From Gammaproteobacteria bacterium (GTDB lineage: Bacteria > Pseudomonadota > Gammaproteobacteria > Burkholderiales > Gallionellaceae): a stretch of 64,000 nt of DNA. Made by a program: the position numbers and the translations under genes. The notes beneath the pieces are model-generated. The model was not told the DNA's origin, did no database searches, and saw only the letters and a program-made list of their open reading frames with translations. This document shows positions 1 to 64,000 of this stretch, piece by piece (the first letter of the stretch is position 1; each line of letters opens with the position of its first letter). The stretch spans positions 1-64,000 of the forward strand of contig JAHJBC010000013.1 in NCBI GenBank assembly GCA_018813765.1, given 5' to 3'.

Positions 1-33
1 GGCGAGATCGATCCCTACGGTGATAATGTTCAT
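1..33 (-). CDS. IS110-family transposase, N-terminal fragment cut by window edge
   Basis: Read on the minus strand from position 33, the sequence gives MNIITVGIDLA before leaving the window. This matches the typical start of IS110/IS1111 transposases, where the D of GIDLA is the first residue of the RuvC-like DEDD catalytic site. A purine-rich Shine-Dalgarno stretch (GGGGAAG) lies just upstream of the ATG on that strand. Only eleven codons are visible, so family assignment rests on this short motif and the leader structure next to it. Whether the element is intact cannot be seen. Confidence 0.6.
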   Translation of the reverse strand, partial: MNIITVGIDLA

Positions 34-131
34 GGACTTCCCCTTTCGTGGTGTTGATGAAATGTGCAAATTCCATCATGGCACTTGTTGCCGTCTGCGG
101 CTTCCGCCGCAACCTCGGGACGGGGAAGTCC
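34..131 (-). promoter_or_regulatory. Transposase leader with sequestered ribosome binding site
   Basis: A perfect 10-bp inverted repeat pairs ggacttcccc (34-43) with ggggaagtcc (122-131). On the minus-strand transcript the copy next to the start codon contains the Shine-Dalgarno sequence, so the distal copy would mask it in any transcript that reads in from outside. Between the two lies a second hairpin, TGCGGC-TTCC-GCCGCA (96-111). Such read-through protection is known for several insertion-sequence transposases; applying it here is inference. Confidence 0.4.
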
Positions 132-180
132 CTTTCATTCGTTGGCCCTCTTACCAAACCTGCGCTTGGAATCTACGCTA

Positions 181-468
181 ATGAGTTACGCATACGTCGT
201 CGGTCACATCACAGTGAAGAACCCGGAAATGTGGGCTGAATATCGAAATAATGTGCCAGAGACTTTGTCACCTTGGGGAGGTGAGCTTGTTTTTCGTGGC
301 AAACAGGTAGCTGCGCTTTCCGGCGAGAACCCTCACCCCGACATTGTCGTTATCCGTTTTCCGAGCGTTGCAGCGGTGAATAGTTGGTTTTCGTCGCCCG
401 CCTATCAATCGCTTATCCCGCTTCGCCAGCAAGCAGCGGAAATGATCTTGCTGTCCTATGAAGCATAG
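181..468 (+). CDS. DUF1330-type small protein
   Basis: This 95-residue protein starts MSYAYVVGHITVKNPEMWAE and fits the DUF1330 group of dimeric alpha/beta-barrel proteins. The pattern is an N-terminal beta strand, then a conserved segment about an object moving from A to B (here VVIRFPSVAAVNSWFSSPAY, residues 58-77), ending in a short strand. Function in the family is not established. The start at 181 was chosen over an upstream in-frame ATG at 64 because the upstream stretch overlaps the transposase leader and does not look like part of the domain. It lies between an insertion sequence and an orphan hydrolase, so the area is accessory. Confidence 0.7.
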   Translation: MSYAYVVGHITVKNPEMWAEYRNNVPETLSPWGGELVFRGKQVAALSGENPHPDIVVIRFPSVAAVNSWFSSPAYQSLIPLRQQAAEMILLSYEA

Positions 469-623
469 TGTCTTGCTAGCCGTCTCGTGGGAACAGGCTT
501 TTCCGCAAATCATGTCGGCGTTCCGCGTGGCCAGTAACCGAGGCCCAACCCATTATTCCACCGGCCCTGCGCGAAAAGCCACGCAGGCCGGTGAATTCAG
601 ACTTATACGCAAGCAAAGTGTAG

Positions 624-1442
624 ATGCCTTTGAAATTTAGTCAGTTTGGCTCCGATAATGGACGTATGGTCGTCTATTTCCATGGCGCACCTGGAGCGCC
701 GGAAGAATGTAGCATTTTCGATCTGCAAGGAAAAAATCACGGTCTGACGTTTGTTTGCTTAGACCGGTTTAGTGTCGATTCGTCCATCAATGGGGATGCG
801 TATTACAAACTTCTGGCTGCGGAAATTTCAAGAATAGCCTCCGGAAAACAAGTGGATTTCGTTGGTTTTTCAATCGGTGCATTTATTGCTCTACAGACCT
901 CCCGTTACATGGCCAATGGGGTCGGAAGCCTGCATTTGGTTTCTGCGGCTGCACCTCTGGAGTCTGGCAATTATCTTGACGCCATGGCTGGCAAGCAGGT
1001 TTTTATGTTGGCAAAAGCAGCACCTGCCATATTCATTTTGTTGTCTTACTGGCAAGGATTGCTTGCTAGGCTTTCTCCCAATGCCGTATTTCGCTTGTTG
1101 TTTGCCAGCGCCGCTGGCGAAGATAAGGCATTGGTCGCCGACCGTGAATTTCGCGCTGGCACTACCAAAGTATTGAAGGCCTGCTTTGCTGGCCGCGTCC
1201 GAGGCTACGCGAGAGATATTGGTCTTTATGTGCAGCCATGGAAAACGACACTGGCCGAGGTGTCCGTCAATACTCATATCTGGCACGGTGCAGAGGATAA
1301 CTGGTCTCCACCGCTGATGGCGGAGTACTTAAAGTCTGCGATTCCAGGTTGCACCTCGACCACGATATTCAATGGGCTGTCACACTATTCATGCCTGTAC
1401 CAAGCCGTACCCGGAATATGCAATCTATTAGGCAAGGCATAA
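624..1442 (+). CDS. Alpha/beta hydrolase
   Basis: The 272-residue protein has the alpha/beta-hydrolase layout. It has an HGAPG oxyanion-hole motif at residues 20-24, a nucleophile elbow GFSIG at 81-85 (Ser83), a likely acid Asp225 in GAEDNWSPP, and a likely catalytic His254 in LSHYS. A hydrophobic cap-like stretch lies at about 125-165. It has no signal peptide, so it is probably cytoplasmic. Substrate cannot be deduced. It stands alone, with no operon partner, between the DUF1330 gene and the convergent fliR. No clear Shine-Dalgarno site precedes the ATG. Confidence 0.8.
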   Translation: MPLKFSQFGSDNGRMVVYFHGAPGAPEECSIFDLQGKNHGLTFVCLDRFSVDSSINGDAYYKLLAAEISRIASGKQVDFVGFSIGAFIALQTSRYMANGVGSLHLVSAAAPLESGNYLDAMAGKQVFMLAKAAPAIFILLSYWQGLLARLSPNAVFRLLFASAAGEDKALVADREFRAGTTKVLKACFAGRVRGYARDIGLYVQPWKTTLAEVSVNTHIWHGAEDNWSPPLMAEYLKSAIPGCTSTTIFNGLSHYSCLYQAVPGICNLLGKA

Positions 1443-1608
1443 CATTACGGTCGAGTGGGATGCACCTATGGTACGGTCACGGTAAGTAACAAAGTCGGGC
1501 ATGAGCCTTCAGCCTGACCCATCCATCAAACAGGTTGGGCTCGCATTCATTTCTCAAACTGATTTATTCCAGAAAGTTCAGACGGTCTGACACTGACATG
1601 CGGCAGTG

Positions 1609-2397
1609 TTACGGACTGACTGTCTGCTGCATCATGCGCGAGATCACGTCCATGCCTTCCTGCACGAAGGTCCCCAGCAGCGGAGCGAGGAAGGGCAGTG
1701 CCAGCATCAGGGCGATGAAACCTACCATGAGGGTGATGGGGAAGCCGACCGCGAAGACGTTGAGTTGCGGGGCGCTGCGGGTGAGGATGCCTAGCGCCAG
1801 GTTGGTGATGAGCAATGCGCCGATAAGCGGCAGGGCAAGCTGCAGCGCGTGGCTGAACATGGAGGCGCCCCATTCCACCAGTGTGCGAAAGACGCCCGCC
1901 GACATCGTGTCGGTGCCTATTGGAAACGAGTGGAAGCTGTCTGCTAGTGCTGCAATCAGGTACAGATGCCCATCCATGGCTAGGAAAGCGAGCGCGGTCA
2001 TGATGCCGAGGAACTGAGCGATGACGGGCAGGTGGGTGGCGTTCTGCGGGTCGTAGAAGGTGGCAAAGCCCAGGCCCATCTGCATACCCCCGATATCACC
2101 GGCCATCTCGACGGCGGTGAAGATGAGGCGGATGGAGAAGCCCATCATCAGCCCGGCGACGATCTGCTGTAGCAATACGAGTATGCCTTGCGCCGATGCC
2201 GGGTCGAGATCGGCAGGGAAGTGCAGCGTCGGCGCGATGATTACGGTGATCGCCACCGCAAGGGCGACCTTGATGCGCGCGGGAATCTGCCGGTTGCCGA
2301 GGATGGGCGAACTGGCGATGAGCGCGAGAATGCGGGCGAGCGGAAAGATGAAGGCGGCGAACCAGGCAGTGAGTTGCGCGCTGGTGAACGAGATCAC
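1609..2397 (-). CDS. fliR: Flagellar export gate protein FliR
   Basis: FliR is a membrane component of the flagellar type III export gate, forming the FliP5-FliQ4-FliR1 complex in the basal body. The 262-residue protein is almost wholly hydrophobic with about six membrane segments, and opens MISFTSAQLTAWFAAFIFPL, typical of the family. Length matches the usual 255-265 residues. It is the last gene of the minus-strand fli cluster and follows fliQ after 4 bp. The 3' side faces the convergent hydrolase gene, with only a short imperfect palindrome (TCAGAC-G-GTCTGA near 1579) between them. Confidence 0.96.
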   Translation of the reverse strand: MISFTSAQLTAWFAAFIFPLARILALIASSPILGNRQIPARIKVALAVAITVIIAPTLHFPADLDPASAQGILVLLQQIVAGLMMGFSIRLIFTAVEMAGDIGGMQMGLGFATFYDPQNATHLPVIAQFLGIMTALAFLAMDGHLYLIAALADSFHSFPIGTDTMSAGVFRTLVEWGASMFSHALQLALPLIGALLITNLALGILTRSAPQLNVFAVGFPITLMVGFIALMLALPFLAPLLGTFVQEGMDVISRMMQQTVSP

Positions 2398-2401
2398 GAC
2401 A

Positions 2402-2671
2402 TCACCCCACCATGTACGGGATGCTGCTGAATAGCCGCGTCATGAAGTCCAGCAGCATGCCGACCATCCACGGCCCGGCGACGAGCATCGCGGCGAAGAT
2501 GCCGAGCAGCTTGGGGATGAACGACAAGGTCATCTCGTTGATCTGCGTCGCAGCCTGGAAGATGCTGACGATGAGGCCGATGACGAGCGCGGTCAGCAGC
2601 ATCGGGGCCGATACCATGATGGTGATCTCGATGGCCTGTTGCCCTATGGTCATGACTGATTCGGGGGTCAT
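2402..2671 (-). CDS. fliQ: Flagellar export gate protein FliQ
   Basis: This 89-residue protein has the two transmembrane hairpin of FliQ: MTPESVMTIGQQAIEITIMV leads into the first helix, and the second spans about residues 50-70. FliQ packs with FliP and FliR to form the export channel. Length is the family norm. The start at 2671 is preceded on the minus strand by AAAGGAACACA, a fair ribosome binding site. The gap to fliP upstream is filled entirely by a heptamer-array repeat element (2684-2766), so coupling to fliP is less direct than usual. Confidence 0.96.
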   Translation of the reverse strand: MTPESVMTIGQQAIEITIMVSAPMLLTALVIGLIVSIFQAATQINEMTLSFIPKLLGIFAAMLVAGPWMVGMLLDFMTRLFSSIPYMVG

Positions 2672-2683
2672 TGTGTTCCTTTA

Positions 2684-2766
2684 GCTTGTGGCCTGTGGCT
2701 CGTAGCTCATAGCTAGTCGCTTCGCGAATCGGTTTTGCTAACGACTAGCGACTAACGTCTAACGAC
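2684..2766. repeat. Inverted heptamer-array element, fliP-fliQ gap
   Basis: The left arm is five tandem 7-mers (GCTTGTG, GCCTGTG, GCTCGTA, GCTCATA, GCTAGTC; 2684-2718). A 20-nt loop follows, then a right arm of four 7-mers (TAACGAC, TAGCGAC, TAACGTC, TAACGAC; 2739-2766). The arms are complementary only in part (GCTAGTCG against CGACTAGC). The element occupies the gap from 4 bp after the fliP stop to 12 bp before the fliQ start. Related elements sit at 55455-55526 and 61021-61225. Confidence 0.75.
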
Positions 2767-2770
2767 TGTC

Positions 2771-3673
2771 TCAAGTATAAAAACTCTGCACCAGTGAACC
2801 CACCAGCAGGTTCCACCCGTCCGCCAGTACGAACAGCATGATCTTGAATGGCAGCGAGATGACGGCGGGCGACAACATCATCATACCCATCGACATCAGC
2901 ACGCTGGCGACCACCATGTCGATGATGAGGAAGGGGATGAACACCACGAAGCCGATCTGGAACGCGGTCTTCAGTTCGCTGATGACATAGGCGGGTACCA
3001 GTACCTTGAGCGGCACATCCTCTGCGCTTTCCAGGGGAGGGCTTTCCGAGATGCGCACGAACAGGGCAAGGTCGGCCTCACGTGTCTGGCGCAGCATGAA
3101 GGTCTTGAGCGGGGCGCTGCCTTTTTCGTAGGCCTGCTCCAGCGAGATCTTGTTCTGGCTGTAGGGCAGGTAGGCGTCGGTGTACATCTTGTCGAACACC
3201 GGTGCCATGACGAAAAAGGTGAGGAACAGCGCCAGACCGACCAGCACCTGGTTGGGCGGCGAGGAGGGCGTGCCGATGGCGGAACGCAGCAGGCCGAGCA
3301 CGATGATGATGCGCGTGAAGCCCGTCATCATCAGCAGGATGGCGGGCAGGAAGGTCAGCGAAGAGATCAGGATCAGCGTCTGCAGGCTCAGCGTGTAGGT
3401 CTGGCCACCGCCGGGAGTGGGTGTGCTGTTCAGCGCCAGTACGCCGGTCTCGGCGGCTTGGGCGGGAGCGGCGAGAGCGAACAAGGCCAGCATCATCATC
3501 CACGGATTGATGCGGATAGAGTTGAATGATGCGAGCTGTTCCCCCCCTTTAGAAAAGGGGGGCAGGGGGGATTTGAAGGACGGATGACCTGCATCGGTAC
3601 TTAAATCCCCCTCAGTCCCCCTTTTCCAAAGGGGGAAGCTGGCACAGAATATCTTGTATGCGGTGTCACGCAT
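2771..3673 (-). CDS. fliP: Flagellar export gate protein FliP with an N-terminal extension
   Basis: FliP forms the core ring of the flagellar export gate. From about residue 59 the protein is a standard FliP: a signal peptide ([15 protein letters not shown]), a periplasmic portion, and transmembrane segments including [20 protein letters not shown]. The open frame begins with an ATG at 3673 that overlaps the fliO stop (ATGCGTGA) and has a GGAG ribosome binding site inside fliO. This adds 58 residues before the signal peptide, mostly encoded by a palindromic repeat (3539-3637). An internal ATG cluster at 3499 would give the usual 242-residue protein but has no Shine-Dalgarno site. Which start is used is uncertain; function is not. 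Confidence 0.93.
3539..3637. repeat. Palindromic C-tract repeat inserted in the 5' end of fliP
   Basis: Two inverted arms bracket about 25 bp of unrelated sequence. One arm runs 3539-3577 (C7-TTT, then AAAAGGGGGG and CAGGGGGG-ATTT). The other is 3603-3637 (AAATCCCCCTCAGT, CCCCCTTTTCC, AAAGGGGG-AA). Each arm is itself an imperfect hairpin. Repeats of this look are familiar in intergenic DNA of many proteobacteria, from general knowledge. Here it is read through in frame by fliP without a stop codon. Confidence 0.8.
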
Positions 3674-4208
3674 TGCGCTTCTCCATCATCTGCTTCAGCC
3701 AGCCCTGGAATTTGTTGTCGTCGACAGTCGTCGTGTGCGGTGCCGATGGCAGGCTGCCTTTCGGCATGGTGTGCAGCGCGTTCACTTGTCCGGGGGCGAC
3801 ACCGACCACCAGCCAGGTGTCGTTCACTTCCACCAGCACGATGCGTTCGCGCTGGCCGACCGCCACGCCGCTGATGACCTTGAGCGCGTTGCCCGCGCCT
3901 TGCTGCGGCAGGTTGATACGTTTCAGTATCCACGCCACCGCGACCACGGCGCCCAGCACCAGCAACAGGCTCAGGATGACTTGCAGTACGCTGCCGGAGG
4001 AGACGCCTGCGGCTGGGGGGATGTAGGCCTGGCGTGCCGCTTCTTCGGCGAGCACGAGCGGGGAGAAGGATGCTGCGGCAGGGAATATGAAAATCGCGCA
4101 GCGAATCGATTGCTTCCTCTCCCGCAAGCGGGAGAGGATTGAGGTGAGGGAAAAGAGCGTGGCTGGTTTTGCCGCGTTCTTTTTAGCAGCAAGGGCGCGT
4201 GCGAACAT
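3666..4208 (-). CDS. fliO: Flagellar biosynthesis protein FliO
   Basis: FliO is a small membrane protein that helps assemble or stabilise the FliP ring. The 180-residue protein has a hydrophobic leader at about 37-54 ([18 protein letters not shown]), a transmembrane helix at about 75-93 ([20 protein letters not shown]) followed by KRIN, and a cytoplasmic domain with [11 protein letters not shown], typical of FliO. Residues of about 19-36 are encoded by a palindromic repeat (4116-4150), so the native N-terminus appears to have been extended or replaced. No ATG exists after the repeat; a TTG inside it is the only alternative. The stop overlaps the fliP start. Confidence 0.88.
4116..4150. repeat. 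Palindromic repeat inside the 5' end of fliO
   Basis: CCTCTCCCGC-AA-GCGGGAGAGG (4116-4137) is a perfect 10-bp palindrome with a 2-nt loop, followed by ATTGAGGTGAGGG. This type of short repeat is common between genes in proteobacterial genomes, from general knowledge. Here it lies inside the coding frame of fliO, upstream of its signal-like hydrophobic stretch. Confidence 0.7.
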
Positions 4209-4221
4209 GATGGTTGACCTG

Positions 4222-4626
4222 TTATTTGTTGATGCGGCGCAACCGCTCCGACGGGGTGATGATGTCGGTCAGGCGGATACCCAGCTTGTCGTTCACCACC
4301 ACCACCTCGCCCTGCGCGATGAGGAAGCCGTTGATCAGCACGTCCAGCGGTTCACCAGCCATGCCGGCCAGTTCCACGACCGAGCCCTGTGCCAGTTGCA
4401 GCAGGTTCTTGATCGGCATCTTGGTGCGTCCCAGTTCCACGGTGAGTTGCACCGGGATGTCGAGGATCATGTCGAGGTCGTTGTGCGCCGTGGCGGCGCT
4501 GCTGCCGCCGAATTGCTCGAACACGTGCGGCTGTACGGCGGGTTCTGCCGGTGTCGATGCGGCCTGTTCCGCCATGGCGGCGCCCCAGTCGTCCGCACTG
4601 ATCTGTTCTGTGGTTTCGTCAGCCAT
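4222..4626 (-). CDS. fliN: Flagellar motor switch protein FliN
   Basis: FliN forms the lower C-ring of the flagellar switch with FliM and FliG and helps dock the FliH-FliI ATPase. The 134-residue protein has a variable acidic, Ala/Pro-rich N-terminus (to about residue 50), then the SpoA domain. Typical motifs are DIPVQLTVELGRTKMPIKNL and PLDVLINGFLIAQGEVVVVN. The start at 4626 overlaps the last codons of fliM by 8 bp, indicating translational coupling. The gene leads into fliO 13 bp later. Confidence 0.96.
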   Translation of the reverse strand: MADETTEQISADDWGAAMAEQAASTPAEPAVQPHVFEQFGGSSAATAHNDLDMILDIPVQLTVELGRTKMPIKNLLQLAQGSVVELAGMAGEPLDVLINGFLIAQGEVVVVNDKLGIRLTDIITPSERLRRINK

Positions 4627-5620
4627 TTTTTCCTCCTGTGAGCGGCTCGCCAGTTTCCGTGGCCAGCATTCTTTCCACTTTCAACGCGTACTGCGCATTG
4701 GATGTTCCGTACTTGCATTCCATCACCGGAACGCCGTCGACCAGCACCTGGATGTTCTCATCCACTTCCAGCGGGATGACGTCGCCGTTGTTCAACTTCA
4801 GCACATGGTCCAGCGTGACCTTGGCATGCCCCAGCACGGCGGTGAGTTCGATCTCGGCGGACTGGATCTGCTTGGACAGCATGTGCAGCCAGCGCTTGTC
4901 GGCGATGACATGGTCGCCCTGCATGGTGCTGTAGAGCAGCTCGCGGATCGGTTCGATCATCGCGTAGGGCATGCAGATGTGGATGGAGCCGCCGACGCCG
5001 GAGAATTCCACCTCGAAGGTGGTTGTCACCACCACTTCGTTCGGTGTGGCGATGTTGGCGAACTGCGGGTTCACCTCCGAGCGCAGGAACTCGAAGTCCA
5101 GCTTGTAGACCGGCTCCCATGATTTGGCGTACGAGCCGAACAGCACTTCCAGCAGTTTCTGGATGATGCGGTGTTCGGTCTGCGTGAACTCGCGGCCTTC
5201 GACACGGGTGTGGAAACGTCCGTCGCCGCCGAACAGGCTGTCCACCACCATGAACACCAGATTGGGGTCGAGGATGAACAGGGCGTTGCCGCGCAAGGGC
5301 TTGACCTGTACCAGGTTGAGGTTGGCGGGGACGGGCAGGTTGCGGATGAACTCGGAGAACTTCATCACCTTCACCGGGCCGACCGAGACTTCGGACGAAC
5401 GATGGATGAAGTTGTACAGCGCGATGCGGAACAGTCTGGCGAAGCGCTCGTTGATGATCTCCATCGTGGGCATGCGCCCGCGCACGATGCGTTCCTGCGT
5501 CGCCATGTTGTATGGGCGAACGCCTCCCTCCGGCACATCCGACTTGGCTTCTTCGGCTTCGCCGGTGACGCCCCGCAGTAGCGAGTCGACTTCGTCCTGG
5601 GAGAGAAATTCGTTGCTCAT
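4619..5620 (-). CDS. fliM: Flagellar motor switch protein FliM
   Basis: FliM links CheY-P binding to rotor switching. The 333-residue protein begins with the CheY-binding peptide (LSQDEVDSLL), then the middle CheC-like domain that contacts FliG, then a C-terminal SpoA domain (ITLDHVLKLNNGDVIPLEVD region, about 265-285) that pairs with FliN. Length matches the family. It follows fliL after 15 bp and overlaps fliN by 8 bp within the fliL-M-N-O-P-Q-R run. Confidence 0.97.
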   Translation of the reverse strand: MSNEFLSQDEVDSLLRGVTGEAEEAKSDVPEGGVRPYNMATQERIVRGRMPTMEIINERFARLFRIALYNFIHRSSEVSVGPVKVMKFSEFIRNLPVPANLNLVQVKPLRGNALFILDPNLVFMVVDSLFGGDGRFHTRVEGREFTQTEHRIIQKLLEVLFGSYAKSWEPVYKLDFEFLRSEVNPQFANIATPNEVVVTTTFEVEFSGVGGSIHICMPYAMIEPIRELLYSTMQGDHVIADKRWLHMLSKQIQSAEIELTAVLGHAKVTLDHVLKLNNGDVIPLEVDENIQVLVDGVPVMECKYGTSNAQYALKVERMLATETGEPLTGGKNG

Positions 5621-5635
5621 GGCATCAGCTCATGC

Positions 5636-6253
5636 TCACTGGATGATGAATGAGGTGAACAGCACGTCCACCACGCCTGTGGTCTTGGGTTCGACAGGTG
5701 CCGCGACAACCGGTGCGGGTGCTGCGCCGGAAGCGGCGGGATCATGCCCCGTCTCGGGTGCGGCAACCGCAGGTGCGGGGGCGGCCAGTCCGAGTACGCC
5801 GTCCACTTCGGCGATGACTTCCGACACCAGCTTCTTCTTGCCTTCGGCGGTCTGGAGCTCGGAGGGATATTTCGAAGAGAGCAGGAACAGCAGCTTGCTG
5901 CGGATCTCGGGCATCGTCTTCTTGATCTTCTCTTCCAGCTCGGGTTGCATGATCTTCAGCGTGATGCCGGCCTGCAGATATTGGTCGCCTTCCTCGCGCT
6001 GCAGATTGACGGTGAAGTTCTCGCCCATCGGAACGAATTTGGCCTCAAGCGCGGGTTCTGTCTTCATTTCAGCCGCATGCTTGTCTTCGGTCGCTTTCCC
6101 TTGGGTGAAATACCAGCCCGCGCCTCCACCTGCGGCGAGCAGCAAAACGATGATCGCGATGATCAGCTTCTTTTTGCTTTTCGGAGGCGCAGCTACCGGT
6201 GCCTCTTCTTTGGCAGCCGGAGCAACAGGTTTGGCAGGGGGTCTCGTCGCCAT
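5636..6253 (-). CDS. fliL: Flagellar basal body-associated protein FliL
   Basis: FliL is a single-pass inner-membrane protein around the stator units that affects torque. The 205-residue protein has a Pro/Ala-rich cytoplasmic N-terminus and a KSKKK stop-transfer cluster followed by the membrane helix (LIIAIIVLLLAAGGGAGWYF, about 30-49). The periplasmic domain includes FVPMGENFTVNLQ, typical of FliL. An Ala/Pro-rich insert (about 155-190) precedes the C-terminal VLFTSFIIQ, making it longer than many FliL proteins. It follows fliK after a gap of about 90 bp. Confidence 0.93.
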   Translation of the reverse strand: MATRPPAKPVAPAAKEEAPVAAPPKSKKKLIIAIIVLLLAAGGGAGWYFTQGKATEDKHAAEMKTEPALEAKFVPMGENFTVNLQREEGDQYLQAGITLKIMQPELEEKIKKTMPEIRSKLLFLLSSKYPSELQTAEGKKKLVSEVIAEVDGVLGLAAPAPAVAAPETGHDPAASGAAPAPVVAAPVEPKTTGVVDVLFTSFIIQ

Positions 6254-6344
6254 TTCAGAATTCCTTTTTGTTGGTTGGCATTATGGAGTCGATCCTTCGC
6301 CCTGCATCGGGAGAATAAAGCAGAAAACCGGCCTTATTTCCCAG

Positions 6345-7493
6345 TCAGGCGAATGTGTCCACTATACCGTTATGACGAGAGATTTGGGATACCCGGGCCT
6401 GAGTTTCTGCCGGGCTGGATGAGTCGGCGGGAGAGTTGCGTGCGTCGGCAGCCTTCTGGCGCGCGGCTTCGGAGCCGCTGTCGCGTGCTGTCTGGTCGCT
6501 GACGGTGGCATTGCCCAGTGCGATGCCGTTGTCGGCCAGCATTTCACGCAGTCTGGGCAGCGCCTGTTCGATCGCTTCGCGTACCGCCGCATGCGGCGAG
6601 GTGAACAAGGCGGTGGCCTGGTCGCCGCTGACCTTGAGTACCACGTCCAGCGGTCCCAGTTGCGGCGGGTTGAGATGCAGCTCGGCGGTCTGGTCCTGGC
6701 GCGATGAGGTCAGCCAGGTGATCTTCTGGGCGAATTCGTCGCCCCACTTTTCGCGCCCGACCGGCGCGTTGATCGTCGCCTGCGTCGCGGCCAGCACTGC
6801 GGGTGCCGCGAAGCTCGCGACCGTGGACTGCATCGAGGCCAGCGTGCCGGTTCCCGGCTGCGTTGCGACGGGTACGGGGATCGCTTCCCGCATGGCAGTG
6901 CCAAATTCAGTGGCGGCGGCGCGGTTCGCCGATTCGATCATGGCGGCAGTGAACGATTGTTCCCCGGCTTTGGCGGCTGGGCTGTTGCCCTTGGCGATGA
7001 CGGCAGCGGTATCGACCGTATTCTTGCCTTTCACCTCCGCTCTGGTCGCGGCGCTGGCCGGTTTCTGCTGCGCGGGGTCGGTGCCGGCGCTGCTCTTTGC
7101 GTTCGTTCCGGGTGTGGCGGGGTTCATGGAATTTGCGACCTGCGGCATCAGCGCTGCCAGCATGTCGGTGGGCAACGCGGCCTGCTGTGCTGCCGTATTG
7201 TCTTCAGCAGTTGCTGCGGCATCGGCCGGGACGGCTTCCACCCTGATAGCGTCTGCCGCTTGTTCGCGGCCGACGACGATGGGTGTGGACTGCGCCAGCG
7301 TTTCGACAGCGAGCCTGACATCGACCTTCGCCTCTTTCAACTGCGGGTTGCTGATCTGTTTTGCCAGCACTTCGCCAAACGGGGCGGAGCTCTGTGCGTC
7401 GGCCGCATCGGCGGTATTGCTGCCGTTGGTGTTCTTCGCCGCGATCGCTTGTGTCTGCGGTGCGCCTGAGGTGATGGGCAGATTGGTGGACAT
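6345..7493 (-). CDS. fliK: Flagellar hook-length control protein FliK
   Basis: FliK measures hook length and switches the export substrate from hook to filament proteins through FlhB. The 382-residue protein has a long low-complexity Ala/Thr-rich ruler region (to about residue 240). The Flg_hook C-terminal domain follows, recognised by TAELHLNPPQLGPLDVVLKV and a helix-rich LPRLREMLADNGIALG segment. A polar, unstructured tail follows. It sits 17 bp downstream of fliJ, as is usual. A second gene with a FliK-type C-terminus lies at 14348-15418. Confidence 0.92.
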   Translation of the reverse strand: MSTNLPITSGAPQTQAIAAKNTNGSNTADAADAQSSAPFGEVLAKQISNPQLKEAKVDVRLAVETLAQSTPIVVGREQAADAIRVEAVPADAAATAEDNTAAQQAALPTDMLAALMPQVANSMNPATPGTNAKSSAGTDPAQQKPASAATRAEVKGKNTVDTAAVIAKGNSPAAKAGEQSFTAAMIESANRAAATEFGTAMREAIPVPVATQPGTGTLASMQSTVASFAAPAVLAATQATINAPVGREKWGDEFAQKITWLTSSRQDQTAELHLNPPQLGPLDVVLKVSGDQATALFTSPHAAVREAIEQALPRLREMLADNGIALGNATVSDQTARDSGSEAARQKAADARNSPADSSSPAETQARVSQISRHNGIVDTFA

Positions 7494-7510
7494 GGTGATC
7501 GCTCCTGTGT

Positions 7511-7972
7511 CTATTTGTTGCTGTCTTTATTGGCGGCGCGTTGAGCGGACAGACGGCCGGCATGTTCGTCCTGTATGCGCTGCTCCGCTTTCGCTTCCAG
7601 CTTTCGTTCTGCTTCGACATGGCGCTGGGCCAGCGTGTCGAACGACTTCATCTTGCGCGTGGTGTCCAGCAGTTCGCTGCGTCCGGTCTGCACTCCGGCA
7701 CCGGTCTTTGCGATCACCCCCTGTTGCTGGCGGATCGCCTGGTCGAGCCGGTCGATGAAGTCCTGGAAGTTCTTCATGTCGGCAGGCGCCATGCCGTGCT
7801 TGGCTTCCTCCTGAAACTTCGTCTGATAGTCCTTGCGAAACTGCTGCAAGGTTTCCAGTTTGGATTGCGCTGTCTGGTGCTGCTGGTTGAGCTGCCCCAG
7901 CTTCCGGGTGGCGGCATCGTTCCTCTGGTGTGCCAGATGGACCAGGGGTTGCAATGTGAAAGGCTTGATCAT
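7511..7972 (-). CDS. fliJ: Flagellar export chaperone/stalk protein FliJ
   Basis: FliJ is the coiled-coil stalk in the FliI ATPase ring and carries chaperone traffic to FlhA. The 153-residue protein is nearly all charged helix with heptad-like spacing, starting MIKPFTLQPLVHLAHQRNDA. It ends in a Lys/Arg/Ala-rich helix. Length is at the family norm of about 147. It lies 22 bp after fliI and 17 bp before fliK. Confidence 0.92.
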   Translation of the reverse strand: MIKPFTLQPLVHLAHQRNDAATRKLGQLNQQHQTAQSKLETLQQFRKDYQTKFQEEAKHGMAPADMKNFQDFIDRLDQAIRQQQGVIAKTGAGVQTGRSELLDTTRKMKSFDTLAQRHVEAERKLEAKAEQRIQDEHAGRLSAQRAANKDSNK

Positions 7973-7994
7973 GACGTTCTATCTGTCCGTTTCA

Positions 7995-9395
7995 TCAGAT
8001 CTCGTTCGGGAACAGCCCGGAGAACTTGTCCATGCTCGCAGTATATGCCTCTGATTCGAACATGCCCTGTTTCAGGAAGTGTTCCATGTGCGGGTAGAGC
8101 TGAATAGCCTGGTCGAGCAAGGGGTCGCTGCCCTGTACGTAAGCGCCGACGCTGATCAGGTCGTGGTTGCGCTGGTAGTGCGCGTACAGGTGTTTGAAGC
8201 GTTGTACGCGCTGGAAATGTTGCGGGCTGACCAGATGGTTCATGGCACGGCTGATCGACGCCTCGATGTCGATGGCGGGGTAGTGTCCCTGTTCCGCCAG
8301 ACGGCGCGACAGCACGATGTGGCCGTCGAGGATGGCGCGCGCACTGTCGGCGATGGGGTCCTGCTGGTCGTCGCCTTCGGTCAGTACGGTATAGAACGCG
8401 GTGATGGAGCCGCCGCCTTCGGCGCCGTTGCCGGCGCGCTCCACCAGTTGCGGCAGTTTGGCGAACACGGAAGGCGGATAACCTTTGGTCGCGGGCGGCT
8501 CGCCGATGGCCAGCGCGATCTCGCGTTGTGCCATGGCATAGCGGGTGAGCGAATCCATGATCAGCAGCACGTTCTTGCCCTGGTCGCGGAAATATTCGGC
8601 GATGGTGGTGGCGTAGGCTGCGCCCTGCAGCCGCATCAGCGGGCTGGTGTCGGCGGGTGCGGCGACCACGACCGAGCGTGCCAAACCATCCTTGCCGAGA
8701 ATGTCGGTGATGAATTCCTTCACTTCGCGGCCGCGTTCGCCGATCAGGCCGACCACGATCACGTCGGCGCTGGTGTAACGCGCCATCATGCCGAGCAACA
8801 CGCTCTTGCCGACGCCGGAACCGGAGAACAGGCCCATGCGCTGGCCGCGGCCAACGGTGAGCAGGCTGTTGATGGCGCGCACGCCGACGTCGAGCGCATC
8901 CTTGATGGCGGCGCGGTCGAGCGGGTTGATGGGGCGGCTCTGCAACGGCGCACTCTTGCTGTCCAGCAGCGGGCCGAACTGGTCGAGCGGCCGACCGGCA
9001 CCGTCGAGCACGCGCCCGAGCAGATGTTCGCCGACGGGGAGGTGACGCGCCATATCGGTGCTGCGACGACGCTGGATCTGGCTCTTGCCGAGCGAGGGTG
9101 GGGTGCGCGCCGGTTCGGCGGGCGTCACGCGCGCGCCGGGCACCAGACCCTGCACGTCGTTCTCCGGCATCAGGAACAGGCGATCTCCGGCAAAGCCCAC
9201 CACTTCGGCCTCGATGCGGTTGTTGGGCAATTCGATCCAGCAAGTGCTGCCCACCGCCATGCGCAGGCCGACCGCTTCCATCACCAGTCCGGTGACCTTG
9301 GTCAGGCGTCCGCTCAGCAGCAAAGGACTGCTCTCCGCGACCATCTCGCGGTTCAGATGCAGCACGTTCTGCCAGTTCTGGTGGTGGAGGTTCAT
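7995..9395 (-). CDS. fliI: Flagellum-specific ATPase FliI
   Basis: FliI is the hexameric ATPase that powers the early step of flagellar export. The 466-residue protein has an F1-beta-like fold. The Walker A motif is GSGVGKS (about residue 190), Walker B is [10 protein letters not shown] (about 275), and the family signature [16 protein letters not shown] (about 308) is present. The start at 9395 is preceded on the minus strand by a weak purine stretch. The gap to fliH upstream (9396-9503) is filled by a long palindrome, unlike the tight spacing elsewhere in the cluster. Confidence 0.97.
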
Positions 9396-9415
9396 TTTTT
9401 AATAACCTTTATTCG

Positions 9416-9487
9416 GTCCACGAAATACACGAAAGGCACGAACAAAACCAAAAGCAATTTTTCGTGCTTTTCGTGTATTTCGTGGAC
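9416..9487. repeat. 27-bp inverted repeat between fliH and fliI
   Basis: Arms 9416-9442 and 9461-9487 are inverted copies differing at one base, around an 18-nt A-rich loop. The core is a run of CACGAAA-type units (CCACGAAATACACGAAAGGC on the left arm). The transcript would form a long A/U-containing stem between fliH and fliI. Units of this type recur in other bacterial genomes, from general knowledge. Confidence 0.8.
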
Positions 9488-9503
9488 AATTGCTTTTCCA
9501 GAT

Positions 9504-10115
9504 TCATTCCTGTATCAACCATTTCGTGTCCTGCCCCAGCGCGGCGACCACGCGGTTCCAGCGGTTTTCCAGCGTGGCGTCGATCTGGCTGTTGGCGGTC
9601 TCGATGCGGGCGCCGCCGCGTTCGATGCGGTCGTCCTCGAATATCTTCCAACCCGAATGCCCGAGTTGTTCGCCCATGCGCTCGCGCACCAGTGCCGCAT
9701 CGGCCGGGTGCAGCACCAGATGCGCGCCCTGGTTGTAGTGCGGCAAGGTGCCGATGGCTTCGCGCACCATGCCGAGCAGCAGCTCGGGTTGTACCTTGAG
9801 CGACTGGTGCAGCATCTGGCGCGCGATATCCAGCGCCAAGTCGAGCAGCTCCTGCGCGACTTGCGTATCCACTTGCTGTTCCAGCGCATCCAGCAGGGTG
9901 GCAAGACGCTGATTCTCCTGCGTGGCTTTTTTCAGGCCTTCGGCATAGCCGCTCTGGTAACCCTCTTCGCGCGCCTGTTGGTGTATATGTTCGACCTGCG
10001 ACGCGGTGGGTAATTCCACCTCGCCCGGGCGCGATCCGCCGCGCGCTTCGAAGTTGGGGAGTTCCCAGCGTTGCCAGGCGGTGAGCTTCTCCGGGTCGGT
10101 GACGACGTCAGACAT
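9504..10115 (-). CDS. fliH: Flagellar assembly protein FliH
   Basis: FliH is the negative regulator and peripheral stalk that tethers FliI to the C ring. The 203-residue protein is helical and charged, with a central coiled coil (about 45-90) and a V-ATPase subunit E-like C-terminus (LVLHPADAALVRERMGEQLG). The N-terminus is variable. It overlaps the end of fliG by 8 bp. A long inverted repeat separates it from fliI. Confidence 0.92.
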   Translation of the reverse strand: MSDVVTDPEKLTAWQRWELPNFEARGGSRPGEVELPTASQVEHIHQQAREEGYQSGYAEGLKKATQENQRLATLLDALEQQVDTQVAQELLDLALDIARQMLHQSLKVQPELLLGMVREAIGTLPHYNQGAHLVLHPADAALVRERMGEQLGHSGWKIFEDDRIERGGARIETANSQIDATLENRWNRVVAALGQDTKWLIQE

Positions 10116-11097
10116 ATTCTTCCTCTCCCTTGCCGCCGATCATGACCTGGCCTTCGTCGGCCAGGCGGCGCACGATCTTGAGGATCTCCTTCTGTTCGGC
10201 TTCCACGTCGCTGAGCTTGACCGGGCCCTTGGCTTCCAGATCCTCGCGCAGCATCTCGGCGGCGCGCTGCGACATGTTCTTGAATATCTTCTCGCGCAAC
10301 TCCTCGCTGGCGCCCTTGAGCGCGACGATGAGCGATTCGGACTGCACTTCGCGCAGCACCAGCTGGATGCCGCGATCTTCCATCTCGAGCAGGTCCTCGA
10401 ACACGAACATCTCGTCCATCATCTTCTGCGCCAGTTCTGCATCGTGGGTGCGCACAGATTCCAGCACGGCTTCCTGGTTGCCCATGTAGTTGAGGATTTC
10501 GGCGGCGGTCTTGATGCCGCCGCGTATGCTTTTCTTGCCGACGGCATTGCCGGCGAGCAGTTTGGTGAGTACGTCGTTCAGTTCCTGCAAGGCGGTCGGT
10601 TGCACGCTGTCCAGCGTGGCGATGCGCAGCATCACGTCGTTGCGTACGCGCTCGCTCAGCAGGGCAAGGATGTCGGCGGACTGGTCCGGTTCCAGATGCA
10701 CCATGATGGTGGCGATGATCTGCGGGTGTTCGTTGGCGATCAGTTCGGCGACCGAGGCCGGGTCCATCCATTTCAGGCTTTCGATGCCGCTGGTGTCGCT
10801 GTTGTGCAGGATGCGGTCGAGCAGGCCGGCGGCCTTGTCGTCGCCGAGTGCCTGGGTCAGCATGTCGCGGATGTAGTCGCCCGAGTCCATGCCGATAGTG
10901 GTTTTTTCCGAGGCAAGCTGCTGGAATTCGTCGAACACGTTGACGATCTGGTCGCGCGACAGGTTGCGCAGGGTCACCATCGCGGCGCTGATCTTTTGCA
11001 CTTCCTTGGGCTCCAGATATTTCATCACCTCGGCAGCCTCGGCGGCGCCCAAGGTCATGAGCAGGATGGCGCTCTTGTTTATGCCTTCGTCACTCAT
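10108..11097 (-). CDS. fliG: Flagellar motor switch protein FliG
   Basis: FliG is the rotor protein that contacts the stator and transmits torque. The protein (330 codons with stop) starts MSDEGINKSAILLMTLGAAE. It contains the N-terminal FliF-binding domain, the middle domain (EHPQIIATIMVHLEPDQSAD) and the C-terminal torque domain with charged helix residues (LVLREVQSESLIVALKG). The start at 11097 was chosen because its ATGA overlaps the fliF stop; a longer open frame upstream is only antisense-like sequence within fliF. Confidence 0.97.
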   Translation of the reverse strand: MSDEGINKSAILLMTLGAAEAAEVMKYLEPKEVQKISAAMVTLRNLSRDQIVNVFDEFQQLASEKTTIGMDSGDYIRDMLTQALGDDKAAGLLDRILHNSDTSGIESLKWMDPASVAELIANEHPQIIATIMVHLEPDQSADILALLSERVRNDVMLRIATLDSVQPTALQELNDVLTKLLAGNAVGKKSIRGGIKTAAEILNYMGNQEAVLESVRTHDAELAQKMMDEMFVFEDLLEMEDRGIQLVLREVQSESLIVALKGASEELREKIFKNMSQRAAEMLREDLEAKGPVKLSDVEAEQKEILKIVRRLADEGQVMIGGKGEEEYV

Positions 11098-12728
11098 TCT
11101 TTGTTCACCCATTCCTTGACCACCGTGGCGACGATCTTGGGATCGTCCTTGGCCAGTTGTTTGGCGACCTGCAGATTTTCCTCGTAAGAGGTCCCTTGCT
11201 GCGCGGCATAGGGGTTCATGCCGCCGGCATGATGTGCGACCGGGTTCTGCTGCATCGCGGCCCATGCCTCATCCTGGGCGGCGCTCTGCTCGGCGATGGT
11301 TTTGTAGGCCGGCTTGATGACGCCGAACAGCAGGAAGCCGATGCCGCCCGCGATCAGCAGGTATTTGAAGATGTCCTTGACCAGCGCGATCATGTCCGGC
11401 TGTTTCCAGATCGGCGTTTCCGGGATCACTTCCTGCAAGGCGGTGTTGAACGCGCTGTTGAGCAGGTTGAGGCTGTCGCCGCGCTTGGCGTCGAAACCGA
11501 CCGCATCCCTGACCAGAGCGGCGATCTGGGCCTTTTCCGCGTCGCTATAGGGGCGGGTGGTGACCTTGCCGTCAGCACCGACGCTGCTGGGGTTGTTCAC
11601 CACCACGGCGATGGACAGGCGCTGGATGCTGCCGGTTGGCAAACGGGTGTGCTGGATGGTGCGATCCACTTCGTAGTTGGTGGTCAGTTCCTTGTGCGCG
11701 TTGCTCGGGGCGGTAGCGGCTCCCGTGGCGGCGGTCGCGGCCGGATTGGTGATGGGCGCGGTGGCCGGGATTGGCGGCTGGTTGGACAGCGCGCCGGGTA
11801 CGCCGCCCGTGCCGGCGGTGCTGTTTTGCGTTTCCATCGTCTGCAAGCTGCGCACGGCGGCCTGGTTGGGCGGCTGGTTGGGCTTGTACAGTTCGGAAGT
11901 CTGCTCGGTCTGCGCAAAATCGATGTTGGCAGTGACCTGTGCGCGCACGTTCTGCACGCCGGTGATCGGGATCAGGATGTCCTCGATGCGTTTGACGTAG
12001 TCCTGCTCGATCTGGCGCACGTACTTGAGTTGGGTTGCATCCATCAATTGTTCGGCACGGCTGTCGCGCGCGGAACTCAGCAAGGTGCCGCTCTGGTCGA
12101 CCACGGTGACGGCTTGCGAGGTCATGTTGGGCACGCTGCTGGAGATCAGGTGAACGATGGAGCTGACCTGGCCGGCTTCCAGCGAGCGTCCGGCATGCAG
12201 GGCGAGCACCACCGAGGCGCTGGGCTTCTGCTGCTCGCGCGCGAACACGCTGGGTTTGGGGATGGCCAGATGTACACGGGCGTTGGCGACCGAAGCCATG
12301 CTTTCCACCGAGCGCGCCAGTTCACCCTCCAGTGCACGCTGGTAATTCACCTGTTCGAGGAACTGGCTGGTGCCGAACTTCTGGTTCTCCATCAGTTCGA
12401 AGCCGACCGCGCCGCCCTTGGGCAGGCCTTTGGCGGCCATCTGCAGGCGCATCTCGTGCACCTTGTCGGCGGGCACCATCAGGGTGCCGCCTTCGGAGAA
12501 TTTGTAGGGGACGTTCTGCTGTTGCAGCGCCTCGATGACCGCGCCGCCGTCGCGCTCGCTCATGTTGGCGTAGAGCACGCGGTAATCGGGCGTCTGGCCC
12601 CACATGAACAGGCCCGCCAGCAGCGCGACCGTGGAGGCCACTGCGATGATCAAACCGAGTTTCTGCTGGCTGGGCATGCCGAACAGCAGCCGGGCCAGGG
12701 ATGGTGAATTGATATCTGTATCAGCCAT
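11094..12728 (-). CDS. fliF: Flagellar MS-ring protein FliF
   Basis: FliF builds the MS ring in the inner membrane. The 544-residue protein has an N-terminal transmembrane helix (LGLIIAVASTVALLAGLFMW, about 24-43), the YscJ-like ring-building domains (DYRVLYANMSERDGGAVIEA), and an Ala/Pro/Thr-rich insert at about 310-345. A second membrane helix (YLLIAGGIGFLLFGVI, about 465) precedes the cytoplasmic tail that binds FliG. It is the first gene of the minus-strand cluster; the intergenic region to divergent fliE must hold both promoters, but no clear sigma-54 or sigma-28 site was found. Confidence 0.97.
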   Translation of the reverse strand: MADTDINSPSLARLLFGMPSQQKLGLIIAVASTVALLAGLFMWGQTPDYRVLYANMSERDGGAVIEALQQQNVPYKFSEGGTLMVPADKVHEMRLQMAAKGLPKGGAVGFELMENQKFGTSQFLEQVNYQRALEGELARSVESMASVANARVHLAIPKPSVFAREQQKPSASVVLALHAGRSLEAGQVSSIVHLISSSVPNMTSQAVTVVDQSGTLLSSARDSRAEQLMDATQLKYVRQIEQDYVKRIEDILIPITGVQNVRAQVTANIDFAQTEQTSELYKPNQPPNQAAVRSLQTMETQNSTAGTGGVPGALSNQPPIPATAPITNPAATAATGAATAPSNAHKELTTNYEVDRTIQHTRLPTGSIQRLSIAVVVNNPSSVGADGKVTTRPYSDAEKAQIAALVRDAVGFDAKRGDSLNLLNSAFNTALQEVIPETPIWKQPDMIALVKDIFKYLLIAGGIGFLLFGVIKPAYKTIAEQSAAQDEAWAAMQQNPVAHHAGGMNPYAAQQGTSYEENLQVAKQLAKDDPKIVATVVKEWVNKE

Positions 12729-12895
12729 GCTTGTCTACCAGATTAAAGCCAGGGGCAATCCCTCACGCTGGGCATTATCTCCCCGGCTGACAAGTTCAGT
12801 AAGCCGAAAAGCGGGGGAAATAGGGCGCTTTTCAGGGGCTTGTGGGCTTGCGCGCGCGCGTACAGTGCCGCCATGGATACTTCGGGAGTCAAATC

Positions 12896-13225
12896 ATGAG
12901 CATGAACGTGAATAGTGTCGACAGCCTGCTGGCGCAGATGCGCGCCGCCATGGCGGCAGCCCAAGGTGGGCAAGCTGCACAAGCGCCAGCCGCAACGGGC
13001 GGGGCGGATTTCGCCAATGTGCTGAAGTCCTCGCTGGATGGCGTCAACCAGTCCCAGCGTCAGGCCGAAGCGATGCAGACGGCCTTTGTGCTGGGCGACG
13101 ACAAGGTGAGCCTGTCCGATACCATGATCGCGATGCAGAAGGCGAATATCTCGTTCCAGACTGCCGTGCAGGTACGCAACAAGGTGGTGGCGGCTTACAA
13201 CGACATCATGAACATGCAGGTTTAA
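12896..13225 (+). CDS. fliE: Flagellar hook-basal body protein FliE
   Basis: FliE joins the MS ring to the proximal rod and is the first rod protein exported. The 109-residue protein begins MSMNVNSVDSLLAQMRAAMA. It has the conserved C-terminal helix with VSLSDTMIAMQKANISFQTA and ends RNKVVAAYNDIMNMQV, the family signature. The start at 12896 follows GGGAG at a good distance; an upstream in-frame ATG at 12842 has no such site. It is transcribed divergently from fliF, an arrangement common in betaproteobacteria. Confidence 0.96.
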   Translation: MSMNVNSVDSLLAQMRAAMAAAQGGQAAQAPAATGGADFANVLKSSLDGVNQSQRQAEAMQTAFVLGDDKVSLSDTMIAMQKANISFQTAVQVRNKVVAAYNDIMNMQV

Positions 13226-13247
13226 TACAGTGCTGAGTCCTCAGAAC

Positions 13248-14021
13248 TCAGGCTTCGGTGCGGATGCGGCTGGCTTGCAGTTGCTGCATCTGCGCTACAT
13301 AACGCTGTAGCAGCATGGTGGTGGTGCCGTCCGGCTTGACGAAAACACAGCCGACACGGCGTTTCACCTTGCCGTTGCGTTCGGTGACTTCGAAGGCATT
13401 CTTCACCTCGATGGCGGTTTCCAGCGTGCCGACTCCCGGCAGGTCGATGCGGCAATGCTCATACACCATGCCGGGTTTCAGTTCGATATCGTTTTCCTCG
13501 CACACCAGCGCCACGCCGCCTATGCTGATATCCATCACGGTGACCTCGTGGCCGCTATCTTGCTGGCCGGGAGCGGGGTGGATGATGCACCGGAGGGCGT
13601 TCGGTTCCGGGGTGAGCAAACGGTAATAATCGCGCCGTTGCAGGCGCAACAATTTTCTCGGCAACGCCAGGCCGAAGGCCGGGGCATCCTCGTACACGCC
13701 CAGCATGGCATGACTGGCGATGAACTGGACCTTGGCCTGGTTGTGCGTGCTGACCAGGATGATGCGGTTGCTGCGCTCGATATTGCGGTTGTCGCGAGCG
13801 TCGGAAGCGGCATCCACCCAGACACCGCCGTTCTCGTCGGCGGCCAGGATCATGGTCAGCACCATGCTGTTGCCTTCGTTGTAATACATGGCGACACGCG
13901 ATTTGCGCTGGGCGATGTCCTGCAGGATGGAGGCGATCTCCCTGGGATTGGTGATGAGGAAGTCGTTCTCCTCGTCACTGGAGAACATTTCGATTTTCAG
14001 CGGAATTTCTTTGGAGCGCAT
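13248..14021 (-). CDS. YcgR-like c-di-GMP flagellar brake (PilZ)
   Basis: YcgR proteins bind c-di-GMP and slow the motor by contacting FliG/FliM or the stator. The 257-residue protein has an N-terminal YcgR domain (about 15-120) and a PilZ domain with both binding motifs: RRDYYR (129-134, the RxxxR pair being R130 and R134) and DISIGG (164-169). It is the last gene of the late flagellar cluster, 10 bp after the FlhB-like gene. A diguanylate cyclase about 5 kb away could supply its ligand, but a direct link is inference. Confidence 0.9.
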   Translation of the reverse strand: MRSKEIPLKIEMFSSDEENDFLITNPREIASILQDIAQRKSRVAMYYNEGNSMVLTMILAADENGGVWVDAASDARDNRNIERSNRIILVSTHNQAKVQFIASHAMLGVYEDAPAFGLALPRKLLRLQRRDYYRLLTPEPNALRCIIHPAPGQQDSGHEVTVMDISIGGVALVCEENDIELKPGMVYEHCRIDLPGVGTLETAIEVKNAFEVTERNGKVKRRVGCVFVKPDGTTTMLLQRYVAQMQQLQASRIRTEA

Positions 14022-14031
14022 TGGGTCATGA

Positions 14032-14364
14032 TCAGCGATTTTTTACCTGCGCGGATTGTAGCGGGTTTGCAATCGGCGCAGTACCCGGAATAGCGGTGGT
14101 TTCTCCCCGCTCCAGCCGGTATAGCCAGGCCAGCAGTTCGGCCACGGCCAGATAGAGCTGCGGCGGAATGTGCTGGTCCAGTTCCACCTGCATCAGCATG
14201 CTGACCAGTTCTTCCGATTCATGTACATAGACGCCGTTTTCCTTTGCCCGTTCGATGATGGCTTGGGCGATCAGGCCGCGTCCGCTGGCCACCACCTTGG
14301 GGGCGGAGTCGCCGCTGCGGTAGGCGAGGGCGACCGCCAAATGGCGCTTATCGGGCGGGTTCAT
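14032..14364 (-). CDS. Orphan FlhB C-terminal homologue (export switch-like)
   Basis: The 110-residue protein matches the cytoplasmic C-terminal domain of FlhB/YscU export-switch proteins: LAVALAYRSGDSAPKVVASG and GLIAQAIIERAKENGVYVHE align with the region around the FlhB autocleavage loop. The NPTH cleavage motif and the membrane part are absent, so it cannot be a full FlhB. Stand-alone homologues of this kind occur in many flagellated bacteria; function is not settled. It overlaps the FliK-like gene by 17 bp, which suggests that they act together, since FliK binds FlhB-C in the main system. Confidence 0.85.
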   Translation of the reverse strand: MNPPDKRHLAVALAYRSGDSAPKVVASGRGLIAQAIIERAKENGVYVHESEELVSMLMQVELDQHIPPQLYLAVAELLAWLYRLERGETTAIPGTAPIANPLQSAQVKNR

Positions 14365-15418
14365 GGCGCGAGATCTGCGTCTGGGTGACCGGGATGCCGC
14401 GTTCGGTCAATGTGGCGATCAGTTGGGAAGCCGCGTTGCCAAGTCTGTCGCGCGTCTGTTCGTCCACGGCTTCGAGTTTCAGGCTGAGCGATTCGCCGGT
14501 GAGGCTCAACTGTGCCGAGACGCCGCCCAGTTTGGGCAGGTCGAGGTCGATGCGGGTGATCCATTGCCCTTCTTCCAGGCCCTTGGCGGTATGGCGCGGC
14601 GATTCTTCGTGTACCTCCCAGCGCATCTCCTGGCCTTGCCAGACCTGTCCCTGCCACAGCACCTGGCGGGTCTCCAGGGCATTCAATTGCTGTTGCACCA
14701 GCGTCTGCAGATGTTCGGGAATACCGGGGGTGGCGGCACGCGGTTGCTCTGCCATCATCGCGGGGGACGCTGTCCTGGCCTCTGCTGTTTGTGCGGTGTT
14801 CGCCGTGGCGGGAGTCTGCGCCGGGTTCGCGATCTGTGCAGCCGCAGGTTTGGCCTGCAACTGGTTCTGCGGTTCCAGCAACAGGTGTGCGGTGGGGCGC
14901 GTCCCGGCGATCCATTGCGCCTGATGCGATTCGTAGAACAGGCCGCTGCGGCTCAATGCCTCGTGCAATTTGCCGGCCAGTTGGGCGGTGTCCGGTTGTG
15001 CCTGCGTACCCGTCCACAGCGGCGCACTCTGGATGGGCCGCACATGGCTGCGCTCCAGAGGCTGTTGCGACAGCGAGGACAGCATGCGCGCGGCGGCACT
15101 GAGCGAATCGGGGGTGGAAACGGGATTGGATGAAGCGGCCAGCGTGAAGGTGAGACGGGGAAGCAGTGCGACTACCTGCAACTGGATGGTGTCGCCGCTC
15201 TTGACGAATGACGGCAGCTTCAATTGCATCATCTGCTCGGCGACGCGGACATTGAAGACGCCGGAGGCGACCTGTGCCTGCACCGTGCCGCGTACCTGCT
15301 GCCCAATCTCGAGTTGTTTGCCGGCATTGGCGACCGCCTTGTCCGGCGTCGCCGTGATCAGCGGTCTATCGGCGTGCGCGAGCGCCTTGAGCGCGGGGAT
15401 GAGGTTGGCGGGCAGCAT
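14348..15418 (-). CDS. Second FliK-like protein
   Basis: This 356-residue protein has an N-terminal region with a beta-rich segment (VRGTVQAQVASGVFNVRVAE) and a Pro/Ala/Gln-rich linker (about 175-230). Its C-terminal Flg_hook-like domain includes WITRIDLDLPKLGGVSAQLS and RGIPVTQTQISR. It differs in sequence from the fliK at 6345-7493. Overlap with the FlhB C-terminal homologue suggests a paired role. It may tune hook length or export switching, or act in a different secretion step; the sequence alone does not decide. Confidence 0.82.
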   Translation of the reverse strand: MLPANLIPALKALAHADRPLITATPDKAVANAGKQLEIGQQVRGTVQAQVASGVFNVRVAEQMMQLKLPSFVKSGDTIQLQVVALLPRLTFTLAASSNPVSTPDSLSAAARMLSSLSQQPLERSHVRPIQSAPLWTGTQAQPDTAQLAGKLHEALSRSGLFYESHQAQWIAGTRPTAHLLLEPQNQLQAKPAAAQIANPAQTPATANTAQTAEARTASPAMMAEQPRAATPGIPEHLQTLVQQQLNALETRQVLWQGQVWQGQEMRWEVHEESPRHTAKGLEEGQWITRIDLDLPKLGGVSAQLSLTGESLSLKLEAVDEQTRDRLGNAASQLIATLTERGIPVTQTQISRHEPAR

Positions 15419-15433
15419 GCATCGTGTTGCAGG

Positions 15434-15754
15434 CTAGTAGTTGGCCAGATAGGTGTCGTGCAGGCGCTGCTCGCTGCGCGTACCCTGCATGATGCGTTGC
15501 AACTGGTGCATCCAGGTTTCGGTGCGACTGCGGATGTCGGCGTCGTCGGCCAGCATCTTCTTGATGAGGGCGATCTTCTGCTGACGCTCGTCCGGATTAG
15601 CGGGGACGACATCGCGCGGCTTGAGCTCTTCCACCTTGCTGCGGCACGCCTGCTCCAGTTCGACCAGACGATCCCATTCGCCTTCGGCTGCGGCGGTACG
15701 CATCTGCCCGGTGATGTCGGAAAGCTGCCGGTAATCTTCGATGACCATGCTCAT
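15434..15754 (-). CDS. fliT: Flagellar chaperone FliT
   Basis: FliT is the export chaperone of the filament cap FliD and in enterics also restrains FlhDC. The 106-residue helical protein has the usual size and composition: YRQLSDITGQMRTAAAEGEW, then CRSKVEELKP, and a C-terminal helix. Sequence conservation in this family is low, so position helps: it follows fliS by 3 bp, in the order fliD-fliS-fliT. Confidence 0.85.
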   Translation of the reverse strand: MSMVIEDYRQLSDITGQMRTAAAEGEWDRLVELEQACRSKVEELKPRDVVPANPDERQQKIALIKKMLADDADIRSRTETWMHQLQRIMQGTRSEQRLHDTYLANY

Positions 15755-15757
15755 TGC

Positions 15758-16222
15758 TTACATCCTTCCATAGACAAGTGCGGGTTGTTTGTTCGGTGCC
15801 GCAACCTGCGGTACAGGTTTCGACTCTGCAGCCATGACGGTTTGTCTGATGCTGTCCCAGGCGCCTTTCAGTTCTCCCAGCAGGCGTGCCACTTCGTCCA
15901 GCGCCGCGACATCGTTATTCACGTTGGCCTGCAACAGGCGGGTGCACATGTAGCCGTACAGCGAATCCAGCTTCAGCGCCAGTTCGCCGCCGACGTTCTT
16001 GTCCAGGCTGGCCTGCAGGCCTTCGCCGATGATCAGGATGGCCTTGGAGATGGCAGCCCCCTTGGCCGGAATGTCCTTGCGCAGCATGGCGTTCTTGGCA
16101 GTGGCAATGGCCAGCAGCGCGCCCTGATAAAGCATGGCGACCAGCTTGTGCGGGTCGGCGGCATGCACGCCGGATTCGATCTCGACGGCTGCGTAGGCTT
16201 GAGTGGCGGTCTTTGCATTCAT
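15758..16222 (-). CDS. fliS: Flagellin export chaperone FliS
   Basis: FliS binds the C-terminus of flagellin and prevents its assembly in the cytoplasm. The 154-residue protein shows the family motifs: an N-terminal Tyr helix, DPHKLVAMLYQGALLAIATA, and LYGYMCTRLLQANVNND. It is longer than the usual 130 residues because of a Pro/Ala-rich C-terminal tail. It lies 14 bp after fliD and 3 bp before fliT. Confidence 0.95.
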   Translation of the reverse strand: MNAKTATQAYAAVEIESGVHAADPHKLVAMLYQGALLAIATAKNAMLRKDIPAKGAAISKAILIIGEGLQASLDKNVGGELALKLDSLYGYMCTRLLQANVNNDVAALDEVARLLGELKGAWDSIRQTVMAAESKPVPQVAAPNKQPALVYGRM

Positions 16223-16236
16223 GATCTTGTCCCCGT

Positions 16237-17646
16237 TTAAAGTTTGGCGAGTTGCTGGGTCAGATAGGTGCTGGTCTGGTTCATGCTGGCCAGTGCCATA
16301 TTGAGCGAGCTGAACTGACGGCGATACATCTGCTCAAGAGAGTCCATGCGCACTTCCATGGAATCCTTTTGAGTGGAAATGGTCTTGAGCGTCTGGTTGA
16401 TGCTGGAGGTCCGGTTTGCAAAGGCGCCGTCGTAGGCCAGCGCCGCTGTCGACCAGGTGTCGAAACGCGTGGCGAAGCCGGTTGCGGAGTTGAACAGGCT
16501 GGCCACGCTGTCGAAATCGGACCCGATTGCGGTGTTCAGTTTGGCGCTATCCAGTTGCAACGTACCGTCCGACTTGGCGCTGATGCCGATCTCGAACAGG
16601 TTGGAAAGCGTGCCGCCGCTAGCCGCCGTGGCCACGATCTGGCGCATCTCCGACTGCAATGTGCGCAGGGTGGAATCTCCCGCCAGTGCCGAGCCGGATT
16701 TGTAGGCGAAGCTGTTCTTCATCGAGGTGTACAGGTCGTTGTAGGCCGTGACGAAGCTGGTCGCCGCACTGGTGACGGCAGTGGTGTCGCGCGCTATCGT
16801 CAGCGTGGCGGTCGAGTTTTCCTTGCCCAACGTCAGGGTTACACCCTCGAGCGCGTCGGTGACGGTGTTGCTGGTCTTGCTGATGGAGATGCCGTCCACG
16901 GTGAACACGGCATTCGTTGCGGTGACGGTTTCGGCCAGGTTCTGCGTGCCCGCAGGGTCATGAGCAAGCAGGCCAGTGATGGCCGCGTTGGCGCCGTCGG
17001 TGCTGATCTTGATGCTGTTGCTCACGCCGCTGCTTTCGGAAGACAGCGCCAGGCGATAGGGCGTGCCGCTGCCGTCGTTGACGATGCTGGCGGTCACGCC
17101 GATGTCGGCGGCATTAATCGCATCGCGGATGCCCTGCAGCGTGTTGTTGCTCGAATCGATGGTGATGTTCGCGGTCGTACCGCCGGAAGTGAAGGACGCG
17201 CCGCTGTAGACGCCGTCGGTCAGGGTGCCGCCGCTGATGGTGCCGAAGTCGAAGGTGACTACGGTGGAAGTGCCGTCGCCGATGGCTGCGGTGCTGCTGG
17301 TCTGTCCGGCAGCAACCAGTTTCTGCGCTTGGGCCAGAGTGGTCACGCTGATCGAGTGGGTGCCTGCGGTGGCCGTGCTGCTGGCCGAGGCGGTCACCAC
17401 CGAACTGTCTGAAGACGTTGTCTTGAAGCCGAGCAGGGTGCTGGAACTCGAACTGCTCAGGCTCTGTGCTGCAGTCTGCAGGGCTGACATCTTGCTCTTG
17501 AAGGTGCCGAGTGCGGTGAGCTTGGCCTGGAAACTGGTCTCTTTGGTGGTGAGTCTGTCTATGGGGATGCGCTCAACGGACATCAGTCCGTTGACGATGG
17601 CATCGACATCGATGCTGAAACCCGACGTTGCCGAAGATACAGCCAT
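16237..17646 (-). CDS. fliD: Filament cap protein FliD
   Basis: FliD caps the growing filament and directs flagellin folding. The 469-residue protein starts MAVSSATSGFSIDVDAIVNG, has the N-terminal coiled coil (TSFQAKLTALGTFKSKMSAL) and variable Ser/Thr/Ala-rich central domains. The C-terminal helical domain ends QTSTYLTQQLAKL, the hallmark of the family. It follows flaG after 16 bp. Many Thr and Ser residues in the central domains could be glycosylation targets, but this is only a possibility. Confidence 0.96.
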   Translation of the reverse strand: MAVSSATSGFSIDVDAIVNGLMSVERIPIDRLTTKETSFQAKLTALGTFKSKMSALQTAAQSLSSSSSSTLLGFKTTSSDSSVVTASASSTATAGTHSISVTTLAQAQKLVAAGQTSSTAAIGDGTSTVVTFDFGTISGGTLTDGVYSGASFTSGGTTANITIDSSNNTLQGIRDAINAADIGVTASIVNDGSGTPYRLALSSESSGVSNSIKISTDGANAAITGLLAHDPAGTQNLAETVTATNAVFTVDGISISKTSNTVTDALEGVTLTLGKENSTATLTIARDTTAVTSAATSFVTAYNDLYTSMKNSFAYKSGSALAGDSTLRTLQSEMRQIVATAASGGTLSNLFEIGISAKSDGTLQLDSAKLNTAIGSDFDSVASLFNSATGFATRFDTWSTAALAYDGAFANRTSSINQTLKTISTQKDSMEVRMDSLEQMYRRQFSSLNMALASMNQTSTYLTQQLAKL

Positions 17647-17662
17647 GATCGCTTCTCCCGGT

Positions 17663-18034
17663 TCAGGCCTGTTGCTTCAGCAACATGCCCTGCTGGAACT
17701 CGTCTATGCCCTGGGCGATCGCCAGCACCGCTTCGGACGGGTATTGCAGGAGCGTGTCCCCGGTGTCCTTGTCGGTCAGTTTGACCACCTGCTTCTTGGT
17801 GGCCTGATCCACGCTGATGCTGAGTTCCAGGTTTTTGTTGTTGCGCTGCAACGCCGAGTTGATCTTGCCGACTTCGCTTTCGAGTTGGGCGGTCGTGGGC
17901 ACTCGCGCGGCCACTGGCGTCTCGGCCACTTGGGGGGCCGGAGATGGCGCAGCAACGACCGCAGGCCCGCCGTTACCGGCAGACCCTGCAGGCGCAATCG
18001 CCTGAGTCGTGCTACTGATGTTTTGGATGAGCAT
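17663..18034 (-). CDS. flaG: FlaG family protein
   Basis: FlaG proteins are small secreted or filament-associated proteins that influence filament length in some bacteria. The 123-residue protein has a variable Ala/Pro-rich N-terminus and the conserved C-terminal domain (LQRNNKNLELSISVDQATKK, then VVKLTDKDTGDTLLQYPSEA). It sits between fliC and fliD, the usual place. A hairpin of terminator type separates it from fliC, so it may need its own promoter or read-through. Confidence 0.92.
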   Translation of the reverse strand: MLIQNISSTTQAIAPAGSAGNGGPAVVAAPSPAPQVAETPVAARVPTTAQLESEVGKINSALQRNNKNLELSISVDQATKKQVVKLTDKDTGDTLLQYPSEAVLAIAQGIDEFQQGMLLKQQA

Positions 18035-18053
18035 TTTGCCTCTCCTTTATAAA

Positions 18054-18081
18054 CCCCCCCGACCCGATCAGGGGCCGGGGG
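18054..18081 (-). terminator. G+C-rich hairpin downstream of fliC
   Basis: CCCCCCG-ACCC and GGGG-CCGGGGG form a strong hairpin with loop GATCA. On the minus strand it is followed by GTTTATAAA, a poor T tract, so termination may be partial. Such a site would keep fliC transcript in excess over flaG-fliD. Confidence 0.45.
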
Positions 18082-18095
18082 TTACTGCACTACTG

Positions 18096-18821
18096 TTAAC
18101 GCAACAGGCTCAGAACGTTATTCGGAACCTGGTTGGCCTGTGCCAGCATCGCCGTACCCGCTTGTTGCAGGATCAGGTTCTTGGTCATGGCTGTGGTTTC
18201 CGTCGCATAGTCGGTATCCATCACCCGGCTGTAAGCGGCCGCGGTATTCACCGACTGGACCTGCAGGTTGTTGATCGCAGACTGGAAGGTCGCCATGTCG
18301 CCACCGTAGGTTGCGCGCGCTGCGACGACTGCATCGATATCGGTGTCGATATCAGCCAAAGCTGCCGTGGCGCCCGCTGTGGTCAGTGCGGCTGCCGCAC
18401 CGGAACCGGTTACGGTGCCGCCGTCGGTATCCACCACGATGTCACCAGTAGCACTAGCCAATCCCAAAATGCGGGCGTTCTCGGCGATCAGCGCTGAGGT
18501 TTCGGCACCGGACGCGGTACCACCCAGTTGCACTGCGATCTCGCGCATGCGCTGCAGGTTTTCATACACCTGCTGGTGATAACCGTCGTTGATCTGGGCG
18601 GTCGAAATGCCGTCGTTGGCGGTGCGGATAGCAACGTTCGCGCCGCGCATGATCTTTTCGTAACCGGAGGCAGTCGCCATGCCGGTTGCATCGTCCTTTG
18701 CAGTGTTGATGCGTACGCCGGAAGACAGGCGTTGCATGGCAGTCTGCAAGGCCAGGTTCGACTTGTTCAGAGCCGAGCCAGCGAACAGGGACGGGATGTT
18801 GGTGTTAATGACTTGTGCCAT
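18096..18821 (-). CDS. fliC: Flagellin, short form
   Basis: Flagellin builds the filament. The 241-residue protein has the conserved D0/D1 ends: MAQVINTNIPSLFAGSALNK, RLSSGVRINTAKDDATGMAT at the N-terminus and a C-terminal helix ending VPNNVLSLLR. The central variable region is very short (about residues 115-165) and rich in Gly, Ala, Thr and Asp, so outer domains D2/D3 are missing. A strong ribosome binding site (AAAGGAG) precedes the ATG. A sigma-28 promoter lies 95-121 bp upstream. It is the only flagellin in the window. Confidence 0.96.
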   Translation of the reverse strand: MAQVINTNIPSLFAGSALNKSNLALQTAMQRLSSGVRINTAKDDATGMATASGYEKIMRGANVAIRTANDGISTAQINDGYHQQVYENLQRMREIAVQLGGTASGAETSALIAENARILGLASATGDIVVDTDGGTVTGSGAAAALTTAGATAALADIDTDIDAVVAARATYGGDMATFQSAINNLQVQSVNTAAAYSRVMDTDYATETTAMTKNLILQQAGTAMLAQANQVPNNVLSLLR

Positions 18822-18915
18822 TTTAGCTCTCCTTTAAGCTTCATTCACTTATGCGGTGATCCGCATTTACTTTGGTTTGCCGTTTTGTTTCGCTTGGCAA
18901 CCGCCGTTGAATCAG

Positions 18916-18942
18916 TTATCGGAGCTTTACGGGAAAACTTTA
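18916..18942 (-). promoter_or_regulatory. Sigma-28 (FliA) promoter of fliC
   Basis: On the minus strand the site reads TAAAGTTT, 11 nt, TCCGATAA. The known consensus is TAAAGTTT-N11-GCCGATAA, so only one position differs and spacing is exact. It points at fliC, which places filament synthesis under late-class control by FliA and, by inference, FlgM. Confidence 0.88.
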
Positions 18943-18963
18943 GGGGAATGAGCGCGAAACGGA

Positions 18964-20655
18964 TCATATTGCTGCACCAGCCGGGGGTATGCTGGCGGGC
19001 GCCACGCCGCTACGCGTCGCCTCTTCTGCGGGTTCCACCCGGTTCTTGCCGGCCAGCTTGGCGCGGTACATGGCCTTGTCGGCGCGCGCGATGAGGTCGT
19101 CTGCATCTTCGCTCTCGCTGCGCAAGGCGACGCCGGCGCTGAAGGTGACCAGGATGCGCTCGTTCTTGTGCATGAAGAACTTCTTGGTCAAGTCACGCTG
19201 CAGGCGGCGTATGGCCTCGACTGCCGAATCCAGGTCGGTATCCGGCAACACGATGAGGAATTCCTCACCGCCGTAGCGTCCCACTGTATCGGCAGGTCGC
19301 AGCGTTTCTTTAATCACTTTGGTCAGATGTTTCAGCGCAAGGTCGCCGGCCTGGTGGCCGAGCGTATCGTTGAGGCGCTTGAAGTTGTCGATGTCGAGCA
19401 GGGCGATGCTGACCGGGAAGCGGCTGCGGTTGGAACGCTTGATTTCGCGGTCCAGCGACTCGTCCAGTCCGCGCCGGTTGAGCGCGCCGGTGAGCTGATC
19501 CTCGCGCACCAGTTCGCTGACCTGCTCCAGTTCCTGTTCCAGTTCGCGGATCTTGGCTTCCGCTGCGTCGGCCTGCTTCTTGTGGTTGAGCATTTCCTCA
19601 TGGGAACGCATGGCGCTGGCCTGGATGGCGCGGGTGTCGCGCATCACGTCCTTGAGGATGTGGCCGAGTTCAGCCATGTTGCCCGCCTTGCCGATCTTCT
19701 GGCTGTAGCCATCGATCTTGTTGTGGTATTCGCCGGTGCTTTCGGTCAGCTCGCCGAGGCGGTCGATGAAGGTGGCCATCAGGCTTTTCAGCGTCGATTT
19801 GGCGTCGGTCAGATCCTGCTTGAGCATGCCCTGCTTGATCACCGCATCGCGCAGGCTGCGCTCGGCATCGGCGATGGCGTGGCGATCCAGCGGTTTTGCG
19901 ACGATCTCCTGTAGCGCCGCGACCTGCCCGTGCAGCCACTTGTCGTCCTCCACCATCTCGCTGACGTTCTCGACCAGCAGGCGCAGCAGGCGCACCAAGC
20001 CTTCCTGTATCCGGTTCTTGTCACCGCCGCGCATTTCCAGTTTGTACCAGAACTGGCGCAATTGTCTGGCCAGTTCATCGAGTCCGTCCTGATTGGAGGC
20101 ACTGCGTGCCAGGGCAGCTAACGGCTTGATTTCGTCCGCCATTTCCGGCTGGCTGGCCAGTGTGCTCTCCAGCGCCAATGCCAGCAGTTCGCGCAACTGA
20201 TCCATGAGCTCGCGGTTGTCGGGCTGTATCGCCGCTGATGTTGCCGCCGATTTTGGTGCGGCTGCCTTGGTGGCAGGCTGGGCGGGGAGTGGCGGGAATT
20301 CGTCGGGAGCGTGCGCGGTCGGCGCGCCGGACCAGGAATGCATCAATCCCCGCAGTTTTTCGAACAGCACTGCGGGATCCTTGGCGAAACGGCTCAGCAC
20401 CGTCTCCACGCCTTCCTTCTTGCGCGTGACGGTGATGCCCTTGTGCGGCGTCTCCAACTGGCGCAGCAGGTCGCGGATCAGTTCCGACCAGACCGGGACG
20501 ATGGTCGCCTTGCTGGTGGCCGTGGCCGGTGCAGGCTCGCCGCCAATCTCATGATACATATGGGCGTAATTCTCCGGTGTCGGCGCAAGTTTGCGCGCGG
20601 CCAGCGCTTTCAGCGTCTCGCGGGCGATATCGGAGGGGGTGTTGCTGTTACTCAT
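18964..20655 (-). CDS. GGDEF diguanylate cyclase
   Basis: The 563-residue protein makes c-di-GMP from two GTP. Its C-terminal GGDEF domain has the active motif GGEEF (462-466) and an inhibitory I-site RPAD (453-456), exactly five residues before it, so product inhibition is expected. The N-terminal part (MSNSNTPSDIARETLKALAA) is a soluble helical region seen in a betaproteobacterial GGDEF group, followed by a coiled coil (about 350-385) that probably aids dimerisation. There is no membrane segment. It lies between the flagellin gene and a two-component pair, so a role in motility control is likely but not shown. Confidence 0.93.
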   Translation of the reverse strand: MSNSNTPSDIARETLKALAARKLAPTPENYAHMYHEIGGEPAPATATSKATIVPVWSELIRDLLRQLETPHKGITVTRKKEGVETVLSRFAKDPAVLFEKLRGLMHSWSGAPTAHAPDEFPPLPAQPATKAAAPKSAATSAAIQPDNRELMDQLRELLALALESTLASQPEMADEIKPLAALARSASNQDGLDELARQLRQFWYKLEMRGGDKNRIQEGLVRLLRLLVENVSEMVEDDKWLHGQVAALQEIVAKPLDRHAIADAERSLRDAVIKQGMLKQDLTDAKSTLKSLMATFIDRLGELTESTGEYHNKIDGYSQKIGKAGNMAELGHILKDVMRDTRAIQASAMRSHEEMLNHKKQADAAEAKIRELEQELEQVSELVREDQLTGALNRRGLDESLDREIKRSNRSRFPVSIALLDIDNFKRLNDTLGHQAGDLALKHLTKVIKETLRPADTVGRYGGEEFLIVLPDTDLDSAVEAIRRLQRDLTKKFFMHKNERILVTFSAGVALRSESEDADDLIARADKAMYRAKLAGKNRVEPAEEATRSGVAPASIPPAGAAI

Positions 20656-20751
20656 GTCGCTGCCTGTTCATTTCTGTTGTCGTCATTATCCGAAACGGCG
20701 GGGAAACCAAAGCGGCGAATAGCGGCTGTTTGCCGCACCTGTTTGCATGGG

Positions 20752-21384
20752 CTACTCGATCAGGTGATTGCTGATGGCGTAATGGATGGCCTCGGCGTTG
20801 TTTTTCAGCTTCATCTTTTCCAGCAGGCGCGAGCGGTAAACGCTTACCGTCTTGGGGCTGAGCGACATGATTTCGGCCATCTCGCTCAGCTTCCTGCCCG
20901 AGGCCATCAGGCACAGCGTCTGGTATTCGCGGTTGGACAGGGTCTGGTGCAGCAACTCCTGATATCCCTCCGATAGACCGTTGGCCAGTTGTTCGGCCAG
21001 TTCGGTGCTGATGTATTTCCTGCCGCTGGCGACCTGGCGTATGGCTGTGACCAGTTGCAGCGGCGCGCTCTGCTTGTTGAGATAGCCCGAAGCGCCGGAC
21101 TTCATCGAACGCAGCGCATATTGCTCCTCGGCGTGCATGCTGAGCATCAGCACCGGCAGTTGCGGGTGATTGGTCTTGAGCTGCTTGAGCACCTCGATGC
21201 CGTGCTTGTCCGGCATGCTGATGTCGAGCAGCACCACGTCGTAGGGCGTCTCATCCACCATGCGGATGGCCTGCATGCCGTTCTCGGCCTCGCCGGTCAC
21301 GCGCATGTCGTCCGTGTCGTCCAGCAGTTGCTTGAGCCCCTTGCGGATGAGCGCGTGATCGTCAGCTATCAGCACTTTGATCAT
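20752..21384 (-). CDS. NarL/FixJ-type response regulator
   Basis: The 210-residue protein has a receiver domain with acidic pocket DD (8-9), phosphoacceptor Asp54 (VVLLDISMP) and the conserved Lys in NKQSAP. It also has a C-terminal LuxR-type helix-turn-helix (LSNREYQTLCLMASGRKLSE, SLSPKTVSVYRSRLLEKM). It should bind DNA after phosphorylation. The cognate kinase gene lies 10 bp upstream on the same strand. Targets are unknown; neighbouring GGDEF and flagellar genes are candidates by position. Confidence 0.93.
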   Translation of the reverse strand: MIKVLIADDHALIRKGLKQLLDDTDDMRVTGEAENGMQAIRMVDETPYDVVLLDISMPDKHGIEVLKQLKTNHPQLPVLMLSMHAEEQYALRSMKSGASGYLNKQSAPLQLVTAIRQVASGRKYISTELAEQLANGLSEGYQELLHQTLSNREYQTLCLMASGRKLSEMAEIMSLSPKTVSVYRSRLLEKMKLKNNAEAIHYAISNHLIE

Positions 21385-21394
21385 GAGTGTTCCG

Positions 21395-22906
21395 TTAGAA
21401 AAGTTTCTGTTGCGCCAGCAGTTCGTCCATCACCGGGCGGGTCTTGTCGCGCGGGACGAGCACGCTGACTCGCGTGCCCTGCCCCGGCTGACTTTCGATG
21501 CTTACCCGGCCGCCGAAGTATTCTACCCTTTCGCGGATGCCGCGCAGGCCGAACGAACGCGGTTTGACGCGATCCGTGGCGGTGATGCCGCAGCCGTTGT
21601 CGCGCACCGTCAGTTCGATGCCGTCCTCGCCGTCGCGCATGCTCACTTCCACCTCGCTGGCATGGGCATGCTTGATGATGTTGGCCAGCGTCTCCTGGAA
21701 GATGCGGAACAGGGCGATGGAGATATCGGGCGGCACGTCGTCGATCTCGGTGTCGTAGCCGAACACGCAGGAAATGCCGGTGCGGCGTTCGAATTCGTCC
21801 GCCTCTGACTCAATGGCGGCGGCGATGCCGAAGGTGTCCAGTGCGCTCGGGCGCAGACTGTGCGAGATGTTGCGGGCGGCGGCGCTGCATTTGTCCACCA
21901 GCACCTCGATGCTTCTGGCCTTGTCAGCGAGCGCCGGATGGTCGGCGAGCCGCCCGGCCAGCCAGGCGATATCGAGCTTGATTGCGGTGAGCGTGCTGCC
22001 CATGTCGTCATGGATCTCGCGGGCGATGGAGATGCGCTCCTGTTCGCGCACTTCCTGGATGTGCGAGGAGAGTTCGCGCAACTGCGCCTTGGAGTTCCTG
22101 ATTTCGAATTCGGCCAGCTTGCTCTGCGTGATGTTGAAGACGATGCCTTCCCACAGTATCCCCTGTTCGGTGCGGCGCGGGCTGCAGCGGATGTTGATCC
22201 ATTTGATCTCGTTGTCCGGCTGGGTGAGGATGCGTCCCTCCCAGTTCCAGAACGTCAGATTCTTCGCCGATGCCTGCATGCTTTTGCGGTAGGAGGCGAG
22301 ATCGTCCGGATGCAGCAGGGCTTCGAACAGGGACGAGACATGGGTCAGATCCTGCGCGCCGGTGCCCAGCAGTGCCTGACTGCCCTCGCTGACGTACGGG
22401 AAGGTCACGTGACCATCTGCGTGTTGCAGCATCTGGTATGCCATGCCCGGCAAATCGGCGATGAAGGCTTGCAGGCGCAACTGGTTCTCCTGTAGCGCCA
22501 GTTGTGCGGCGCGATGCTCGCGGCGGATGCGCGCCTCGCGCAGGTTGTGTTCGATGGAGGAAGAGAGCCGGTTGAGGCTGCCCTTGAAGATGTAATCGTC
22601 GGCACCGCGCTGCATGGTGTGGATGATGGTCTCTTCGCGCAGGTCGTGCGACAGGAACAGGAAGGGGATGTCCACACCGCTTTCCTGCATCAGTTCGAGC
22701 GCGGGCAAACCGCCGAATCCGGGCGGGTCGTAGCTGCACAGCACGATATCGAACGTGTCGTTGGACAACGCGGTCTTCATGTCCCTGGCGTTATCCACCA
22801 ACCGATGCTGGAGGCGATAACCGGCCTGCGTCAGTTTGGACAAGGTGCGCTGGGCATCCGCGTCCGAGGTCTCGACCAGCAGTATGCGGAGATTTTTTGC
22901 GATCAT
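21395..22906 (-). CDS. Hybrid sensor kinase: pseudo-receiver, PAS, HisKA_3, HATPase
   Basis: The 503-residue protein has four parts in order. These are a receiver-like domain (5-120), a PAS domain (about 140-262), a HisKA_3 dimerisation domain with phosphorylatable His299 (REIHDDMGSTL), and an HATPase domain with FQETLANIIKHA, DNGCG and GLRGIRERV. There is no membrane segment, so it senses a cytoplasmic signal. In the receiver domain the usual phosphoacceptor Asp is a Ser (S58 in VLCSYDPP), so that domain is probably not phosphorylated. The start at 22906 was chosen because upstream codons run into the divergent hisC promoter region. It pairs with the regulator 10 bp downstream. Confidence 0.88.
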   Translation of the reverse strand: MIAKNLRILLVETSDADAQRTLSKLTQAGYRLQHRLVDNARDMKTALSNDTFDIVLCSYDPPGFGGLPALELMQESGVDIPFLFLSHDLREETIIHTMQRGADDYIFKGSLNRLSSSIEHNLREARIRREHRAAQLALQENQLRLQAFIADLPGMAYQMLQHADGHVTFPYVSEGSQALLGTGAQDLTHVSSLFEALLHPDDLASYRKSMQASAKNLTFWNWEGRILTQPDNEIKWINIRCSPRRTEQGILWEGIVFNITQSKLAEFEIRNSKAQLRELSSHIQEVREQERISIAREIHDDMGSTLTAIKLDIAWLAGRLADHPALADKARSIEVLVDKCSAAARNISHSLRPSALDTFGIAAAIESEADEFERRTGISCVFGYDTEIDDVPPDISIALFRIFQETLANIIKHAHASEVEVSMRDGEDGIELTVRDNGCGITATDRVKPRSFGLRGIRERVEYFGGRVSIESQPGQGTRVSVLVPRDKTRPVMDELLAQQKLF

Positions 22907-22933
22907 TCTTCTTATGCCGGGTGCAGATGTCCG

Positions 22934-22984
22934 ATTATAAGCGGCGGCGGCGTTGCGACACCAGACAACAGATTGCGGTAGAAT
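22934..22984. promoter_or_regulatory. Divergent promoter region, sensor kinase / hisC
   Basis: On the minus strand TATAAT (22934-22939) is a perfect -10 for the kinase gene, though no good -35 is seen. On the plus strand TAGAAT (22979-22984) is a likely -10 for the his operon. It would put the hisC transcript start just before the ATG at 23013, leaving a short leader. The plus-strand -35 is unclear (TTGCGA lies 20 nt upstream). Confidence 0.45.
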
Positions 22985-23012
22985 GCCCTCCGTTCCCGTA
23001 TGCCATGCACCC

Positions 23013-24107
23013 ATGTCTTCCGCTCGCCCCGCCGTTAGTCCAGAAAGCCTGATCCGACCCGAAGTGTTGGCGTTACATGCCTATCATGTTCCCCCTGCGA
23101 CCGGCATGGTCAAACTGGACGCGATGGAGAATCCCTATCTGCTGCCGCAGCAGTTGCGCGACGAGATCGCGCGTGCAGTGGCGGATGGCGAGATCAATCG
23201 CTATCCCGATCCGGCAGCACAGCAACTCAAGCGCAGCATCGCAGAAGTGACCCGTCTGCCTTCCGGTATGGAAGTCCTGTTGGGTAATGGTTCCGACGAG
23301 ATCATCCAGCTGCTGGCGCTGGCCGTGGCGAAACCGGGCGCGGTGCTGATGAGCGTCGAGCCCTCGTTTGTCATGTACAAGATGATCGCCACCTTCGTTG
23401 GCATGAAATATGTCGGCGTGCCGCTGGACAAGGATTTCTCGCTCGACCTTTCCGCGATGCTGGAAGCGATCAAGAGCGAGCGGCCCGCGCTGATCTTTCT
23501 TGCCTATCCCAACAACCCCACCGGCAACCTGTTCGATGCGTATTCCGTCCGCAAGATCATTGAGGCTGCACCGGGGCTGGTGGTGGTGGACGAGGCCTAT
23601 TACGCCTTCGCCAGCGACAGCTTCATTCCTCAACTCGGGCATTACGACAATCTGCTGGTGATGCGCACCTTCTCCAAGCTCGGCATGGCCGGCTTGCGGC
23701 TGGGTTTCCTGGCGGGTTCTCCGGCGTGGTTGTCGCAGTTGGAAAAACTGCGCTTACCGTATAATGTGGGCGTGTTGCCGCAACTGGTCGCGGCGAAGTT
23801 GCTGCGGCATCACGATGTGTTGCTGGCGCAGGCTGAGAACATCAGGCAGGAACGCGCCAGGATGCTGGCAGAGTTGAATACGGTCGTTGGGGTGCGTACC
23901 TATTCCAGCGAAGCCAATTTCATCCTGCTGCGTGTGGCGAAGGCTACGCAGATTTTCGATGGACTGAAACAGCGCGGCGTGCTGATCAAGAACCTCGACG
24001 GCGGACATCCGGCATTGGCCGATTGCCTGCGCGTCACGGTGGGGACAAGGCAGGAAAATGCCCAGTTCCTGTCTGCATTGCAGGACACCATTAACCAACT
24101 CGCATAA
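23013..24107 (+). CDS. hisC: Histidinol-phosphate aminotransferase
   Basis: HisC transaminates imidazole acetol phosphate with glutamate in histidine synthesis. The 364-residue PLP enzyme shows the class I/II fold: MENPYLLP near the N-terminus, NPTG ([11 protein letters not shown]), VVDEAY, and the PLP lysine in [13 protein letters not shown]. The start at 23013 is preferred; an upstream in-frame ATG at 22983 overlaps the likely -10 element. It is the first his gene in the window; hisG and hisD, which often precede it in betaproteobacteria, are not in the 106 bp upstream. Confidence 0.96.
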
Positions 24108-24115
24108 GGCGAACC

Positions 24116-24703
24116 ATGCGTAGCGCAAAAGTCAGCCGCAATACCCTGGAGACAAAGATCAGCGTCGAGCTGGATCTGGACGGCACGGGCAAGGTCAAGC
24201 TGGATACCGGCCTGCCCTTCCTCGAACACATGCTGGACCAGATCGCGCGCCACGGCCTGCTCGATCTGAACATCGAAGCCAGGGGCGATTTGCATATCGA
24301 CGCGCACCACACCGTGGAAGACATCGGCATCACGCTGGGACAGGCGTTCAACCAGGCCATCGGCGACAAGAAGGGCCTGCGCCGCTACGGCCATGCTTAT
24401 GTGCCGCTGGACGAGGCCTTGTCGCGCGTGGTGCTGGACATCTCCGGCCGCCCCGGTCTGGTGTTCAATGCCGAGTTCACACGCGCCAATGTCGGCGAAT
24501 TCGAGGTCGACCTGATCCGCGAATTCTTCCAGGGCTTCGTCAATCACGCTCTGGTGACGCTGCACATCGACAATCTCGCGGGCGACAACGCCCACCACCA
24601 GGCCGAGACCATCTTCAAGGCGTTCGGTCGCGCCCTGCGCGTCGCGCTGGAGCTCGATCCGCGCATGGCCGGTGTCATGCCTTCCACCAAGGGAACGTTA
24701 TAA
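24116..24703 (+). CDS. hisB: Imidazoleglycerol-phosphate dehydratase
   Basis: HisB dehydrates imidazole glycerol phosphate to imidazole acetol phosphate. The 195-residue protein is the monofunctional form without a phosphatase domain. Metal-binding motifs are [20 protein letters not shown] and [12 protein letters not shown]. Length matches the family. It follows hisC after 8 bp and precedes hisH by 9 bp. Confidence 0.98.
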
Positions 24704-24712
24704 CGTCTCATC

Positions 24713-25351
24713 ATGGTTGATATCGCGGTCGTCGATTACGGTATGGGCAATTTACGCTCGGTGCAGCAGGCCGTGCGCAAGGTCGCGCCGGGCGCAAACG
24801 TCATCGTGACGGGCGAGCCCGACGTGATCGCATCCGCAGCAAGGGTGGTATTCCCCGGCCAGGGGGCCGCACCCGACTGCATGCGCGAGATCCGTGCCCG
24901 CCACCTCGACCGGGTGATCGCCGGGGTGGTCGGTGAAGGCAAGCCTTTTCTGGGTATCTGCATGGGCTTGCAAGTGTTGTTCGAACACAGCGATGAGGGA
25001 GATACGGCATGTCTGGGTATGTTCCAGGGGCCGGTCAAACGCTTCGCCTCCGGTTTGCATGATGCGCAGGGAAACAAGCTCAAAGTGCCGCACATGGGCT
25101 GGAATCAGGTGCATCATGGCGACCATCCACTCTGGGCAGGTATCCCCCAGGACGCACGCTTCTATTTCGTGCACAGCTACCATGTGCAGCCGAGCGATGC
25201 TGGTCTGGTGCAGGCCACCAGCGACTACCCGCAGCCCTTTGTCTGCGCAGTAGCGCGTGATAACTTGTTTGCTGTTCAGTTCCACCCGGAGAAAAGTGCG
25301 GCGGCCGGTTTGCAGCTGCTGCAGAATTTCGTCAACTGGAATCCACTGTAG
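24713..25351 (+). CDS. hisH: Imidazole glycerol phosphate synthase, glutaminase subunit
   Basis: HisH releases ammonia from glutamine and passes it to HisF. The 212-residue class I amidotransferase has the nucleophile Cys in GICMGLQVLFEHS and the His/Glu pair in FHPEKS near the C-terminus. The N-terminus reads MVDIAVVDYGMGNLRSVQQA, as expected. Length is normal. hisF, its partner, is two genes downstream. Confidence 0.98.
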   Translation: MVDIAVVDYGMGNLRSVQQAVRKVAPGANVIVTGEPDVIASAARVVFPGQGAAPDCMREIRARHLDRVIAGVVGEGKPFLGICMGLQVLFEHSDEGDTACLGMFQGPVKRFASGLHDAQGNKLKVPHMGWNQVHHGDHPLWAGIPQDARFYFVHSYHVQPSDAGLVQATSDYPQPFVCAVARDNLFAVQFHPEKSAAAGLQLLQNFVNWNPL

Positions 25352-25375
25352 TCATTCATATTCATCATAAAAATC

Positions 25376-26137
25376 ATGGATACTAAAACGCTGATCATTC
25401 CCGCTATCGACTTGAAGGACGGCCAATGCGTGCGCCTGCGCCAGGGCGTGATGGAGGGCGCGACCGTGTTCTCCGACGACCCTTCTGCAATGGCGAAGCA
25501 CTGGCTGGCACAGGGCGCACGTCGTCTGCATCTGGTCGACCTGAACGGCGCTTTTGCCGGCAAACCCAAGAACGAAGCGGCGGTGCGCGGCATCGTCGAG
25601 GCGGTGGGCAGCGAGATCCCGGTTCAGCTCGGCGGGGGCATCCGCGACCTGGAGACCATCGAGCGCTATCTCGACATCGGCGTGAGTTTCGTCATCATCG
25701 GCACCGCCGCGGTCAAAGTGCCGGGTTTCCTGCATGAAGCCTGCGACGCCTTCCCCGGACACATCATGGTCGGCCTCGACGCCAAGGGCGGCAAGGTCGC
25801 GGTGGACGGCTGGTCCAAACTTACCGGCCACGATGTGGCCGACCTGGCGCAGCGTTTCGAGGGCTACGGCGTGGAAGCGATCATCTATACCGACATCGGT
25901 CGCGACGGCATGATGAGCGGCGTGAACATCGAAGCGACTGTGGAACTGGCGCGGCCGCTGCATGTGCCGGTCATCGCCAGCGGTGGCATCACCAATCTCG
26001 ACGATGTGCGAAAGTTGTGTGCGGTGCGCAACGAGGGCATCACCGCAGCGATCACCGGTCGCGCCATCTACGAAGGTACGCTGGACTTCAAAGCGGCACA
26101 GGCGCTGGCGGACGAGCTGTCGCCCAAAGTGATCTGA
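25376..26137 (+). CDS. hisA: ProFAR isomerase
   Basis: HisA isomerises ProFAR to PRFAR by an Amadori rearrangement. The 253-residue beta/alpha barrel has the catalytic Asp in IPAIDLKDG, the second Asp region in [12 protein letters not shown], and phosphate-binding loops GGGI and ASGG. It shares origin with HisF. Its stop overlaps the hisF start by one base (TGATG), indicating coupling. Confidence 0.98.
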
Positions 26138-26895
26138 TGCTCGCCAAACGCATCATTCCCTGTCTCGATGTGACCGCCGGCCGGGTGGTCAAGGGCGTCA
26201 GCTTCGTCGAACTGCGCGACGCGGGCGACCCTGTGGAGATCGCCAAGCGCTATGACGATCAGGGCGCGGACGAGCTCACCTTCCTCGACATCACCGCCAG
26301 CTCCGACGACCGCGGCATCATCTTTCGCATCATCGAACAGGTGGCCGAGCAGGTGTTCATTCCGCTGACCGTGGGCGGCGGCGTGCGCGAGGTGGGCGAT
26401 GTGCGCAACCTGCTCAACGCGGGCGCGGACAAGGTCAGCATCAACACCTCGGCGGTGACTAATCCGCAACTGGTGGCCGATGCTTCGGCGCGTTACGGTT
26501 CGCAGTGCATCGTGGTCGCCATCGACGCCAAGCAGGTGGCAGCGGGCAAGTGGGAAGTGTTTACCCATGGCGGCCGCAAAGCAACCGGGCTGGATGCGGT
26601 GGAGTGGGCGAAGAAGATGCAAACTCTGGGCGCGGGCGAGATATTGCTGACCAGCATGGATCAGGACGGGCAGAAAAAAGGTTTCGACCTTGCGCTCACG
26701 CGCGCGGTCACCGACGCGCTGGAGATCCCGGTGATTGCCAGCGGAGGCGTGGGCAATCTGCAACACCTCGCCGACGGCGTGAAGATCGGCGGCGCCGATG
26801 CGGTGCTGGCGGCAAGCATCTTCCATTTCGGCGAATATACGGTGCAGCAGGCCAAGCAATACATGGCCAAGCAAGGAATAGAAGTCAGACTATGA
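26137..26895 (+). CDS. hisF: Imidazole glycerol phosphate synthase, cyclase subunit
   Basis: HisF closes the imidazole ring, using ammonia from HisH and PRFAR from HisA, and releases AICAR. The 252-residue barrel begins [20 protein letters not shown] with the catalytic Asp, and has the second Asp in [15 protein letters not shown]. The ATG at 26137 overlaps the hisA stop; longer in-frame sequence upstream is within hisA. The ATGA at its end starts hisI. Confidence 0.98.
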
Positions 26896-27281
26896 CTGAA
26901 TCGTGGCTCAACAAAATCAATTGGTCGGCAGACGGCCTGGTTCCCGCCATCGCGCAGGACGCTGCCACCGGCCGCGTGCTGATGGTGGCGTGGATGGACC
27001 GCGAGGCGCTCAGGCGCACCGTGGAAACCGGCGAGGCGATATACTGGTCGCGTTCGCGCAAGAAGCTGTGGCACAAGGGCGAAGAATCCGGCCACACGCA
27101 GAAGGTGAAAGAATTGCGCATTGATTGCGACGCGGATGTGGTCCTGTTGCAGATCGAGCAGAAGGGCGGCATCGCCTGTCACACCGGGCGCGAGAGCTGT
27201 TTCTACAGCAAGCTGGTGGATGGCGCATGGGTGGAGACCGATGCGGTGCTGAAAGACCCGGAAGAGATATATAAGAAATGA
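26892..27281 (+). CDS. hisI: Phosphoribosyl-AMP cyclohydrolase
   Basis: HisI opens the adenine ring of PR-AMP. The 129-residue protein is the single-domain form. Metal ligands appear in [22 protein letters not shown] and in the C-terminal [10 protein letters not shown] motif (split here for length: DCDAD, then CHTGRESC). It overlaps hisF (ATGA) and hisE (ATGA). In many bacteria hisI and hisE are fused; here they are separate, as is common in betaproteobacteria. Confidence 0.97.
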
Positions 27282-27595
27282 GCAACGACATACTGCAAAA
27301 GCTGACCGGGACGCTGGAGGCGCGCAAGGGCGCGGCACCCGAGTCTTCCTATGTCGCCAAGCTGTATGCCAAGGGCGATGATGCCATCTTGAAGAAGGTG
27401 ATCGAGGAGGCGGGCGAGGTGTTGCTGGCAGCCAAGGATGCGGACAAACAGCATCTGGTGTATGAAGTGGCCGACCTGTGGTTCCACACGCTGGTGCTGC
27501 TGGCGCACAAGGGATTGAGTGCAGACGATGTGCTGCAGGAACTGGCACGCCGCGAAGGTGTGTCGGGTATCACAGAGAAAGCGAGCCGGAAATGA
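27278..27595 (+). CDS. hisE: Phosphoribosyl-ATP pyrophosphatase
   Basis: HisE hydrolyses PR-ATP to PR-AMP. The 105-residue MazG-like all-helical protein shows [20 protein letters not shown] and [11 protein letters not shown], with the metal-binding Glu residues, then YEVADLWFH. It is coupled to hisI upstream and to hinT downstream by 4-bp overlaps (ATGA). Confidence 0.97.
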
Positions 27596-27942
27596 GCGAC
27601 AACTGTCTGTTCTGCAAGATCGCCCGCGGCGAGATACCGAGCAGGAAGGTGTATGAGGATGACGATGTGTACGCCTTTCACGACATCAACCCGGTCGCGC
27701 CCGTGCATTTCATGCTGATCCCGAAACAGCATTTTGCCTCTTTGCTTGATGCTGAGGAGAAGCATGCGGCCCTGCTCGGCAAGATGCTGTTGCTGGCGCC
27801 CAAGCTGGCACGCGAACAGGGGCTGGAGAACGGCTTCCGTACTGTTATCAACTCTGGCCGCGGCGGCGGGCAGGAAGTGTTCCACCTGCATATACACGTC
27901 ATCGGCGGCGGCAACATCCCGCCGATGGTCAAACGGGATTAA
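27592..27942 (+). CDS. hinT: HIT family purine phosphoramidase-like protein
   Basis: HinT-type proteins hydrolyse adenosine phosphoramidates and acyl-AMP. The 116-residue protein has the histidine triad HLHIHV followed by IGGG, and the N-terminal zinc-type [13 protein letters not shown]. The start at 27592 overlaps the hisE stop; longer in-frame sequence upstream lies in hisE. The his-hinT-tat order is a familiar betaproteobacterial arrangement, which gives weight to the identification. Confidence 0.95.
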
Positions 27943-27956
27943 ACGAGGAGTACGAA

Positions 27957-28160
27957 ATGGGATCGTTAAGTATCTGGCACTGGTTGATCGTGTTGCTGGT
28001 CGTAGTGCTGGTGTTCGGCACCAAGAAACTGCGCAACATCGGCAGCGACCTGGGCGGCGCGGTGAAGGGTTTCAAGGAAGGCATGAAGAACGAGGAAGAT
28101 GCCGCCAAGCCGCAGGACCCCAAGGTCATCGAAGGCGAAGTGAAGGACAAGACGAAGTAG
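27957..28160 (+). CDS. tatA: Twin-arginine translocase subunit TatA
   Basis: TatA forms the variable-size pore of the Tat export system. The 67-residue protein has the N-terminal membrane helix ([18 protein letters not shown]), the [20 protein letters not shown] hinge and amphipathic helix, and a charged tail. A strong ribosome binding site (ACGAGGAG) precedes the ATG. tatB and tatC normally follow in this context, but a terminator and the glycan island come next instead. The Rieske protein encoded further along has a Tat-type signal, so a complete Tat system must exist somewhere. Confidence 0.95.
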
Positions 28161-28603
28161 TCGGCCCCCCCCTGCATCACTGCTATCGCCTGTCGGAAAG
28201 TGATTCCGGTGCTGCGATTAGAGACGCGCAAGGCCAGAAGCATTCAAAACAAAACGCCCCGATGCACCAGCATCGGGGCGTTTTGTTTTGAGCTGATCAC
28301 CCGCAGGCAGGGCGGTTGGTGAAACTCCCTGCCATTGGTTGTCTGGCTACGTCAACCTGGGTGATGGCATAGACCGTTTGGCATATTGACCACGTAATGA
28401 TTGCGGGTTAGGTTGTGGGCAACACTCCAACGTTTCCTCACTGAACCATGTCTACTCAACCTTGGACACAACTGATTGTGATGTCGCAATATTTGATCTT
28501 CGCCCTTGATTGTTGTCATTTGCAAACAACTGCATGACCGGGACTCGTTACTTCGAGCCGCTGCATATCAGGCATCAAGCTGTCTTACTCAACAGGGAAA
28601 AGC
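28161..28603. other. Intergenic region without a gene
   Basis: After tatA comes a C8 run (28165-28172), then the strong terminator at 28245-28290. A weak 7-bp hairpin (GGCAGGG at 28306 with CCCTGCC at 28327) follows. I see no open frame of quality, no remnant of tatB or tatC, and no convincing promoter for the lipoprotein gene. Confidence 0.6.
28245..28290 (+). terminator. Rho-independent terminator after tatA
   Basis: A perfect 21-bp stem, with arms 28245-28265 and 28270-28290 around loop ACCA, contains the G+C core CGCCCCGATGC/GCATCGGGGCG and ends in TTTTGTTTTG. It would end the his-hinT-tatA transcript and, being symmetrical, could also work from the other side. Confidence 0.9.
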
Positions 28604-30340
28604 ATGCCGAACAACGCTACTTTCGTTTCAAGGTTGCTACAGGGCATTCTTTACGCAGTATTGTTCGCCATTACCGGACTCGCCTCGTGCGGCGGCAGTG
28701 TGTCCTCCTCTGACGACCCTTCTGACCCTAACACTCCTCCTCCCGTTCCCACTCCCGCTGCTATCGCGGACGTGGCGGCAGAATGGGCCGCGACCGCCTA
28801 TCGATCCGGCACGATCACTCACTATTGTGATTGCGGGACAGGTGCGGAAATCGATTGCCAACCGGGTGCTGATGGAAACTCCGGTACGGCAGCATCCCCG
28901 AAACAGACGATTGCCTCGGCAATCGCAACGCTGAATGCTGCAGCGAGCGGCGAAACGGTGGCGCTTTGTCAGGGTGGCGCATTCGATGCTCTTTCCGGAT
29001 TTAACATTACGCGATCCGGTTGTGCTGTTGGTACTACCTGTGTAGATCTGCGCGAATACGCGCCGACTACGTTTCCCGGAACTGCAAAACCCATCATCAA
29101 CCATCCAACATCCGGCACGTCCCTGTTTACAGTCAATGGCAATCTTGGCGGCGTCCGTTTTCTCAACCTGACGTTGAATGGGAATAACGGCGTGAGAGGA
29201 AATGATAACGCCGGCTTCTTTTTCTACGATGGCGCACACGACGTGATCATGGGCAATCTTGATATGAACAACTTCGACACCGCAGTTTACAACGCGGGCG
29301 GCAACCCCGGTGTGGTGAGAACGAGCAATATCAAACTTACCGGCAGCAGAATCACTAATAGCCGGACGATGGGCTTTCTAGGTGCGGGTATTAATGCTGA
29401 CATTTCCTACAACTACTGGGACGGGAACGGAAGTTCCGATTCAAGGGAACATACGATCTACCTGTCAGCAGCACAGCACGTGACGAACATGCAACTTGTC
29501 GGGAACTATGTTCGTGGTCAATATGGCCCTACTTGCCTGGGCGCCCCGATTGTCGCTCATGTGGCAGTCGACGGTCTGCTCGTTGCCTACAACACGGTTG
29601 AAATTGACGCGGCCGAAACCACAAGCGGTTGCTGGGGAATTGAATTTGACAATGTTACCGGCGACCCTGACGCAGTGTATCACCGCAGAGCCACGTTCTC
29701 CGGTAACACTGTCATCAATGGCGGGAATAGAGGACTCACGATTACAACCTGCCCGGATTGCATAATAGAGAACAATATTATTGTACAAGACTGGCCATAC
29801 TCTTTTGAACTAATGGGCATAAATGTACCGTCTCAAGCAGCAAAAATTGCACAAGGTGATGATGTGAATACGCGGAATATCATCAGGAATAATACGGTGT
29901 GGTTTGGCCCCAACACCCTGAATGGTGGTATTGGAATCAGGGTTGGCCTTGAGGGGATAGGACATATCGTGGCCAACAACACCGTCTACTTCGGCGCGAC
30001 TTCCGGCGGGTCACAGGGGATTGATTGCTACGACTACGGGCTTGCGCTGACAGATTACGCATTCATCAACAACAACCATTGTTACTCGGCCGCTGCCTCG
30101 TATGAATGGGTAAACGGCAGAGGCTCGCTTGCATCGTGGCAGACCTATGCTACGGCTCGTGGATTCGATTCCGCATCCATTGAGGGGGATGCCCCGATGT
30201 TTACTGCGGTCGGCACCGATTTCACACCTGGAGCCGGCTCGCCACTCATTGGCGCCGGCAGCAACGCGAACAAATCAACCCTGGATATTACCGGTGCGAC
30301 ACGGCCATCTCCTCCTGCCATAGGAGCTTTTGAGCCCTGA
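28604..30340 (+). CDS. Predicted lipoprotein with right-handed parallel beta-helix
   Basis: The 578-residue protein has a signal peptide ending in a lipobox (TGLASC, Cys about residue 29), then a Ser/Asp/Pro spacer, so it should be a lipid-anchored envelope protein. The rest is rich in Asn and short repeats of the NNTV, GNTV, NNIIV type spaced at about one coil, typical of parallel beta-helix proteins that bind or cleave polysaccharides. It ends SPLIGAGS and IGAFEP, common at the end of such helices. No catalytic motif is recognised. The neighbourhood suggests a role with surface glycan. It is A+T-richer than the core genes. Confidence 0.75.
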   Translation: MPNNATFVSRLLQGILYAVLFAITGLASCGGSVSSSDDPSDPNTPPPVPTPAAIADVAAEWAATAYRSGTITHYCDCGTGAEIDCQPGADGNSGTAASPKQTIASAIATLNAAASGETVALCQGGAFDALSGFNITRSGCAVGTTCVDLREYAPTTFPGTAKPIINHPTSGTSLFTVNGNLGGVRFLNLTLNGNNGVRGNDNAGFFFYDGAHDVIMGNLDMNNFDTAVYNAGGNPGVVRTSNIKLTGSRITNSRTMGFLGAGINADISYNYWDGNGSSDSREHTIYLSAAQHVTNMQLVGNYVRGQYGPTCLGAPIVAHVAVDGLLVAYNTVEIDAAETTSGCWGIEFDNVTGDPDAVYHRRATFSGNTVINGGNRGLTITTCPDCIIENNIIVQDWPYSFELMGINVPSQAAKIAQGDDVNTRNIIRNNTVWFGPNTLNGGIGIRVGLEGIGHIVANNTVYFGATSGGSQGIDCYDYGLALTDYAFINNNHCYSAAASYEWVNGRGSLASWQTYATARGFDSASIEGDAPMFTAVGTDFTPGAGSPLIGAGSNANKSTLDITGATRPSPPAIGAFEP

Positions 30341-30360
30341 TGGGCGGTGCTGTCCACTCA

Positions 30361-30370
30361 GGGGGGGGGG
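30361..30370. repeat. G10 homopolymer tract
   Basis: Ten consecutive G residues lie between the lipoprotein stop (30340) and the promoter of the TPR glycosyltransferase (30441). Tracts of this length are prone to slippage. The tract is outside any coding frame and about 70 bp upstream of the -35, so an effect on expression would have to be indirect. Confidence 0.7.
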
Positions 30371-30440
30371 CCAAATCTGCCTGATCGATTTGTTTGCCAG
30401 AGCAATATCCAGCAGCTCAATTCGTAACTTGTATTTGTGT

Positions 30441-30469
30441 TTTACAGCTTTCGGGGCAGGTCGCATAAT
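30441..30469 (+). promoter_or_regulatory. Sigma-70 promoter of the TPR glycosyltransferase
   Basis: TTTACA (30441-30446) and CATAAT (30464-30469) each match the consensus at five of six positions, with the ideal 17-bp spacing. Transcription would start near 30476, about 20 nt before the ATG at 30497. This also argues against the in-frame ATG at 30437. Confidence 0.65.
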
Positions 30470-30496
30470 CCACCAAGTTTTCCAATACAATACTTG

Positions 30497-32974
30497 ATGA
30501 CTGCCGATACCACACTTCAAGCTCCTGCAATGTTGAGCGCCGAACCTGAATTGCTTCAGGCCATAGCTCATCATCAGGCCGGGCAGTTGCAGGAGGCAGA
30601 ACGTCTCTATCGCGATATCCTGCAACTCCATCCGCAGCATGCGGAAGCGAACCACAACCTGGGCGTGCTGACTGTGCAGAGGAAACAACCTGAGCAGGGG
30701 CTGCCGCATCTTCTCGCTGCGCTGGAGGCCGATCCGGCCGAGGGACGATACTGGCTGGACTATATTGATGCCCTGATCCAGGCCGGACAGGCGCAGGCCG
30801 CACGCGAAGTGCTGCAGATCGCGCGGCAGCAGGGATTGCAGGGGGAAGCGGCGGATGCACTGGCAGCCCGGCTGGGTGGTGCGGAGCGGCAATCGGCAGG
30901 CCAGGCAACCAAACAGAAAGCACCCACTGCGCAGGAGGTCGACGCGCTGGCAGCGTTGTTCAACCAAGGGCGCTTGAGCGAGGCAGAGTTACAGGCGCAG
31001 GCGCTCACGCAACGTTTTCCGCAGCACGGTTTCGGCTGGAAGGTGCTGGGGCTGGCGTTGAAGCAACAGGGGCGCAACGCCGATGCGCTGACGCCCATGC
31101 AGAAAGCGGCGGTGCTGTCGCCCAAAGAGGCGGATGCGCACAGCAACTTGGGCGTCACCTTGCACGACCTAGGGCGCTTGGCGGAAGCGGAAGCCAGCTA
31201 CCGGCGAGCGCTGAAGCTGAAGCCGGATTACGCCGACGCGCATTGCAACCTCGGCACCCTGTTGCAGGAGATGGGGCGGTTGGACGAAGCGGAGACCGAG
31301 TTGCGCCGCGCGCTGAAGATCAATCCCGGGATGGCCGAGGCGCATTACAACCTGGGCAATGCGCTACGGTCGAGCGGACGGCTGGCGGAAGCGGCGGACA
31401 GTTACCGCAAGGCGCTACAGCTCGAACCGGCGTATGTGCAGGCTTGCTGCAATCTCGGTGCGGTGCTCAGCGATCTGGCTCAGTTGGATGAAGCCGAGAT
31501 GACGCTGCGCCGTGCACTGGAACTCAAACCGGACCATGTCGAGGCGCACAGCAACCTGGGCAACACGCTCAAGGAACTGGGGCGACTGGGCGAGGCCGAG
31601 GTCAGCTATCGGCGTGCGCTGGAATTGAAACCGGACATCACCGAGCTGCACAACAACCTGGGCATCCTGTTGCAGGATACCGGACGGCTGACCGAGGCTG
31701 CGGCGGAATACCGGCGCGCGCTGGCAATCAAACCCGATTACTTCAAGGCGCACAGCAATCTGCTGTTCCTGCTCAACTACGATCCCGAAGTCGATGCCGA
31801 AGTGGCGTTCGCCGAAGCGAAGTCTTATGGTGAGCGCGTGGCGAAGCAGGTCACCAAGCGTTATGCGAAATGGCCTTGCACGAAACAGACCAAGCGCCTG
31901 CGCATCGGTTTCGTGTCGGGCGATCTGCGCAACCATCCGGTCGGTTATTTTCTGGAGAATCTGTTGCGGCATTTCGACAGGGAATCGTTCGAGTTGTACG
32001 CCTATCCCACCGACAGCTGGACGGACGAAATGACGCTGCGCCTCAAGTCGCATTTTGCCCAGTGGAAGCCGCTGTATGGTCTGGGCGACGAAGCTGCCGC
32101 AAAACTGGTGCACGGCGATGGTGTACACATCCTGATCGACCTGTCCGGCCATTCACGTTTCAACCGCCTGCCCATGTTTGCGTGGAAACCGGCGCCGGTA
32201 CAGGTGGCCTGGCTTGGCTATTTCGCCACCACCGGCGTGGCCGAGATGGATTACCTGATCGCCGATGCGGTGACGCTGCCGGAATCGGAAGAGAGATATT
32301 TCACCGAAAAGATATTGCGCCTGCCGGAGACGCGACTGTGCTTCACCCCGCCGGAAGTTGCAGTAGAGGTGTCGCCACTCCCCGCGTTGAAGAATGGCTA
32401 CGTCACCTTCGGTTGCTTCAACAACCTGGCCAAGATCAACGATGGCGTCGTTGCGCTGTGGTCGCGCGTGCTGGTTTCAGTGCCGGACAGCCGTCTGTTC
32501 CTCAAATCAAAACAGTTGGGCGATGAATTGGTGCGGCGATACACCCTTGAGCGTTTCGCGAAGCACGGTATCGATGCGCAGCGGCTGATGCTGGAAGGCG
32601 CGGAATCGCGCGAGCGGTATTTTGCGGCCTATCAGCGTGTGGACATCGCGCTCGATCCGTTCCCCTATCCGGGCGGCACCACCACGGTGGAGAGCCTGTG
32701 GATGGGGGTGCCGGTGCTGAACCTGAGCGGCGAGTCTTTCCTGTTCAGACAGGGGGCGGGGTTCCTGACGAACGCGGGTCTTGCAGAGTGGGTCGCCGCA
32801 TCGCAGGAGGAATATGTGGCCAAGGCCATGAGCTTCGCATCCGACCTCGACCGGCTGGCTGCGCTGCGCGCCGGGTTGCGGCAGCAGGCGGGATCCTCTC
32901 CCCTCATGGATGGCAAGCGGTTCGCAGGATACTTCGCCGAAGCCCTGCAAGGGATGTGGCGGCAGGTGCAGTGA
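30497..32974 (+). CDS. TPR repeat protein with GT41 (SPINDLY/OGT-like) glycosyltransferase domain
   Basis: The 825-residue protein has an N-terminal TPR array (about nine 34-residue repeats, to about residue 435; e.g. AEAHYNLGNALRSSGRLAEA). A GT41 catalytic domain of the O-GlcNAc transferase type follows. Matching motifs are LRIGFVSGDLRNHPVG, ILIDLSGHSRFNRLPMFAWK, PAPVQVAWLGYFATTG and the nucleotide-sugar site PYPGGTTTVESLWMGVPVL. It is probably cytoplasmic, with the TPR part choosing a protein acceptor. In Caulobacter the TPR-glycosyltransferase FlmG modifies flagellin; a similar role here is inference supported by the nearby neuB gene and flagellin. It has no signal peptide. Confidence 0.9.
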   Translation: MTADTTLQAPAMLSAEPELLQAIAHHQAGQLQEAERLYRDILQLHPQHAEANHNLGVLTVQRKQPEQGLPHLLAALEADPAEGRYWLDYIDALIQAGQAQAAREVLQIARQQGLQGEAADALAARLGGAERQSAGQATKQKAPTAQEVDALAALFNQGRLSEAELQAQALTQRFPQHGFGWKVLGLALKQQGRNADALTPMQKAAVLSPKEADAHSNLGVTLHDLGRLAEAEASYRRALKLKPDYADAHCNLGTLLQEMGRLDEAETELRRALKINPGMAEAHYNLGNALRSSGRLAEAADSYRKALQLEPAYVQACCNLGAVLSDLAQLDEAEMTLRRALELKPDHVEAHSNLGNTLKELGRLGEAEVSYRRALELKPDITELHNNLGILLQDTGRLTEAAAEYRRALAIKPDYFKAHSNLLFLLNYDPEVDAEVAFAEAKSYGERVAKQVTKRYAKWPCTKQTKRLRIGFVSGDLRNHPVGYFLENLLRHFDRESFELYAYPTDSWTDEMTLRLKSHFAQWKPLYGLGDEAAAKLVHGDGVHILIDLSGHSRFNRLPMFAWKPAPVQVAWLGYFATTGVAEMDYLIADAVTLPESEERYFTEKILRLPETRLCFTPPEVAVEVSPLPALKNGYVTFGCFNNLAKINDGVVALWSRVLVSVPDSRLFLKSKQLGDELVRRYTLERFAKHGIDAQRLMLEGAESRERYFAAYQRVDIALDPFPYPGGTTTVESLWMGVPVLNLSGESFLFRQGAGFLTNAGLAEWVAASQEEYVAKAMSFASDLDRLAALRAGLRQQAGSSPLMDGKRFAGYFAEALQGMWRQVQ

Positions 32975-32983
32975 TTGCGTTGC

Positions 32984-33874
32984 TCAGCGGACCTTTCCGG
33001 TCCGCTCCCTGAAGGTCTGCTGGGTGAGGTCGATGAACCGCTGTATCGTCAGGCGCGCGTGGTCATGCTGGCGCTGTACGTTCAGGTTCTTCAACGTCTC
33101 TTTTGCGCGCGCCAGTGCCTGATCGTCCGTGCCGATCTCCACTCCGGGCCCGGTCAGCTCGCTGAAGCTGTAGTTCTGCGTGAGATAATCGGACGGTACC
33201 ATCACCACCGGACAGCCGCACTGCAACGCCTCGGATACGATGGCGGAAGGTTCGTAGGTGTACAGCACTTCGGAGCGCCGCAGTATCTCGGCGATCTCCT
33301 CATGGCTGCGCGGGATGTCCTGGCACAGACTGGTGGCGCCTTGCGCGTGGTGTGTTAGTTTGCCGCCGAAGAACAGGTATTTGTGCGCGTAATAGCACGC
33401 GCCCTGGCGCCGGTTCAGGTAGGTCTGGTCCCAGTCGTTGAAGATGCGGCCGTTGACCGCCGGGATATAGAGCGGATGCGTCACCGCACCTTCAGGCGCG
33501 TATTTCTGCTGGTAAACGAACAGCAGTTCGTCGGGATGATGTACGGCATCACCACCGATGTGCCCCGGCTTGTTCAGCAGCCAGCGTGCCACCACCGGCG
33601 CCTGCATGGGATTGCCCTGTACGATCTCGGGATAGATGGCGATGGGCAGGCGGCCGATGCTGGCATGCCTCAGCATGACCTCTTCCGTCAGTTGCGGCGA
33701 GCGCAAGTAGGGGCTGGTCACATTGGCGAAGATATAGGCCTCCTCCCCCAGTTCGTTCAGTGTGTGGCACAGGTAGTGCAGCACGCGCACCCCGGCGGAT
33801 TGCTGGCGATAATCGAGCCCGTAGATGTAGTAGGGGGCGTTGAGCGAGCTGAAGAACGAGATCTTTCTGTCCAC
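32984..33874 (-). CDS. Predicted glycosyltransferase (GT-B type)
   Basis: The 296-residue protein begins MDRKISFFSSLNAPYYIYGL. It has an N-terminal half with an early sugar-acceptor motif (QQSAGVRVLHYLCHTLNELG) and a C-terminal half with VLYTYEPSAIVSEALQCGCP, which resembles the nucleotide-sugar site of GT4/GT-B enzymes. It is shorter than most GT4 enzymes. It is transcribed against its neighbours, with its 3' end 9 bp from the end of the TPR glycosyltransferase, and divergently from the methyltransferase gene. Donor and acceptor are unknown. Confidence 0.75.
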   Translation of the reverse strand: MDRKISFFSSLNAPYYIYGLDYRQQSAGVRVLHYLCHTLNELGEEAYIFANVTSPYLRSPQLTEEVMLRHASIGRLPIAIYPEIVQGNPMQAPVVARWLLNKPGHIGGDAVHHPDELLFVYQQKYAPEGAVTHPLYIPAVNGRIFNDWDQTYLNRRQGACYYAHKYLFFGGKLTHHAQGATSLCQDIPRSHEEIAEILRRSEVLYTYEPSAIVSEALQCGCPVVMVPSDYLTQNYSFSELTGPGVEIGTDDQALARAKETLKNLNVQRQHDHARLTIQRFIDLTQQTFRERTGKVR

Positions 33875-33929
33875 GGGGCCTTCCTTGCGCGGGAACTGGT
33901 TGCAGGGGGTGACACTGTCCGATTCTACT

Positions 33930-33935
33930 ATAATG
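33930..33935 (+). promoter_or_regulatory. Possible -10 element upstream of the methyltransferase-GT2 run
   Basis: TATAAT (33930-33935) is a perfect -10 hexamer in the divergent gap 33875-34034. No matching -35 is seen at 16-18 bp, so the site is tentative. It lies about 100 bp before the ATG at 34035. Confidence 0.35.
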
Positions 33936-34034
33936 CCCCGGCGCTAAACTTTATCCGGTTAGTGACGACAATATATCGACCGTATGCGCCAAACAGACCG
34001 CGGCGCTTACTTATCGCGTGGGACCCGAGTGTTT

Positions 34035-35186
34035 ATGAGAACCTGTGAGATCTGTTCCGGAACAAGTTTGCGACAACTGCACAGGCAGGCTTTCGTCATT
34101 CCCGGTGCCAAAGCGTTCGGGCACTATACCGTCGTGTGCTGCGAGGACTGCGGCTTCGTCTACGCCGATGACATCCCGCCCCAGCCGGTGCAGGACGATT
34201 ACTACGAGTCTTCCGGCAGGCACCTGCATGCGGCCAAGGTCCCCGCCGGACTGGCCGAGGCGCACAAGGCATTCTTCGATTTCATCACCGCTCATCTCCC
34301 CCGACTCGCCAAGGAAGCCGCCATCCTCGATATCGGCAGTTCGATGGGCCACTTCCTGAACCTGTTCCGGCAGTCCGGTCATCGCAACCTGCTCGGGCTG
34401 GAGCCTTCCGCTGCCGCGAGTGAACTGGCGAAGGAGACCTATGACATCGAGGTGGTTCCTGCGGCGCTGGAAGACTTCCAGCCGGGGAAACGCTTCAGCC
34501 TGATCTCGATGTGCGGAGTGCTGGAGCACCTGGTGGCCCTGGATGAGGCGCTGGGGCGGATGGATGGTTTGTTGGCGCAGGATGGGCACGTGTTCATCGC
34601 GGTGCCCGATGCCGGCAGTTTCGGTGCGCAGCCGCCGCGCGAGCCGTTCCTCGAGTTCGCGCTGGAGCATATCAATTTCTTCACCGGCGACAGCTTGGAC
34701 AACCTGTTCGGCAAGCACGGACTCAAGCGGGTCGCGGCTGTCTCGCAGTGGAACGATTTCTATGCCAACCGCTACTTGCTGGTGCTGTATGCGCGCGGGG
34801 AGAAGCGCCAGTGGATCACCGATCCGCAGGGTGCGGAAAGCGTTGCGCGATACGTGAGACTGTCGCAGGAAGTGTTGTCCTCTGTGGCACAGAAGATCGC
34901 AGTGCTGGCGGATTCAGGCGTGCCGCTCATCGTCTGGGGCGCAGGTTCACTGGCGCAGCGTTTGTGCGCCACCACCCGCCTGCCGGAATGCAATCTGCTT
35001 GCCTTCGTCGATTCCAATGTCCAGTTGCTCGGCAGCAAGATGCTGGACATCCCCATCCATGCCCCTGGCTGGATCGACGGGCATCGTGACGCCAGCATCC
35101 TGGTTGCCAGCTATGTGTACGGCAAGGAGATCAGGGATCGACTGAGCGCCGATTTCGACTGGAAGGCCCCCATCATCCTCATCTGA
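34035..35186 (+). CDS. SAM-dependent C-methyltransferase-like protein with C-terminal Rossmann module
   Basis: The 383-residue protein has three parts. An N-terminal zinc-binding segment (CEIC at 4-7 and CCEDC near 39) comes first. A class I SAM domain follows (ILDIGSSMGHFLNLF, then CGVLEHL). A C-terminal Rossmann-like module (LIVWGAGSLAQRL, FVDSN, IHAPGW) ends it. This layout matches sugar C-methyltransferases that act on nucleotide-linked deoxysugars. The start at 34035 begins with the zinc motif; an upstream in-frame ATG at 33984 adds unlikely sequence. The GT2 gene follows 5 bp later. The C-terminal module is also found in the GT2 product and in the methyltransferase at 41874. Confidence 0.85.
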   Translation: MRTCEICSGTSLRQLHRQAFVIPGAKAFGHYTVVCCEDCGFVYADDIPPQPVQDDYYESSGRHLHAAKVPAGLAEAHKAFFDFITAHLPRLAKEAAILDIGSSMGHFLNLFRQSGHRNLLGLEPSAAASELAKETYDIEVVPAALEDFQPGKRFSLISMCGVLEHLVALDEALGRMDGLLAQDGHVFIAVPDAGSFGAQPPREPFLEFALEHINFFTGDSLDNLFGKHGLKRVAAVSQWNDFYANRYLLVLYARGEKRQWITDPQGAESVARYVRLSQEVLSSVAQKIAVLADSGVPLIVWGAGSLAQRLCATTRLPECNLLAFVDSNVQLLGSKMLDIPIHAPGWIDGHRDASILVASYVYGKEIRDRLSADFDWKAPIILI

Positions 35187-35191
35187 CCGCC

Positions 35192-36655
35192 ATGCAGAAC
35201 AACGTCTCATTCAATCAGACCGGCACCGGGCCGGTCAGGCCTGTCCCCCTGACGGTCGCGCTGCTGACCTACAACCGGGCAGCGATGCTGAAGGAGGCCA
35301 TTGCAGGCATCCTTGCGCAGACCTGGCGCGACTTTGAGTTCCTGATCCTGGACAACGGCAGTACCGACGACACGCCGCAGGTGGTACTCGGCGTGAAGGA
35401 CAACCGCATCCGCTACGTGCGCAATCCGCCGGGCTCGGCTGTGGAGTTCAACGGGGTATCGGCCTTCCACATCGCGCGCGGCGATCGCATCATTGTCACG
35501 CACGATGACGACATCATGGAGCCGACCATGCTGGAGCGCCAGATGAAGCTGATGGATGAACATCCAGAGGTGCTGGTGGTGTGGACCAACGTCAGCATGA
35601 TTAACTACAAGGGCGAGCAGGTGCAGGCGAGTGCCAGCCCCTGTTGCGGCGACCGCATCTTCGACCGGGGAGAGTACATCCTCAGTTTCCTCAGCGAACG
35701 GTTGTGGCCGGTGCCGAGCAGCATGATGCTGGTGCGCGAACTGACCCCGCGATCCTGGGTGCTGGAGCATTACCTGGGCAAGAAAAAGCGCAGGAAGAGC
35801 AAGCAGGGCAAGAACGTGGCGGGGACCGCAGACGTGTTCCTGCCCGCGCACTTCAACACCAAGGGAGCGGTCGCCTACATCGGCGAGCCGCTGTTGCGCT
35901 ATCGCCTGCATCCATCGCAGGGCACCAACTCGATGGACCTCTCCACGCCGTCGATACACCTGTACAACATCCTCGGCAAACTGATCCGCAAGACCCCATT
36001 CGGTGCCGCTTACAAGTCGGTGTTCGCCAACTACGAAGTGCGCTTCAAGACGCAGCGCATCATCTCGTCGATCCAGACCGCACTACCGTTGCGCCGTGAC
36101 CAGCGGCGGCTGGCTACGCTGTTCGAACGGGCGATACAGCACCCCCAGTATGTCGCCGAGGCCGGATATCCCGTGCTGCCGCTCGCCATCCTGCTGGCAC
36201 AGTTGGGCGTACTGCCGACATCTGTGCTTGACCGCTCGCTGGCACCATCGGACGAATACACCACGGCGACGCGGAGCTATTTTCGCTGGTTCCGCCACCG
36301 CTGCGCGGGGGGCAACCTGTTCGCTTCCTGGCGTGGCCGCCGTATCGTCATTCTGGGCAGCGCGCTGGTGTCACCGCTGCTGATCCTTGAGGCGAGGGAG
36401 GCGGGCTGCGAAGTAGTGTGTTGCATCGACTCCAACATCTACCGGCATGACCAGCACCTGCTGGGGCTGAAGATACATCCGCCGGGCTGGCTGGCGCAGC
36501 ACCGGGAGGATTTCGATACCGTCGTATTCAGTTCCGAGAAGGACCAGGAAGGGTATCTCGCCGATATGGTGGACATGTTCGCCAAGGGGCACGTGCCATC
36601 GGTATCATGGAAACAGATCGTCGCGCAGGCGACAGAAGGGCAGGGAGATCGCTGA
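35192..36655 (+). CDS. GT2 glycosyltransferase with extra C-terminal Rossmann-like module
   Basis: The N-terminal 250 residues are a GT-A, family 2 domain: VALLTYNRAAMLKEAIAGIL, LDNGSTDDT, and the metal-binding THDDDIME. A middle helical part follows. From about residue 380 comes a Rossmann-like module (RRIVILGSALVSPLLILEA, CIDSN, KIHPPGWLAQHRED) that aligns with the C-terminus of the preceding methyltransferase. The 487-residue length exceeds a simple GT2. The gene lies 5 bp after the methyltransferase and shares one base with the FkbM gene, so the three are likely co-expressed. Acceptor sugar unknown. Confidence 0.87.
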   Translation: MQNNVSFNQTGTGPVRPVPLTVALLTYNRAAMLKEAIAGILAQTWRDFEFLILDNGSTDDTPQVVLGVKDNRIRYVRNPPGSAVEFNGVSAFHIARGDRIIVTHDDDIMEPTMLERQMKLMDEHPEVLVVWTNVSMINYKGEQVQASASPCCGDRIFDRGEYILSFLSERLWPVPSSMMLVRELTPRSWVLEHYLGKKKRRKSKQGKNVAGTADVFLPAHFNTKGAVAYIGEPLLRYRLHPSQGTNSMDLSTPSIHLYNILGKLIRKTPFGAAYKSVFANYEVRFKTQRIISSIQTALPLRRDQRRLATLFERAIQHPQYVAEAGYPVLPLAILLAQLGVLPTSVLDRSLAPSDEYTTATRSYFRWFRHRCAGGNLFASWRGRRIVILGSALVSPLLILEAREAGCEVVCCIDSNIYRHDQHLLGLKIHPPGWLAQHREDFDTVVFSSEKDQEGYLADMVDMFAKGHVPSVSWKQIVAQATEGQGDR

Positions 36656-37773
36656 TGAACAAGCTCACCACATTCCACACCGTTTCCTATGGCACAGCCA
36701 TCCATGGTTCCGGCATGCCGCACTTCTTCAATGACACCGAATTCTTCAGCGAGTATTACTCGCTGGTACTGGGGAGCGAGGCGGATGCGGTGGATGTGGG
36801 TTTTAACATCGGTATGCAGGCCGAACTGATGCTGCCGCTGACACGCGGCAAGATATACGGGTTCGAAGCTTCGAAGAAGATATTCGATTTCGCAAAAGAG
36901 AAGTTCGCCGGTAACCCGCGCATCGAACTTCACCATTGCGCCATCGCGGACAGCGAGGGGACGGCGCAGTTCATCGATACCGAACAATGGGGGGCGGGCA
37001 GCCTGCGCCATACTGCGGGGATGGATTATTGCAAGGTGGGCGATGCCTATGCCACCGTCGAAGTGCAACTGATGCGGCTGGACACGCTGCTGGCCGGGAA
37101 GGGCAACATCGGGCTGATGAAACTGGATATCGAAGGGGCCGAGTTATCTGCGCTCGAAGGCGCGCGCGAGCTGATCCGGCGCAACCGCCCGTTCATCGTG
37201 ATGGAGTATTGCCATAACGCACTCAGCTTTGAATTTCGCGGCAAGCCGATCACTGGCGACACATTGTTCGAGTATGCGAAAGAACTGGGTTACAAGGTCT
37301 ATAACATCTACGGCATCTGCCTGAGCAACCCGGCGGTGTGGCGTACCTCCATCCTGCAGGACACGGCCGACGTATACCTCATCCCGGATGAGCAGCACGA
37401 GCGTTGGGTGAACGAGCTGCTGCCGGTCTACCAGTACCGTATCTATGACAAGGTACTGGAAGTCATCGAGTGGGATGCGCGCCAGCAGGGCTTCTTTGCG
37501 TTGACCGCATTGCCCGGCCGCATCTATGAGGTGGTCAACACGCGTGACGAGCAGGCGAGCAAGACATACCTTGGCGAAGCCAGGGCGCGCCTGACGGGCC
37601 GCGTCACTAATCGGGGCGAGATATTCGCGACCGGCAAGCTCAGTCGGCGCGGAGAGATATTGTTGGCGCTGATATACGATGACAAGTTGGACGAGGCATA
37701 CCGGCTGGCCTGTATCAAGGCAGTTTCTCCCGAGAATTTGAGACAATTCGAGGAGCTGACAGGATTGAATTGA
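36655..37773 (+). CDS. FkbM family methyltransferase
   Basis: FkbM enzymes O-methylate sugars or other acceptors using SAM. The 372-residue protein has the SAM site (AVDVGFNIGMQAELML, KIYGFEASKKIFDFA) and the family motif LMKLDIEGAELSALEGAREL with the Asp/Glu pair. The C-terminal 110 residues are extra. The ATG at 36655 shares a base with the GT2 stop; an upstream in-frame ATG at 36607 lies in the GT2 gene. It probably methylates a sugar in the surface glycan. Confidence 0.87.
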   Translation: MNKLTTFHTVSYGTAIHGSGMPHFFNDTEFFSEYYSLVLGSEADAVDVGFNIGMQAELMLPLTRGKIYGFEASKKIFDFAKEKFAGNPRIELHHCAIADSEGTAQFIDTEQWGAGSLRHTAGMDYCKVGDAYATVEVQLMRLDTLLAGKGNIGLMKLDIEGAELSALEGARELIRRNRPFIVMEYCHNALSFEFRGKPITGDTLFEYAKELGYKVYNIYGICLSNPAVWRTSILQDTADVYLIPDEQHERWVNELLPVYQYRIYDKVLEVIEWDARQQGFFALTALPGRIYEVVNTRDEQASKTYLGEARARLTGRVTNRGEIFATGKLSRRGEILLALIYDDKLDEAYRLACIKAVSPENLRQFEELTGLN

Positions 37774-37825
37774 GCAGGGCGTTTGCCCGGATAACGAATT
37801 CGCATTTTCGCAACCATTATTCGCC

Positions 37826-39184
37826 ATGCAAAACAATACCGCACGGACAGACAAACCGACGCTAATCGGGTACTTGCCACCAATAGGCGGCATACAAAAA
37901 ACCAGAGCCAACTACAATTGGCATAGCCATCTGATTAACAGCGGCGATATCTGTTATACCTATCCCGGTACCTTGATTGCTTGTGGCAATAATTACAAGG
38001 CATGGAATTTTTCTTTGACTGCAGAGCAGGTCAATGAGGAATATTCCAATGTCATCTTTTATATTCCCTGCCGAATCGCCCCGCCGCCGCACGACAAGGA
38101 TGGCTATCCGTTTGAGCGCGCCACTGAATTTGTGAGCAAGCTCAAGATACCTTTCGTCAGCGTAAGTGAATCAATCCAGTCCTCTGCGTACGAATACGAG
38201 GCTGACTTCCACAAAAAATTGAGTCCGGTCGTAACTCGCTATCTTCATACTTTGGCAGACCGTAGCGTATCAATCGGCACGCGTGGCGAATTTTCTGCCG
38301 AGGTGCTGAAAAAGCTTGGTATCAAGAATGCCGAGGTGGTCGGTTGTCCGTCTCTTTACATTAACGGCCCTCAACTCAATCGGAAACTGACAAACCTGCC
38401 CGAGCCCGGCAACATAAAAAATGTGGCCGTATGTTATTCAAATTACCAGGAGCTTGAAAATTCGCGAATTCGCGACTTCCTTGCGATGGCAAAGAAGCGA
38501 AATTACCACTATGTGGAACAGAGCTTTAACTTGATCGTAAAGGCTTTGCACTACCCCGGAATGATCGAAGTAAACGACATCCTGAAAGCCATGTCGGTTT
38601 TTCATGGCCTCGATGAGATAAGGGATCTTTTCAGGCATGGAAGAATTCGCTATTTCACAAACTACCAATTATGGGAGAACTTCTTACGTACCATGGATTT
38701 TGCTTTTGGTGCGCGCATGCATGGATTGACACCGGCTATTCACGTCGGCGTCCCCGCTTTCTTTATTGCGCATGATGCCCGAGTACGCGAAATGTGTGAA
38801 TATTTCCAGTTGCCCTACACAGGCGAAGCCGATATCCCTCCTGGCGCAGAGATGGAGTATTTTTATTCGCGTTGCGATTACGGCGATGCCGTCACTAGCT
38901 ACCCATCAAGATATTACAGGTTCATTGATTTCCTGAAAAAAAACAACATCGCTCCAAATGTCGGGGCTGACGGAAATATCCTCGCGCCATGGGATCCGCA
39001 ACCGCTTCCACAGGTAGCGGCATCTGAATTGAGATTGCCATCAGCCATCGATGCTGATTTTTTCGATCTGCTTTGCACAATGAGCAAAGAGTATTCGCCT
39101 GAAAAACACGATAGCCTCGATTCATGCGTTAGAAAGGTTGCGCAGGCTTGGTACGATACGAGAGCTTCTTTCGGCGATATTTGA
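37826..39184 (+). CDS. Polysaccharide pyruvyltransferase-like protein
   Basis: The 452-residue protein fits the PS_pyruv_trans superfamily: the diagnostic C-terminal segment FAFGARMHGLTPAIHVGVPA and the following HDARVREMCEYF match the donor-site region. The N-terminal half is diverged (IGGIQKTRANYNWHSHLINS). Members transfer pyruvate from PEP to sugars or act as related glycosyltransferases, so the exact reaction is open. Base composition is clearly A+T-richer than in the flanking genes, which with the next gene suggests separate acquisition. It has a 52-bp gap to FkbM upstream. Confidence 0.75.
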   Translation: MQNNTARTDKPTLIGYLPPIGGIQKTRANYNWHSHLINSGDICYTYPGTLIACGNNYKAWNFSLTAEQVNEEYSNVIFYIPCRIAPPPHDKDGYPFERATEFVSKLKIPFVSVSESIQSSAYEYEADFHKKLSPVVTRYLHTLADRSVSIGTRGEFSAEVLKKLGIKNAEVVGCPSLYINGPQLNRKLTNLPEPGNIKNVAVCYSNYQELENSRIRDFLAMAKKRNYHYVEQSFNLIVKALHYPGMIEVNDILKAMSVFHGLDEIRDLFRHGRIRYFTNYQLWENFLRTMDFAFGARMHGLTPAIHVGVPAFFIAHDARVREMCEYFQLPYTGEADIPPGAEMEYFYSRCDYGDAVTSYPSRYYRFIDFLKKNNIAPNVGADGNILAPWDPQPLPQVAASELRLPSAIDADFFDLLCTMSKEYSPEKHDSLDSCVRKVAQAWYDTRASFGDI

Positions 39185-39268
39185 TTGCCTCAAACAAGGA
39201 GGGGGCACCAGCCAACTTTCAGGAATATATATGTGCAGTGATTTTAATAAATTCAAAGGAATATCTTA

Positions 39269-40177
39269 ATGCGGACAAAAAAAACACCCACCCCGTTCTT
39301 CGTCCATATCCCCAAAACCGCAGGCCACATCATCAAGGCGCTTATCACTTTGAATTATGACCCTGACAGGGTGCTTTCAGTCTATGGAAATTTCCCGGAA
39401 ATCATGGCTAACTTAGCCGGCAACATAAAAAACAAAAATAATTATGACTTGGTGCAAGGACATATGCCTTATGGCGCACACTATCAGTTGAACATCCCCG
39501 ATCCGCGCTACTTTGTGTTCTTGCGCGAGCCCGTTGATCGGACGATGTCGGATATCGCGTATGCGCTACGCGCCCCCCACCACGGCTTTCACCACAAATT
39601 TGCCGAGTCCGATAAAGACCCTGCGAAATTGGTGGATCTGGCGAAAGGAATTCATTACTACCGGAACAATATGACGAACTTCGTCAGCGGACTTTTTTTT
39701 ACACGAGAGGCAACGCTGACAGACCTGCATCTTGCGATTGACAATCTCTGGAAGAGCGAAGTGGTGGGGGTGACCGACGCATTTGAAGAATCCATGTTGA
39801 TTATGGCGAAACGACTTGGCTGGAAGAAAGTCATCGTTGAACGTTTGAATACCTCTCCCAGCAAAATCGAAATTTCCGATGAGTTACGTTCTTCCATAAG
39901 GCAAGTGCTTTCATTGGATATTGCGCTTTATGCAGTAGCTCAGGACATCGCAGACCAGCAGATTCGACAGTACGGCGCTTTTCTCCGGGAGGCTGCGGAG
40001 CAGCTTCGTGAGATATATATCATGCAGAAAAAAATTGCGCCGGAACGGGAGTATGAATGGCATACGATTGGAGACAAGCTTCACTTGCATGAGCAACTGG
40101 AGGCGCTGGTTCCAGCTGCATCACCGCTGGGACGGTGGATAAGCGAAATTGCTCCGTGCGCCAAGAAAATAGCTTAA
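39269..40177 (+). CDS. Sulfotransferase-like protein
   Basis: The 302-residue protein has a PAPS-binding layout: FFVHIPKTAGHIIKALI near residues 10-26 (5'-phosphosulfate loop) and YFVFLREPVDRTMSDIAYAL at about 81-100 (3'-phosphate region, with Arg and Ser). This is like type 2 sulfotransferases that act on polysaccharides. It would add sulfate to a surface glycan. The DNA is A+T-rich like the gene before it. The last 57 bp overlap, tail to tail, with the epimerase gene on the other strand. Confidence 0.82.
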   Translation: MRTKKTPTPFFVHIPKTAGHIIKALITLNYDPDRVLSVYGNFPEIMANLAGNIKNKNNYDLVQGHMPYGAHYQLNIPDPRYFVFLREPVDRTMSDIAYALRAPHHGFHHKFAESDKDPAKLVDLAKGIHYYRNNMTNFVSGLFFTREATLTDLHLAIDNLWKSEVVGVTDAFEESMLIMAKRLGWKKVIVERLNTSPSKIEISDELRSSIRQVLSLDIALYAVAQDIADQQIRQYGAFLREAAEQLREIYIMQKKIAPEREYEWHTIGDKLHLHEQLEALVPAASPLGRWISEIAPCAKKIA

Positions 40178-41203
40178 CGTTCGTTGAAAGCCTGCCTCTG
40201 GCGTAGTAGTCGGCCGCCATCCCAGCTTGCCGATCTTCGAGATATCGAAATGCCCGCTCGACCTCGCGGCTGGCGGGAGTGAACTGGCGTTCTCAGGCAG
40301 CAGCACCTGCGTGCCTTTTCGGGGTGCCAGTCGGGCCAACAGCATGGCCAGATCAAGGATGGTCATTTCCTGGTCCATGCCTACGTTGTAGGCGGCGCCG
40401 GATTCGCCTTGCAGCATCAAAGTCAGGAAGGCGGACGTGGCATCCGCCACATAGCAGAATGGGCGGCAGTCCATGCCGTCGCTGCTCAACTTGATATCCC
40501 TTCCTGCCTGCACGTCGGCGACGAAGTCCGCGAACACGCGGCCATCGTCGAGGGCGACGCCCGGTCCGTAGGTGTGTGAGATGCGCGCGATGCTGGTGTG
40601 CACTCCGTACTGGCGCGCATAGGCTGCGCACAATGCCTCGGCCATGCGTTTCCCTTCCGCATAACAGGCGCGCGGGTCGAGCGGGTCCTGCGGACCGAAG
40701 TCGGTCTCGCTGATCGCTGCTGTTCCGGTTCCCTGTCCGTACACTGTGCCGCTGCTCATGAACAACAGGCGCGCACCTGTCGATCTGGCCAGTTCCAGCA
40801 GGTTCAGGGTTCCCAGTGTATTGGCTTTGGCTGTGCCTACCGGGTCTTGCAGATATTGTTTCGGGCTGGCTGGACTGGCGGCATGCACAATGAAATCGAT
40901 GTGTTGCGGTGAAGTCAGCGGTTCGCATACGTCGCGGATGATATGCCCGAGATCGGGCCTGCCGCGCAGATGCGCAAACTTGCTGTCCAGTTTGTTTTTA
41001 TCCCGGCCCAGCGCGTAAACGGTGAGTGGTTCCTGTCCTGCTTCTTCATTTAGCCAGCAAAAGAAGTCGACCAGATACGACGCCAGGAAACCAGAGGCGC
41101 CGGTGATCAGCACGCTCTTCCCCGCAAACTGCTGCCAGTTCTGGCGCGAGGCATGGATGGTCTGCATGTCTTCGGTCACGATGGGATGTCTGCGCACTGT
41201 CAT
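40121..41203 (-). CDS. NAD-dependent epimerase/dehydratase
   Basis: This extended short-chain dehydrogenase (360 residues) has the NAD site GASGFLASYLVDF (33-45), the active-site Ser/Thr segment LLFMSSGTVYG and the catalytic pair YAEGK. It acts on nucleotide sugars, resembling UDP-glucuronate decarboxylase and dTDP-glucose dehydratase-type enzymes; the exact reaction is open. It ends the minus-strand sugar operon, 3 bp after the HAD gene. Its 3' end overlaps the sulfotransferase gene by 57 bp in convergent orientation. Confidence 0.87.
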   Translation of the reverse strand: MTVRRHPIVTEDMQTIHASRQNWQQFAGKSVLITGASGFLASYLVDFFCWLNEEAGQEPLTVYALGRDKNKLDSKFAHLRGRPDLGHIIRDVCEPLTSPQHIDFIVHAASPASPKQYLQDPVGTAKANTLGTLNLLELARSTGARLLFMSSGTVYGQGTGTAAISETDFGPQDPLDPRACYAEGKRMAEALCAAYARQYGVHTSIARISHTYGPGVALDDGRVFADFVADVQAGRDIKLSSDGMDCRPFCYVADATSAFLTLMLQGESGAAYNVGMDQEMTILDLAMLLARLAPRKGTQVLLPENASSLPPAARSSGHFDISKIGKLGWRPTTTPEAGFQRTLSYFLGARSNFAYPPSQR

Positions 41204-41206
41204 GAT

Positions 41207-41869
41207 TCACTCCTTCGGGGATGCGAAGAGCGCGGCCAGTTGCTGTGGCGAATCGAGATGGCGCCAATCTGCGGGCGAATCGGGAAACTCGCCGTAGCCC
41301 CAGCGTGCCGCGACGAAGCGCATCGCGTTCGCCTGCGCCGCATGGCCATCCTCGATCTTGTCGCCGATATAAGCCGCCTGCGCCGGAGCGATGCTGCCCG
41401 CCTGCAGGATCGCGCGCAGCATCGCGGTCTTGTCGGCGAGCCTGGGCTGTACGCAGTCCAGCGACCATACCGAATCGAAATAGCCGTCCCAATCCAGATG
41501 TCTCAGGATCAGTTGGGTCGGCAGAATGCGCTTGTTGGTCGCCAGCGCGAGCCGGTGGCCCGCAGCCTGTAGTCCGGCCAACATTTCGGGCACACCAGAA
41601 TAGGGCAGCGAGTCGCGGTAGCCTTCGCTGTCGTAGACATCCTTGAACGCATCCACCAGCGCGGCGATCCTGCTTTCGTCGCGGATGCCGGTCAGCGTCT
41701 GTAGGGTCTGGGGCAAGGGCGGTCCGATCAGGCTCTCGTCCAATGGCAGCAACGGCGCGATCCGCGCCTGGTCGAGTATCTTGCGGAAGCAGGAGAGGAT
41801 ACTGGGAGCGGAGTCGATCAGCGTGCCATCGAGATCGAAGATCAGGTGAGTGCAGTGGAGAGGGAGCAT
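41207..41869 (-). CDS. HAD-type sugar-phosphate phosphatase
   Basis: The 220-residue protein has all HAD motifs: DLDGT (nucleophile, FDLDGTLIDSAP), motif II in LATNKR, the Lys region and IGDKIEDGHAAQAN (motif IV). The cap is of the helical C1 type, as in phosphoglycolate phosphatase. The ATG at 41869 begins just 4 bp after the methyltransferase stop; longer in-frame sequence is within that gene. In this operon it could remove the phosphate from a nonulosonate 9-phosphate made by the NeuB protein, which is inference. Confidence 0.87.
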   Translation of the reverse strand: MLPLHCTHLIFDLDGTLIDSAPSILSCFRKILDQARIAPLLPLDESLIGPPLPQTLQTLTGIRDESRIAALVDAFKDVYDSEGYRDSLPYSGVPEMLAGLQAAGHRLALATNKRILPTQLILRHLDWDGYFDSVWSLDCVQPRLADKTAMLRAILQAGSIAPAQAAYIGDKIEDGHAAQANAMRFVAARWGYGEFPDSPADWRHLDSPQQLAALFASPKE

Positions 41870-41873
41870 GGCA

Positions 41874-42896
41874 TCAATCCGCAGAGTAAATGTCTTCCAA
41901 GCCGACCAGTTTGACCGAGGCGGGCAATGCAGCGCGCAGGCGCTGGCAGATCTCGTCCTTGAAGCGCAGACTGGAAACCAGGATGGGCAGGCCGTTGTGG
42001 CGGGCCGGATCGAATGTGTGGATGATGTGGCGGCCGACCTGCTCGCCCGCGCGTTGCGGATCGGAATCGACCAGCGCCGCGACCGGCAGTTGGTCCAGCA
42101 GCGGCAGCACGCAATTCCTGAAATCGCCACCGATACCATACACCACGAACGAGCCCGCCAGTGCCTGCCGGAAACGCGCCAGCAGGCGCGCGGTATTCTC
42201 TTCCGCACTATTCTTGCGGCGCGCGACGATGCGCAGACAGTCGACATAGATGGGTGACTCGAAATATCCCGAGGATAACGCTTCGACGGAGAGGCCCGCA
42301 TGTTCGAGCAGCGCGCACAGGGAGGTGGATGTGAAAAAATGCAGATGCTCCGGATGCGAGTCCCATTCGCGCAAGGGATGTCCGGATGCGTTCGGCACTT
42401 CGATCAGCATCCTGCCTGCCGGGGACAGTTGCTTGAGCCAGTGCCGTATCTCGGCGTGGATGTCGCCGATGTGTTCCAGCACATGGAACGAGAGCAGCAG
42501 GTCGTATTCGGCTGGGGATAGTTCCGCTGCCGGGCGAGTCAGTACCTTGTCCAGTCGCGTCTGTGCAGTCGCGGCATCGCGCGAGATCTCCAGTCCGGCA
42601 TAACTCACGTCGGCACGGGCTTTCACCCGTGCTCCGAACCCGCCTTCGGCGCAGCCGATCTCAAGGATGTGCGAGATCCCCGCCAACAGCGGGGCGACCG
42701 AGGCCATGCGGTCGTTGTACTTCCGCTCCAACTGTCGGACAGGCACCTGGTTGCGGCCGGACTTGTTCTCGTAGTCGCCGGGCAGGACGTTGGCCGAGCG
42801 CCAGCGATGGCCGCAGTTCGGGCACTCCAGATGTGGTTCGGGATGGAGATGCGATGCTACTGTTCCGCTCTGGCGGCAGCACGGGCAAGCAGTCAT
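41874..42896 (-). CDS. SAM-dependent methyltransferase with C-terminal Rossmann-like module
   Basis: The 340-residue protein begins with a zinc-ribbon-like part (MTACPCCRQSG, CPNCGHRW). A class I SAM domain follows (ILEIGCAEGGFGARVKA, LLLSFHVLEHIGD). Residues from about 245 form a Rossmann-like module (FVVYGIGGDFRNCVLPL, VDSD, ILVSSLRFKDEI). This last part resembles the tails of the methyltransferase at 34035 and the GT2 at 35192. The ATG at 42896 overlaps the stop of the TPP enzyme (ATGA). The likely role is methylation of a sugar intermediate. Confidence 0.85.
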   Translation of the reverse strand: MTACPCCRQSGTVASHLHPEPHLECPNCGHRWRSANVLPGDYENKSGRNQVPVRQLERKYNDRMASVAPLLAGISHILEIGCAEGGFGARVKARADVSYAGLEISRDAATAQTRLDKVLTRPAAELSPAEYDLLLSFHVLEHIGDIHAEIRHWLKQLSPAGRMLIEVPNASGHPLREWDSHPEHLHFFTSTSLCALLEHAGLSVEALSSGYFESPIYVDCLRIVARRKNSAEENTARLLARFRQALAGSFVVYGIGGDFRNCVLPLLDQLPVAALVDSDPQRAGEQVGRHIIHTFDPARHNGLPILVSSLRFKDEICQRLRAALPASVKLVGLEDIYSAD

Positions 42897-44731
42897 CTTG
42901 CTTCGCCTCGAGCCTTCAGCGAAGCCGGCAGCAGATCGATCAGCATCTCCTGTTGCAACTGCCGCAGCGGCAACAAAGGTGACATATCCTCCAGCGGCAT
43001 CGACAGCATGGAGCCGTCGGGTTGCGGCAGCGCGGCGACCTTGGGGGTGAGCGCCTCGTCGGACAACAACTGCACATCCACCAGCAGCGGGCGCGGCTGG
43101 GCCATGGCCCAATGCAACTTTTCCTTCAGTTCGGCAGCGTCGCTGATGCGCAGGAATGGCAGGCCATAGGTGGCGGCCACCTTTTCCAGATCGGGCAGCA
43201 GCAGTCCGGCCTCCGGTCCGGTGCCGACATAGCGCCCTTTGAAATAATTGCGCTGTGTGTTGCGGATGGAGGCATAGCCGTTGTTGTTCAGGATGACCAG
43301 GCAGATGGGAAGGTCGAAGGCGCGCAGCGTCGCCAGTTCCTGGATGTTGAGTTGCAGACTACCGTCGCTCTCGATGGCCACCATGGGCTTGTTGCCGTTG
43401 GCGAAGCAGGCGCCGATGGCGGCGGGCAGGCCGTAGCCCATCGCGCCGAGGCCGGAGGTGAGGAACACGCGCTGCCCCGGCTTGTTGCGGAACACGGTAT
43501 AGAACGCTTCGACCGCGAGACCGGAACTGCCGGTGCTGACCAGGGTATCGGGCGGGATGGCGTCCGACAGCGCATCCATGAGTTGATAGTGGCTGATGCT
43601 GCCGCTGGCCGGAAAGGGCGCGCCATCGTTCACCGGGTAGCGCTGCTTCCAGTCTGCGCAGCGTGCCTTCCAGTTCGACCAGTCGGGAAACGACGGCGAT
43701 GCGGCAGCTTGCCAAGTTTGCAGAAAATCCTTCGCATTGGCCTGCACAGGCAGCGCGATGTCCATGTCCAGCTTGTCGATCTCGTTACGATCGACATCGT
43801 TCACGACCTTGCGCGCATTGCGCGCGAAGCCGCGCGGGTTGTAGGCGGTGATGATGTTGTCGAGGCGGCTGCCGATGCTGATCAGCAGGTCGCAGTTCTG
43901 CACCGCGAAGTTGGGCGCGCGCAAGGCGACCACGCCGGGGCGGCCGACCAAGAGCGGATGATCGTAGGGCAAAAGGTCGAGCGCGTTCCAGGTGGTCACC
44001 ACCGGGATACCGAGTTTCTCGGCATGTTCGCGGAACAGCAACGCCGCGCCGGAGAGGCGCACACCGTGTCCGGCCAGCAGCACCGGACGCTGCGACTGCG
44101 CCAGCAGTTGCGAAAGACTGGCGACGGCATCGGCCAGGGTTTGCCTGTCTTTCACGGCAGGCGTGTGTTGCAACGGTTGCAGGCTGTCCGGGGCGATGGG
44201 GGCGCCCTGTACATCGAGCGGAACGTCGATCCACACCGGTCCGGCGCGACCGCAGCGTGCGCGGTGGGCGGCCTGTTCCATCACCATGCGGATGTCTTCC
44301 GGCCGTTCCACCGTGACCGCATATTTGGTGATGCCCTTGACCATGGAGATGATGTCGACCTCCTGCACGCCTTTCTGGCGCAGCGGCGAGCCGCGCAGCA
44401 TGTCTGCGCGTTTCACCTGGCCGGAGATGACCATCATGGGCACCGATTCGATCCACGCCCCGGCAACGGCGGTGATAGCATTGGTCGCACCGGGGCCGGT
44501 GGTGACCATGCACACGCCGATGTTCTCGTTGATGCGGGCATAAGCTTCGGCGGAGATGGCGGCGGCCTGTTCGTGCAGGCAGGCGACTGTTGTGATGTCG
44601 GGATGTTTGCCGACGCCGTCCACCAGATACATGGCGCCGCCGCCGGGCAGCAGGAACACATGGTGTACGCCGAGTGCGGCGATGAAGTCGGCGATGTAAT
44701 CGGCGACGCGATAGGTTTCGATCACGGCCAT
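42893..44731 (-). CDS. Thiamine diphosphate-dependent acetolactate synthase-like enzyme
   Basis: The 612-residue protein has the three ThDP-enzyme domains. The N-terminal PYR domain has the catalytic Glu in ACLHEQAAAISAEAYARI. The central domain reads PVLLAGHGVRLSGA. The C-terminal PP domain has the ThDP/Mg motif ESDGSLQLNIQEL (the usual GDG is SDG here) and NNNGYASIRNTQ. The housekeeping acetolactate synthase comes with ilvN and ilvC, which are absent here. In sugar loci, relatives such as YerE add a two-carbon branch from pyruvate to a keto-sugar. A similar task is plausible. It is coupled to neuB by a one-base overlap. Confidence 0.85.
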   Translation of the reverse strand: MAVIETYRVADYIADFIAALGVHHVFLLPGGGAMYLVDGVGKHPDITTVACLHEQAAAISAEAYARINENIGVCMVTTGPGATNAITAVAGAWIESVPMMVISGQVKRADMLRGSPLRQKGVQEVDIISMVKGITKYAVTVERPEDIRMVMEQAAHRARCGRAGPVWIDVPLDVQGAPIAPDSLQPLQHTPAVKDRQTLADAVASLSQLLAQSQRPVLLAGHGVRLSGAALLFREHAEKLGIPVVTTWNALDLLPYDHPLLVGRPGVVALRAPNFAVQNCDLLISIGSRLDNIITAYNPRGFARNARKVVNDVDRNEIDKLDMDIALPVQANAKDFLQTWQAAASPSFPDWSNWKARCADWKQRYPVNDGAPFPASGSISHYQLMDALSDAIPPDTLVSTGSSGLAVEAFYTVFRNKPGQRVFLTSGLGAMGYGLPAAIGACFANGNKPMVAIESDGSLQLNIQELATLRAFDLPICLVILNNNGYASIRNTQRNYFKGRYVGTGPEAGLLLPDLEKVAATYGLPFLRISDAAELKEKLHWAMAQPRPLLVDVQLLSDEALTPKVAALPQPDGSMLSMPLEDMSPLLPLRQLQQEMLIDLLPASLKARGEAR

Positions 44732-46236
44732 CAATCCATCCAGTAAGTGAGCAGGGTCTTGCGCTGCTTGTTCGCCATGATCGCGGGATCGGTGTAAAAG
44801 GAATCGTTGCGGTCGTGCGTGGTCGAAATCTCCTCGATCACGGCACCGGTCTCGGTCTTGAACTTGTGGCGAACGCCGGGTTCGATGGTGACTACGTCGC
44901 CCGAGCGGCACAACATGGGTTCGCCGTCCAGTTCCAGCATAATCTCGCCGTGGATGACGTGGAAGGTCTCTTCCTTCTTTTTGTGGTACTGCTCGGGGTG
45001 CATCTGGCCGGGCAGGCTGACCAGCAGCTTTTTGCAATAGCCGCGATTGACCACGGTGATGATTACGAGACCGACTTCATCGAAACGGTCAAGGCCGTAG
45101 TGGTGCGAAACTTCGAGGTCGGCCCCACCCGGCACCACGATCTTGGTCTTGGACAGCAGTTTCTTGACTTGCTTCGCGATGTCCCAGATGTGCGCGCGCT
45201 GGTCGATGAACCCTGCATTGGCCGGAGCCACGGGGGCATCCTGAACAATGTCGGTGGTGGCGGTGAACTCGGCATACTTGAACCAGTCGTTCGCCGTGAA
45301 CTGGTCGGGCTGCGGCGGGAAGGCGAAATAAATGTCTTCATTGTCGATCTTTTCACCCGCAGCGAGTGGCCGCTTGGCGAAGATGCCGCGCTGTAGCGAG
45401 CGCAAGCTGGCGGTTTCCTGTGGGTTGGATGGCAGGCGGGAATCGCCCGTTCCGCAGATGGTCCAGGCTTTTTGCGCAGCTTCCAACCAGGCTCGGATCT
45501 GCTCCGGCGATGCAGAATAGGCATTCAGCGGGTATTTCTTGGTCGACAGCCCAACGTGTTTCTCGAACAGGGTGACTCCCTTGGCCACGGCCATCTTGAC
45601 GATGTCCGTGTTGCCGGGATTCTCGTGCGTGGAAAAACCAATGCGCACCCTGGGGTAGCGCTCGCGCAGAAAATCGACCTGCGACAGATGCATGCGTTCG
45701 TCCGGTGTCGGGTATTCGCCCACACAATGCATGATGGCGAAATGCTTGTGGCGGTGGGCGAAGAAACTCACCACGCGGTCTATCTCTTCCAGTCTGGCGC
45801 CCGCAGTGGAGGCGATGATCGGCTTGTCGGTGAGCACGATGCGCTCCAGCAGCGGCCAGTCGGTGAAGGAGCAACTGGCGATCTTGATGAAATCCAGCCC
45901 TTGCGATTCGATGAGATCCACGGAAGGTTCGTCGAATGGCGTCGCCATGGCGAGGAAGCCGTTAGCGCGCATTTCTGCCACCAGCCGGTCGAAGTCGCCC
46001 CGTTCCAAACGTGTCTCGGAGAAGCGCTTTACATATTTGATGTCGTCACGCCCCCTGGCGGCGGGGTGGATGAAACTGTCCAGATCGCGGTATTGCAACT
46101 TGAAAGCGAAATTGAACGGAAACTCCCGGCATACTTTGCCGAACGAGCGAATAACGGCCAGTCCGTGTTCGACATCACCCATGTGATTGTTTGCCATCTC
46201 CAAAACGAACAGCGGGGTCGGGATGGTCGCAGCCAT
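44731..46236 (-). CDS. NeuB-type nonulosonate synthase fused to a cupin
   Basis: The 501-residue protein has a NeuB domain (EMANNHMGDVEHGLAVIRS, ATPFDEPSVDLIES, GLSTKKYPLNAYSASPEQI) that joins PEP to a six-carbon sugar. A SAF-like domain follows (LQRGIFAKRPLAAGEKIDNE). From about residue 350 there is a cupin of sugar-isomerase type, with metal ligands in QYHKKKEETFHVIHGE and PGVRHKF. Fused isomerase and synthase could turn one sugar into the substrate and use it. No neuA (CMP transfer) or neuC gene is in the window. It is the first gene of a tight five-gene operon. Confidence 0.87.
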   Translation of the reverse strand: MAATIPTPLFVLEMANNHMGDVEHGLAVIRSFGKVCREFPFNFAFKLQYRDLDSFIHPAARGRDDIKYVKRFSETRLERGDFDRLVAEMRANGFLAMATPFDEPSVDLIESQGLDFIKIASCSFTDWPLLERIVLTDKPIIASTAGARLEEIDRVVSFFAHRHKHFAIMHCVGEYPTPDERMHLSQVDFLRERYPRVRIGFSTHENPGNTDIVKMAVAKGVTLFEKHVGLSTKKYPLNAYSASPEQIRAWLEAAQKAWTICGTGDSRLPSNPQETASLRSLQRGIFAKRPLAAGEKIDNEDIYFAFPPQPDQFTANDWFKYAEFTATTDIVQDAPVAPANAGFIDQRAHIWDIAKQVKKLLSKTKIVVPGGADLEVSHHYGLDRFDEVGLVIITVVNRGYCKKLLVSLPGQMHPEQYHKKKEETFHVIHGEIMLELDGEPMLCRSGDVVTIEPGVRHKFKTETGAVIEEISTTHDRNDSFYTDPAIMANKQRKTLLTYWMD

Positions 46237-46251
46237 TGGTGATCTCCTCTA

Positions 46252-46280
46252 GTTATATTTGTTGCCGGACGTTGTCCCAA
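46252..46280 (-). promoter_or_regulatory. Possible sigma-70 promoter of the neuB operon
   Basis: On the minus strand TTGGGA (46275-46280), 17 bp and TATAAC (46252-46257) fit a promoter. Transcription would begin at about 46245, so close to the AGAGGAG site and the ATG at 46236 that the leader would be very short and might cut into the ribosome binding site. The call is therefore tentative. Confidence 0.4.
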
Positions 46281-46365
46281 AGATAGGCAATTCCGTGGAC
46301 ACAATACACACCATTCCCGCATTCAGGACACGGGCCGCTCCGGGCGAGTCTTGCCCTGTGATGTG

Positions 46366-47520
<1,155 letters not shown>

Positions 47521-47557
47521 GTTATGATCCGAACCGCTTAATACGGGAGCGAGCCCG

Positions 47558-48304
47558 ATGCAATTGAACGAGTTGCGAGATTATATCGAAAGCGAGCTGG
47601 CGGTCAGCCGATTTCGTGATTACTGCCCGAACGGCGTGCAGATCGAGGGGCGGGCCGAGGTGCGTCGCATCGCTACCGGCGTCACCGCTTCGCAGGCCGT
47701 GCTGGAAGCGGCGACAGCCTGGGGGGCGGATGCCATCCTCGTGCATCACGGCTATTTCTGGCGCAACGAAGATGCGGCCATCACCGGCATCAAGAAGCGC
47801 CGCGTCGCTCACCTGCTGAAACACGATGTCAGCCTGCTCGCGTATCACCTGCCGCTGGACGCTCATCCCGATCTGGGCAACAACGCGCAACTGGGAGAAC
47901 GGCTAGGCTTCGTCGAAAAGGGGAGCTTCGGCGAGCAGGACATCGCCATGCACGGCGTGCTGGCGCAGCCGCAGACGTTGCAGCAACTGGCGCGCCATAT
48001 CCAGCTCACCCTGCAACATGAGCCGCAAGTCATCGGCCATGCCAATCCCAACATCGAACGCATCGCGTGGTGCAGCGGCGCAGCGCAGGGCTATTTCGAA
48101 CAGGCCGTGGCGTTGGGGGTGGATGCTTTTTTGACGGGTGAGATATCTGAACAGAACGTGCATGTAGCACAGGAGAGCGGCGTCGCCTTCATCGCCGCCG
48201 GGCATCATGCCACCGAGCGGTTTGGCATCCAGGCGCTGGGAGAACATCTGGCTGACCGGTTCGGCCTGGAACACCGGTTCTTCGATCAGGATATTCCGGT
48301 CTGA
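47558..48304 (+). CDS. Nif3-like dinuclear metal-centre protein
   Basis: The 248-residue protein belongs to the Nif3/YbgI family, hexameric rings with a two-metal site. Motifs are PNGVQIEG near the N-terminus, ILVHHGYFWRNE and GHHATERFGIQALGEHL near the end. Family members are often labelled GTP cyclohydrolase I type 2, but the biological role is uncertain. It is placed between htrA and the pet operon, as in other betaproteobacteria. Confidence 0.93.
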   Translation: MQLNELRDYIESELAVSRFRDYCPNGVQIEGRAEVRRIATGVTASQAVLEAATAWGADAILVHHGYFWRNEDAAITGIKKRRVAHLLKHDVSLLAYHLPLDAHPDLGNNAQLGERLGFVEKGSFGEQDIAMHGVLAQPQTLQQLARHIQLTLQHEPQVIGHANPNIERIAWCSGAAQGYFEQAVALGVDAFLTGEISEQNVHVAQESGVAFIAAGHHATERFGIQALGEHLADRFGLEHRFFDQDIPV

Positions 48305-48311
48305 GCCAAAG

Positions 48312-49061
48312 TCAGTTGCGCGCGTGCGCGAGCGAGAAGTCCTCGACGCCCTGCAGCGTGCTCAAGCCGCTGGCCAGTTCGTTCATCGGTGCGCCGCTGT
48401 TCTTGCTGTGGGCGAGGGCGACGAACTGCCATTGCAGCTTGTCGTTGCTGGAACGGATGGTTAGCGAGCCGCCGGCGATCTCGTAGCCGTGCGTATAGGC
48501 GATATCGCGCAGGGTGTGTTCCTGCGGCACGAAATCCTTCTGGAATTCGAGCGTGACAGCAATGGCGGGACGGGACGGCAGCCAGCCTTCCAGTTTCGAA
48601 CCCCAGGTCATGCACAGGGCGGAGAGCGCGGTCAGCGTGATCGCCGAGGCATAGAAGCCGACGCCGACAAGGATGCCGATCACCGAGGTGGCCCAGATGG
48701 AGGCGGCAGTGGTGAGCCCGCTGATGTTGAAGCCGTCGCGCATGATGATGCCTGCGCTGAGAAACCCTATTCCCGTCACGATGCCCTGGATGATGCGAGT
48801 CGGATCGCCCGCAAGATAGGAATTGAACTGTCCCCCGAACCAGAAAGCCGGATAACCCGCAATCACGGTGAGGGCAGTGGCGGCCATGCAGATCAGCCCG
48901 TAGGTGCGCATCGCGGCGGCGCGTCCGTGATAGGAGCGCTCGTAACCGACGATCAGGCCGAGCACGAGTGCGCCGAGAAGGTTCAGAAAGATGATCATAT
49001 TGGTCGCCAATAAAGGCGTCGACCAGTAGGCCGAAAGATGCTCAGTCGATACACCGCCCAT
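48312..49061 (-). CDS. MgtC/SapB family membrane protein
   Basis: The 249-residue protein has an MgtC-like N-terminal membrane domain of about five helices, with the typical motifs GALVLGLIVGYERSYHGRAA, GIGFLSAGIIMRDG and GLTTAASIWATSVIGILVG. A cytosolic C-terminal domain follows (about 165-249). Members are linked to magnesium limitation and, in pathogens, survival in macrophages; some affect ATP synthase. The ATG at 49061 has a GGGGG-rich site upstream; an earlier in-frame ATG at 49190 lacks support. It is convergent with nif3. Confidence 0.9.
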   Translation of the reverse strand: MGGVSTEHLSAYWSTPLLATNMIIFLNLLGALVLGLIVGYERSYHGRAAAMRTYGLICMAATALTVIAGYPAFWFGGQFNSYLAGDPTRIIQGIVTGIGFLSAGIIMRDGFNISGLTTAASIWATSVIGILVGVGFYASAITLTALSALCMTWGSKLEGWLPSRPAIAVTLEFQKDFVPQEHTLRDIAYTHGYEIAGGSLTIRSSNDKLQWQFVALAHSKNSGAPMNELASGLSTLQGVEDFSLAHARN

Positions 49062-49423
49062 TTCTCGCCCCCTGATCCCGGATGGCATGAAGTGTACAAG
49101 AATCCGGTACTTGTTTCTTCCGGAATGAGGTGTGCAGGGCCGAGGGCAGGCTATACCCTTTGATTTTTGTCGGGCTTGAGTCCCTCGCAAGCTCCAGTGG
49201 GCTTGCTTGCGACGGCATGTATTACTGGGTAGAATCGCGAAGTTTTTTAGCCTGTGGGGCAGGGGTTCTCTGGAGTCGTTGCCTGCTATGGGTTTGTCCT
49301 GCTCAGTTTTTCAGCCATCAAAAACAATACAAAAATGCTGCATGCAGAGGCTTATCGCCAGACCGGGAGTGAGAGCTGGCGGGGACCAGGAATTTTTTAT
49401 TTTTTATGAAGGGAAGAGATGTC
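49062..49423. other. Divergent intergenic region, mgtC / petA
   Basis: This 362-bp gap holds the likely petA promoter at 49207-49235 and, near its end, the petA ribosome binding site (GGGAAGAG). I see no gene. Upstream of the promoter the sequence is unremarkable. Confidence 0.5.
49207..49235 (+). promoter_or_regulatory. Sigma-70 promoter of petABC
   Basis: TTGCGA (49207-49212) and TAGAAT (49230-49235) are separated by 17 bp. The -10 differs from consensus at one base. It is preceded by GG, as in three other likely -10 elements in this window. Transcription would begin about 180 bp before petA, leaving a long leader. Confidence 0.55.
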
Positions 49424-50020
49424 ATGAGTGACAATGTAGATCGCAGCAAGCGTCGGTTACTGCTTGCCGCCACCTCGGCGGCGGGCGGAGTTGCCGCCGC
49501 AGGGATGGCAACCCCGTTCGTGTTGAGTTTCATGCCCAGCGAACGCGCCAAAGCCGCCGGGGCACCGGTTGAAGTGGATATCAGCGCAATCCAGCCTGGC
49601 GAGATGAAGGTCGTGGAGTGGCAAGGCAAGCCGGTGTGGGTCGTGCGCCGCACGCCGGAGATGCTGGATCTGCTGACCAAGCATGAGGAAGAACTGACTG
49701 ATCCGGCCAGTTCCGTTCCGCAACAACCCGATTATTGCAACAACGCCAATCGTTCCATCAAGCCGGAGATCATGGTGGCGATCGGCATCTGCACCCACCT
49801 TGGATGTTCTCCCAGCTATCGTCCGGAAGTCGCACCTGCCGACCTCGGCGCCAACTGGGGCGGCGGCTGGTTCTGCCCCTGCCACGGTTCGCGCTTCGAT
49901 CTGGCGGCCCGCGTCTACAAGGGTTCGCCCGCACCCACCAACCTGATCATCCCTCCGCACCAGTATCTCAGCGACACCACGCTGCTGATCGGTGAAGACA
50001 AGACAACGGGAGCTGCATAA
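49424..50020 (+). CDS. petA: Ubiquinol-cytochrome c reductase, Rieske iron-sulfur subunit
   Basis: PetA carries the 2Fe-2S cluster that takes the first electron from ubiquinol. The 198-residue protein has a Tat-like leader with SKRRLLLAATSA and a membrane anchor. Cluster ligands lie in CTHLGC and CPCHGS; spacing between them is longer than in mitochondria, as in other proteobacteria. The ATG at 49424 has the better-spaced ribosome binding site than the one at 49406. Its stop overlaps the petB start. Export of the folded protein should need the Tat pathway. Confidence 0.97.
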   Translation: MSDNVDRSKRRLLLAATSAAGGVAAAGMATPFVLSFMPSERAKAAGAPVEVDISAIQPGEMKVVEWQGKPVWVVRRTPEMLDLLTKHEEELTDPASSVPQQPDYCNNANRSIKPEIMVAIGICTHLGCSPSYRPEVAPADLGANWGGGWFCPCHGSRFDLAARVYKGSPAPTNLIIPPHQYLSDTTLLIGEDKTTGAA

Positions 50021-51255
50021 TGAAACTATTGAAAAACCTGGTGGGCTGGGTCGATGACCGCTTCCCGTTGATGGATACCTGGAAAGAACACCTTTCCGAG
50101 TACTACGCGCCGAAGAACTTCAACTTCTGGTATTTCTTTGGTTCTCTGGCGCTGCTGGTTCTGGTGATCCAGATCGTCAGCGGCATCTTCCTGACCATGA
50201 GCTACAAGCCGGATGCACTGCTCGCCTTCGCCTCCGTCGAGTTCATCATGCGCGACGTGCAATGGGGCTGGCTGCTGCGCTATGTCCATTCCACCGGCGC
50301 ATCCATGTTCTTCATCGTGGTCTACCTGCATATCTTCCGCGGCATGATGTACGGTTCCTACCGCAAGCCGCGCGAACTGCTGTGGCTGATCGGTGTGGCC
50401 ATCTATCTGGCGCTGATGGCTGAAGCCTTCATGGGTTATCTGTTGCCCTGGGGGCAGATGTCGTTCTGGGGCGCGCAGGTGATCGTGAACCTGTTCTCTT
50501 CCGTGCCTTTCGTCGGCAATGAACTGTCCGTGCTGATCCGCGGCGACTTCGTGATCTCGGATGCGACGCTGAACCGCTTCTTCGCGCTGCACGTGATCGC
50601 GATCCCGCTGGTACTGGCCGGTCTGGTGTTCGTGCACCTCATCGCACTGCACGCCGTGGGTTCCAACAATCCGGACGGTATTGAGATCAAGAAGCACAAG
50701 GATGCCAACGGCATTCCGCTGGACGGCATCCCGTTCCATCCGTATTACACGGTGAAGGATATCGTTGGTACGGTAGGCTTCCTGATCGTGTTCTGTGCCG
50801 TGATGTTCTTCGCGCCGGATATGGGCGGCTATTTCATCGAAGCCAACAACTTCGTGCCGGCCAACCCGATGCAGACCCCTGCGCATATCGCCCCGGTATG
50901 GTACTTCACTCCGTATTACGCCATCCTGCGCGCTGTGCCGCCGATGTTCGGCTCGCAGTTCCCCGGCGTGGTCGCGATGGGTGTCGGTGCGGTGGCTATT
51001 TTGTTCCTGCCCTGGCTGGATCGCGGTGCGGTCAAGTCGATCCGCTATCGCGGCCCGATCTACAAGATGTTCCTGGCTTCGTTCGTGATCAGCTTCATCG
51101 GTCTTGGCTACTTGGGTATGTTGCCGGTAACGCCAATTTATACGCTGATCTCTCAAGTGCTGTCGGTGGTGTACTTCGCATTCTTCATCCTGATGCCGTG
51201 GTACACCAAGATCGACAAGTGCAAGCCCGAGCCTGATCGCGTGACGTTCAAATAA
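50020..51255 (+). CDS. petB: Cytochrome b of the bc1 complex
   Basis: Cytochrome b binds hemes bL and bH and the two quinone sites. The 411-residue protein has eight membrane helices. The heme ligands are in RYVHSTGASMFFIVVYLHIF and FALHVIAIPLVLAGLVFVH. The quinol-oxidation motif reads PVWY (HIAPVWYFTPYYAILRA), where the familiar version is PEWY, so the Glu ligand is a Val here. It is coupled to petA by a one-base overlap and followed by petC. Confidence 0.98.
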   Translation: MKLLKNLVGWVDDRFPLMDTWKEHLSEYYAPKNFNFWYFFGSLALLVLVIQIVSGIFLTMSYKPDALLAFASVEFIMRDVQWGWLLRYVHSTGASMFFIVVYLHIFRGMMYGSYRKPRELLWLIGVAIYLALMAEAFMGYLLPWGQMSFWGAQVIVNLFSSVPFVGNELSVLIRGDFVISDATLNRFFALHVIAIPLVLAGLVFVHLIALHAVGSNNPDGIEIKKHKDANGIPLDGIPFHPYYTVKDIVGTVGFLIVFCAVMFFAPDMGGYFIEANNFVPANPMQTPAHIAPVWYFTPYYAILRAVPPMFGSQFPGVVAMGVGAVAILFLPWLDRGAVKSIRYRGPIYKMFLASFVISFIGLGYLGMLPVTPIYTLISQVLSVVYFAFFILMPWYTKIDKCKPEPDRVTFK

Positions 51256-51274
51256 TTGAGAGAGGTTCGTTGAC

Positions 51275-51982
51275 ATGAATGCAATCAATAAACTATGGAT
51301 GCTGGTGCTGCTGTTAGCGGTGCCGATGCTGGCTTCCGCCAGCGATGCCGGGCTTCATCTGGACAAGGCGCCCGGCGATCTGGGGGATAAGGCATCGCTG
51401 CAACGCGGCGCCAAGTTCTTCACTTCCAACTGTCTGGCTTGCCACAGTGCTGCCTACATGCGCTATAACCGTCTGGCGGACATCGGCATGAGTTTGGAAG
51501 AGATCAAGGCCATGCTGCCGGAAGGCGCCAAACCGGGCTCGACCATGAGCGCGGCCATGGATGCCGCTTCCGCCAAAATGGCGTTCGGCGTGGCACCGCC
51601 CGACCTGAGCGTGGTTTCCCGCGTGCGCGGAACCGACTGGCTATATACCTATTTCCGCAGTTTCTATGTAGACAGCAAGAGCGCGAGTGGGGTGAACAAT
51701 CTGGTATTCCCGAGTGTGGCGATGCCGAACGTGCTGGGGTATATGCAGGGCGATCAGGAACTGGATCATGCTACTGGCAAGCTGAAGCTCGTCACTCCCG
51801 GTGCCATGAGCACGGCCGAGTTCGATGCCACGATTGCCGATCTGGTGAACTATCTCGACTTCATGGGCGAGCCGGCCAAGCTGGTGCGCTACAAGTTGGG
51901 CTATATCGTGATCGGCTTCCTGTTCCTGCTGCTGATCCTGTCTTATGCGTTGAAAAAAGAGTTCTGGAAGGACGTTCACTGA
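51275..51982 (+). CDS. petC: Cytochrome c1 of the bc1 complex
   Basis: Cytochrome c1 accepts electrons from the Rieske protein and passes them to soluble cytochrome c. The 235-residue protein has a signal peptide (LWMLVLLLAVPMLASA), one heme-c motif CLACH, the Met ligand region SVAMPNVLGYM, and a C-terminal membrane anchor (LGYIVIGFLFLLLILSYAL) followed by KKEFW. Length is normal. A GAGAGG site precedes the ATG. It ends the pet operon. Confidence 0.97.
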   Translation: MNAINKLWMLVLLLAVPMLASASDAGLHLDKAPGDLGDKASLQRGAKFFTSNCLACHSAAYMRYNRLADIGMSLEEIKAMLPEGAKPGSTMSAAMDAASAKMAFGVAPPDLSVVSRVRGTDWLYTYFRSFYVDSKSASGVNNLVFPSVAMPNVLGYMQGDQELDHATGKLKLVTPGAMSTAEFDATIADLVNYLDFMGEPAKLVRYKLGYIVIGFLFLLLILSYALKKEFWKDVH

Positions 51983-52055
51983 CGTCGAATTGAAATCAGG
52001 GGTGTGTTTGTGGTAACTTCCGCACCCCGTTTCACCCAGTGCCGAACGGGCGGAG

Positions 52056-52082
52056 CCAAAAAAGCTTCGCCTTTTGGTTTTT
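52056..52082 (+). terminator. Possible terminator after petC
   Basis: CCAAAA (52056-52061) and TTTTGG (52072-52077) pair around a short loop, followed by TTTTT. The stem is A+T-rich, so it is weak. It lies between petC and sspA. Confidence 0.35.
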
Positions 52083-52115
52083 CTGTCGCAGCGTTTTTCG
52101 TGTAGGTAGTTCATT

Positions 52116-52715
52116 ATGATGACACTTTATTCCGGGACCACCGATCCCTACAGCCACCGTTGCCGCTTCGTATTGTTCGAAAAAGGCATGGATTTTCAGA
52201 TCATCGATGTGGACGTGTTCAACAAGCCGGAAGATCTGGCGGTGATGAACCCGTACAACACCGTGCCGGTGCTGGTCGAACGCGACCTGATCCTGTACGA
52301 AGCCAACATCATCAACGAATATATCGACGAGCGCTTCCCGCACCCGCAGTTGATGCCGCCCGATCCGGTGATGCGCGCCCGTGCCCGCCTGTTCCTGCAC
52401 CGTTTCGAGAACGAACTGTTCTGCCATATCCCCGGATTGGAGAGCAGCAACGCCAAGGTCGTGGAAAAGGCCCGCGCCGCCGTGCGCGACAACCTGACCC
52501 AGATCGCCCCGGTCTTTACCAAGCAGAAGTTCATGCTGGGCGACGAGTTTTCCATGCTCGACGTGGCGATTGCCCCGTTGTTGTGGCGTCTGGACCACTA
52601 TGGCATCCAGCTCGACAAGGAAGCGGCACCGCTGATGAAATATGCCGAGCGCTTGTTCTCGCGTCCGGCCTACATCGAAGCGATGACCCCGGCCGAAAAG
52701 GCGATGCGCAAATAG
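52116..52715 (+). CDS. sspA: Stringent starvation protein A (GST-like)
   Basis: SspA is a glutathione-S-transferase-fold protein that binds RNA polymerase and supports gene expression in starvation. The 199-residue protein begins MMTLYSGTTDPYSHRCRFVL and has the thioredoxin-like N-domain (AVMNPYNTVPVLVERDLILY, ESANII-like segment YEANIINEYIDERF) and a helical C-domain. The position after petABC and before sspB is typical of betaproteobacteria. Confidence 0.96.
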   Translation: MMTLYSGTTDPYSHRCRFVLFEKGMDFQIIDVDVFNKPEDLAVMNPYNTVPVLVERDLILYEANIINEYIDERFPHPQLMPPDPVMRARARLFLHRFENELFCHIPGLESSNAKVVEKARAAVRDNLTQIAPVFTKQKFMLGDEFSMLDVAIAPLLWRLDHYGIQLDKEAAPLMKYAERLFSRPAYIEAMTPAEKAMRK

Positions 52716-52720
52716 CCTGC

Positions 52721-53122
52721 ATGAGCGAGCCGTCCACCAAACCTTATCTGATCCGCGCCATCTACGATTGGTGTGCCGATGCGGGCTATACGCCGTATCT
52801 GGCGGTGCAGGTGGACGATTACACCCAGGTGCCGATGGCCTACGTCAAGGACGGCAAGATCGTGCTGAACGTGGGGGCGGATGCGGTGCGCAACCTGCAA
52901 TTGGGTAATGAAGACATCACCTGCGGCGGCCGTTTCGGCGGTGTGGCGCACCAGATCATCGTGCCGGTCGCGGCCGTGATCGGCATCTTTGCCAAGGAGA
53001 CCGGGCAGGGATTGGTGTTTCAGGGACAGGAATCAACGCCTGTCGGGACGCCTGCGGACAAGGGCGAGCCCCCTGAAGAGCCGCCGCCACAAGGCAAGCC
53101 AACATTGAGAGTCGTGAAATAA
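52721..53122 (+). CDS. sspB: ClpXP specificity-enhancing factor SspB
   Basis: SspB brings ssrA-tagged proteins to the ClpXP protease. The 133-residue protein has the substrate-binding domain (KPYLIRAIYDWCADAGYTPY, GGRFGGVAHQIIVPVAAVIG), a Pro/Gly-rich flexible linker, and the C-terminal ClpX-binding peptide KPTLRVVK. The start at 52721 lies 5 bp after sspA; longer in-frame sequence overlaps sspA. A terminator follows at once. Confidence 0.96.
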   Translation: MSEPSTKPYLIRAIYDWCADAGYTPYLAVQVDDYTQVPMAYVKDGKIVLNVGADAVRNLQLGNEDITCGGRFGGVAHQIIVPVAAVIGIFAKETGQGLVFQGQESTPVGTPADKGEPPEEPPPQGKPTLRVVK

Positions 53123-53152
53123 AAAAGCCGCAGAGTGATCTGCGGCTTTTTT
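53121..53152. terminator. Bidirectional terminator between sspB and rpoH
   Basis: AAAAAAGCCGCAG (53121-53133), loop AGTGAT and CTGCGGCTTTTTT (53140-53152) form a 13-bp stem with A and T tracts on either side. It can stop transcripts of sspB on the plus strand and of rpoH on the minus strand. Confidence 0.9.
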
Positions 53153-53166
53153 ACTGATCCTGCTGT

Positions 53167-54030
53167 TTAGACTTTTGCGGGCAGAGCCAAAACAGTTTGC
53201 ATTTTGCTCAGTGCCTTCTGCTCGATCTGGCGGATGCGCTCGGCCGAGACATTGAATTCGGCGGCCAGATCATGCAGGGTTGCACCGTTCTCCTCGCGCA
53301 ACCAGCGTGCCTCCACGATGCGGCGGCTACGTTCGTCCAGCGCGGACAAGGCCTGTGCCAGCCCGGTAGTGTGCAGGTGCTCACGTTCGCTCGCCTCCAG
53401 AATGCTGGAGGGTTCATGATCTTCGCTGTCGGCGATATAGCTGATGGGCGAATAGCTCTCGTCCTCGTCGGCGGACAAGGGGTCGAGCGCCAACTCGTGC
53501 CCGGCGAAACGCGCTTCCATCTCCACCACATCGTGCTCGCTCACATTGAGCTGCTGTGCGATCTCGCTGACCTGCTGCGGCCGCAGCGGCTCCAGCCCCT
53601 GTTTCAGGCTGCGCAGGTTGAAGAACAGCTTGCGCTGTGCCTTGGTGGTAGCGATCTTGACCATGCGCCAGTTGCGGATCACATATTCATGGATCTCCGC
53701 TCTTATCCAGTGCAGCGCGAAAGACACCAGACGCACGCCGCGTTCGGGGTCGAAGCGCTTGACCGCCTTCATCAGGCCGATATTGCCTTCCTGGATCAGG
53801 TCAGCCTGCGGCAGACCATAACCGGAATAGCCGCGTGCCACGCTGACGACCACGCGCAGGTGGGAAAGTACTAACTGACGGGCGGCTTCCAGGTCGTTTT
53901 GCGTCCTGAAGCGGGTCGCCAGATCCTGTTCCTGCTCAAGGGACAACACCGGAAAGTGCTTTACGGCCTGAATATAGCCCTCAATGCTGCCTGCGGCTGA
54001 CGGTATCGGCAGATTCATGGTTGCATTCAT
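53167..54030 (-). CDS. rpoH: Heat-shock sigma factor RpoH (sigma-32)
   Basis: RpoH directs RNA polymerase to heat-shock promoters. The 287-residue protein has region 2 ([20 protein letters not shown]), the RpoH box QRKLFFNLR, and region 4 with [21 protein letters not shown] ribosome binding site precedes the ATG. The promoter is overlapped by a CIRCE-like operator (54058-54084), which suggests HrcA control in addition to any RNA thermometer. It is divergent from glyA. Confidence 0.97.
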
Positions 54031-54054
54031 GGGATTCCCTCCTTCAGTGGGTTA

Positions 54055-54084
54055 ATTCTAGCACTCGTCCTCTAAGAGTGCCAG
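54055..54084 (-). promoter_or_regulatory. rpoH: rpoH promoter with CIRCE-like (HrcA) operator
   Basis: The plus strand reads CTAGCACTC, 9 bp, GAGTGCCAG (54058-54084). The CIRCE consensus is TTAGCACTC-N9-GAGTGCTAA, so most positions match and spacing is exact. On the minus strand TAGAAT (54055-54060) forms the -10 of rpoH, directly overlapping one arm; TGGCAC at 17 bp upstream is a poor -35. HrcA binding would block the promoter. Comparative studies have described HrcA control of rpoH in betaproteobacteria. Confidence 0.8.
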
Positions 54085-54157
54085 AGCGCCAAAAAGGTTC
54101 GCCGCAGGGCTTTGGGGCTGGCCTGGTGGCATTTGTAAGGTCGTCAGCGCGGCATGG

Positions 54158-54163
54158 TAGAAT
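54158..54163 (+). promoter_or_regulatory. glyA: Probable -10 element of glyA
   Basis: TAGAAT preceded by GG lies about 44 bp before the glyA ATG. TTGTAA (54133-54138) is the nearest -35-like hexamer, but 19 bp apart. Confidence 0.45.
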
Positions 54164-54206
54164 CCGCGCCTTCCTGTTTACAACCAGATCATTAGGGATA
54201 GTAGCC

Positions 54207-55454
54207 ATGTTCTCTCGCAAAAACACCATCGCCGTCACCGACCCCGAACTCTGGAGCGCCATCCAGAACGAGACCCGCCGTCAGGAAGATCATATCGAAC
54301 TGATCGCCTCGGAAAACTACACCAGTCCGGCGGTGATGGAGGCGCAAGGCAGCCAGCTCACCAACAAGTACGCCGAAGGCTATCCCGGCAAACGCTACTA
54401 CGGCGGCTGCGAGTATGTGGACATCGCCGAACAATTGGCCATCGACCGCGCCAAGGCGCTGTTCGGTGCCGAGTACGCCAACGTGCAACCGCACTCCGGC
54501 TCGCAGGCCAACCAGGCCGTGTACGCCTCGGTACTCAAGCCCGGCGACACCATCCTCGGCATGAGTCTGGCGCACGGCGGCCACCTCACCCACGGCGCAT
54601 CGGTGAACATCAGCGGCAAGCTGTACAACGCCATCACCTACGGCCTCAATGAAAAAGAAGAGATCGATTACGACGCGGTGCAGAAGCTGGCCAACGAGCA
54701 CAAGCCCAAGATGATCGTGGCGGGCGCCTCGGCCTACGCGCTGGTCATCGACTGGAAGCGTTTCCGCGCCATCGCCGACAGCGTCGGCGCTTACCTGTTC
54801 GTGGACATGGCGCACTACGCCGGTCTGGTCGCGGCGGGTTGGTACCCCAGCCCGGTCGGCATCGCCGACTTCGTCACCACCACCACGCACAAGACTCTGC
54901 GCGGACCGCGCGGCGGCCTGATCATGGCCAAGGCAGAGCACGAGAAGGCACTGAACTCGGCGATCTTCCCGTCGCTACAGGGCGGTCCGCTGATGCACGT
55001 CATCGCCGCCAAGGCGGTGGCGTTCAAGGAAGCGGCGAGCAAGGAATTCAAGGCCTACCAGAAGCAGGTCATCGACAATGCCCGCGTGATGGCAAAAGTG
55101 CTGACCGAGCGCGGCGTGCGCATCGTCTCCGGACGCACCGACAGCCACGTGTTCCTGGTCGATCTGCGCGCCAAGAAGCTCACCGGCAAAGACGCCGAAG
55201 CGGCACTGGGCAAAGCGCATATCACCGTCAACAAGAACGCCATCCCCAACGATCCCGAGAAGCCTTTCGTCACCTCCGGCATCCGCATCGGCTCTCCCGC
55301 CATGACCACCCGCGGCTTCAAGGAACTGGAAGCCGAGAAACTGGCACACCTGATCGCCGACGTGCTGGATGCACCGACCGACGAGGCCGTTATCGCGCGC
55401 GTGGCGGGCGAGGTGAAGAAGCTGACTTCGGCGTTCCCGGTGTATGGAAATTAA
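54207..55454 (+). CDS. glyA: Serine hydroxymethyltransferase
   Basis: GlyA converts serine and tetrahydrofolate to glycine and methylene-THF. The 415-residue PLP enzyme has the lysine motif [14 protein letters not shown], the N-terminal [20 protein letters not shown] and the phosphate-binding [15 protein letters not shown]. Length is normal. The ATG at 54207 starts [15 protein letters not shown]; an in-frame ATG at 54021 would add 62 unlikely residues over rpoH DNA. The heptamer element begins immediately after its stop. Confidence 0.98.
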
Positions 55455-55526
55455 GCTTGTAGCCTGTAGCTGGTAGCTTGTAGCCAACCCGGCTTTGCTA
55501 CCAGCTACCAGCTACCAACTACCAGC
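55455..55526. repeat. Inverted heptamer-array element, glyA-nrdR gap
   Basis: The left arm has four 7-mers (GCTTGTA, GCCTGTA, GCTGGTA, GCTTGTA; 55455-55482). A 16-nt loop follows, then a right arm of four 7-mers (TACCAGC, TACCAGC, TACCAAC, TACCAGC; 55499-55526). The arms pair over nearly 28 bp. It starts right after the glyA stop and ends 5 bp before the nrdR ATG, so there is no normal ribosome binding site for nrdR. Confidence 0.85.
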
Positions 55527-55531
55527 TCATC

Positions 55532-56014
55532 ATGAAATGTCCTTTCTGCAAACACCCCGACACGCAAGTCGTCGATACGCGCGAAAGCGAGGAGGGCGAC
55601 AGCATTCGCCGTCGCCGTCGCTGCCTGTCGTGCGACAAGCGTTTCACCACCTACGAGATGGTGGAGTTGCGCATGCCTCAGGTGGTCAAGCAGAACGGCA
55701 TGCGCAGCGAATTCGACGACGACAAGCTGCGCACCAGCTTCACCCGCGCGCTGCACAAGCGCCCGGTGCCTACCGAACTGGTCGATGCGGCCATTGATAA
55801 TGTCACACAGAAAGTTTTTGCTTCGGGTGAACGCGAGATCGCCTCGCGCCAGATCGGCGAAATGGTGATGAAGGAGCTGCTCAAGCTCGACAAGGTCGCC
55901 TATATCCGCTTCGCCTCCGTGTACAAGAGCTTTCAGGATGTCGGCGACTTCTCCGATGCCATCGACGCCGTCAAGAACACCCGCCGCCGCAAAACAGATA
56001 AATCCAAAACATGA
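55532..56014 (+). CDS. nrdR: Transcriptional repressor NrdR
   Basis: NrdR represses ribonucleotide reductase genes when its ATP-cone senses dATP. The 160-residue protein has the N-terminal zinc ribbon ([20 protein letters not shown] and CLSCDKRF) and the ATP-cone ([20 protein letters not shown]). Length is normal plus a short basic tail. It is coupled to ribD by an ATGA overlap. The start codon is only 5 bp from the heptamer element. Confidence 0.97.
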
Positions 56015-57099
56015 ACGCTGCTGACAGTCAGTGGATGGCACTCGCGCTGCGTCTTGCCGAGCGCGGTCTGTACACGACCAGCCCGAACCCACGGGTGGGA
56101 TGCGTGCTGGTGAAAGGCGGCAAGGTCGTCGGCGAAGGCTGGCACGAGCGGGCCGGTGAGCCGCATGCAGAAGTGCATGCATTGCGCGCAGCAGGCAAGG
56201 ATGCGCGGGGCGCGACGGCTTATGTCACGCTGGAACCGTGCAGCCACCACGGGCGCACGCCGCCTTGTGCCGATGCGCTGATCGCCGCGGGCGTCAAGCG
56301 CGTGGTCGCCGCGATGCAGGACCCCAATCCACTGGTCGCCGGGCAAGGCATGCAAAAACTTGCCGCAGCGGGGATCGCAACCGATTGCGGCCTGATGGAA
56401 GCGGACGCGCGCGAACTGAACATTGGTTTCGTCACGCGCATGGAATGCGGCATGCCCTGGGTGCGCAGCAAGATTGCGTCCAGCCTGGACGGACATACCG
56501 CACTCAACAACGGCGTCAGCAAATGGATCACCGGCGAAGCGGCGCGGCGCGATGTGCAACACTGGCGTGCGCGCTCCTGTGCGATTCTTACCGGCATCGG
56601 CACGGTGCTGGCGGACGACCCGCAACTCAATGTGCGCGGGCTGGACGGGGTTCGCCAGCCCTTGCGCGTCATTCTCGATAGTCGACTGCGCCTGCCGCCC
56701 GCAGCCCGCATTCTTGGCAGCGGCGTACTGGTCTATACCGCCTCGGCGGACGAGAGCAAGCGCGCAGCGCTGCAGCAAAAAGGTGCCGAGGTAATACAAT
56801 TGCAGGGGGCGAACGGGCAAGTCGATCTGCCCGCCGTAATGAGCGACCTGGCGCAGCGCGGCTGCAACGAAGTGTTGGTTGAATCGGGCCGTATGCTCAA
56901 TGGTGCCTTGCTCAAGACAGGACTGGTGGATGAACTGGTGCTGTATCTTGCCCCGCAATTGCTGGGCGATGCGGCGCGCGGCATGGCGGATCTGGGTGAG
57001 CTCACGCAGTTGCAGCAGCGTGTGAATTTGCAGTGGCAGGATGTAAGACAAGTCGGCGGCGATCTGCGCATCGTCGCCAGGATCACAAAGGAGGATTGA
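56011..57099 (+). CDS. ribD: Bifunctional riboflavin deaminase-reductase
   Basis: RibD performs the deaminase and reductase steps after GTP cyclohydrolase II. The 362-residue protein has the zinc deaminase N-domain ([23 protein letters not shown]) and the C-terminal NADPH reductase domain ([30 protein letters not shown]). Length matches the family. The ribosome binding site of ribE lies at its end. Confidence 0.97.
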
Positions 57100-57101
57100 G
57101 G

Positions 57102-57698
57102 ATGTTTAGCGGAATCGTTGCGGATGTGGGTCTGATCAAATCGGCGCAGGACAGGGATGGCGGCTTGCGCCTGACCGTGGCAACCGAGCAACTCGGCATG
57201 GACGATGTGCAACTCGGCGACAGCATCGCCTGCAACGGCGTGTGCCTCACCGTGGTCAAACTGGACGGTAACGACTTCACGGTCGAGGTGTCGCGCGAGA
57301 CGCTGAATTGCACCACGGGATTGGGCGAGCAGGGCAAACATATCAACCTGGAGAAGGCGCTGCGTCTGTCCGACCGGCTGGGCGGACACATGGTCAGCGG
57401 CCATGTCGACGGCGTCGGCGAAGTGGTGGCCTTCAACGACATCGGCGAGAGCTGGCGACTGGTGGTGCGCGCGCCGCAGGCGCTGGGGAAATACATCGCG
57501 GTGAAGGGTTCCATCACCATCAACGGTGTGAGCCTGACAGTGAATCAGGTTTCCGGATCGGAATTCGAAGTGAACCTCATCCCGCACACGCTGGACGTGA
57601 CCACGCTGAACGAACTCAAGGTAGGCTCGAAAGTGAATCTGGAGATCGACCTGATCGCGCGCTACGTCGAGCGCATGCTCACGGCGGAAGAGAAATAA
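57102..57698 (+). CDS. ribE: Riboflavin synthase alpha chain
   Basis: RibE joins two lumazine molecules to form riboflavin. The 198-residue protein starts MFSGIVADVGLIKSA and has two similar lumazine-binding halves, the first with ACNGVCLTVVKLDG and the second with TINGVSLTVNQVSG. An AAGGAGG site inside the end of ribD sets the start at 57102. The gene is followed by a hairpin that serves the convergent gene. Confidence 0.97.
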   Translation: MFSGIVADVGLIKSAQDRDGGLRLTVATEQLGMDDVQLGDSIACNGVCLTVVKLDGNDFTVEVSRETLNCTTGLGEQGKHINLEKALRLSDRLGGHMVSGHVDGVGEVVAFNDIGESWRLVVRAPQALGKYIAVKGSITINGVSLTVNQVSGSEFEVNLIPHTLDVTTLNELKVGSKVNLEIDLIARYVERMLTAEEK

Positions 57699-57723
57699 AA
57701 AGCGGGGCGCCCAGGCGCCCCGC
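57697..57723 (-). terminator. Terminator for the convergent beta-barrel gene
   Basis: GCGGGGCGC (57702-57710), loop CCAG, GCGCCCCGC (57715-57723) form a 9-bp G+C stem. On the minus strand it is followed by TTTTTATTTC, a good T tract, so it ends the transcript of the beta-barrel gene. On the plus strand no T tract follows. Confidence 0.75.
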
Positions 57724-57746
57724 CGGAGATTCGGGCAACTGTACCG

Positions 57747-58340
57747 TCAGAGCCTGAACACCGCCATCAGGCCGACGCCGCCCGCGAAGTTTTCGAACTC
57801 CTCGTCGGTGAACTGGATCATCTCCAGAGATACCCGGATGCCGACCACCTTGTTTACGTCATATTGGCCCGCCACGCCCCCCACGAAACCGCTGGAACGC
57901 TGATCGGTGCTGCCGACCAGTGTCCAGGCCGGCAGCACCTTGTACTGCGTCCTCACGCTGGCCAGGCCGAGCTTGCCGAAGATGGAGAAACCGTTGGAGA
58001 AGGTATTGCCACCCCGCAGTGCCAGTGTGACAGCAGAGGCCTTGAATTCACCGACGGTGACATTCGAATTGTCACGCACCCGGTAGGTGCCCAGGTCGGA
58101 CAGGCCTAGCTCAACGCCGAAATGTTTGTCGAAGTTGTAGCCGCCTACCAGCCGGACGTGTCCGCTGTCCTTGGGTGCAGTTGAGGGGGTGTTGCAACTG
58201 CTGAAATAGCCGTCGGCGCAGGACGAAGTAAGGTTGTTGCTGGAGAATCCGACGCCCAGATAAGCCCCGGAATCGTCGGCCAGCGCGGTTTGGGAAAGAC
58301 AGAACAGCGAGATGGTGGCGATGGATAAGACATGTCTCAT
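57747..58340 (-). CDS. OmpA-like outer-membrane beta-barrel protein
   Basis: The 197-residue protein has a signal peptide (VLSIATISLFCLSQTALA) and then alternating strands typical of an eight-stranded barrel: DSGAYLGVGFSSNN, GHVRLVGGYNFDKHFGVELG, and a C-terminal strand ending MAVFRL with a final Leu rather than Phe. A disulfide pair may form from the two Cys near residues 41 and 49. A clear AGGAG site precedes the ATG at 58340. Function unknown; it sits inside the riboflavin gene group on the opposite strand. Confidence 0.85.
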   Translation of the reverse strand: MRHVLSIATISLFCLSQTALADDSGAYLGVGFSSNNLTSSCADGYFSSCNTPSTAPKDSGHVRLVGGYNFDKHFGVELGLSDLGTYRVRDNSNVTVGEFKASAVTLALRGGNTFSNGFSIFGKLGLASVRTQYKVLPAWTLVGSTDQRSSGFVGGVAGQYDVNKVVGIRVSLEMIQFTDEEFENFAGGVGLMAVFRL

Positions 58341-58369
58341 GATTGCTCCTTGAGGTTGAAATAGCCGGG

Positions 58370-58918
58370 TTAGATCAAAAATGGAAAAAAACGCAGGGTG
58401 CTGCCCATGTAGTCGCGGTACTGTGCGCCGAAATAGCGGATGTTCTCCTTCTCTTCGGCCAGCGCTGCAATCACCATCAGGATGCAGGCGACGGTCGCGA
58501 TGCCGCCGCTCCACCATGTGGGCTGTTTGAAGAATAATCCCCAGTCCAGCAGGATCAGCGAGCTGTACATCGGATGGCGGATGTAGCGGTAAATACCCTG
58601 ATTCACCAGGACCGTGGTCTTTTCGAACTTCAGCAACGGTACATCGTCGCGCCCGTCGTCTTGCTCCCCAAACAGGTGCAAGGCGAGGTAGCTGGTGATG
58701 GCCAGCAACAGCGAAGCGCCCATCAATATCCCGCAAATCGTCTGGGTCGTTGACGGGGGGGCATCATACCAGCCGTCCAGATTCATCACGACCATCACCA
58801 GCATCAGTTCCCAGGCAAGGAAACGATAGAAACCGTGCGATTCCGGCACCCGCAACGACGCACGCGAGATGTAGGCCAATACTGCCGTCGCGACGATGAA
58901 AAATCCCAATTCCAGCAT
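58370..58918 (-). CDS. Isoprenylcysteine methyltransferase-like membrane protein
   Basis: The 182-residue protein has about five membrane segments and the ICMT/PEMT-type C-terminal motif GIYRYIRHPMYSSLILLDWG followed by EEKENIRYFGAQYRDYMGST. These carry the SAM-binding RHP and EE features of membrane methyltransferases such as those acting on phospholipids or prenyl cysteine. Bacterial substrates are unknown. It follows its own start at 58918 and precedes the beta-barrel gene on the same strand by 29 bp, so the two may be co-transcribed. Confidence 0.85.
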   Translation of the reverse strand: MLELGFFIVATAVLAYISRASLRVPESHGFYRFLAWELMLVMVVMNLDGWYDAPPSTTQTICGILMGASLLLAITSYLALHLFGEQDDGRDDVPLLKFEKTTVLVNQGIYRYIRHPMYSSLILLDWGLFFKQPTWWSGGIATVACILMVIAALAEEKENIRYFGAQYRDYMGSTLRFFPFLI

Positions 58919-58990
58919 ATATGCCCGGTTTCCGAATACGATGACCGCAGTATGGTACACGCGCCGGGGTTGGAGTTGTAGCGATGATGG

Positions 58991-58996
58991 TAGAAT
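58991..58996 (+). promoter_or_regulatory. Probable -10 element of ribBX-ribH-nusB
   Basis: TAGAAT, again preceded by GG, lies 35 bp before the ribBX ATG at 59031. The nearest -35-like sequence (TTGGAG, 58970-58975) is only 15 bp away. No FMN riboswitch features are visible upstream. Confidence 0.4.
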
Positions 58997-59030
58997 TCGC
59001 TCCCCTACATTGAGCCGCAGAGCAGTAATA

Positions 59031-60131
59031 ATGACAGACATATCACCGATAACCGAGATCATCGCCGAGATACGCGCCGGGCGCATGGTCGTCCTGGTGG
59101 ACGAGGAAGACCGCGAGAACGAGGGCGACCTGCTGTTCGCCGCCGAATTTGTCACCCCGGAAGCCATCAACTTCATGATCCGCCATGCGCGCGGCCTGGT
59201 CTGCCTGACGCTGACCGAGGAGCGCTGCAGCCAGCTCGGCATATCGCACATGGCGCGCGACAACAAGAGCCCGTTGGGCACCAATTTCACGGTTTCCATC
59301 GAGGCGGCCGAGGGTGTGACCACCGGCATTTCCGCATCCGACCGTGCCACCACCATCCGCGCTGCGGTGAAGAAAAATGCCGCTCCCGCAGACATCGTCC
59401 AGCCCGGCCACATCTTCCCCATCATGGCGCGTCCGGGCGGCGTGCTGGTGCGTGCCGGACATACCGAAGCGGGGTGCGACCTCGCGCAGATGGCCGGGCT
59501 GATGCCCGCATCGGTGATCTGCGAGATCATCAAGGAAGACGGCGAAATGGCCCGTCTGCCCGACCTGATTCCGTTCGCCAAGGAACACGGATTGAAGATC
59601 GGCACTATTGCCGACCTGATCGAATATCGCATGCACAACGAGACGCTGGTCGAGCGCGTGGCGCGGCGCAAGGTGCAGACCGCCTACGGCGAATTGGACC
59701 TGGTGACCTATACCGACAAATCATCGCAGCGCACCCATCTGGCGCTGGTCAAGGGCGACATCCAGCCGCAGGTCGAAACGGTGGTGCGCGTGCATGAGCC
59801 GCTCTCCGCGCTGGATTTCCTGGAACAGGTCAGCCTGCCCAATACCACCAGCGTGCACGATGCGCTGAAAAAGATCAGCCAGTCGACGGCGGGCGTGCTG
59901 GTGCTGATGCACCACACCGAGACAGCCGAGAACCTGCTGGCGCGCGCGGCAGCCACTCCCGAACCGCATCATGCGCAGTGGGATCCGCGCAGCTACGGCA
60001 TAGGCGCGCAGATCCTGCGCGACCTCAACGTCGGCAAGATGTGCCTCATCGCCACCCCGCGCAAACTGCCCAGCATGACCGGCTTCGGTCTGGAAGTGGT
60101 GCGTTACTGTCAATGCAAGGAAACAAAATGA
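59031..60131 (+). CDS. RibBX: DHBP synthase with degenerate GTP cyclohydrolase II-like domain
   Basis: The N-terminal half is a full 3,4-dihydroxy-2-butanone 4-phosphate synthase (RibB): [30 protein letters not shown] and [14 protein letters not shown] are its active-site motifs. The C-terminal 160 residues have the outline of GTP cyclohydrolase II ([28 protein letters not shown]) but lack the three zinc-binding cysteines and the usual catalytic segment; [15 protein letters not shown] stands in its place. The protein therefore resembles RibBX hybrids of other proteobacteria. A separate RibA must supply GTP cyclohydrolase II. The 366-residue start at 59031 begins with the RibB domain; an in-frame upstream ATG at 58896 lies before the promoter. 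Confidence 0.92.
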
Positions 60132-60580
60132 AAGAGATCCAACAGAATCTGAACGGCGCTGGCCTGCGCATCGGCATCGTACAGAGCCGTTTCAATGAAA
60201 CGGTATGCGAAGGCCTGCGTGAAGCCTGCCGCACGCAACTGGTGCAGAGCGGCGTTGCCGAGAACGACATCACCCTGGCCACCGTGCCGGGCGCGCTGGA
60301 GATACCGCTGGTATTGCAGGTCATGGCGCAGAGCCGCAAGTTCGACGCGCTCATCGCGCTGGGCGCCGTGATCCGCGGCGACACCTACCATTTCGAGGTC
60401 GTCTCCAACGAATCCGCGCGCTGCGTGGGCGAGGTGCAACTGCACAGCGGCGTTCCCATCGCCAACGCCATCCTCACCACCGACACCGACGAGCAGGCCG
60501 AGGTGCGCATGAGCGTGAAGGGCAAGGAAGCCGCGCTGGTCGCCATCGAGATGGTGCATCTGCTCAAAGCCATCGCATGA
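60128..60580 (+). CDS. ribH: Lumazine synthase
   Basis: RibH makes 6,7-dimethyl-8-ribityllumazine, the substrate of RibE. The 150-residue protein has [20 protein letters not shown] near the N-terminus, the substrate loop [15 protein letters not shown], and the catalytic His region [15 protein letters not shown]. It forms large shells in most bacteria. It overlaps ribBX (ATGA) and nusB (ATGA). Confidence 0.98.
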
Positions 60581-61032
60581 ACGACGTGCAGAAAAGCAAC
60601 CCGGCCAAAAGCCAGCGCCACCGCGCACGCGAACTCGCGATGCAGGGCATCTACGAATGGCGCCTCTCCGGCAAGAGCGCAGCGCTGATCGAAAAAGCGA
60701 CACGCGAGGAAAAGAGCCTGGGGCGCTACGACACCGAGTTCTTCAGTCAGCTGCTGCACGGCGCGATTGCGCAGCATGAGGCACTGGGCGAGCAGATCGC
60801 CCCGCTACTGGATCGCAAGCTGGAAGAACTGAGTCCGGTCGAATACTCCGTGCTGGTACTCGGCGCCTTCGAACTGGCGCAACATCCGGAGATTCCCTAC
60901 CGCGTGGTCATCAACGAAGCGGTCGAACTGGCCAAGACCTTCGGCGGCAGCGACGGCCACAAATTCGTCAACGGCGTGCTGGACAAGCTGGCGGCGCAGG
61001 TGCGGGCGACAGAAATAGTTGCTAGTCGCTAG
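60577..61032 (+). CDS. nusB: Transcription antitermination factor NusB
   Basis: NusB with NusE binds boxA RNA for rRNA antitermination. The 151-residue helical protein has [20 protein letters not shown] and [20 protein letters not shown], both diagnostic. The last residues ASR and the stop codon are encoded by the first heptamers of the repeat element (from 61021), so the element has altered the native C-terminus slightly. The ribH-nusB-thiL-pgpA order is usual. Confidence 0.97.
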
Positions 61033-61225
61033 TCTTTAGTCGTTAGTTGGGGCTGTCGCTACGCGGGTGTTTGTTATTACTGGATTCCGGCCTGATGGAA
61101 CTACTAGCCATTCGACTTAGCTGGCAAAATGCGCCAGCTAAGTCGCTGGTTATGCGCCGGAATGTCGGGCTAAAGGTTTTTGGTTTTGACTAACGTCTAA
61201 CGACTAGCGACTAGCGACTAACGAC
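61021..61225. repeat. Inverted heptamer-array element with nested hairpins, nusB-thiL gap
   Basis: The left arm has four 7-mers (GCTAGTC, GCTAGTC, TTTAGTC, GTTAGTT; 61021-61048). The right arm has five (TAACGTC, TAACGAC, TAGCGAC, TAGCGAC, TAACGAC; 61191-61225). The interior holds ATTCCGGC (61084-61091) paired with GCCGGAAT (61156-61163), and inside that a perfect 13-bp stem, CGACTTAGCTGGC (61113-61125) with GCCAGCTAAGTCG (61133-61145). The thiL ATG follows 7 bp after the last unit. The region 61033-61232 has no other gene. Confidence 0.85.
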
Positions 61226-61232
61226 TGTCCTC

Positions 61233-62186
61233 ATGTCCGAATTCGATCTCATCAAGCGCTACTTCACCCGTCCCACCCCTGGTGCAGTTCTCGGCGTGGG
61301 CGACGATGCCGCGCTGCTGCGGGTGGGCGACGGCATGGAACTGGCCGTTTCCACCGACATGCTGGTGAGCGGCACGCATTTCCTGCCCGATGCCGATCCC
61401 TTCCTGTTGGGCTACAAGACGCTGGCGGTGAACCTGTCGGACATGGCGGCGATGGGCGCACTGCCGTGCTGGGTGACGCTGGCCATCGCATTACCGTCGG
61501 CAGACGAGGATTGGCTGCGGCATTTCAGCGACGGCTTCTTCGCGCTGGCCGACCAGTTCGGCATCGAACTGATAGGCGGCGATACCACGCGCGGTCCGCT
61601 CAACCTGAGTGTCACCATCATGGGCGAGGTGCCGCGGGGCAAGGCGCTGCGCCGCGACGGCGCACAGGCCGGCGACGACATCTGGGTGTCGGGGACGCTG
61701 GGCGACGCGGCATTGGGCCTGGCGCACCTGCAAGGCAAGACCGTCTTGCCCGACGACATCCGCGAGCGTTGCCTGGCTGCCTTGCAGCAGCCGCAGCCGC
61801 GGATCGCGCTGGGCATGGCCTTGCGCGGGATCGCCCACAGCGCGATCGATATCTCCGACGGCTTGCTGGCCGACCTCGGCCACATCCTCGAACGCTCCCA
61901 TGTTGGCGCCGAGATCAAATACGACAAATTGCCGGTGTCCACTTCATTCGGCGGCAAGGATATGGACGCCTTGCGGCAGCGCTGTGCGCTCTCCGGTGGC
62001 GACGAATACGAGCTGTGCTTCACCGCGGCGGACACGCAACGGGACGAGATCGAGAGCGCAGCATACCGCCTGCAACTGCCGTTGACCCGCATCGGCAAGA
62101 TCGTGTCCGGCAGCGGCTGCAAAGTGCGCGCGGCAGACGGCAGCGTGATGCAGATCGAAAGGAGCGGATATGACCACTTCGCGTAA
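61233..62186 (+). CDS. thiL: Thiamine-monophosphate kinase
   Basis: ThiL phosphorylates thiamine phosphate to the active diphosphate. The 317-residue protein starts MSEFDLIKRYFTRPTPGAVL and has the ATP-site GVGDDAALL, Mg-binding AVNLSDMAAMGA and GGDTTRGPLNLSVTIMG. Length matches. Its last 17 bp overlap the start of pgpA. The heptamer element lies just upstream and leaves no clear Shine-Dalgarno site. Confidence 0.97.
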   Translation: MSEFDLIKRYFTRPTPGAVLGVGDDAALLRVGDGMELAVSTDMLVSGTHFLPDADPFLLGYKTLAVNLSDMAAMGALPCWVTLAIALPSADEDWLRHFSDGFFALADQFGIELIGGDTTRGPLNLSVTIMGEVPRGKALRRDGAQAGDDIWVSGTLGDAALGLAHLQGKTVLPDDIRERCLAALQQPQPRIALGMALRGIAHSAIDISDGLLADLGHILERSHVGAEIKYDKLPVSTSFGGKDMDALRQRCALSGGDEYELCFTAADTQRDEIESAAYRLQLPLTRIGKIVSGSGCKVRAADGSVMQIERSGYDHFA

Positions 62187-62676
62187 GCAGCCCCTGTTCA
62201 AGCCGGACTGGCGTTTCCTGTTCAGCCACCCCGCGCATTTCCTCTCCTTTGGTTTCGGGTCCGGACTGTTGCCGAAAGGGCCGGGCACGGCGGGCACGCT
62301 GGTCGCCTTCCCCATGTACTGGTTCCTCGCCCCGCGCCTCACCGATGCCATGTTCCTGCTGGTGCTGATCTGGGCATTCGCCTTCGGCGTCTGGGTGTGC
62401 GACATCACCGGCAGGGCGCTGGGTGCGGAAGACTACGGCGGCATCGTGTGGGACGAGATCGTCGCGTTCGGACTGGTGCTGTTCTTCACGCCGGAAGGCT
62501 GGCACTGGCAATTGCTGGCCTTCGTCCTGTTTCGCTTCTTCGACATCGTCAAGCCGCAGCCCATCCGCCATTTCGACGACAGCTGGCACGGCGGCCTCGG
62601 CGTCATGTTCGACGACATACTCGCGGCGGGCTATACCCTTCTGAGCCTCGCCTTCATCAAGAGCGTGCTGGGGTGA
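62170..62676 (+). CDS. pgpA: Phosphatidylglycerophosphatase A
   Basis: PgpA removes phosphate from phosphatidylglycerol phosphate in the inner membrane. The 168-residue protein has GFGSGLLPKGPGTAGTLVAF near the N-terminus, DEIVAFGL, and FFDIVKPQPIRHFDD. It has about four membrane segments. A GGAG site in the end of thiL sets the start at 62170. Its stop overlaps the GTG start of the nuclease gene. Confidence 0.97.
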   Translation: MTTSRKQPLFKPDWRFLFSHPAHFLSFGFGSGLLPKGPGTAGTLVAFPMYWFLAPRLTDAMFLLVLIWAFAFGVWVCDITGRALGAEDYGGIVWDEIVAFGLVLFFTPEGWHWQLLAFVLFRFFDIVKPQPIRHFDDSWHGGLGVMFDDILAAGYTLLSLAFIKSVLG

Positions 62677-63332
62677 GAACGCTGTGTGCCTTGCTGTGCA
62701 TCCTGCCGTTGTGGGTGCATGCCGAGGTGTTCGATGCCCCGGTCCTCTTTGTGTCGGACGGTGATTCCATCACGGTCAGCCGGGATGGCGAGCGTATCAA
62801 GATCCGTCTTGCGGATATCGATGCGCCCGAGAGGGCGCAGCCTTACGGCAAGCAGTCGCGCGCCTCGTTGCGCGAACTGGTGGGCAAGCGCCGGGTGCGC
62901 ATCGACAGCAGAGTTGTCGACCAGTATGGGCGTCTCGTCGCCCAGGTCAGCATCGAAGGGCAGGATGTCAATCGCGAACAGGTCAGGCGCGGCATGGCGT
63001 GGACCTATTCGTATCGCAGCGCGGACAACCCATACCAGCACAGCCAGGACGAAGCGCGGGCGGCAGGGCGCGGACTCTGGTCGCAACCCGATCCGCAGCC
63101 GCCGTGGCGCTGGCGCAAGGACCATCCCCGAATCGACAACGAACTTCCGGCCGTTACGCGCGACAAGCCGGTGATGCTGTACGACATGCATTGCGGCGGC
63201 AAGCGACGCTGCGCCGAGATATCGTCCTGCGACGAAGCGTATTTCTATCTGGTGAGTTGCGGCGTGAAGTCCCTGGACGGCGATGGCGACGGCATTCCCT
63301 GTGCCGCCCTGTGCGCCGGGCAAGCGCGCTGA
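62673..63332 (+). CDS. Secreted thermonuclease-like protein with Excalibur domain
   Basis: The 219-residue protein begins with GTG (GTGA overlaps the pgpA stop) and a signal peptide (RTLCALLCILPLWVHA). The SNase domain spans about residues 20-130: DGDSITVSRDGERIKIRLAD, DAPE, LVGKRRVRI and the active Arg/Glu positions DVNREQVRRGMAW. The C-terminus is an Excalibur-type calcium site (SLDGDGDGIPCAALC) with extra cysteines. Full-length secretion and nuclease action are expected from the family. The start was chosen by overlap and signal peptide; no ATG fits. Confidence 0.87.
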   Translation: MRTLCALLCILPLWVHAEVFDAPVLFVSDGDSITVSRDGERIKIRLADIDAPERAQPYGKQSRASLRELVGKRRVRIDSRVVDQYGRLVAQVSIEGQDVNREQVRRGMAWTYSYRSADNPYQHSQDEARAAGRGLWSQPDPQPPWRWRKDHPRIDNELPAVTRDKPVMLYDMHCGGKRRCAEISSCDEAYFYLVSCGVKSLDGDGDGIPCAALCAGQAR

Positions 63333-63335
63333 CGA

Positions 63336-64000
63336 TCAGTCGATCACAACGAGTTCGGTCGCGTGCTCGTCGCTGCGCAGCACTTCGGCTCTGCCGCTGT
63401 CCCAATCTCCCAATACCCAGCGTTCGCAAGTATGGCCATCGAGGTGGTGCAGGTGGCGCGCCGGCAGATGGGTGTGGCCGTGGATCAGGCGCGGATAGTG
63501 ATGTTTGCGCAGCAGCCCGTTCACTGCGGCATCGCTGACATCCATCAGCGACATATCCTTGCTGCGTTTCTGCGTCTCGCTCTGCATGCGCATCTGTTCG
63601 ATCTGCGCTTTGCGTTCTGCCAGCGGCAGGGCGAGGAATTGCGACTGCCACTCCATGCCGCGCACCAGTTCGCGGAAGCGCTGGTATTCCGCATCGCCGG
63701 TACACAGCGCATCGCCGTGCGAGAGCAGCGTGGGCGTGCCGTACAGGTCGATCAGCGTCGGGTCGTCAAGGAAGAAGGCGTTGCAGGCCATACCCAGTTC
63801 CTCGTCCATCAGGAAGTCTCGGTTGCCGTGCATGAGGAAGATGCGCGTGCCCTGCGCGTCCAGCTCGCGCAGTGCGGCGCAGATGCGCCGGTGGAAGGGA
63901 TCGTTCAGGTCGTCGTCGCCCGCCCAGTATTCGAACAGGTCGCCGAGGATATAGAGCGCATCCGCGCCCGGCGCGATATCTGCCGCGAAGCGCAGCAACA
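63336..64000 (-). CDS. lpxH: UDP-2,3-diacylglucosamine hydrolase, partial
   Basis: LpxH makes lipid X in lipid A synthesis. The 221 visible residues hold the calcineurin-like motifs GDLFEYWAGDDD, MHGNRDFL and GHTHLP. The first about 25 residues, with the initial DxH metal motif, lie beyond the right edge. The gene ends 3 bp after the convergent nuclease gene. Confidence 0.95.
   Translation of the reverse strand, partial: LLRFAADIAPGADALYILGDLFEYWAGDDDLNDPFHRRICAALRELDAQGTRIFLMHGNRDFLMDEELGMACNAFFLDDPTLIDLYGTPTLLSHGDALCTGDAEYQRFRELVRGMEWQSQFLALPLAERKAQIEQMRMQSETQKRSKDMSLMDVSDAAVNGLLRKHHYPRLIHGHTHLPARHLHHLDGHTCERWVLGDWDSGRAEVLRSDEHATELVVID

Follow-up and report, generated by a model that had tools for sequence, protein, structure and literature searches.

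The gap between nusB and thiL in this Gallionellaceae contig holds an element, C, made up of three repeats, one inside another: an inverted heptamer array, a CTGGATTCCGG/CCGGAATG (CTGGATTCCGG..CCGGAAT) palindrome in the loop of that array and, within the palindrome at C^T, a 60-nt core. The core belongs to a set of small bulged hairpins that insert precisely at Y^T without target duplication, and layered insertion explains the pile-up of heptamer, CCGG and hairpin repeats in one gap. By analogy with known single-strand systems, the core is taken, with moderate confidence, to be a REP-like mobile hairpin whose mover acts in trans and is probably an HUH enzyme.

Layers in the nusB–thiL gap

The window (the whole stretch of DNA analysed, 64,000 nt) has the following features at C:

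60577..61032, + strand: nusB, its C-terminus rewritten by the heptamer arm (same-genus comparison)
61016..61047, + strand: left heptamer arm, TAGTTGC TAGTCGC TAGTCTT TAGTCGT TAGT, supplying the last nusB codons, ASR-stop
61057..61092, + strand: left half of the palindrome that hosts the core (the middle layer), CGCTACGCGGG-TGTTTGTTATTA-CTGGATTCCGGCC, with its own separate matches in the genome
61093..61152, + strand: core, a mobile hairpin micro-element of 60 nt at GGCC^TGCG (covariance model match 87.8 bits; boundary from empty sites)
61093..61104, + strand: 5' tail of the core, 12 nt, TGATGGAACTAC (from alignments of copies)
61105..61152, + strand: bulged hairpin of the core, TAGCCA-TT-CGACT...AGTCG-C-TGGTTA, its 3' end being the exact 3' boundary of the core
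61153..61168, + strand: right half of that palindrome, TGCGCCGGAATGTCGG, abutting the 3' end of the core
61188..61226, + strand: right heptamer arm, GA CTAACGT CTAACGA CTAGCGA CTAGCGA CTAACGA CT
61233..62186, + strand: thiL

A sequence-only reading of this DNA had held that the heptamers begin within the last codons of nusB and supply its ASR-stop, which can be read directly at 61021-61032, where GCT AGT CGC TAG is at once the nusB end and part of the left arm. It had also placed their end 7 bp before thiL, and they do adjoin that gene, the distance being 6 bases (right arm end at 61226, ATG at 61233) and the coordinates otherwise right to a base or so. Across 32 nt the two arms (61016-61047 and 61189-61220) are 91% complementary, and the nested inverted repeats described between them, with a perfect inner stem of 13 bp, are confirmed at 61084-61163, where an 8-nt inverted repeat, ATTCCGGC / GCCGGAAT (61084-61091 / 61156-61163), surrounds the 13-nt stem of the core (61113-61125 / 61133-61145).

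A search of the own genome with the whole of C returned partial matches in three groups, namely the heptamer arms, the CGCTACGCGG...CTGGATTCCGGCC stretch and the core. That C grew by stacking is indicated by two partial counterparts: an ungapped empty paralogue of the middle layer, lacking the core (L021 665-716; 88% over 52 nt, with 37 junction-spanning matches), and the nusB–thiL gap of a congener (G075, locus L258), which shares the heptamer arms and the EIVASR-stop and has neither middle layer nor core.

The gap was surveyed, with sorting by eye, in 30 loci (the own genome, 28 readable congeners and one locus without nusB), and measures 15-29 bp in 16 of the 28 readable congeners. Among the other 12, heptamer arrays occupy L236, L258 and, in eroded form, L247; L240, L244, L246, L252 and L263 have inverted arrays of the CACAGAG type and L245 one of the CAGATTA type; L242 has a core-like hairpin, and L250 and L260 have other insertions. 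Inverted-array repeats have landed in this gap repeatedly. The CACAGAG- and CAGATTA-like arrays of the sister species have the same architecture of two facing arms as the heptamer elements, built from unrelated units.

Folded as RNA, 220 nt of C reach -101.2 kcal/mol, against -65.1 +/- 4.5 in shuffles (z -7.95; 0 of 200 as good), and the hairpin stack may affect the nusB–thiL mRNA. The very stable fold, the real covariation described below and the operon-like gene run would suit a conserved RNA element of the nusB–thiL transcript, be it an attenuator or an mRNA stabiliser; this explanation is nevertheless very improbable, as most congener gaps are as short as stated and the others carry unrelated elements, copies occur in unrelated places, no intrinsic terminator was found at C, and an Rfam scan of the interval 60900-61350 gave no family at the gathering score (two matches lay far below threshold).

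Two further heptamer elements, A and B, lie in the window:

2682..2767, no strand assigned: element A, a chimeric heptamer array, left arm of a TAGCnnG-like type, right arm of the CTAACGA type, no core
55454..55527, no strand assigned: element B, a heptamer-array hairpin of the TAGCnnG type, no core

The earlier observations that A and B lack the core (the window has one core only) and that all three elements occupy gaps between co-directional genes both hold: among the ORFs of at least 100 aa, A is flanked by two on the minus strand (1609-2397 and 2771-3673), presumably FliR- and FliP-like, and B by two on the plus strand, which we take to be glyA- and nrdR-like, while nusB and thiL are both on the plus strand. 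The accompanying proposal, in which C would be the complete version of a single element and A and B its shortened versions, can draw on the heptamer arms common to all three, and is scarcely credible now that core and arms are seen to occur independently: elsewhere the core is found inside genes or repeats of other kinds, heptamer pairs occur without a core, and G075 has the arms alone at the very same locus.

Four consecutive CTA-heptamers are matched 7 times in the window, against 0 expected in shuffles, and the pattern CTAN4CTAN4CTAN4CTA 58 times genome-wide, against 3 for its backwards control. Facing arm pairs were read 10 times in the 30 loci fetched from heptamer matches (two being alternative readings of one place), and those of own-genome loci have short loops without a core. 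There are subtypes, that of B having TAGCnnG arms and a mostly CCGGTTTTG-like loop and that of C having TAGTCGn arms and a loop such as GTCGCTACGCGG. Element A mixes them, with a left arm of B's type and a right arm of C's type, and is a poor hairpin for that reason (longest exact arms 8 nt), which suggests that heptamer elements have recombined with or replaced one another rather than being kept by selection as perfect hairpins.

The core hairpin and its insertion sites

Searched for separately, core and arms both have other copies in the genome and in relatives. The covariance model finds 28 core copies in the own genome (E<=1e-4), the core in 103 of 120 Gallionellaceae genomes, and the core in 14 of 200 genomes sampled across the order (8 of the 194 that belong to other families). 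Per family genome the matches range from 0 to 45 or more, counts near 45 being lower bounds, as 45 candidates were scored per genome. At least 118 matching stretches were found; among the 80 listed, the named records are mostly Gallionella, Sideroxydans, Ferrigenium or Nitrosomonadales MAGs, with a few labelled Sulfuricella, Sulfuricaulis, Betaproteobacteria, Proteobacteria or Gammaproteobacteria. Phage and plasmid collections gave no core match. Two viral contigs (IMG/VR; L304, L305) hold the left half of the element and are possibly prophage or host DNA.

Own-genome copies align as TGATGGAACTAC followed by TAGCCATTCGACT...AGTCGCTGGTTA, and the general form is a 5' tail, TGATGRAACWAC, plus a bulged hairpin, mostly 54-60 nt in all, in which a foot helix is followed by an unpaired spacer, a second helix and a variable terminal stem. 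When the 151 copies of the junction set (those flanked by 45 nt on either side and differing in their junctions, out of 162 distinct copies in 153 loci) are cut by string pattern, 89 measure 60 nt, 37 measure 54, 19 measure 59, two measure 57 and four have other lengths, so that 128 of 151 are a multiple of three as cut; from comparison with empty sites, the copies scored at 59 nt appear mostly to start one base earlier. The four bases 5' of the hairpin are mostly CTAC or CAAC, and never GTAG or CGTC, in the aligned rows. Outside the family, the foot helix TAGCCA/TGGTTA is replaced, with compensation, by CAAGCA/TGCTTG, CAGCCA/TGGCTG or TAAGC/GCTTA, the tail being kept; a second type of tail, ending in TGCA, also exists (L172, L210, L229 and L282 are among its carriers).

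The hairpin structure is under selection: changes on both sides with pairing kept occur at 15 of the 18 stem pairs across 101 distinct copies, with 165 covariation cells against 46 in shuffles and a score of 0.267 against 0.095 (0 of 500 shuffles as high; slid controls at most 0.058). These copies are the distinct rows among 104 matches at 76 chosen loci, with the 54-nt class under-represented, and were aligned by fitting to the covariance model, hence leaning towards the structure; ten independently aligned own-genome copies give the same kind of result (5 pairs, 0.143 against 0.039), and one drawn pair (columns 28-55) is unformed in 96 of the 101 rows. Covariation of this kind fits single-stranded DNA and RNA alike, DNA being favoured by the scattered insertion sites.

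At the 151 junctions the dinucleotide is CT in 105, TT in 33 and another in 13, i.e., Y^T in 138, whereas CT and TT make up 5.9% and 6.5% of the background. Removal of the element restores an ungapped counterpart, matched over at least 10 bases on each side among the loci of this study, in 97 of 151 cases, C included; controls with mispaired flanks gave 12, 11 and 17 of 151, those keeping 3, 6 or 10 element bases on one side 0-5, and those removing 3 or 6 flank bases 7 and 13. These empty sites are mostly paralogous rather than orthologous. The sequence-only reading had proposed empty sites, target duplications, a fold and covariation as checks on a mobile or structured element, a description that for the core has proved apt: empty sites, a stable fold, covarying pairs, other core copies and arms elsewhere are all there (the reverse of what it had named as counter-evidence), and only the target duplication is absent, the empty sites showing at most one ambiguous nucleotide, a T.

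The targets, sorted into rough string classes, are CCCTCTCCC..GGGAGAGGG palindromes (48 of 151 copies), CATTCCGG palindromes (20), CCCTGAGCC^TGTCGAAGGG (8), TGTCCTC/CTCTGTG arrays (8), the element's own kind (2) and unclassified sequence (65). A stem of at least 5 bp starts at the junction in 34 of 151 copies, compared with 52 of the 1075 YT positions on the same strand (p 1.7e-11), an excess that shrinks when the comparison is with the opposite strand of these flanks (22.5% versus 9.2% of 1097 YT positions) and is not seen for stems of at least 7 (2/151 versus 17/1075); a loop position (stem at least 6) is found in 24/151 versus 79/1075 (p 0.0014; opposite strand 10.2%). Joined sites also fold more strongly than places drawn at random from these loci (median z -1.00 versus -0.16), the latter being an imperfect control, as they are probably mostly coding. 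In L042 and L052 one copy has entered another exactly at the foot of the latter's hairpin, AC^TAGCCA. At L052 4972-5227 several core hairpins, some without a tail, lie clustered in tandem and nested arrangement, which looks like repeated insertion at one spot.

Copies also lie within genes. In 39 of the 151 copies a stop-free frame runs for at least 60 codons on each side (these are reading frames and need not be genes, and some run on the strand opposite to that of the element), and in 8 of 16 such frames, picked by eye and run against Pfam, family domains lie on both sides of, or across, an in-frame insert: MetG, PrmC, LysA, TgpA, MutL, PolA, RecG and an IleRS-like synthetase. Outside these 8, a weak domain starts at the insertion in L059, and L074 matches a two-stretch family, listed with its upstream stretch; in the other 6 of the 16 frames a domain is present on one side only or not at all. 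In the own genome, the RecG-like gene (L009, G000:C13 near 73811) has the 60-nt element, in frame, in the stretch joining its DEAD domain to its helicase C-terminal domain, and the alignment of MetG with solved MetRS sequences (6wq6) breaks at residues 320-360, the place of the element and its host repeat. One frame of the element reads DGTTSHSTKLANNASQVAG. The in-frame carriers are mostly metagenome-assembled sequences, and housekeeping genes such as MetG, PolA, MutL, RecG and the IleRS-like one would appear, from their predicted frames, to carry in-frame pieces of a mobile hairpin.

Candidate movers

As we read it, the core would move as single-stranded DNA: a trans-acting nuclease-ligase would recognise the folded hairpin and cut at Y^T beside it, and the same enzyme would join the ends and insert the hairpin at another exposed Y^T, in the mode proposed for TnpA-REP and IS200/IS605-type HUH enzymes, the copies, once inserted, being probably passive. 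The bulge, the Y^T junctions and the lack of duplication seem to fit such a mechanism, which is weakened by the absence of a 5' GTAG, by the absence of a Y1 class splitting high- from zero-copy genomes and by a weak strand bias. Lagging-strand transposition is expected to leave a strand bias with respect to replication; here 55 of 94 copies agree with it (p 0.12), and 48 of 78 in the test away from the terminus (p 0.054), with the terminus assumed opposite dnaA and three genome lengths rounded.

The covariance model was applied to a set of 105 loci retrieved for Y1/RAYT-like genes, covering 100 of them (some being the same place twice; L299-L303 lay outside that scan, and L302, the same place as L282, was searched separately), and matched the core in 7 of the 100. 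In three it lies within 1 kb of the gene: less than 100 bp upstream in L172 (1304-1364), directly downstream in L210 (2044-2107) and a few hundred bp upstream in L229 (2130-2177); L282/L302 is a fourth such case, with the core (1051-1111 in L282) about 1.0 kb from the RAYT-like gene. With the string pattern alone, none of the Y1 loci showed a core in that range. All four are variants with the TGCA-ending tail inside GTAG REPs, which resemble those flanking the RAYT-like gene; we read them as insertions into REPs, and they could also be a RAYT route carrying the core.

It is to these variants in REPs adjoining RAYT-like genes that one would look for a core that is a passenger, copied mainly with its host repeats (GTAG REPs moved by RAYT, CCCTC..GAGGG and CATTCCGG palindromes) and making few jumps of its own. 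Three variant copies of G180 in the same kind of GTAG REP point the same way, as do several copies in host repeats of two genomes outside the family, G245 (L271-L279) and G205 (L264-L270), whose long shared flanks imply that they seem to have multiplied as whole composites. As a general account, however, passenger status is decidedly improbable, since the targets are many unrelated repeats as well as genes and 97 of the 151 junctions have empty counterparts.

One RAYT class (C) was considered as the mover by presence and absence and rejected, as it does not separate high- from zero-copy genomes (present in 17 of 21 genomes with at least 40 copies, also in 11 of 17 with none; hand count). In G027 (46 matches, 85% complete) neither search found a Y1 gene. 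An autonomous longer element with the same ends was sought as well, and the 21 half-matches, many of them nested, truncated or at a locus end, gave by eye no pair framing a gene; nor did a recurrent gene near the copies emerge, the largest cluster comprising 5 loci (an ABC-ATPase-like ORF) versus 6 far from copies, with none transposase-like among those listed. Elsewhere in the own genome, L031/L034 (G000:C12:496809-497441) has two tandem Y1 transposase-like genes, the first cut by a stop, preceded by short repeated GGGGTCAG- and GGGTCAG-like stretches.

With no Y1 gene consistently linked to the core, and none found in the high-copy G027, the same mobile hairpin might have a non-HUH mover, e.g., a tyrosine recombinase acting on folded single strands in the manner of integron integrase on attC, or some other protein. 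The succession of foot helix, spacer, second helix and terminal stem resembles attC, whose sites have RYYYAAC/GTTRRRY boxes and are cut at G^TT. The core, on the other hand, is cut 3' after GGTTA at the hairpin foot and 5' 12 nt before the hairpin, i.e., not as at the G^TT of the attC R-box, and its insertion sites are scattered Y^T positions, so that such a mover is unlikely; an integron attC as such was rejected on the core boundary, GGTTA^T.

A bolder proposal, which is put forward tentatively and is on balance doubtful, is a new class of single-strand mobile hairpin that is not a REP, has an unrecognised enzyme as its mover and prefers the feet or loops of other hairpins, itself and GTAG REPs included. 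If true, its size, for the most part a multiple of three, and its open frames would let the hairpin enter essential proteins, and it would at once parasitise other hairpins and supply proteins time and again with in-frame insertions. Whichever enzyme is responsible, about 150 mapped insertions are now at hand, with exact boundaries, a Y^T rule with a hairpin-foot excess, empty counterparts and 0 to at least 45 matches per species; such mapped insertions, target rule and copy-number range put the mover within reach of gene-content comparison and of tests with oligonucleotides.

Comparison with known systems

Heptamer arrays with the unit TAACTGA occur in Beggiatoaceae and cyanobacteria, and are intergenic, tandem and often just before a start codon (PMC4679880); there they are nearly all direct repeats, unlike the present heptamers, which form two degenerate arms facing each other round a short loop. 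For the core, a MITE of a DDE transposon was rejected, as empty sites are restored without duplication beyond one ambiguous nucleotide, and so was an IS200/IS605 derivative, as there is one hairpin per element, no longer element with these ends was seen by eye and no recurrent transposase-like ORF stood among the neighbours listed.

Rickettsia palindromic elements are described (PMC10969869) as palindromic, lying in frame in unrelated housekeeping proteins and having a conserved peptide. By that description the core is alike in being palindromic and inserted in frame in protein genes, and differs in its length (54-60 nt versus about 150), its clade and its defined boundaries and Y^T target. 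REPINs are miniature non-autonomous palindromic elements (PMC3116915), inverted REP pairs associated with RAYT genes; the core is likewise a miniature palindromic element within genomes, and unlike them a single hairpin.

There is a close likeness to REPs (GTAG/CGTC), with which the core shares a small bulged palindrome, many copies and a conserved hairpin, falling within the definition of a short imperfect palindrome. TnpA-REP of E. coli, for which the bulge is essential, cleaves REPs in single-stranded form at a CT next to the hairpin (PMC8266576). REPs nested in other palindromes, or situated within genes for repair proteins and tRNA synthetases, have been reported (PMC3733652), as have TnpA-Y1 subclasses whose REPs are atypical or missing (PMC6006769); in view of the latter two reports, no new principle is claimed here. 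The core differs in having a 12-nt 5' tail instead of a GTAG/CGTC tag at the hairpin foot, and in its exact insertion sites, empty counterparts and self-nesting; as for REPtrons, its copies beside RAYT genes are variants nested in a GTAG REP. It is on account of the missing tag, with an ambiguous link to RAYT-like genes (a copy nearby in 3 of 100 loci), that the core is not filed as a REP. In the open-licence PMC literature, no article was found pairing Gallionella with “repetitive extragenic palindromic”, nor were the strings CTAGCCATTCGACT and CACAGAGACACAGAG; as far as these searches of it go, the family, its tail-plus-hairpin anatomy, its exact insertion rule with empty sites and its self-nesting are new.
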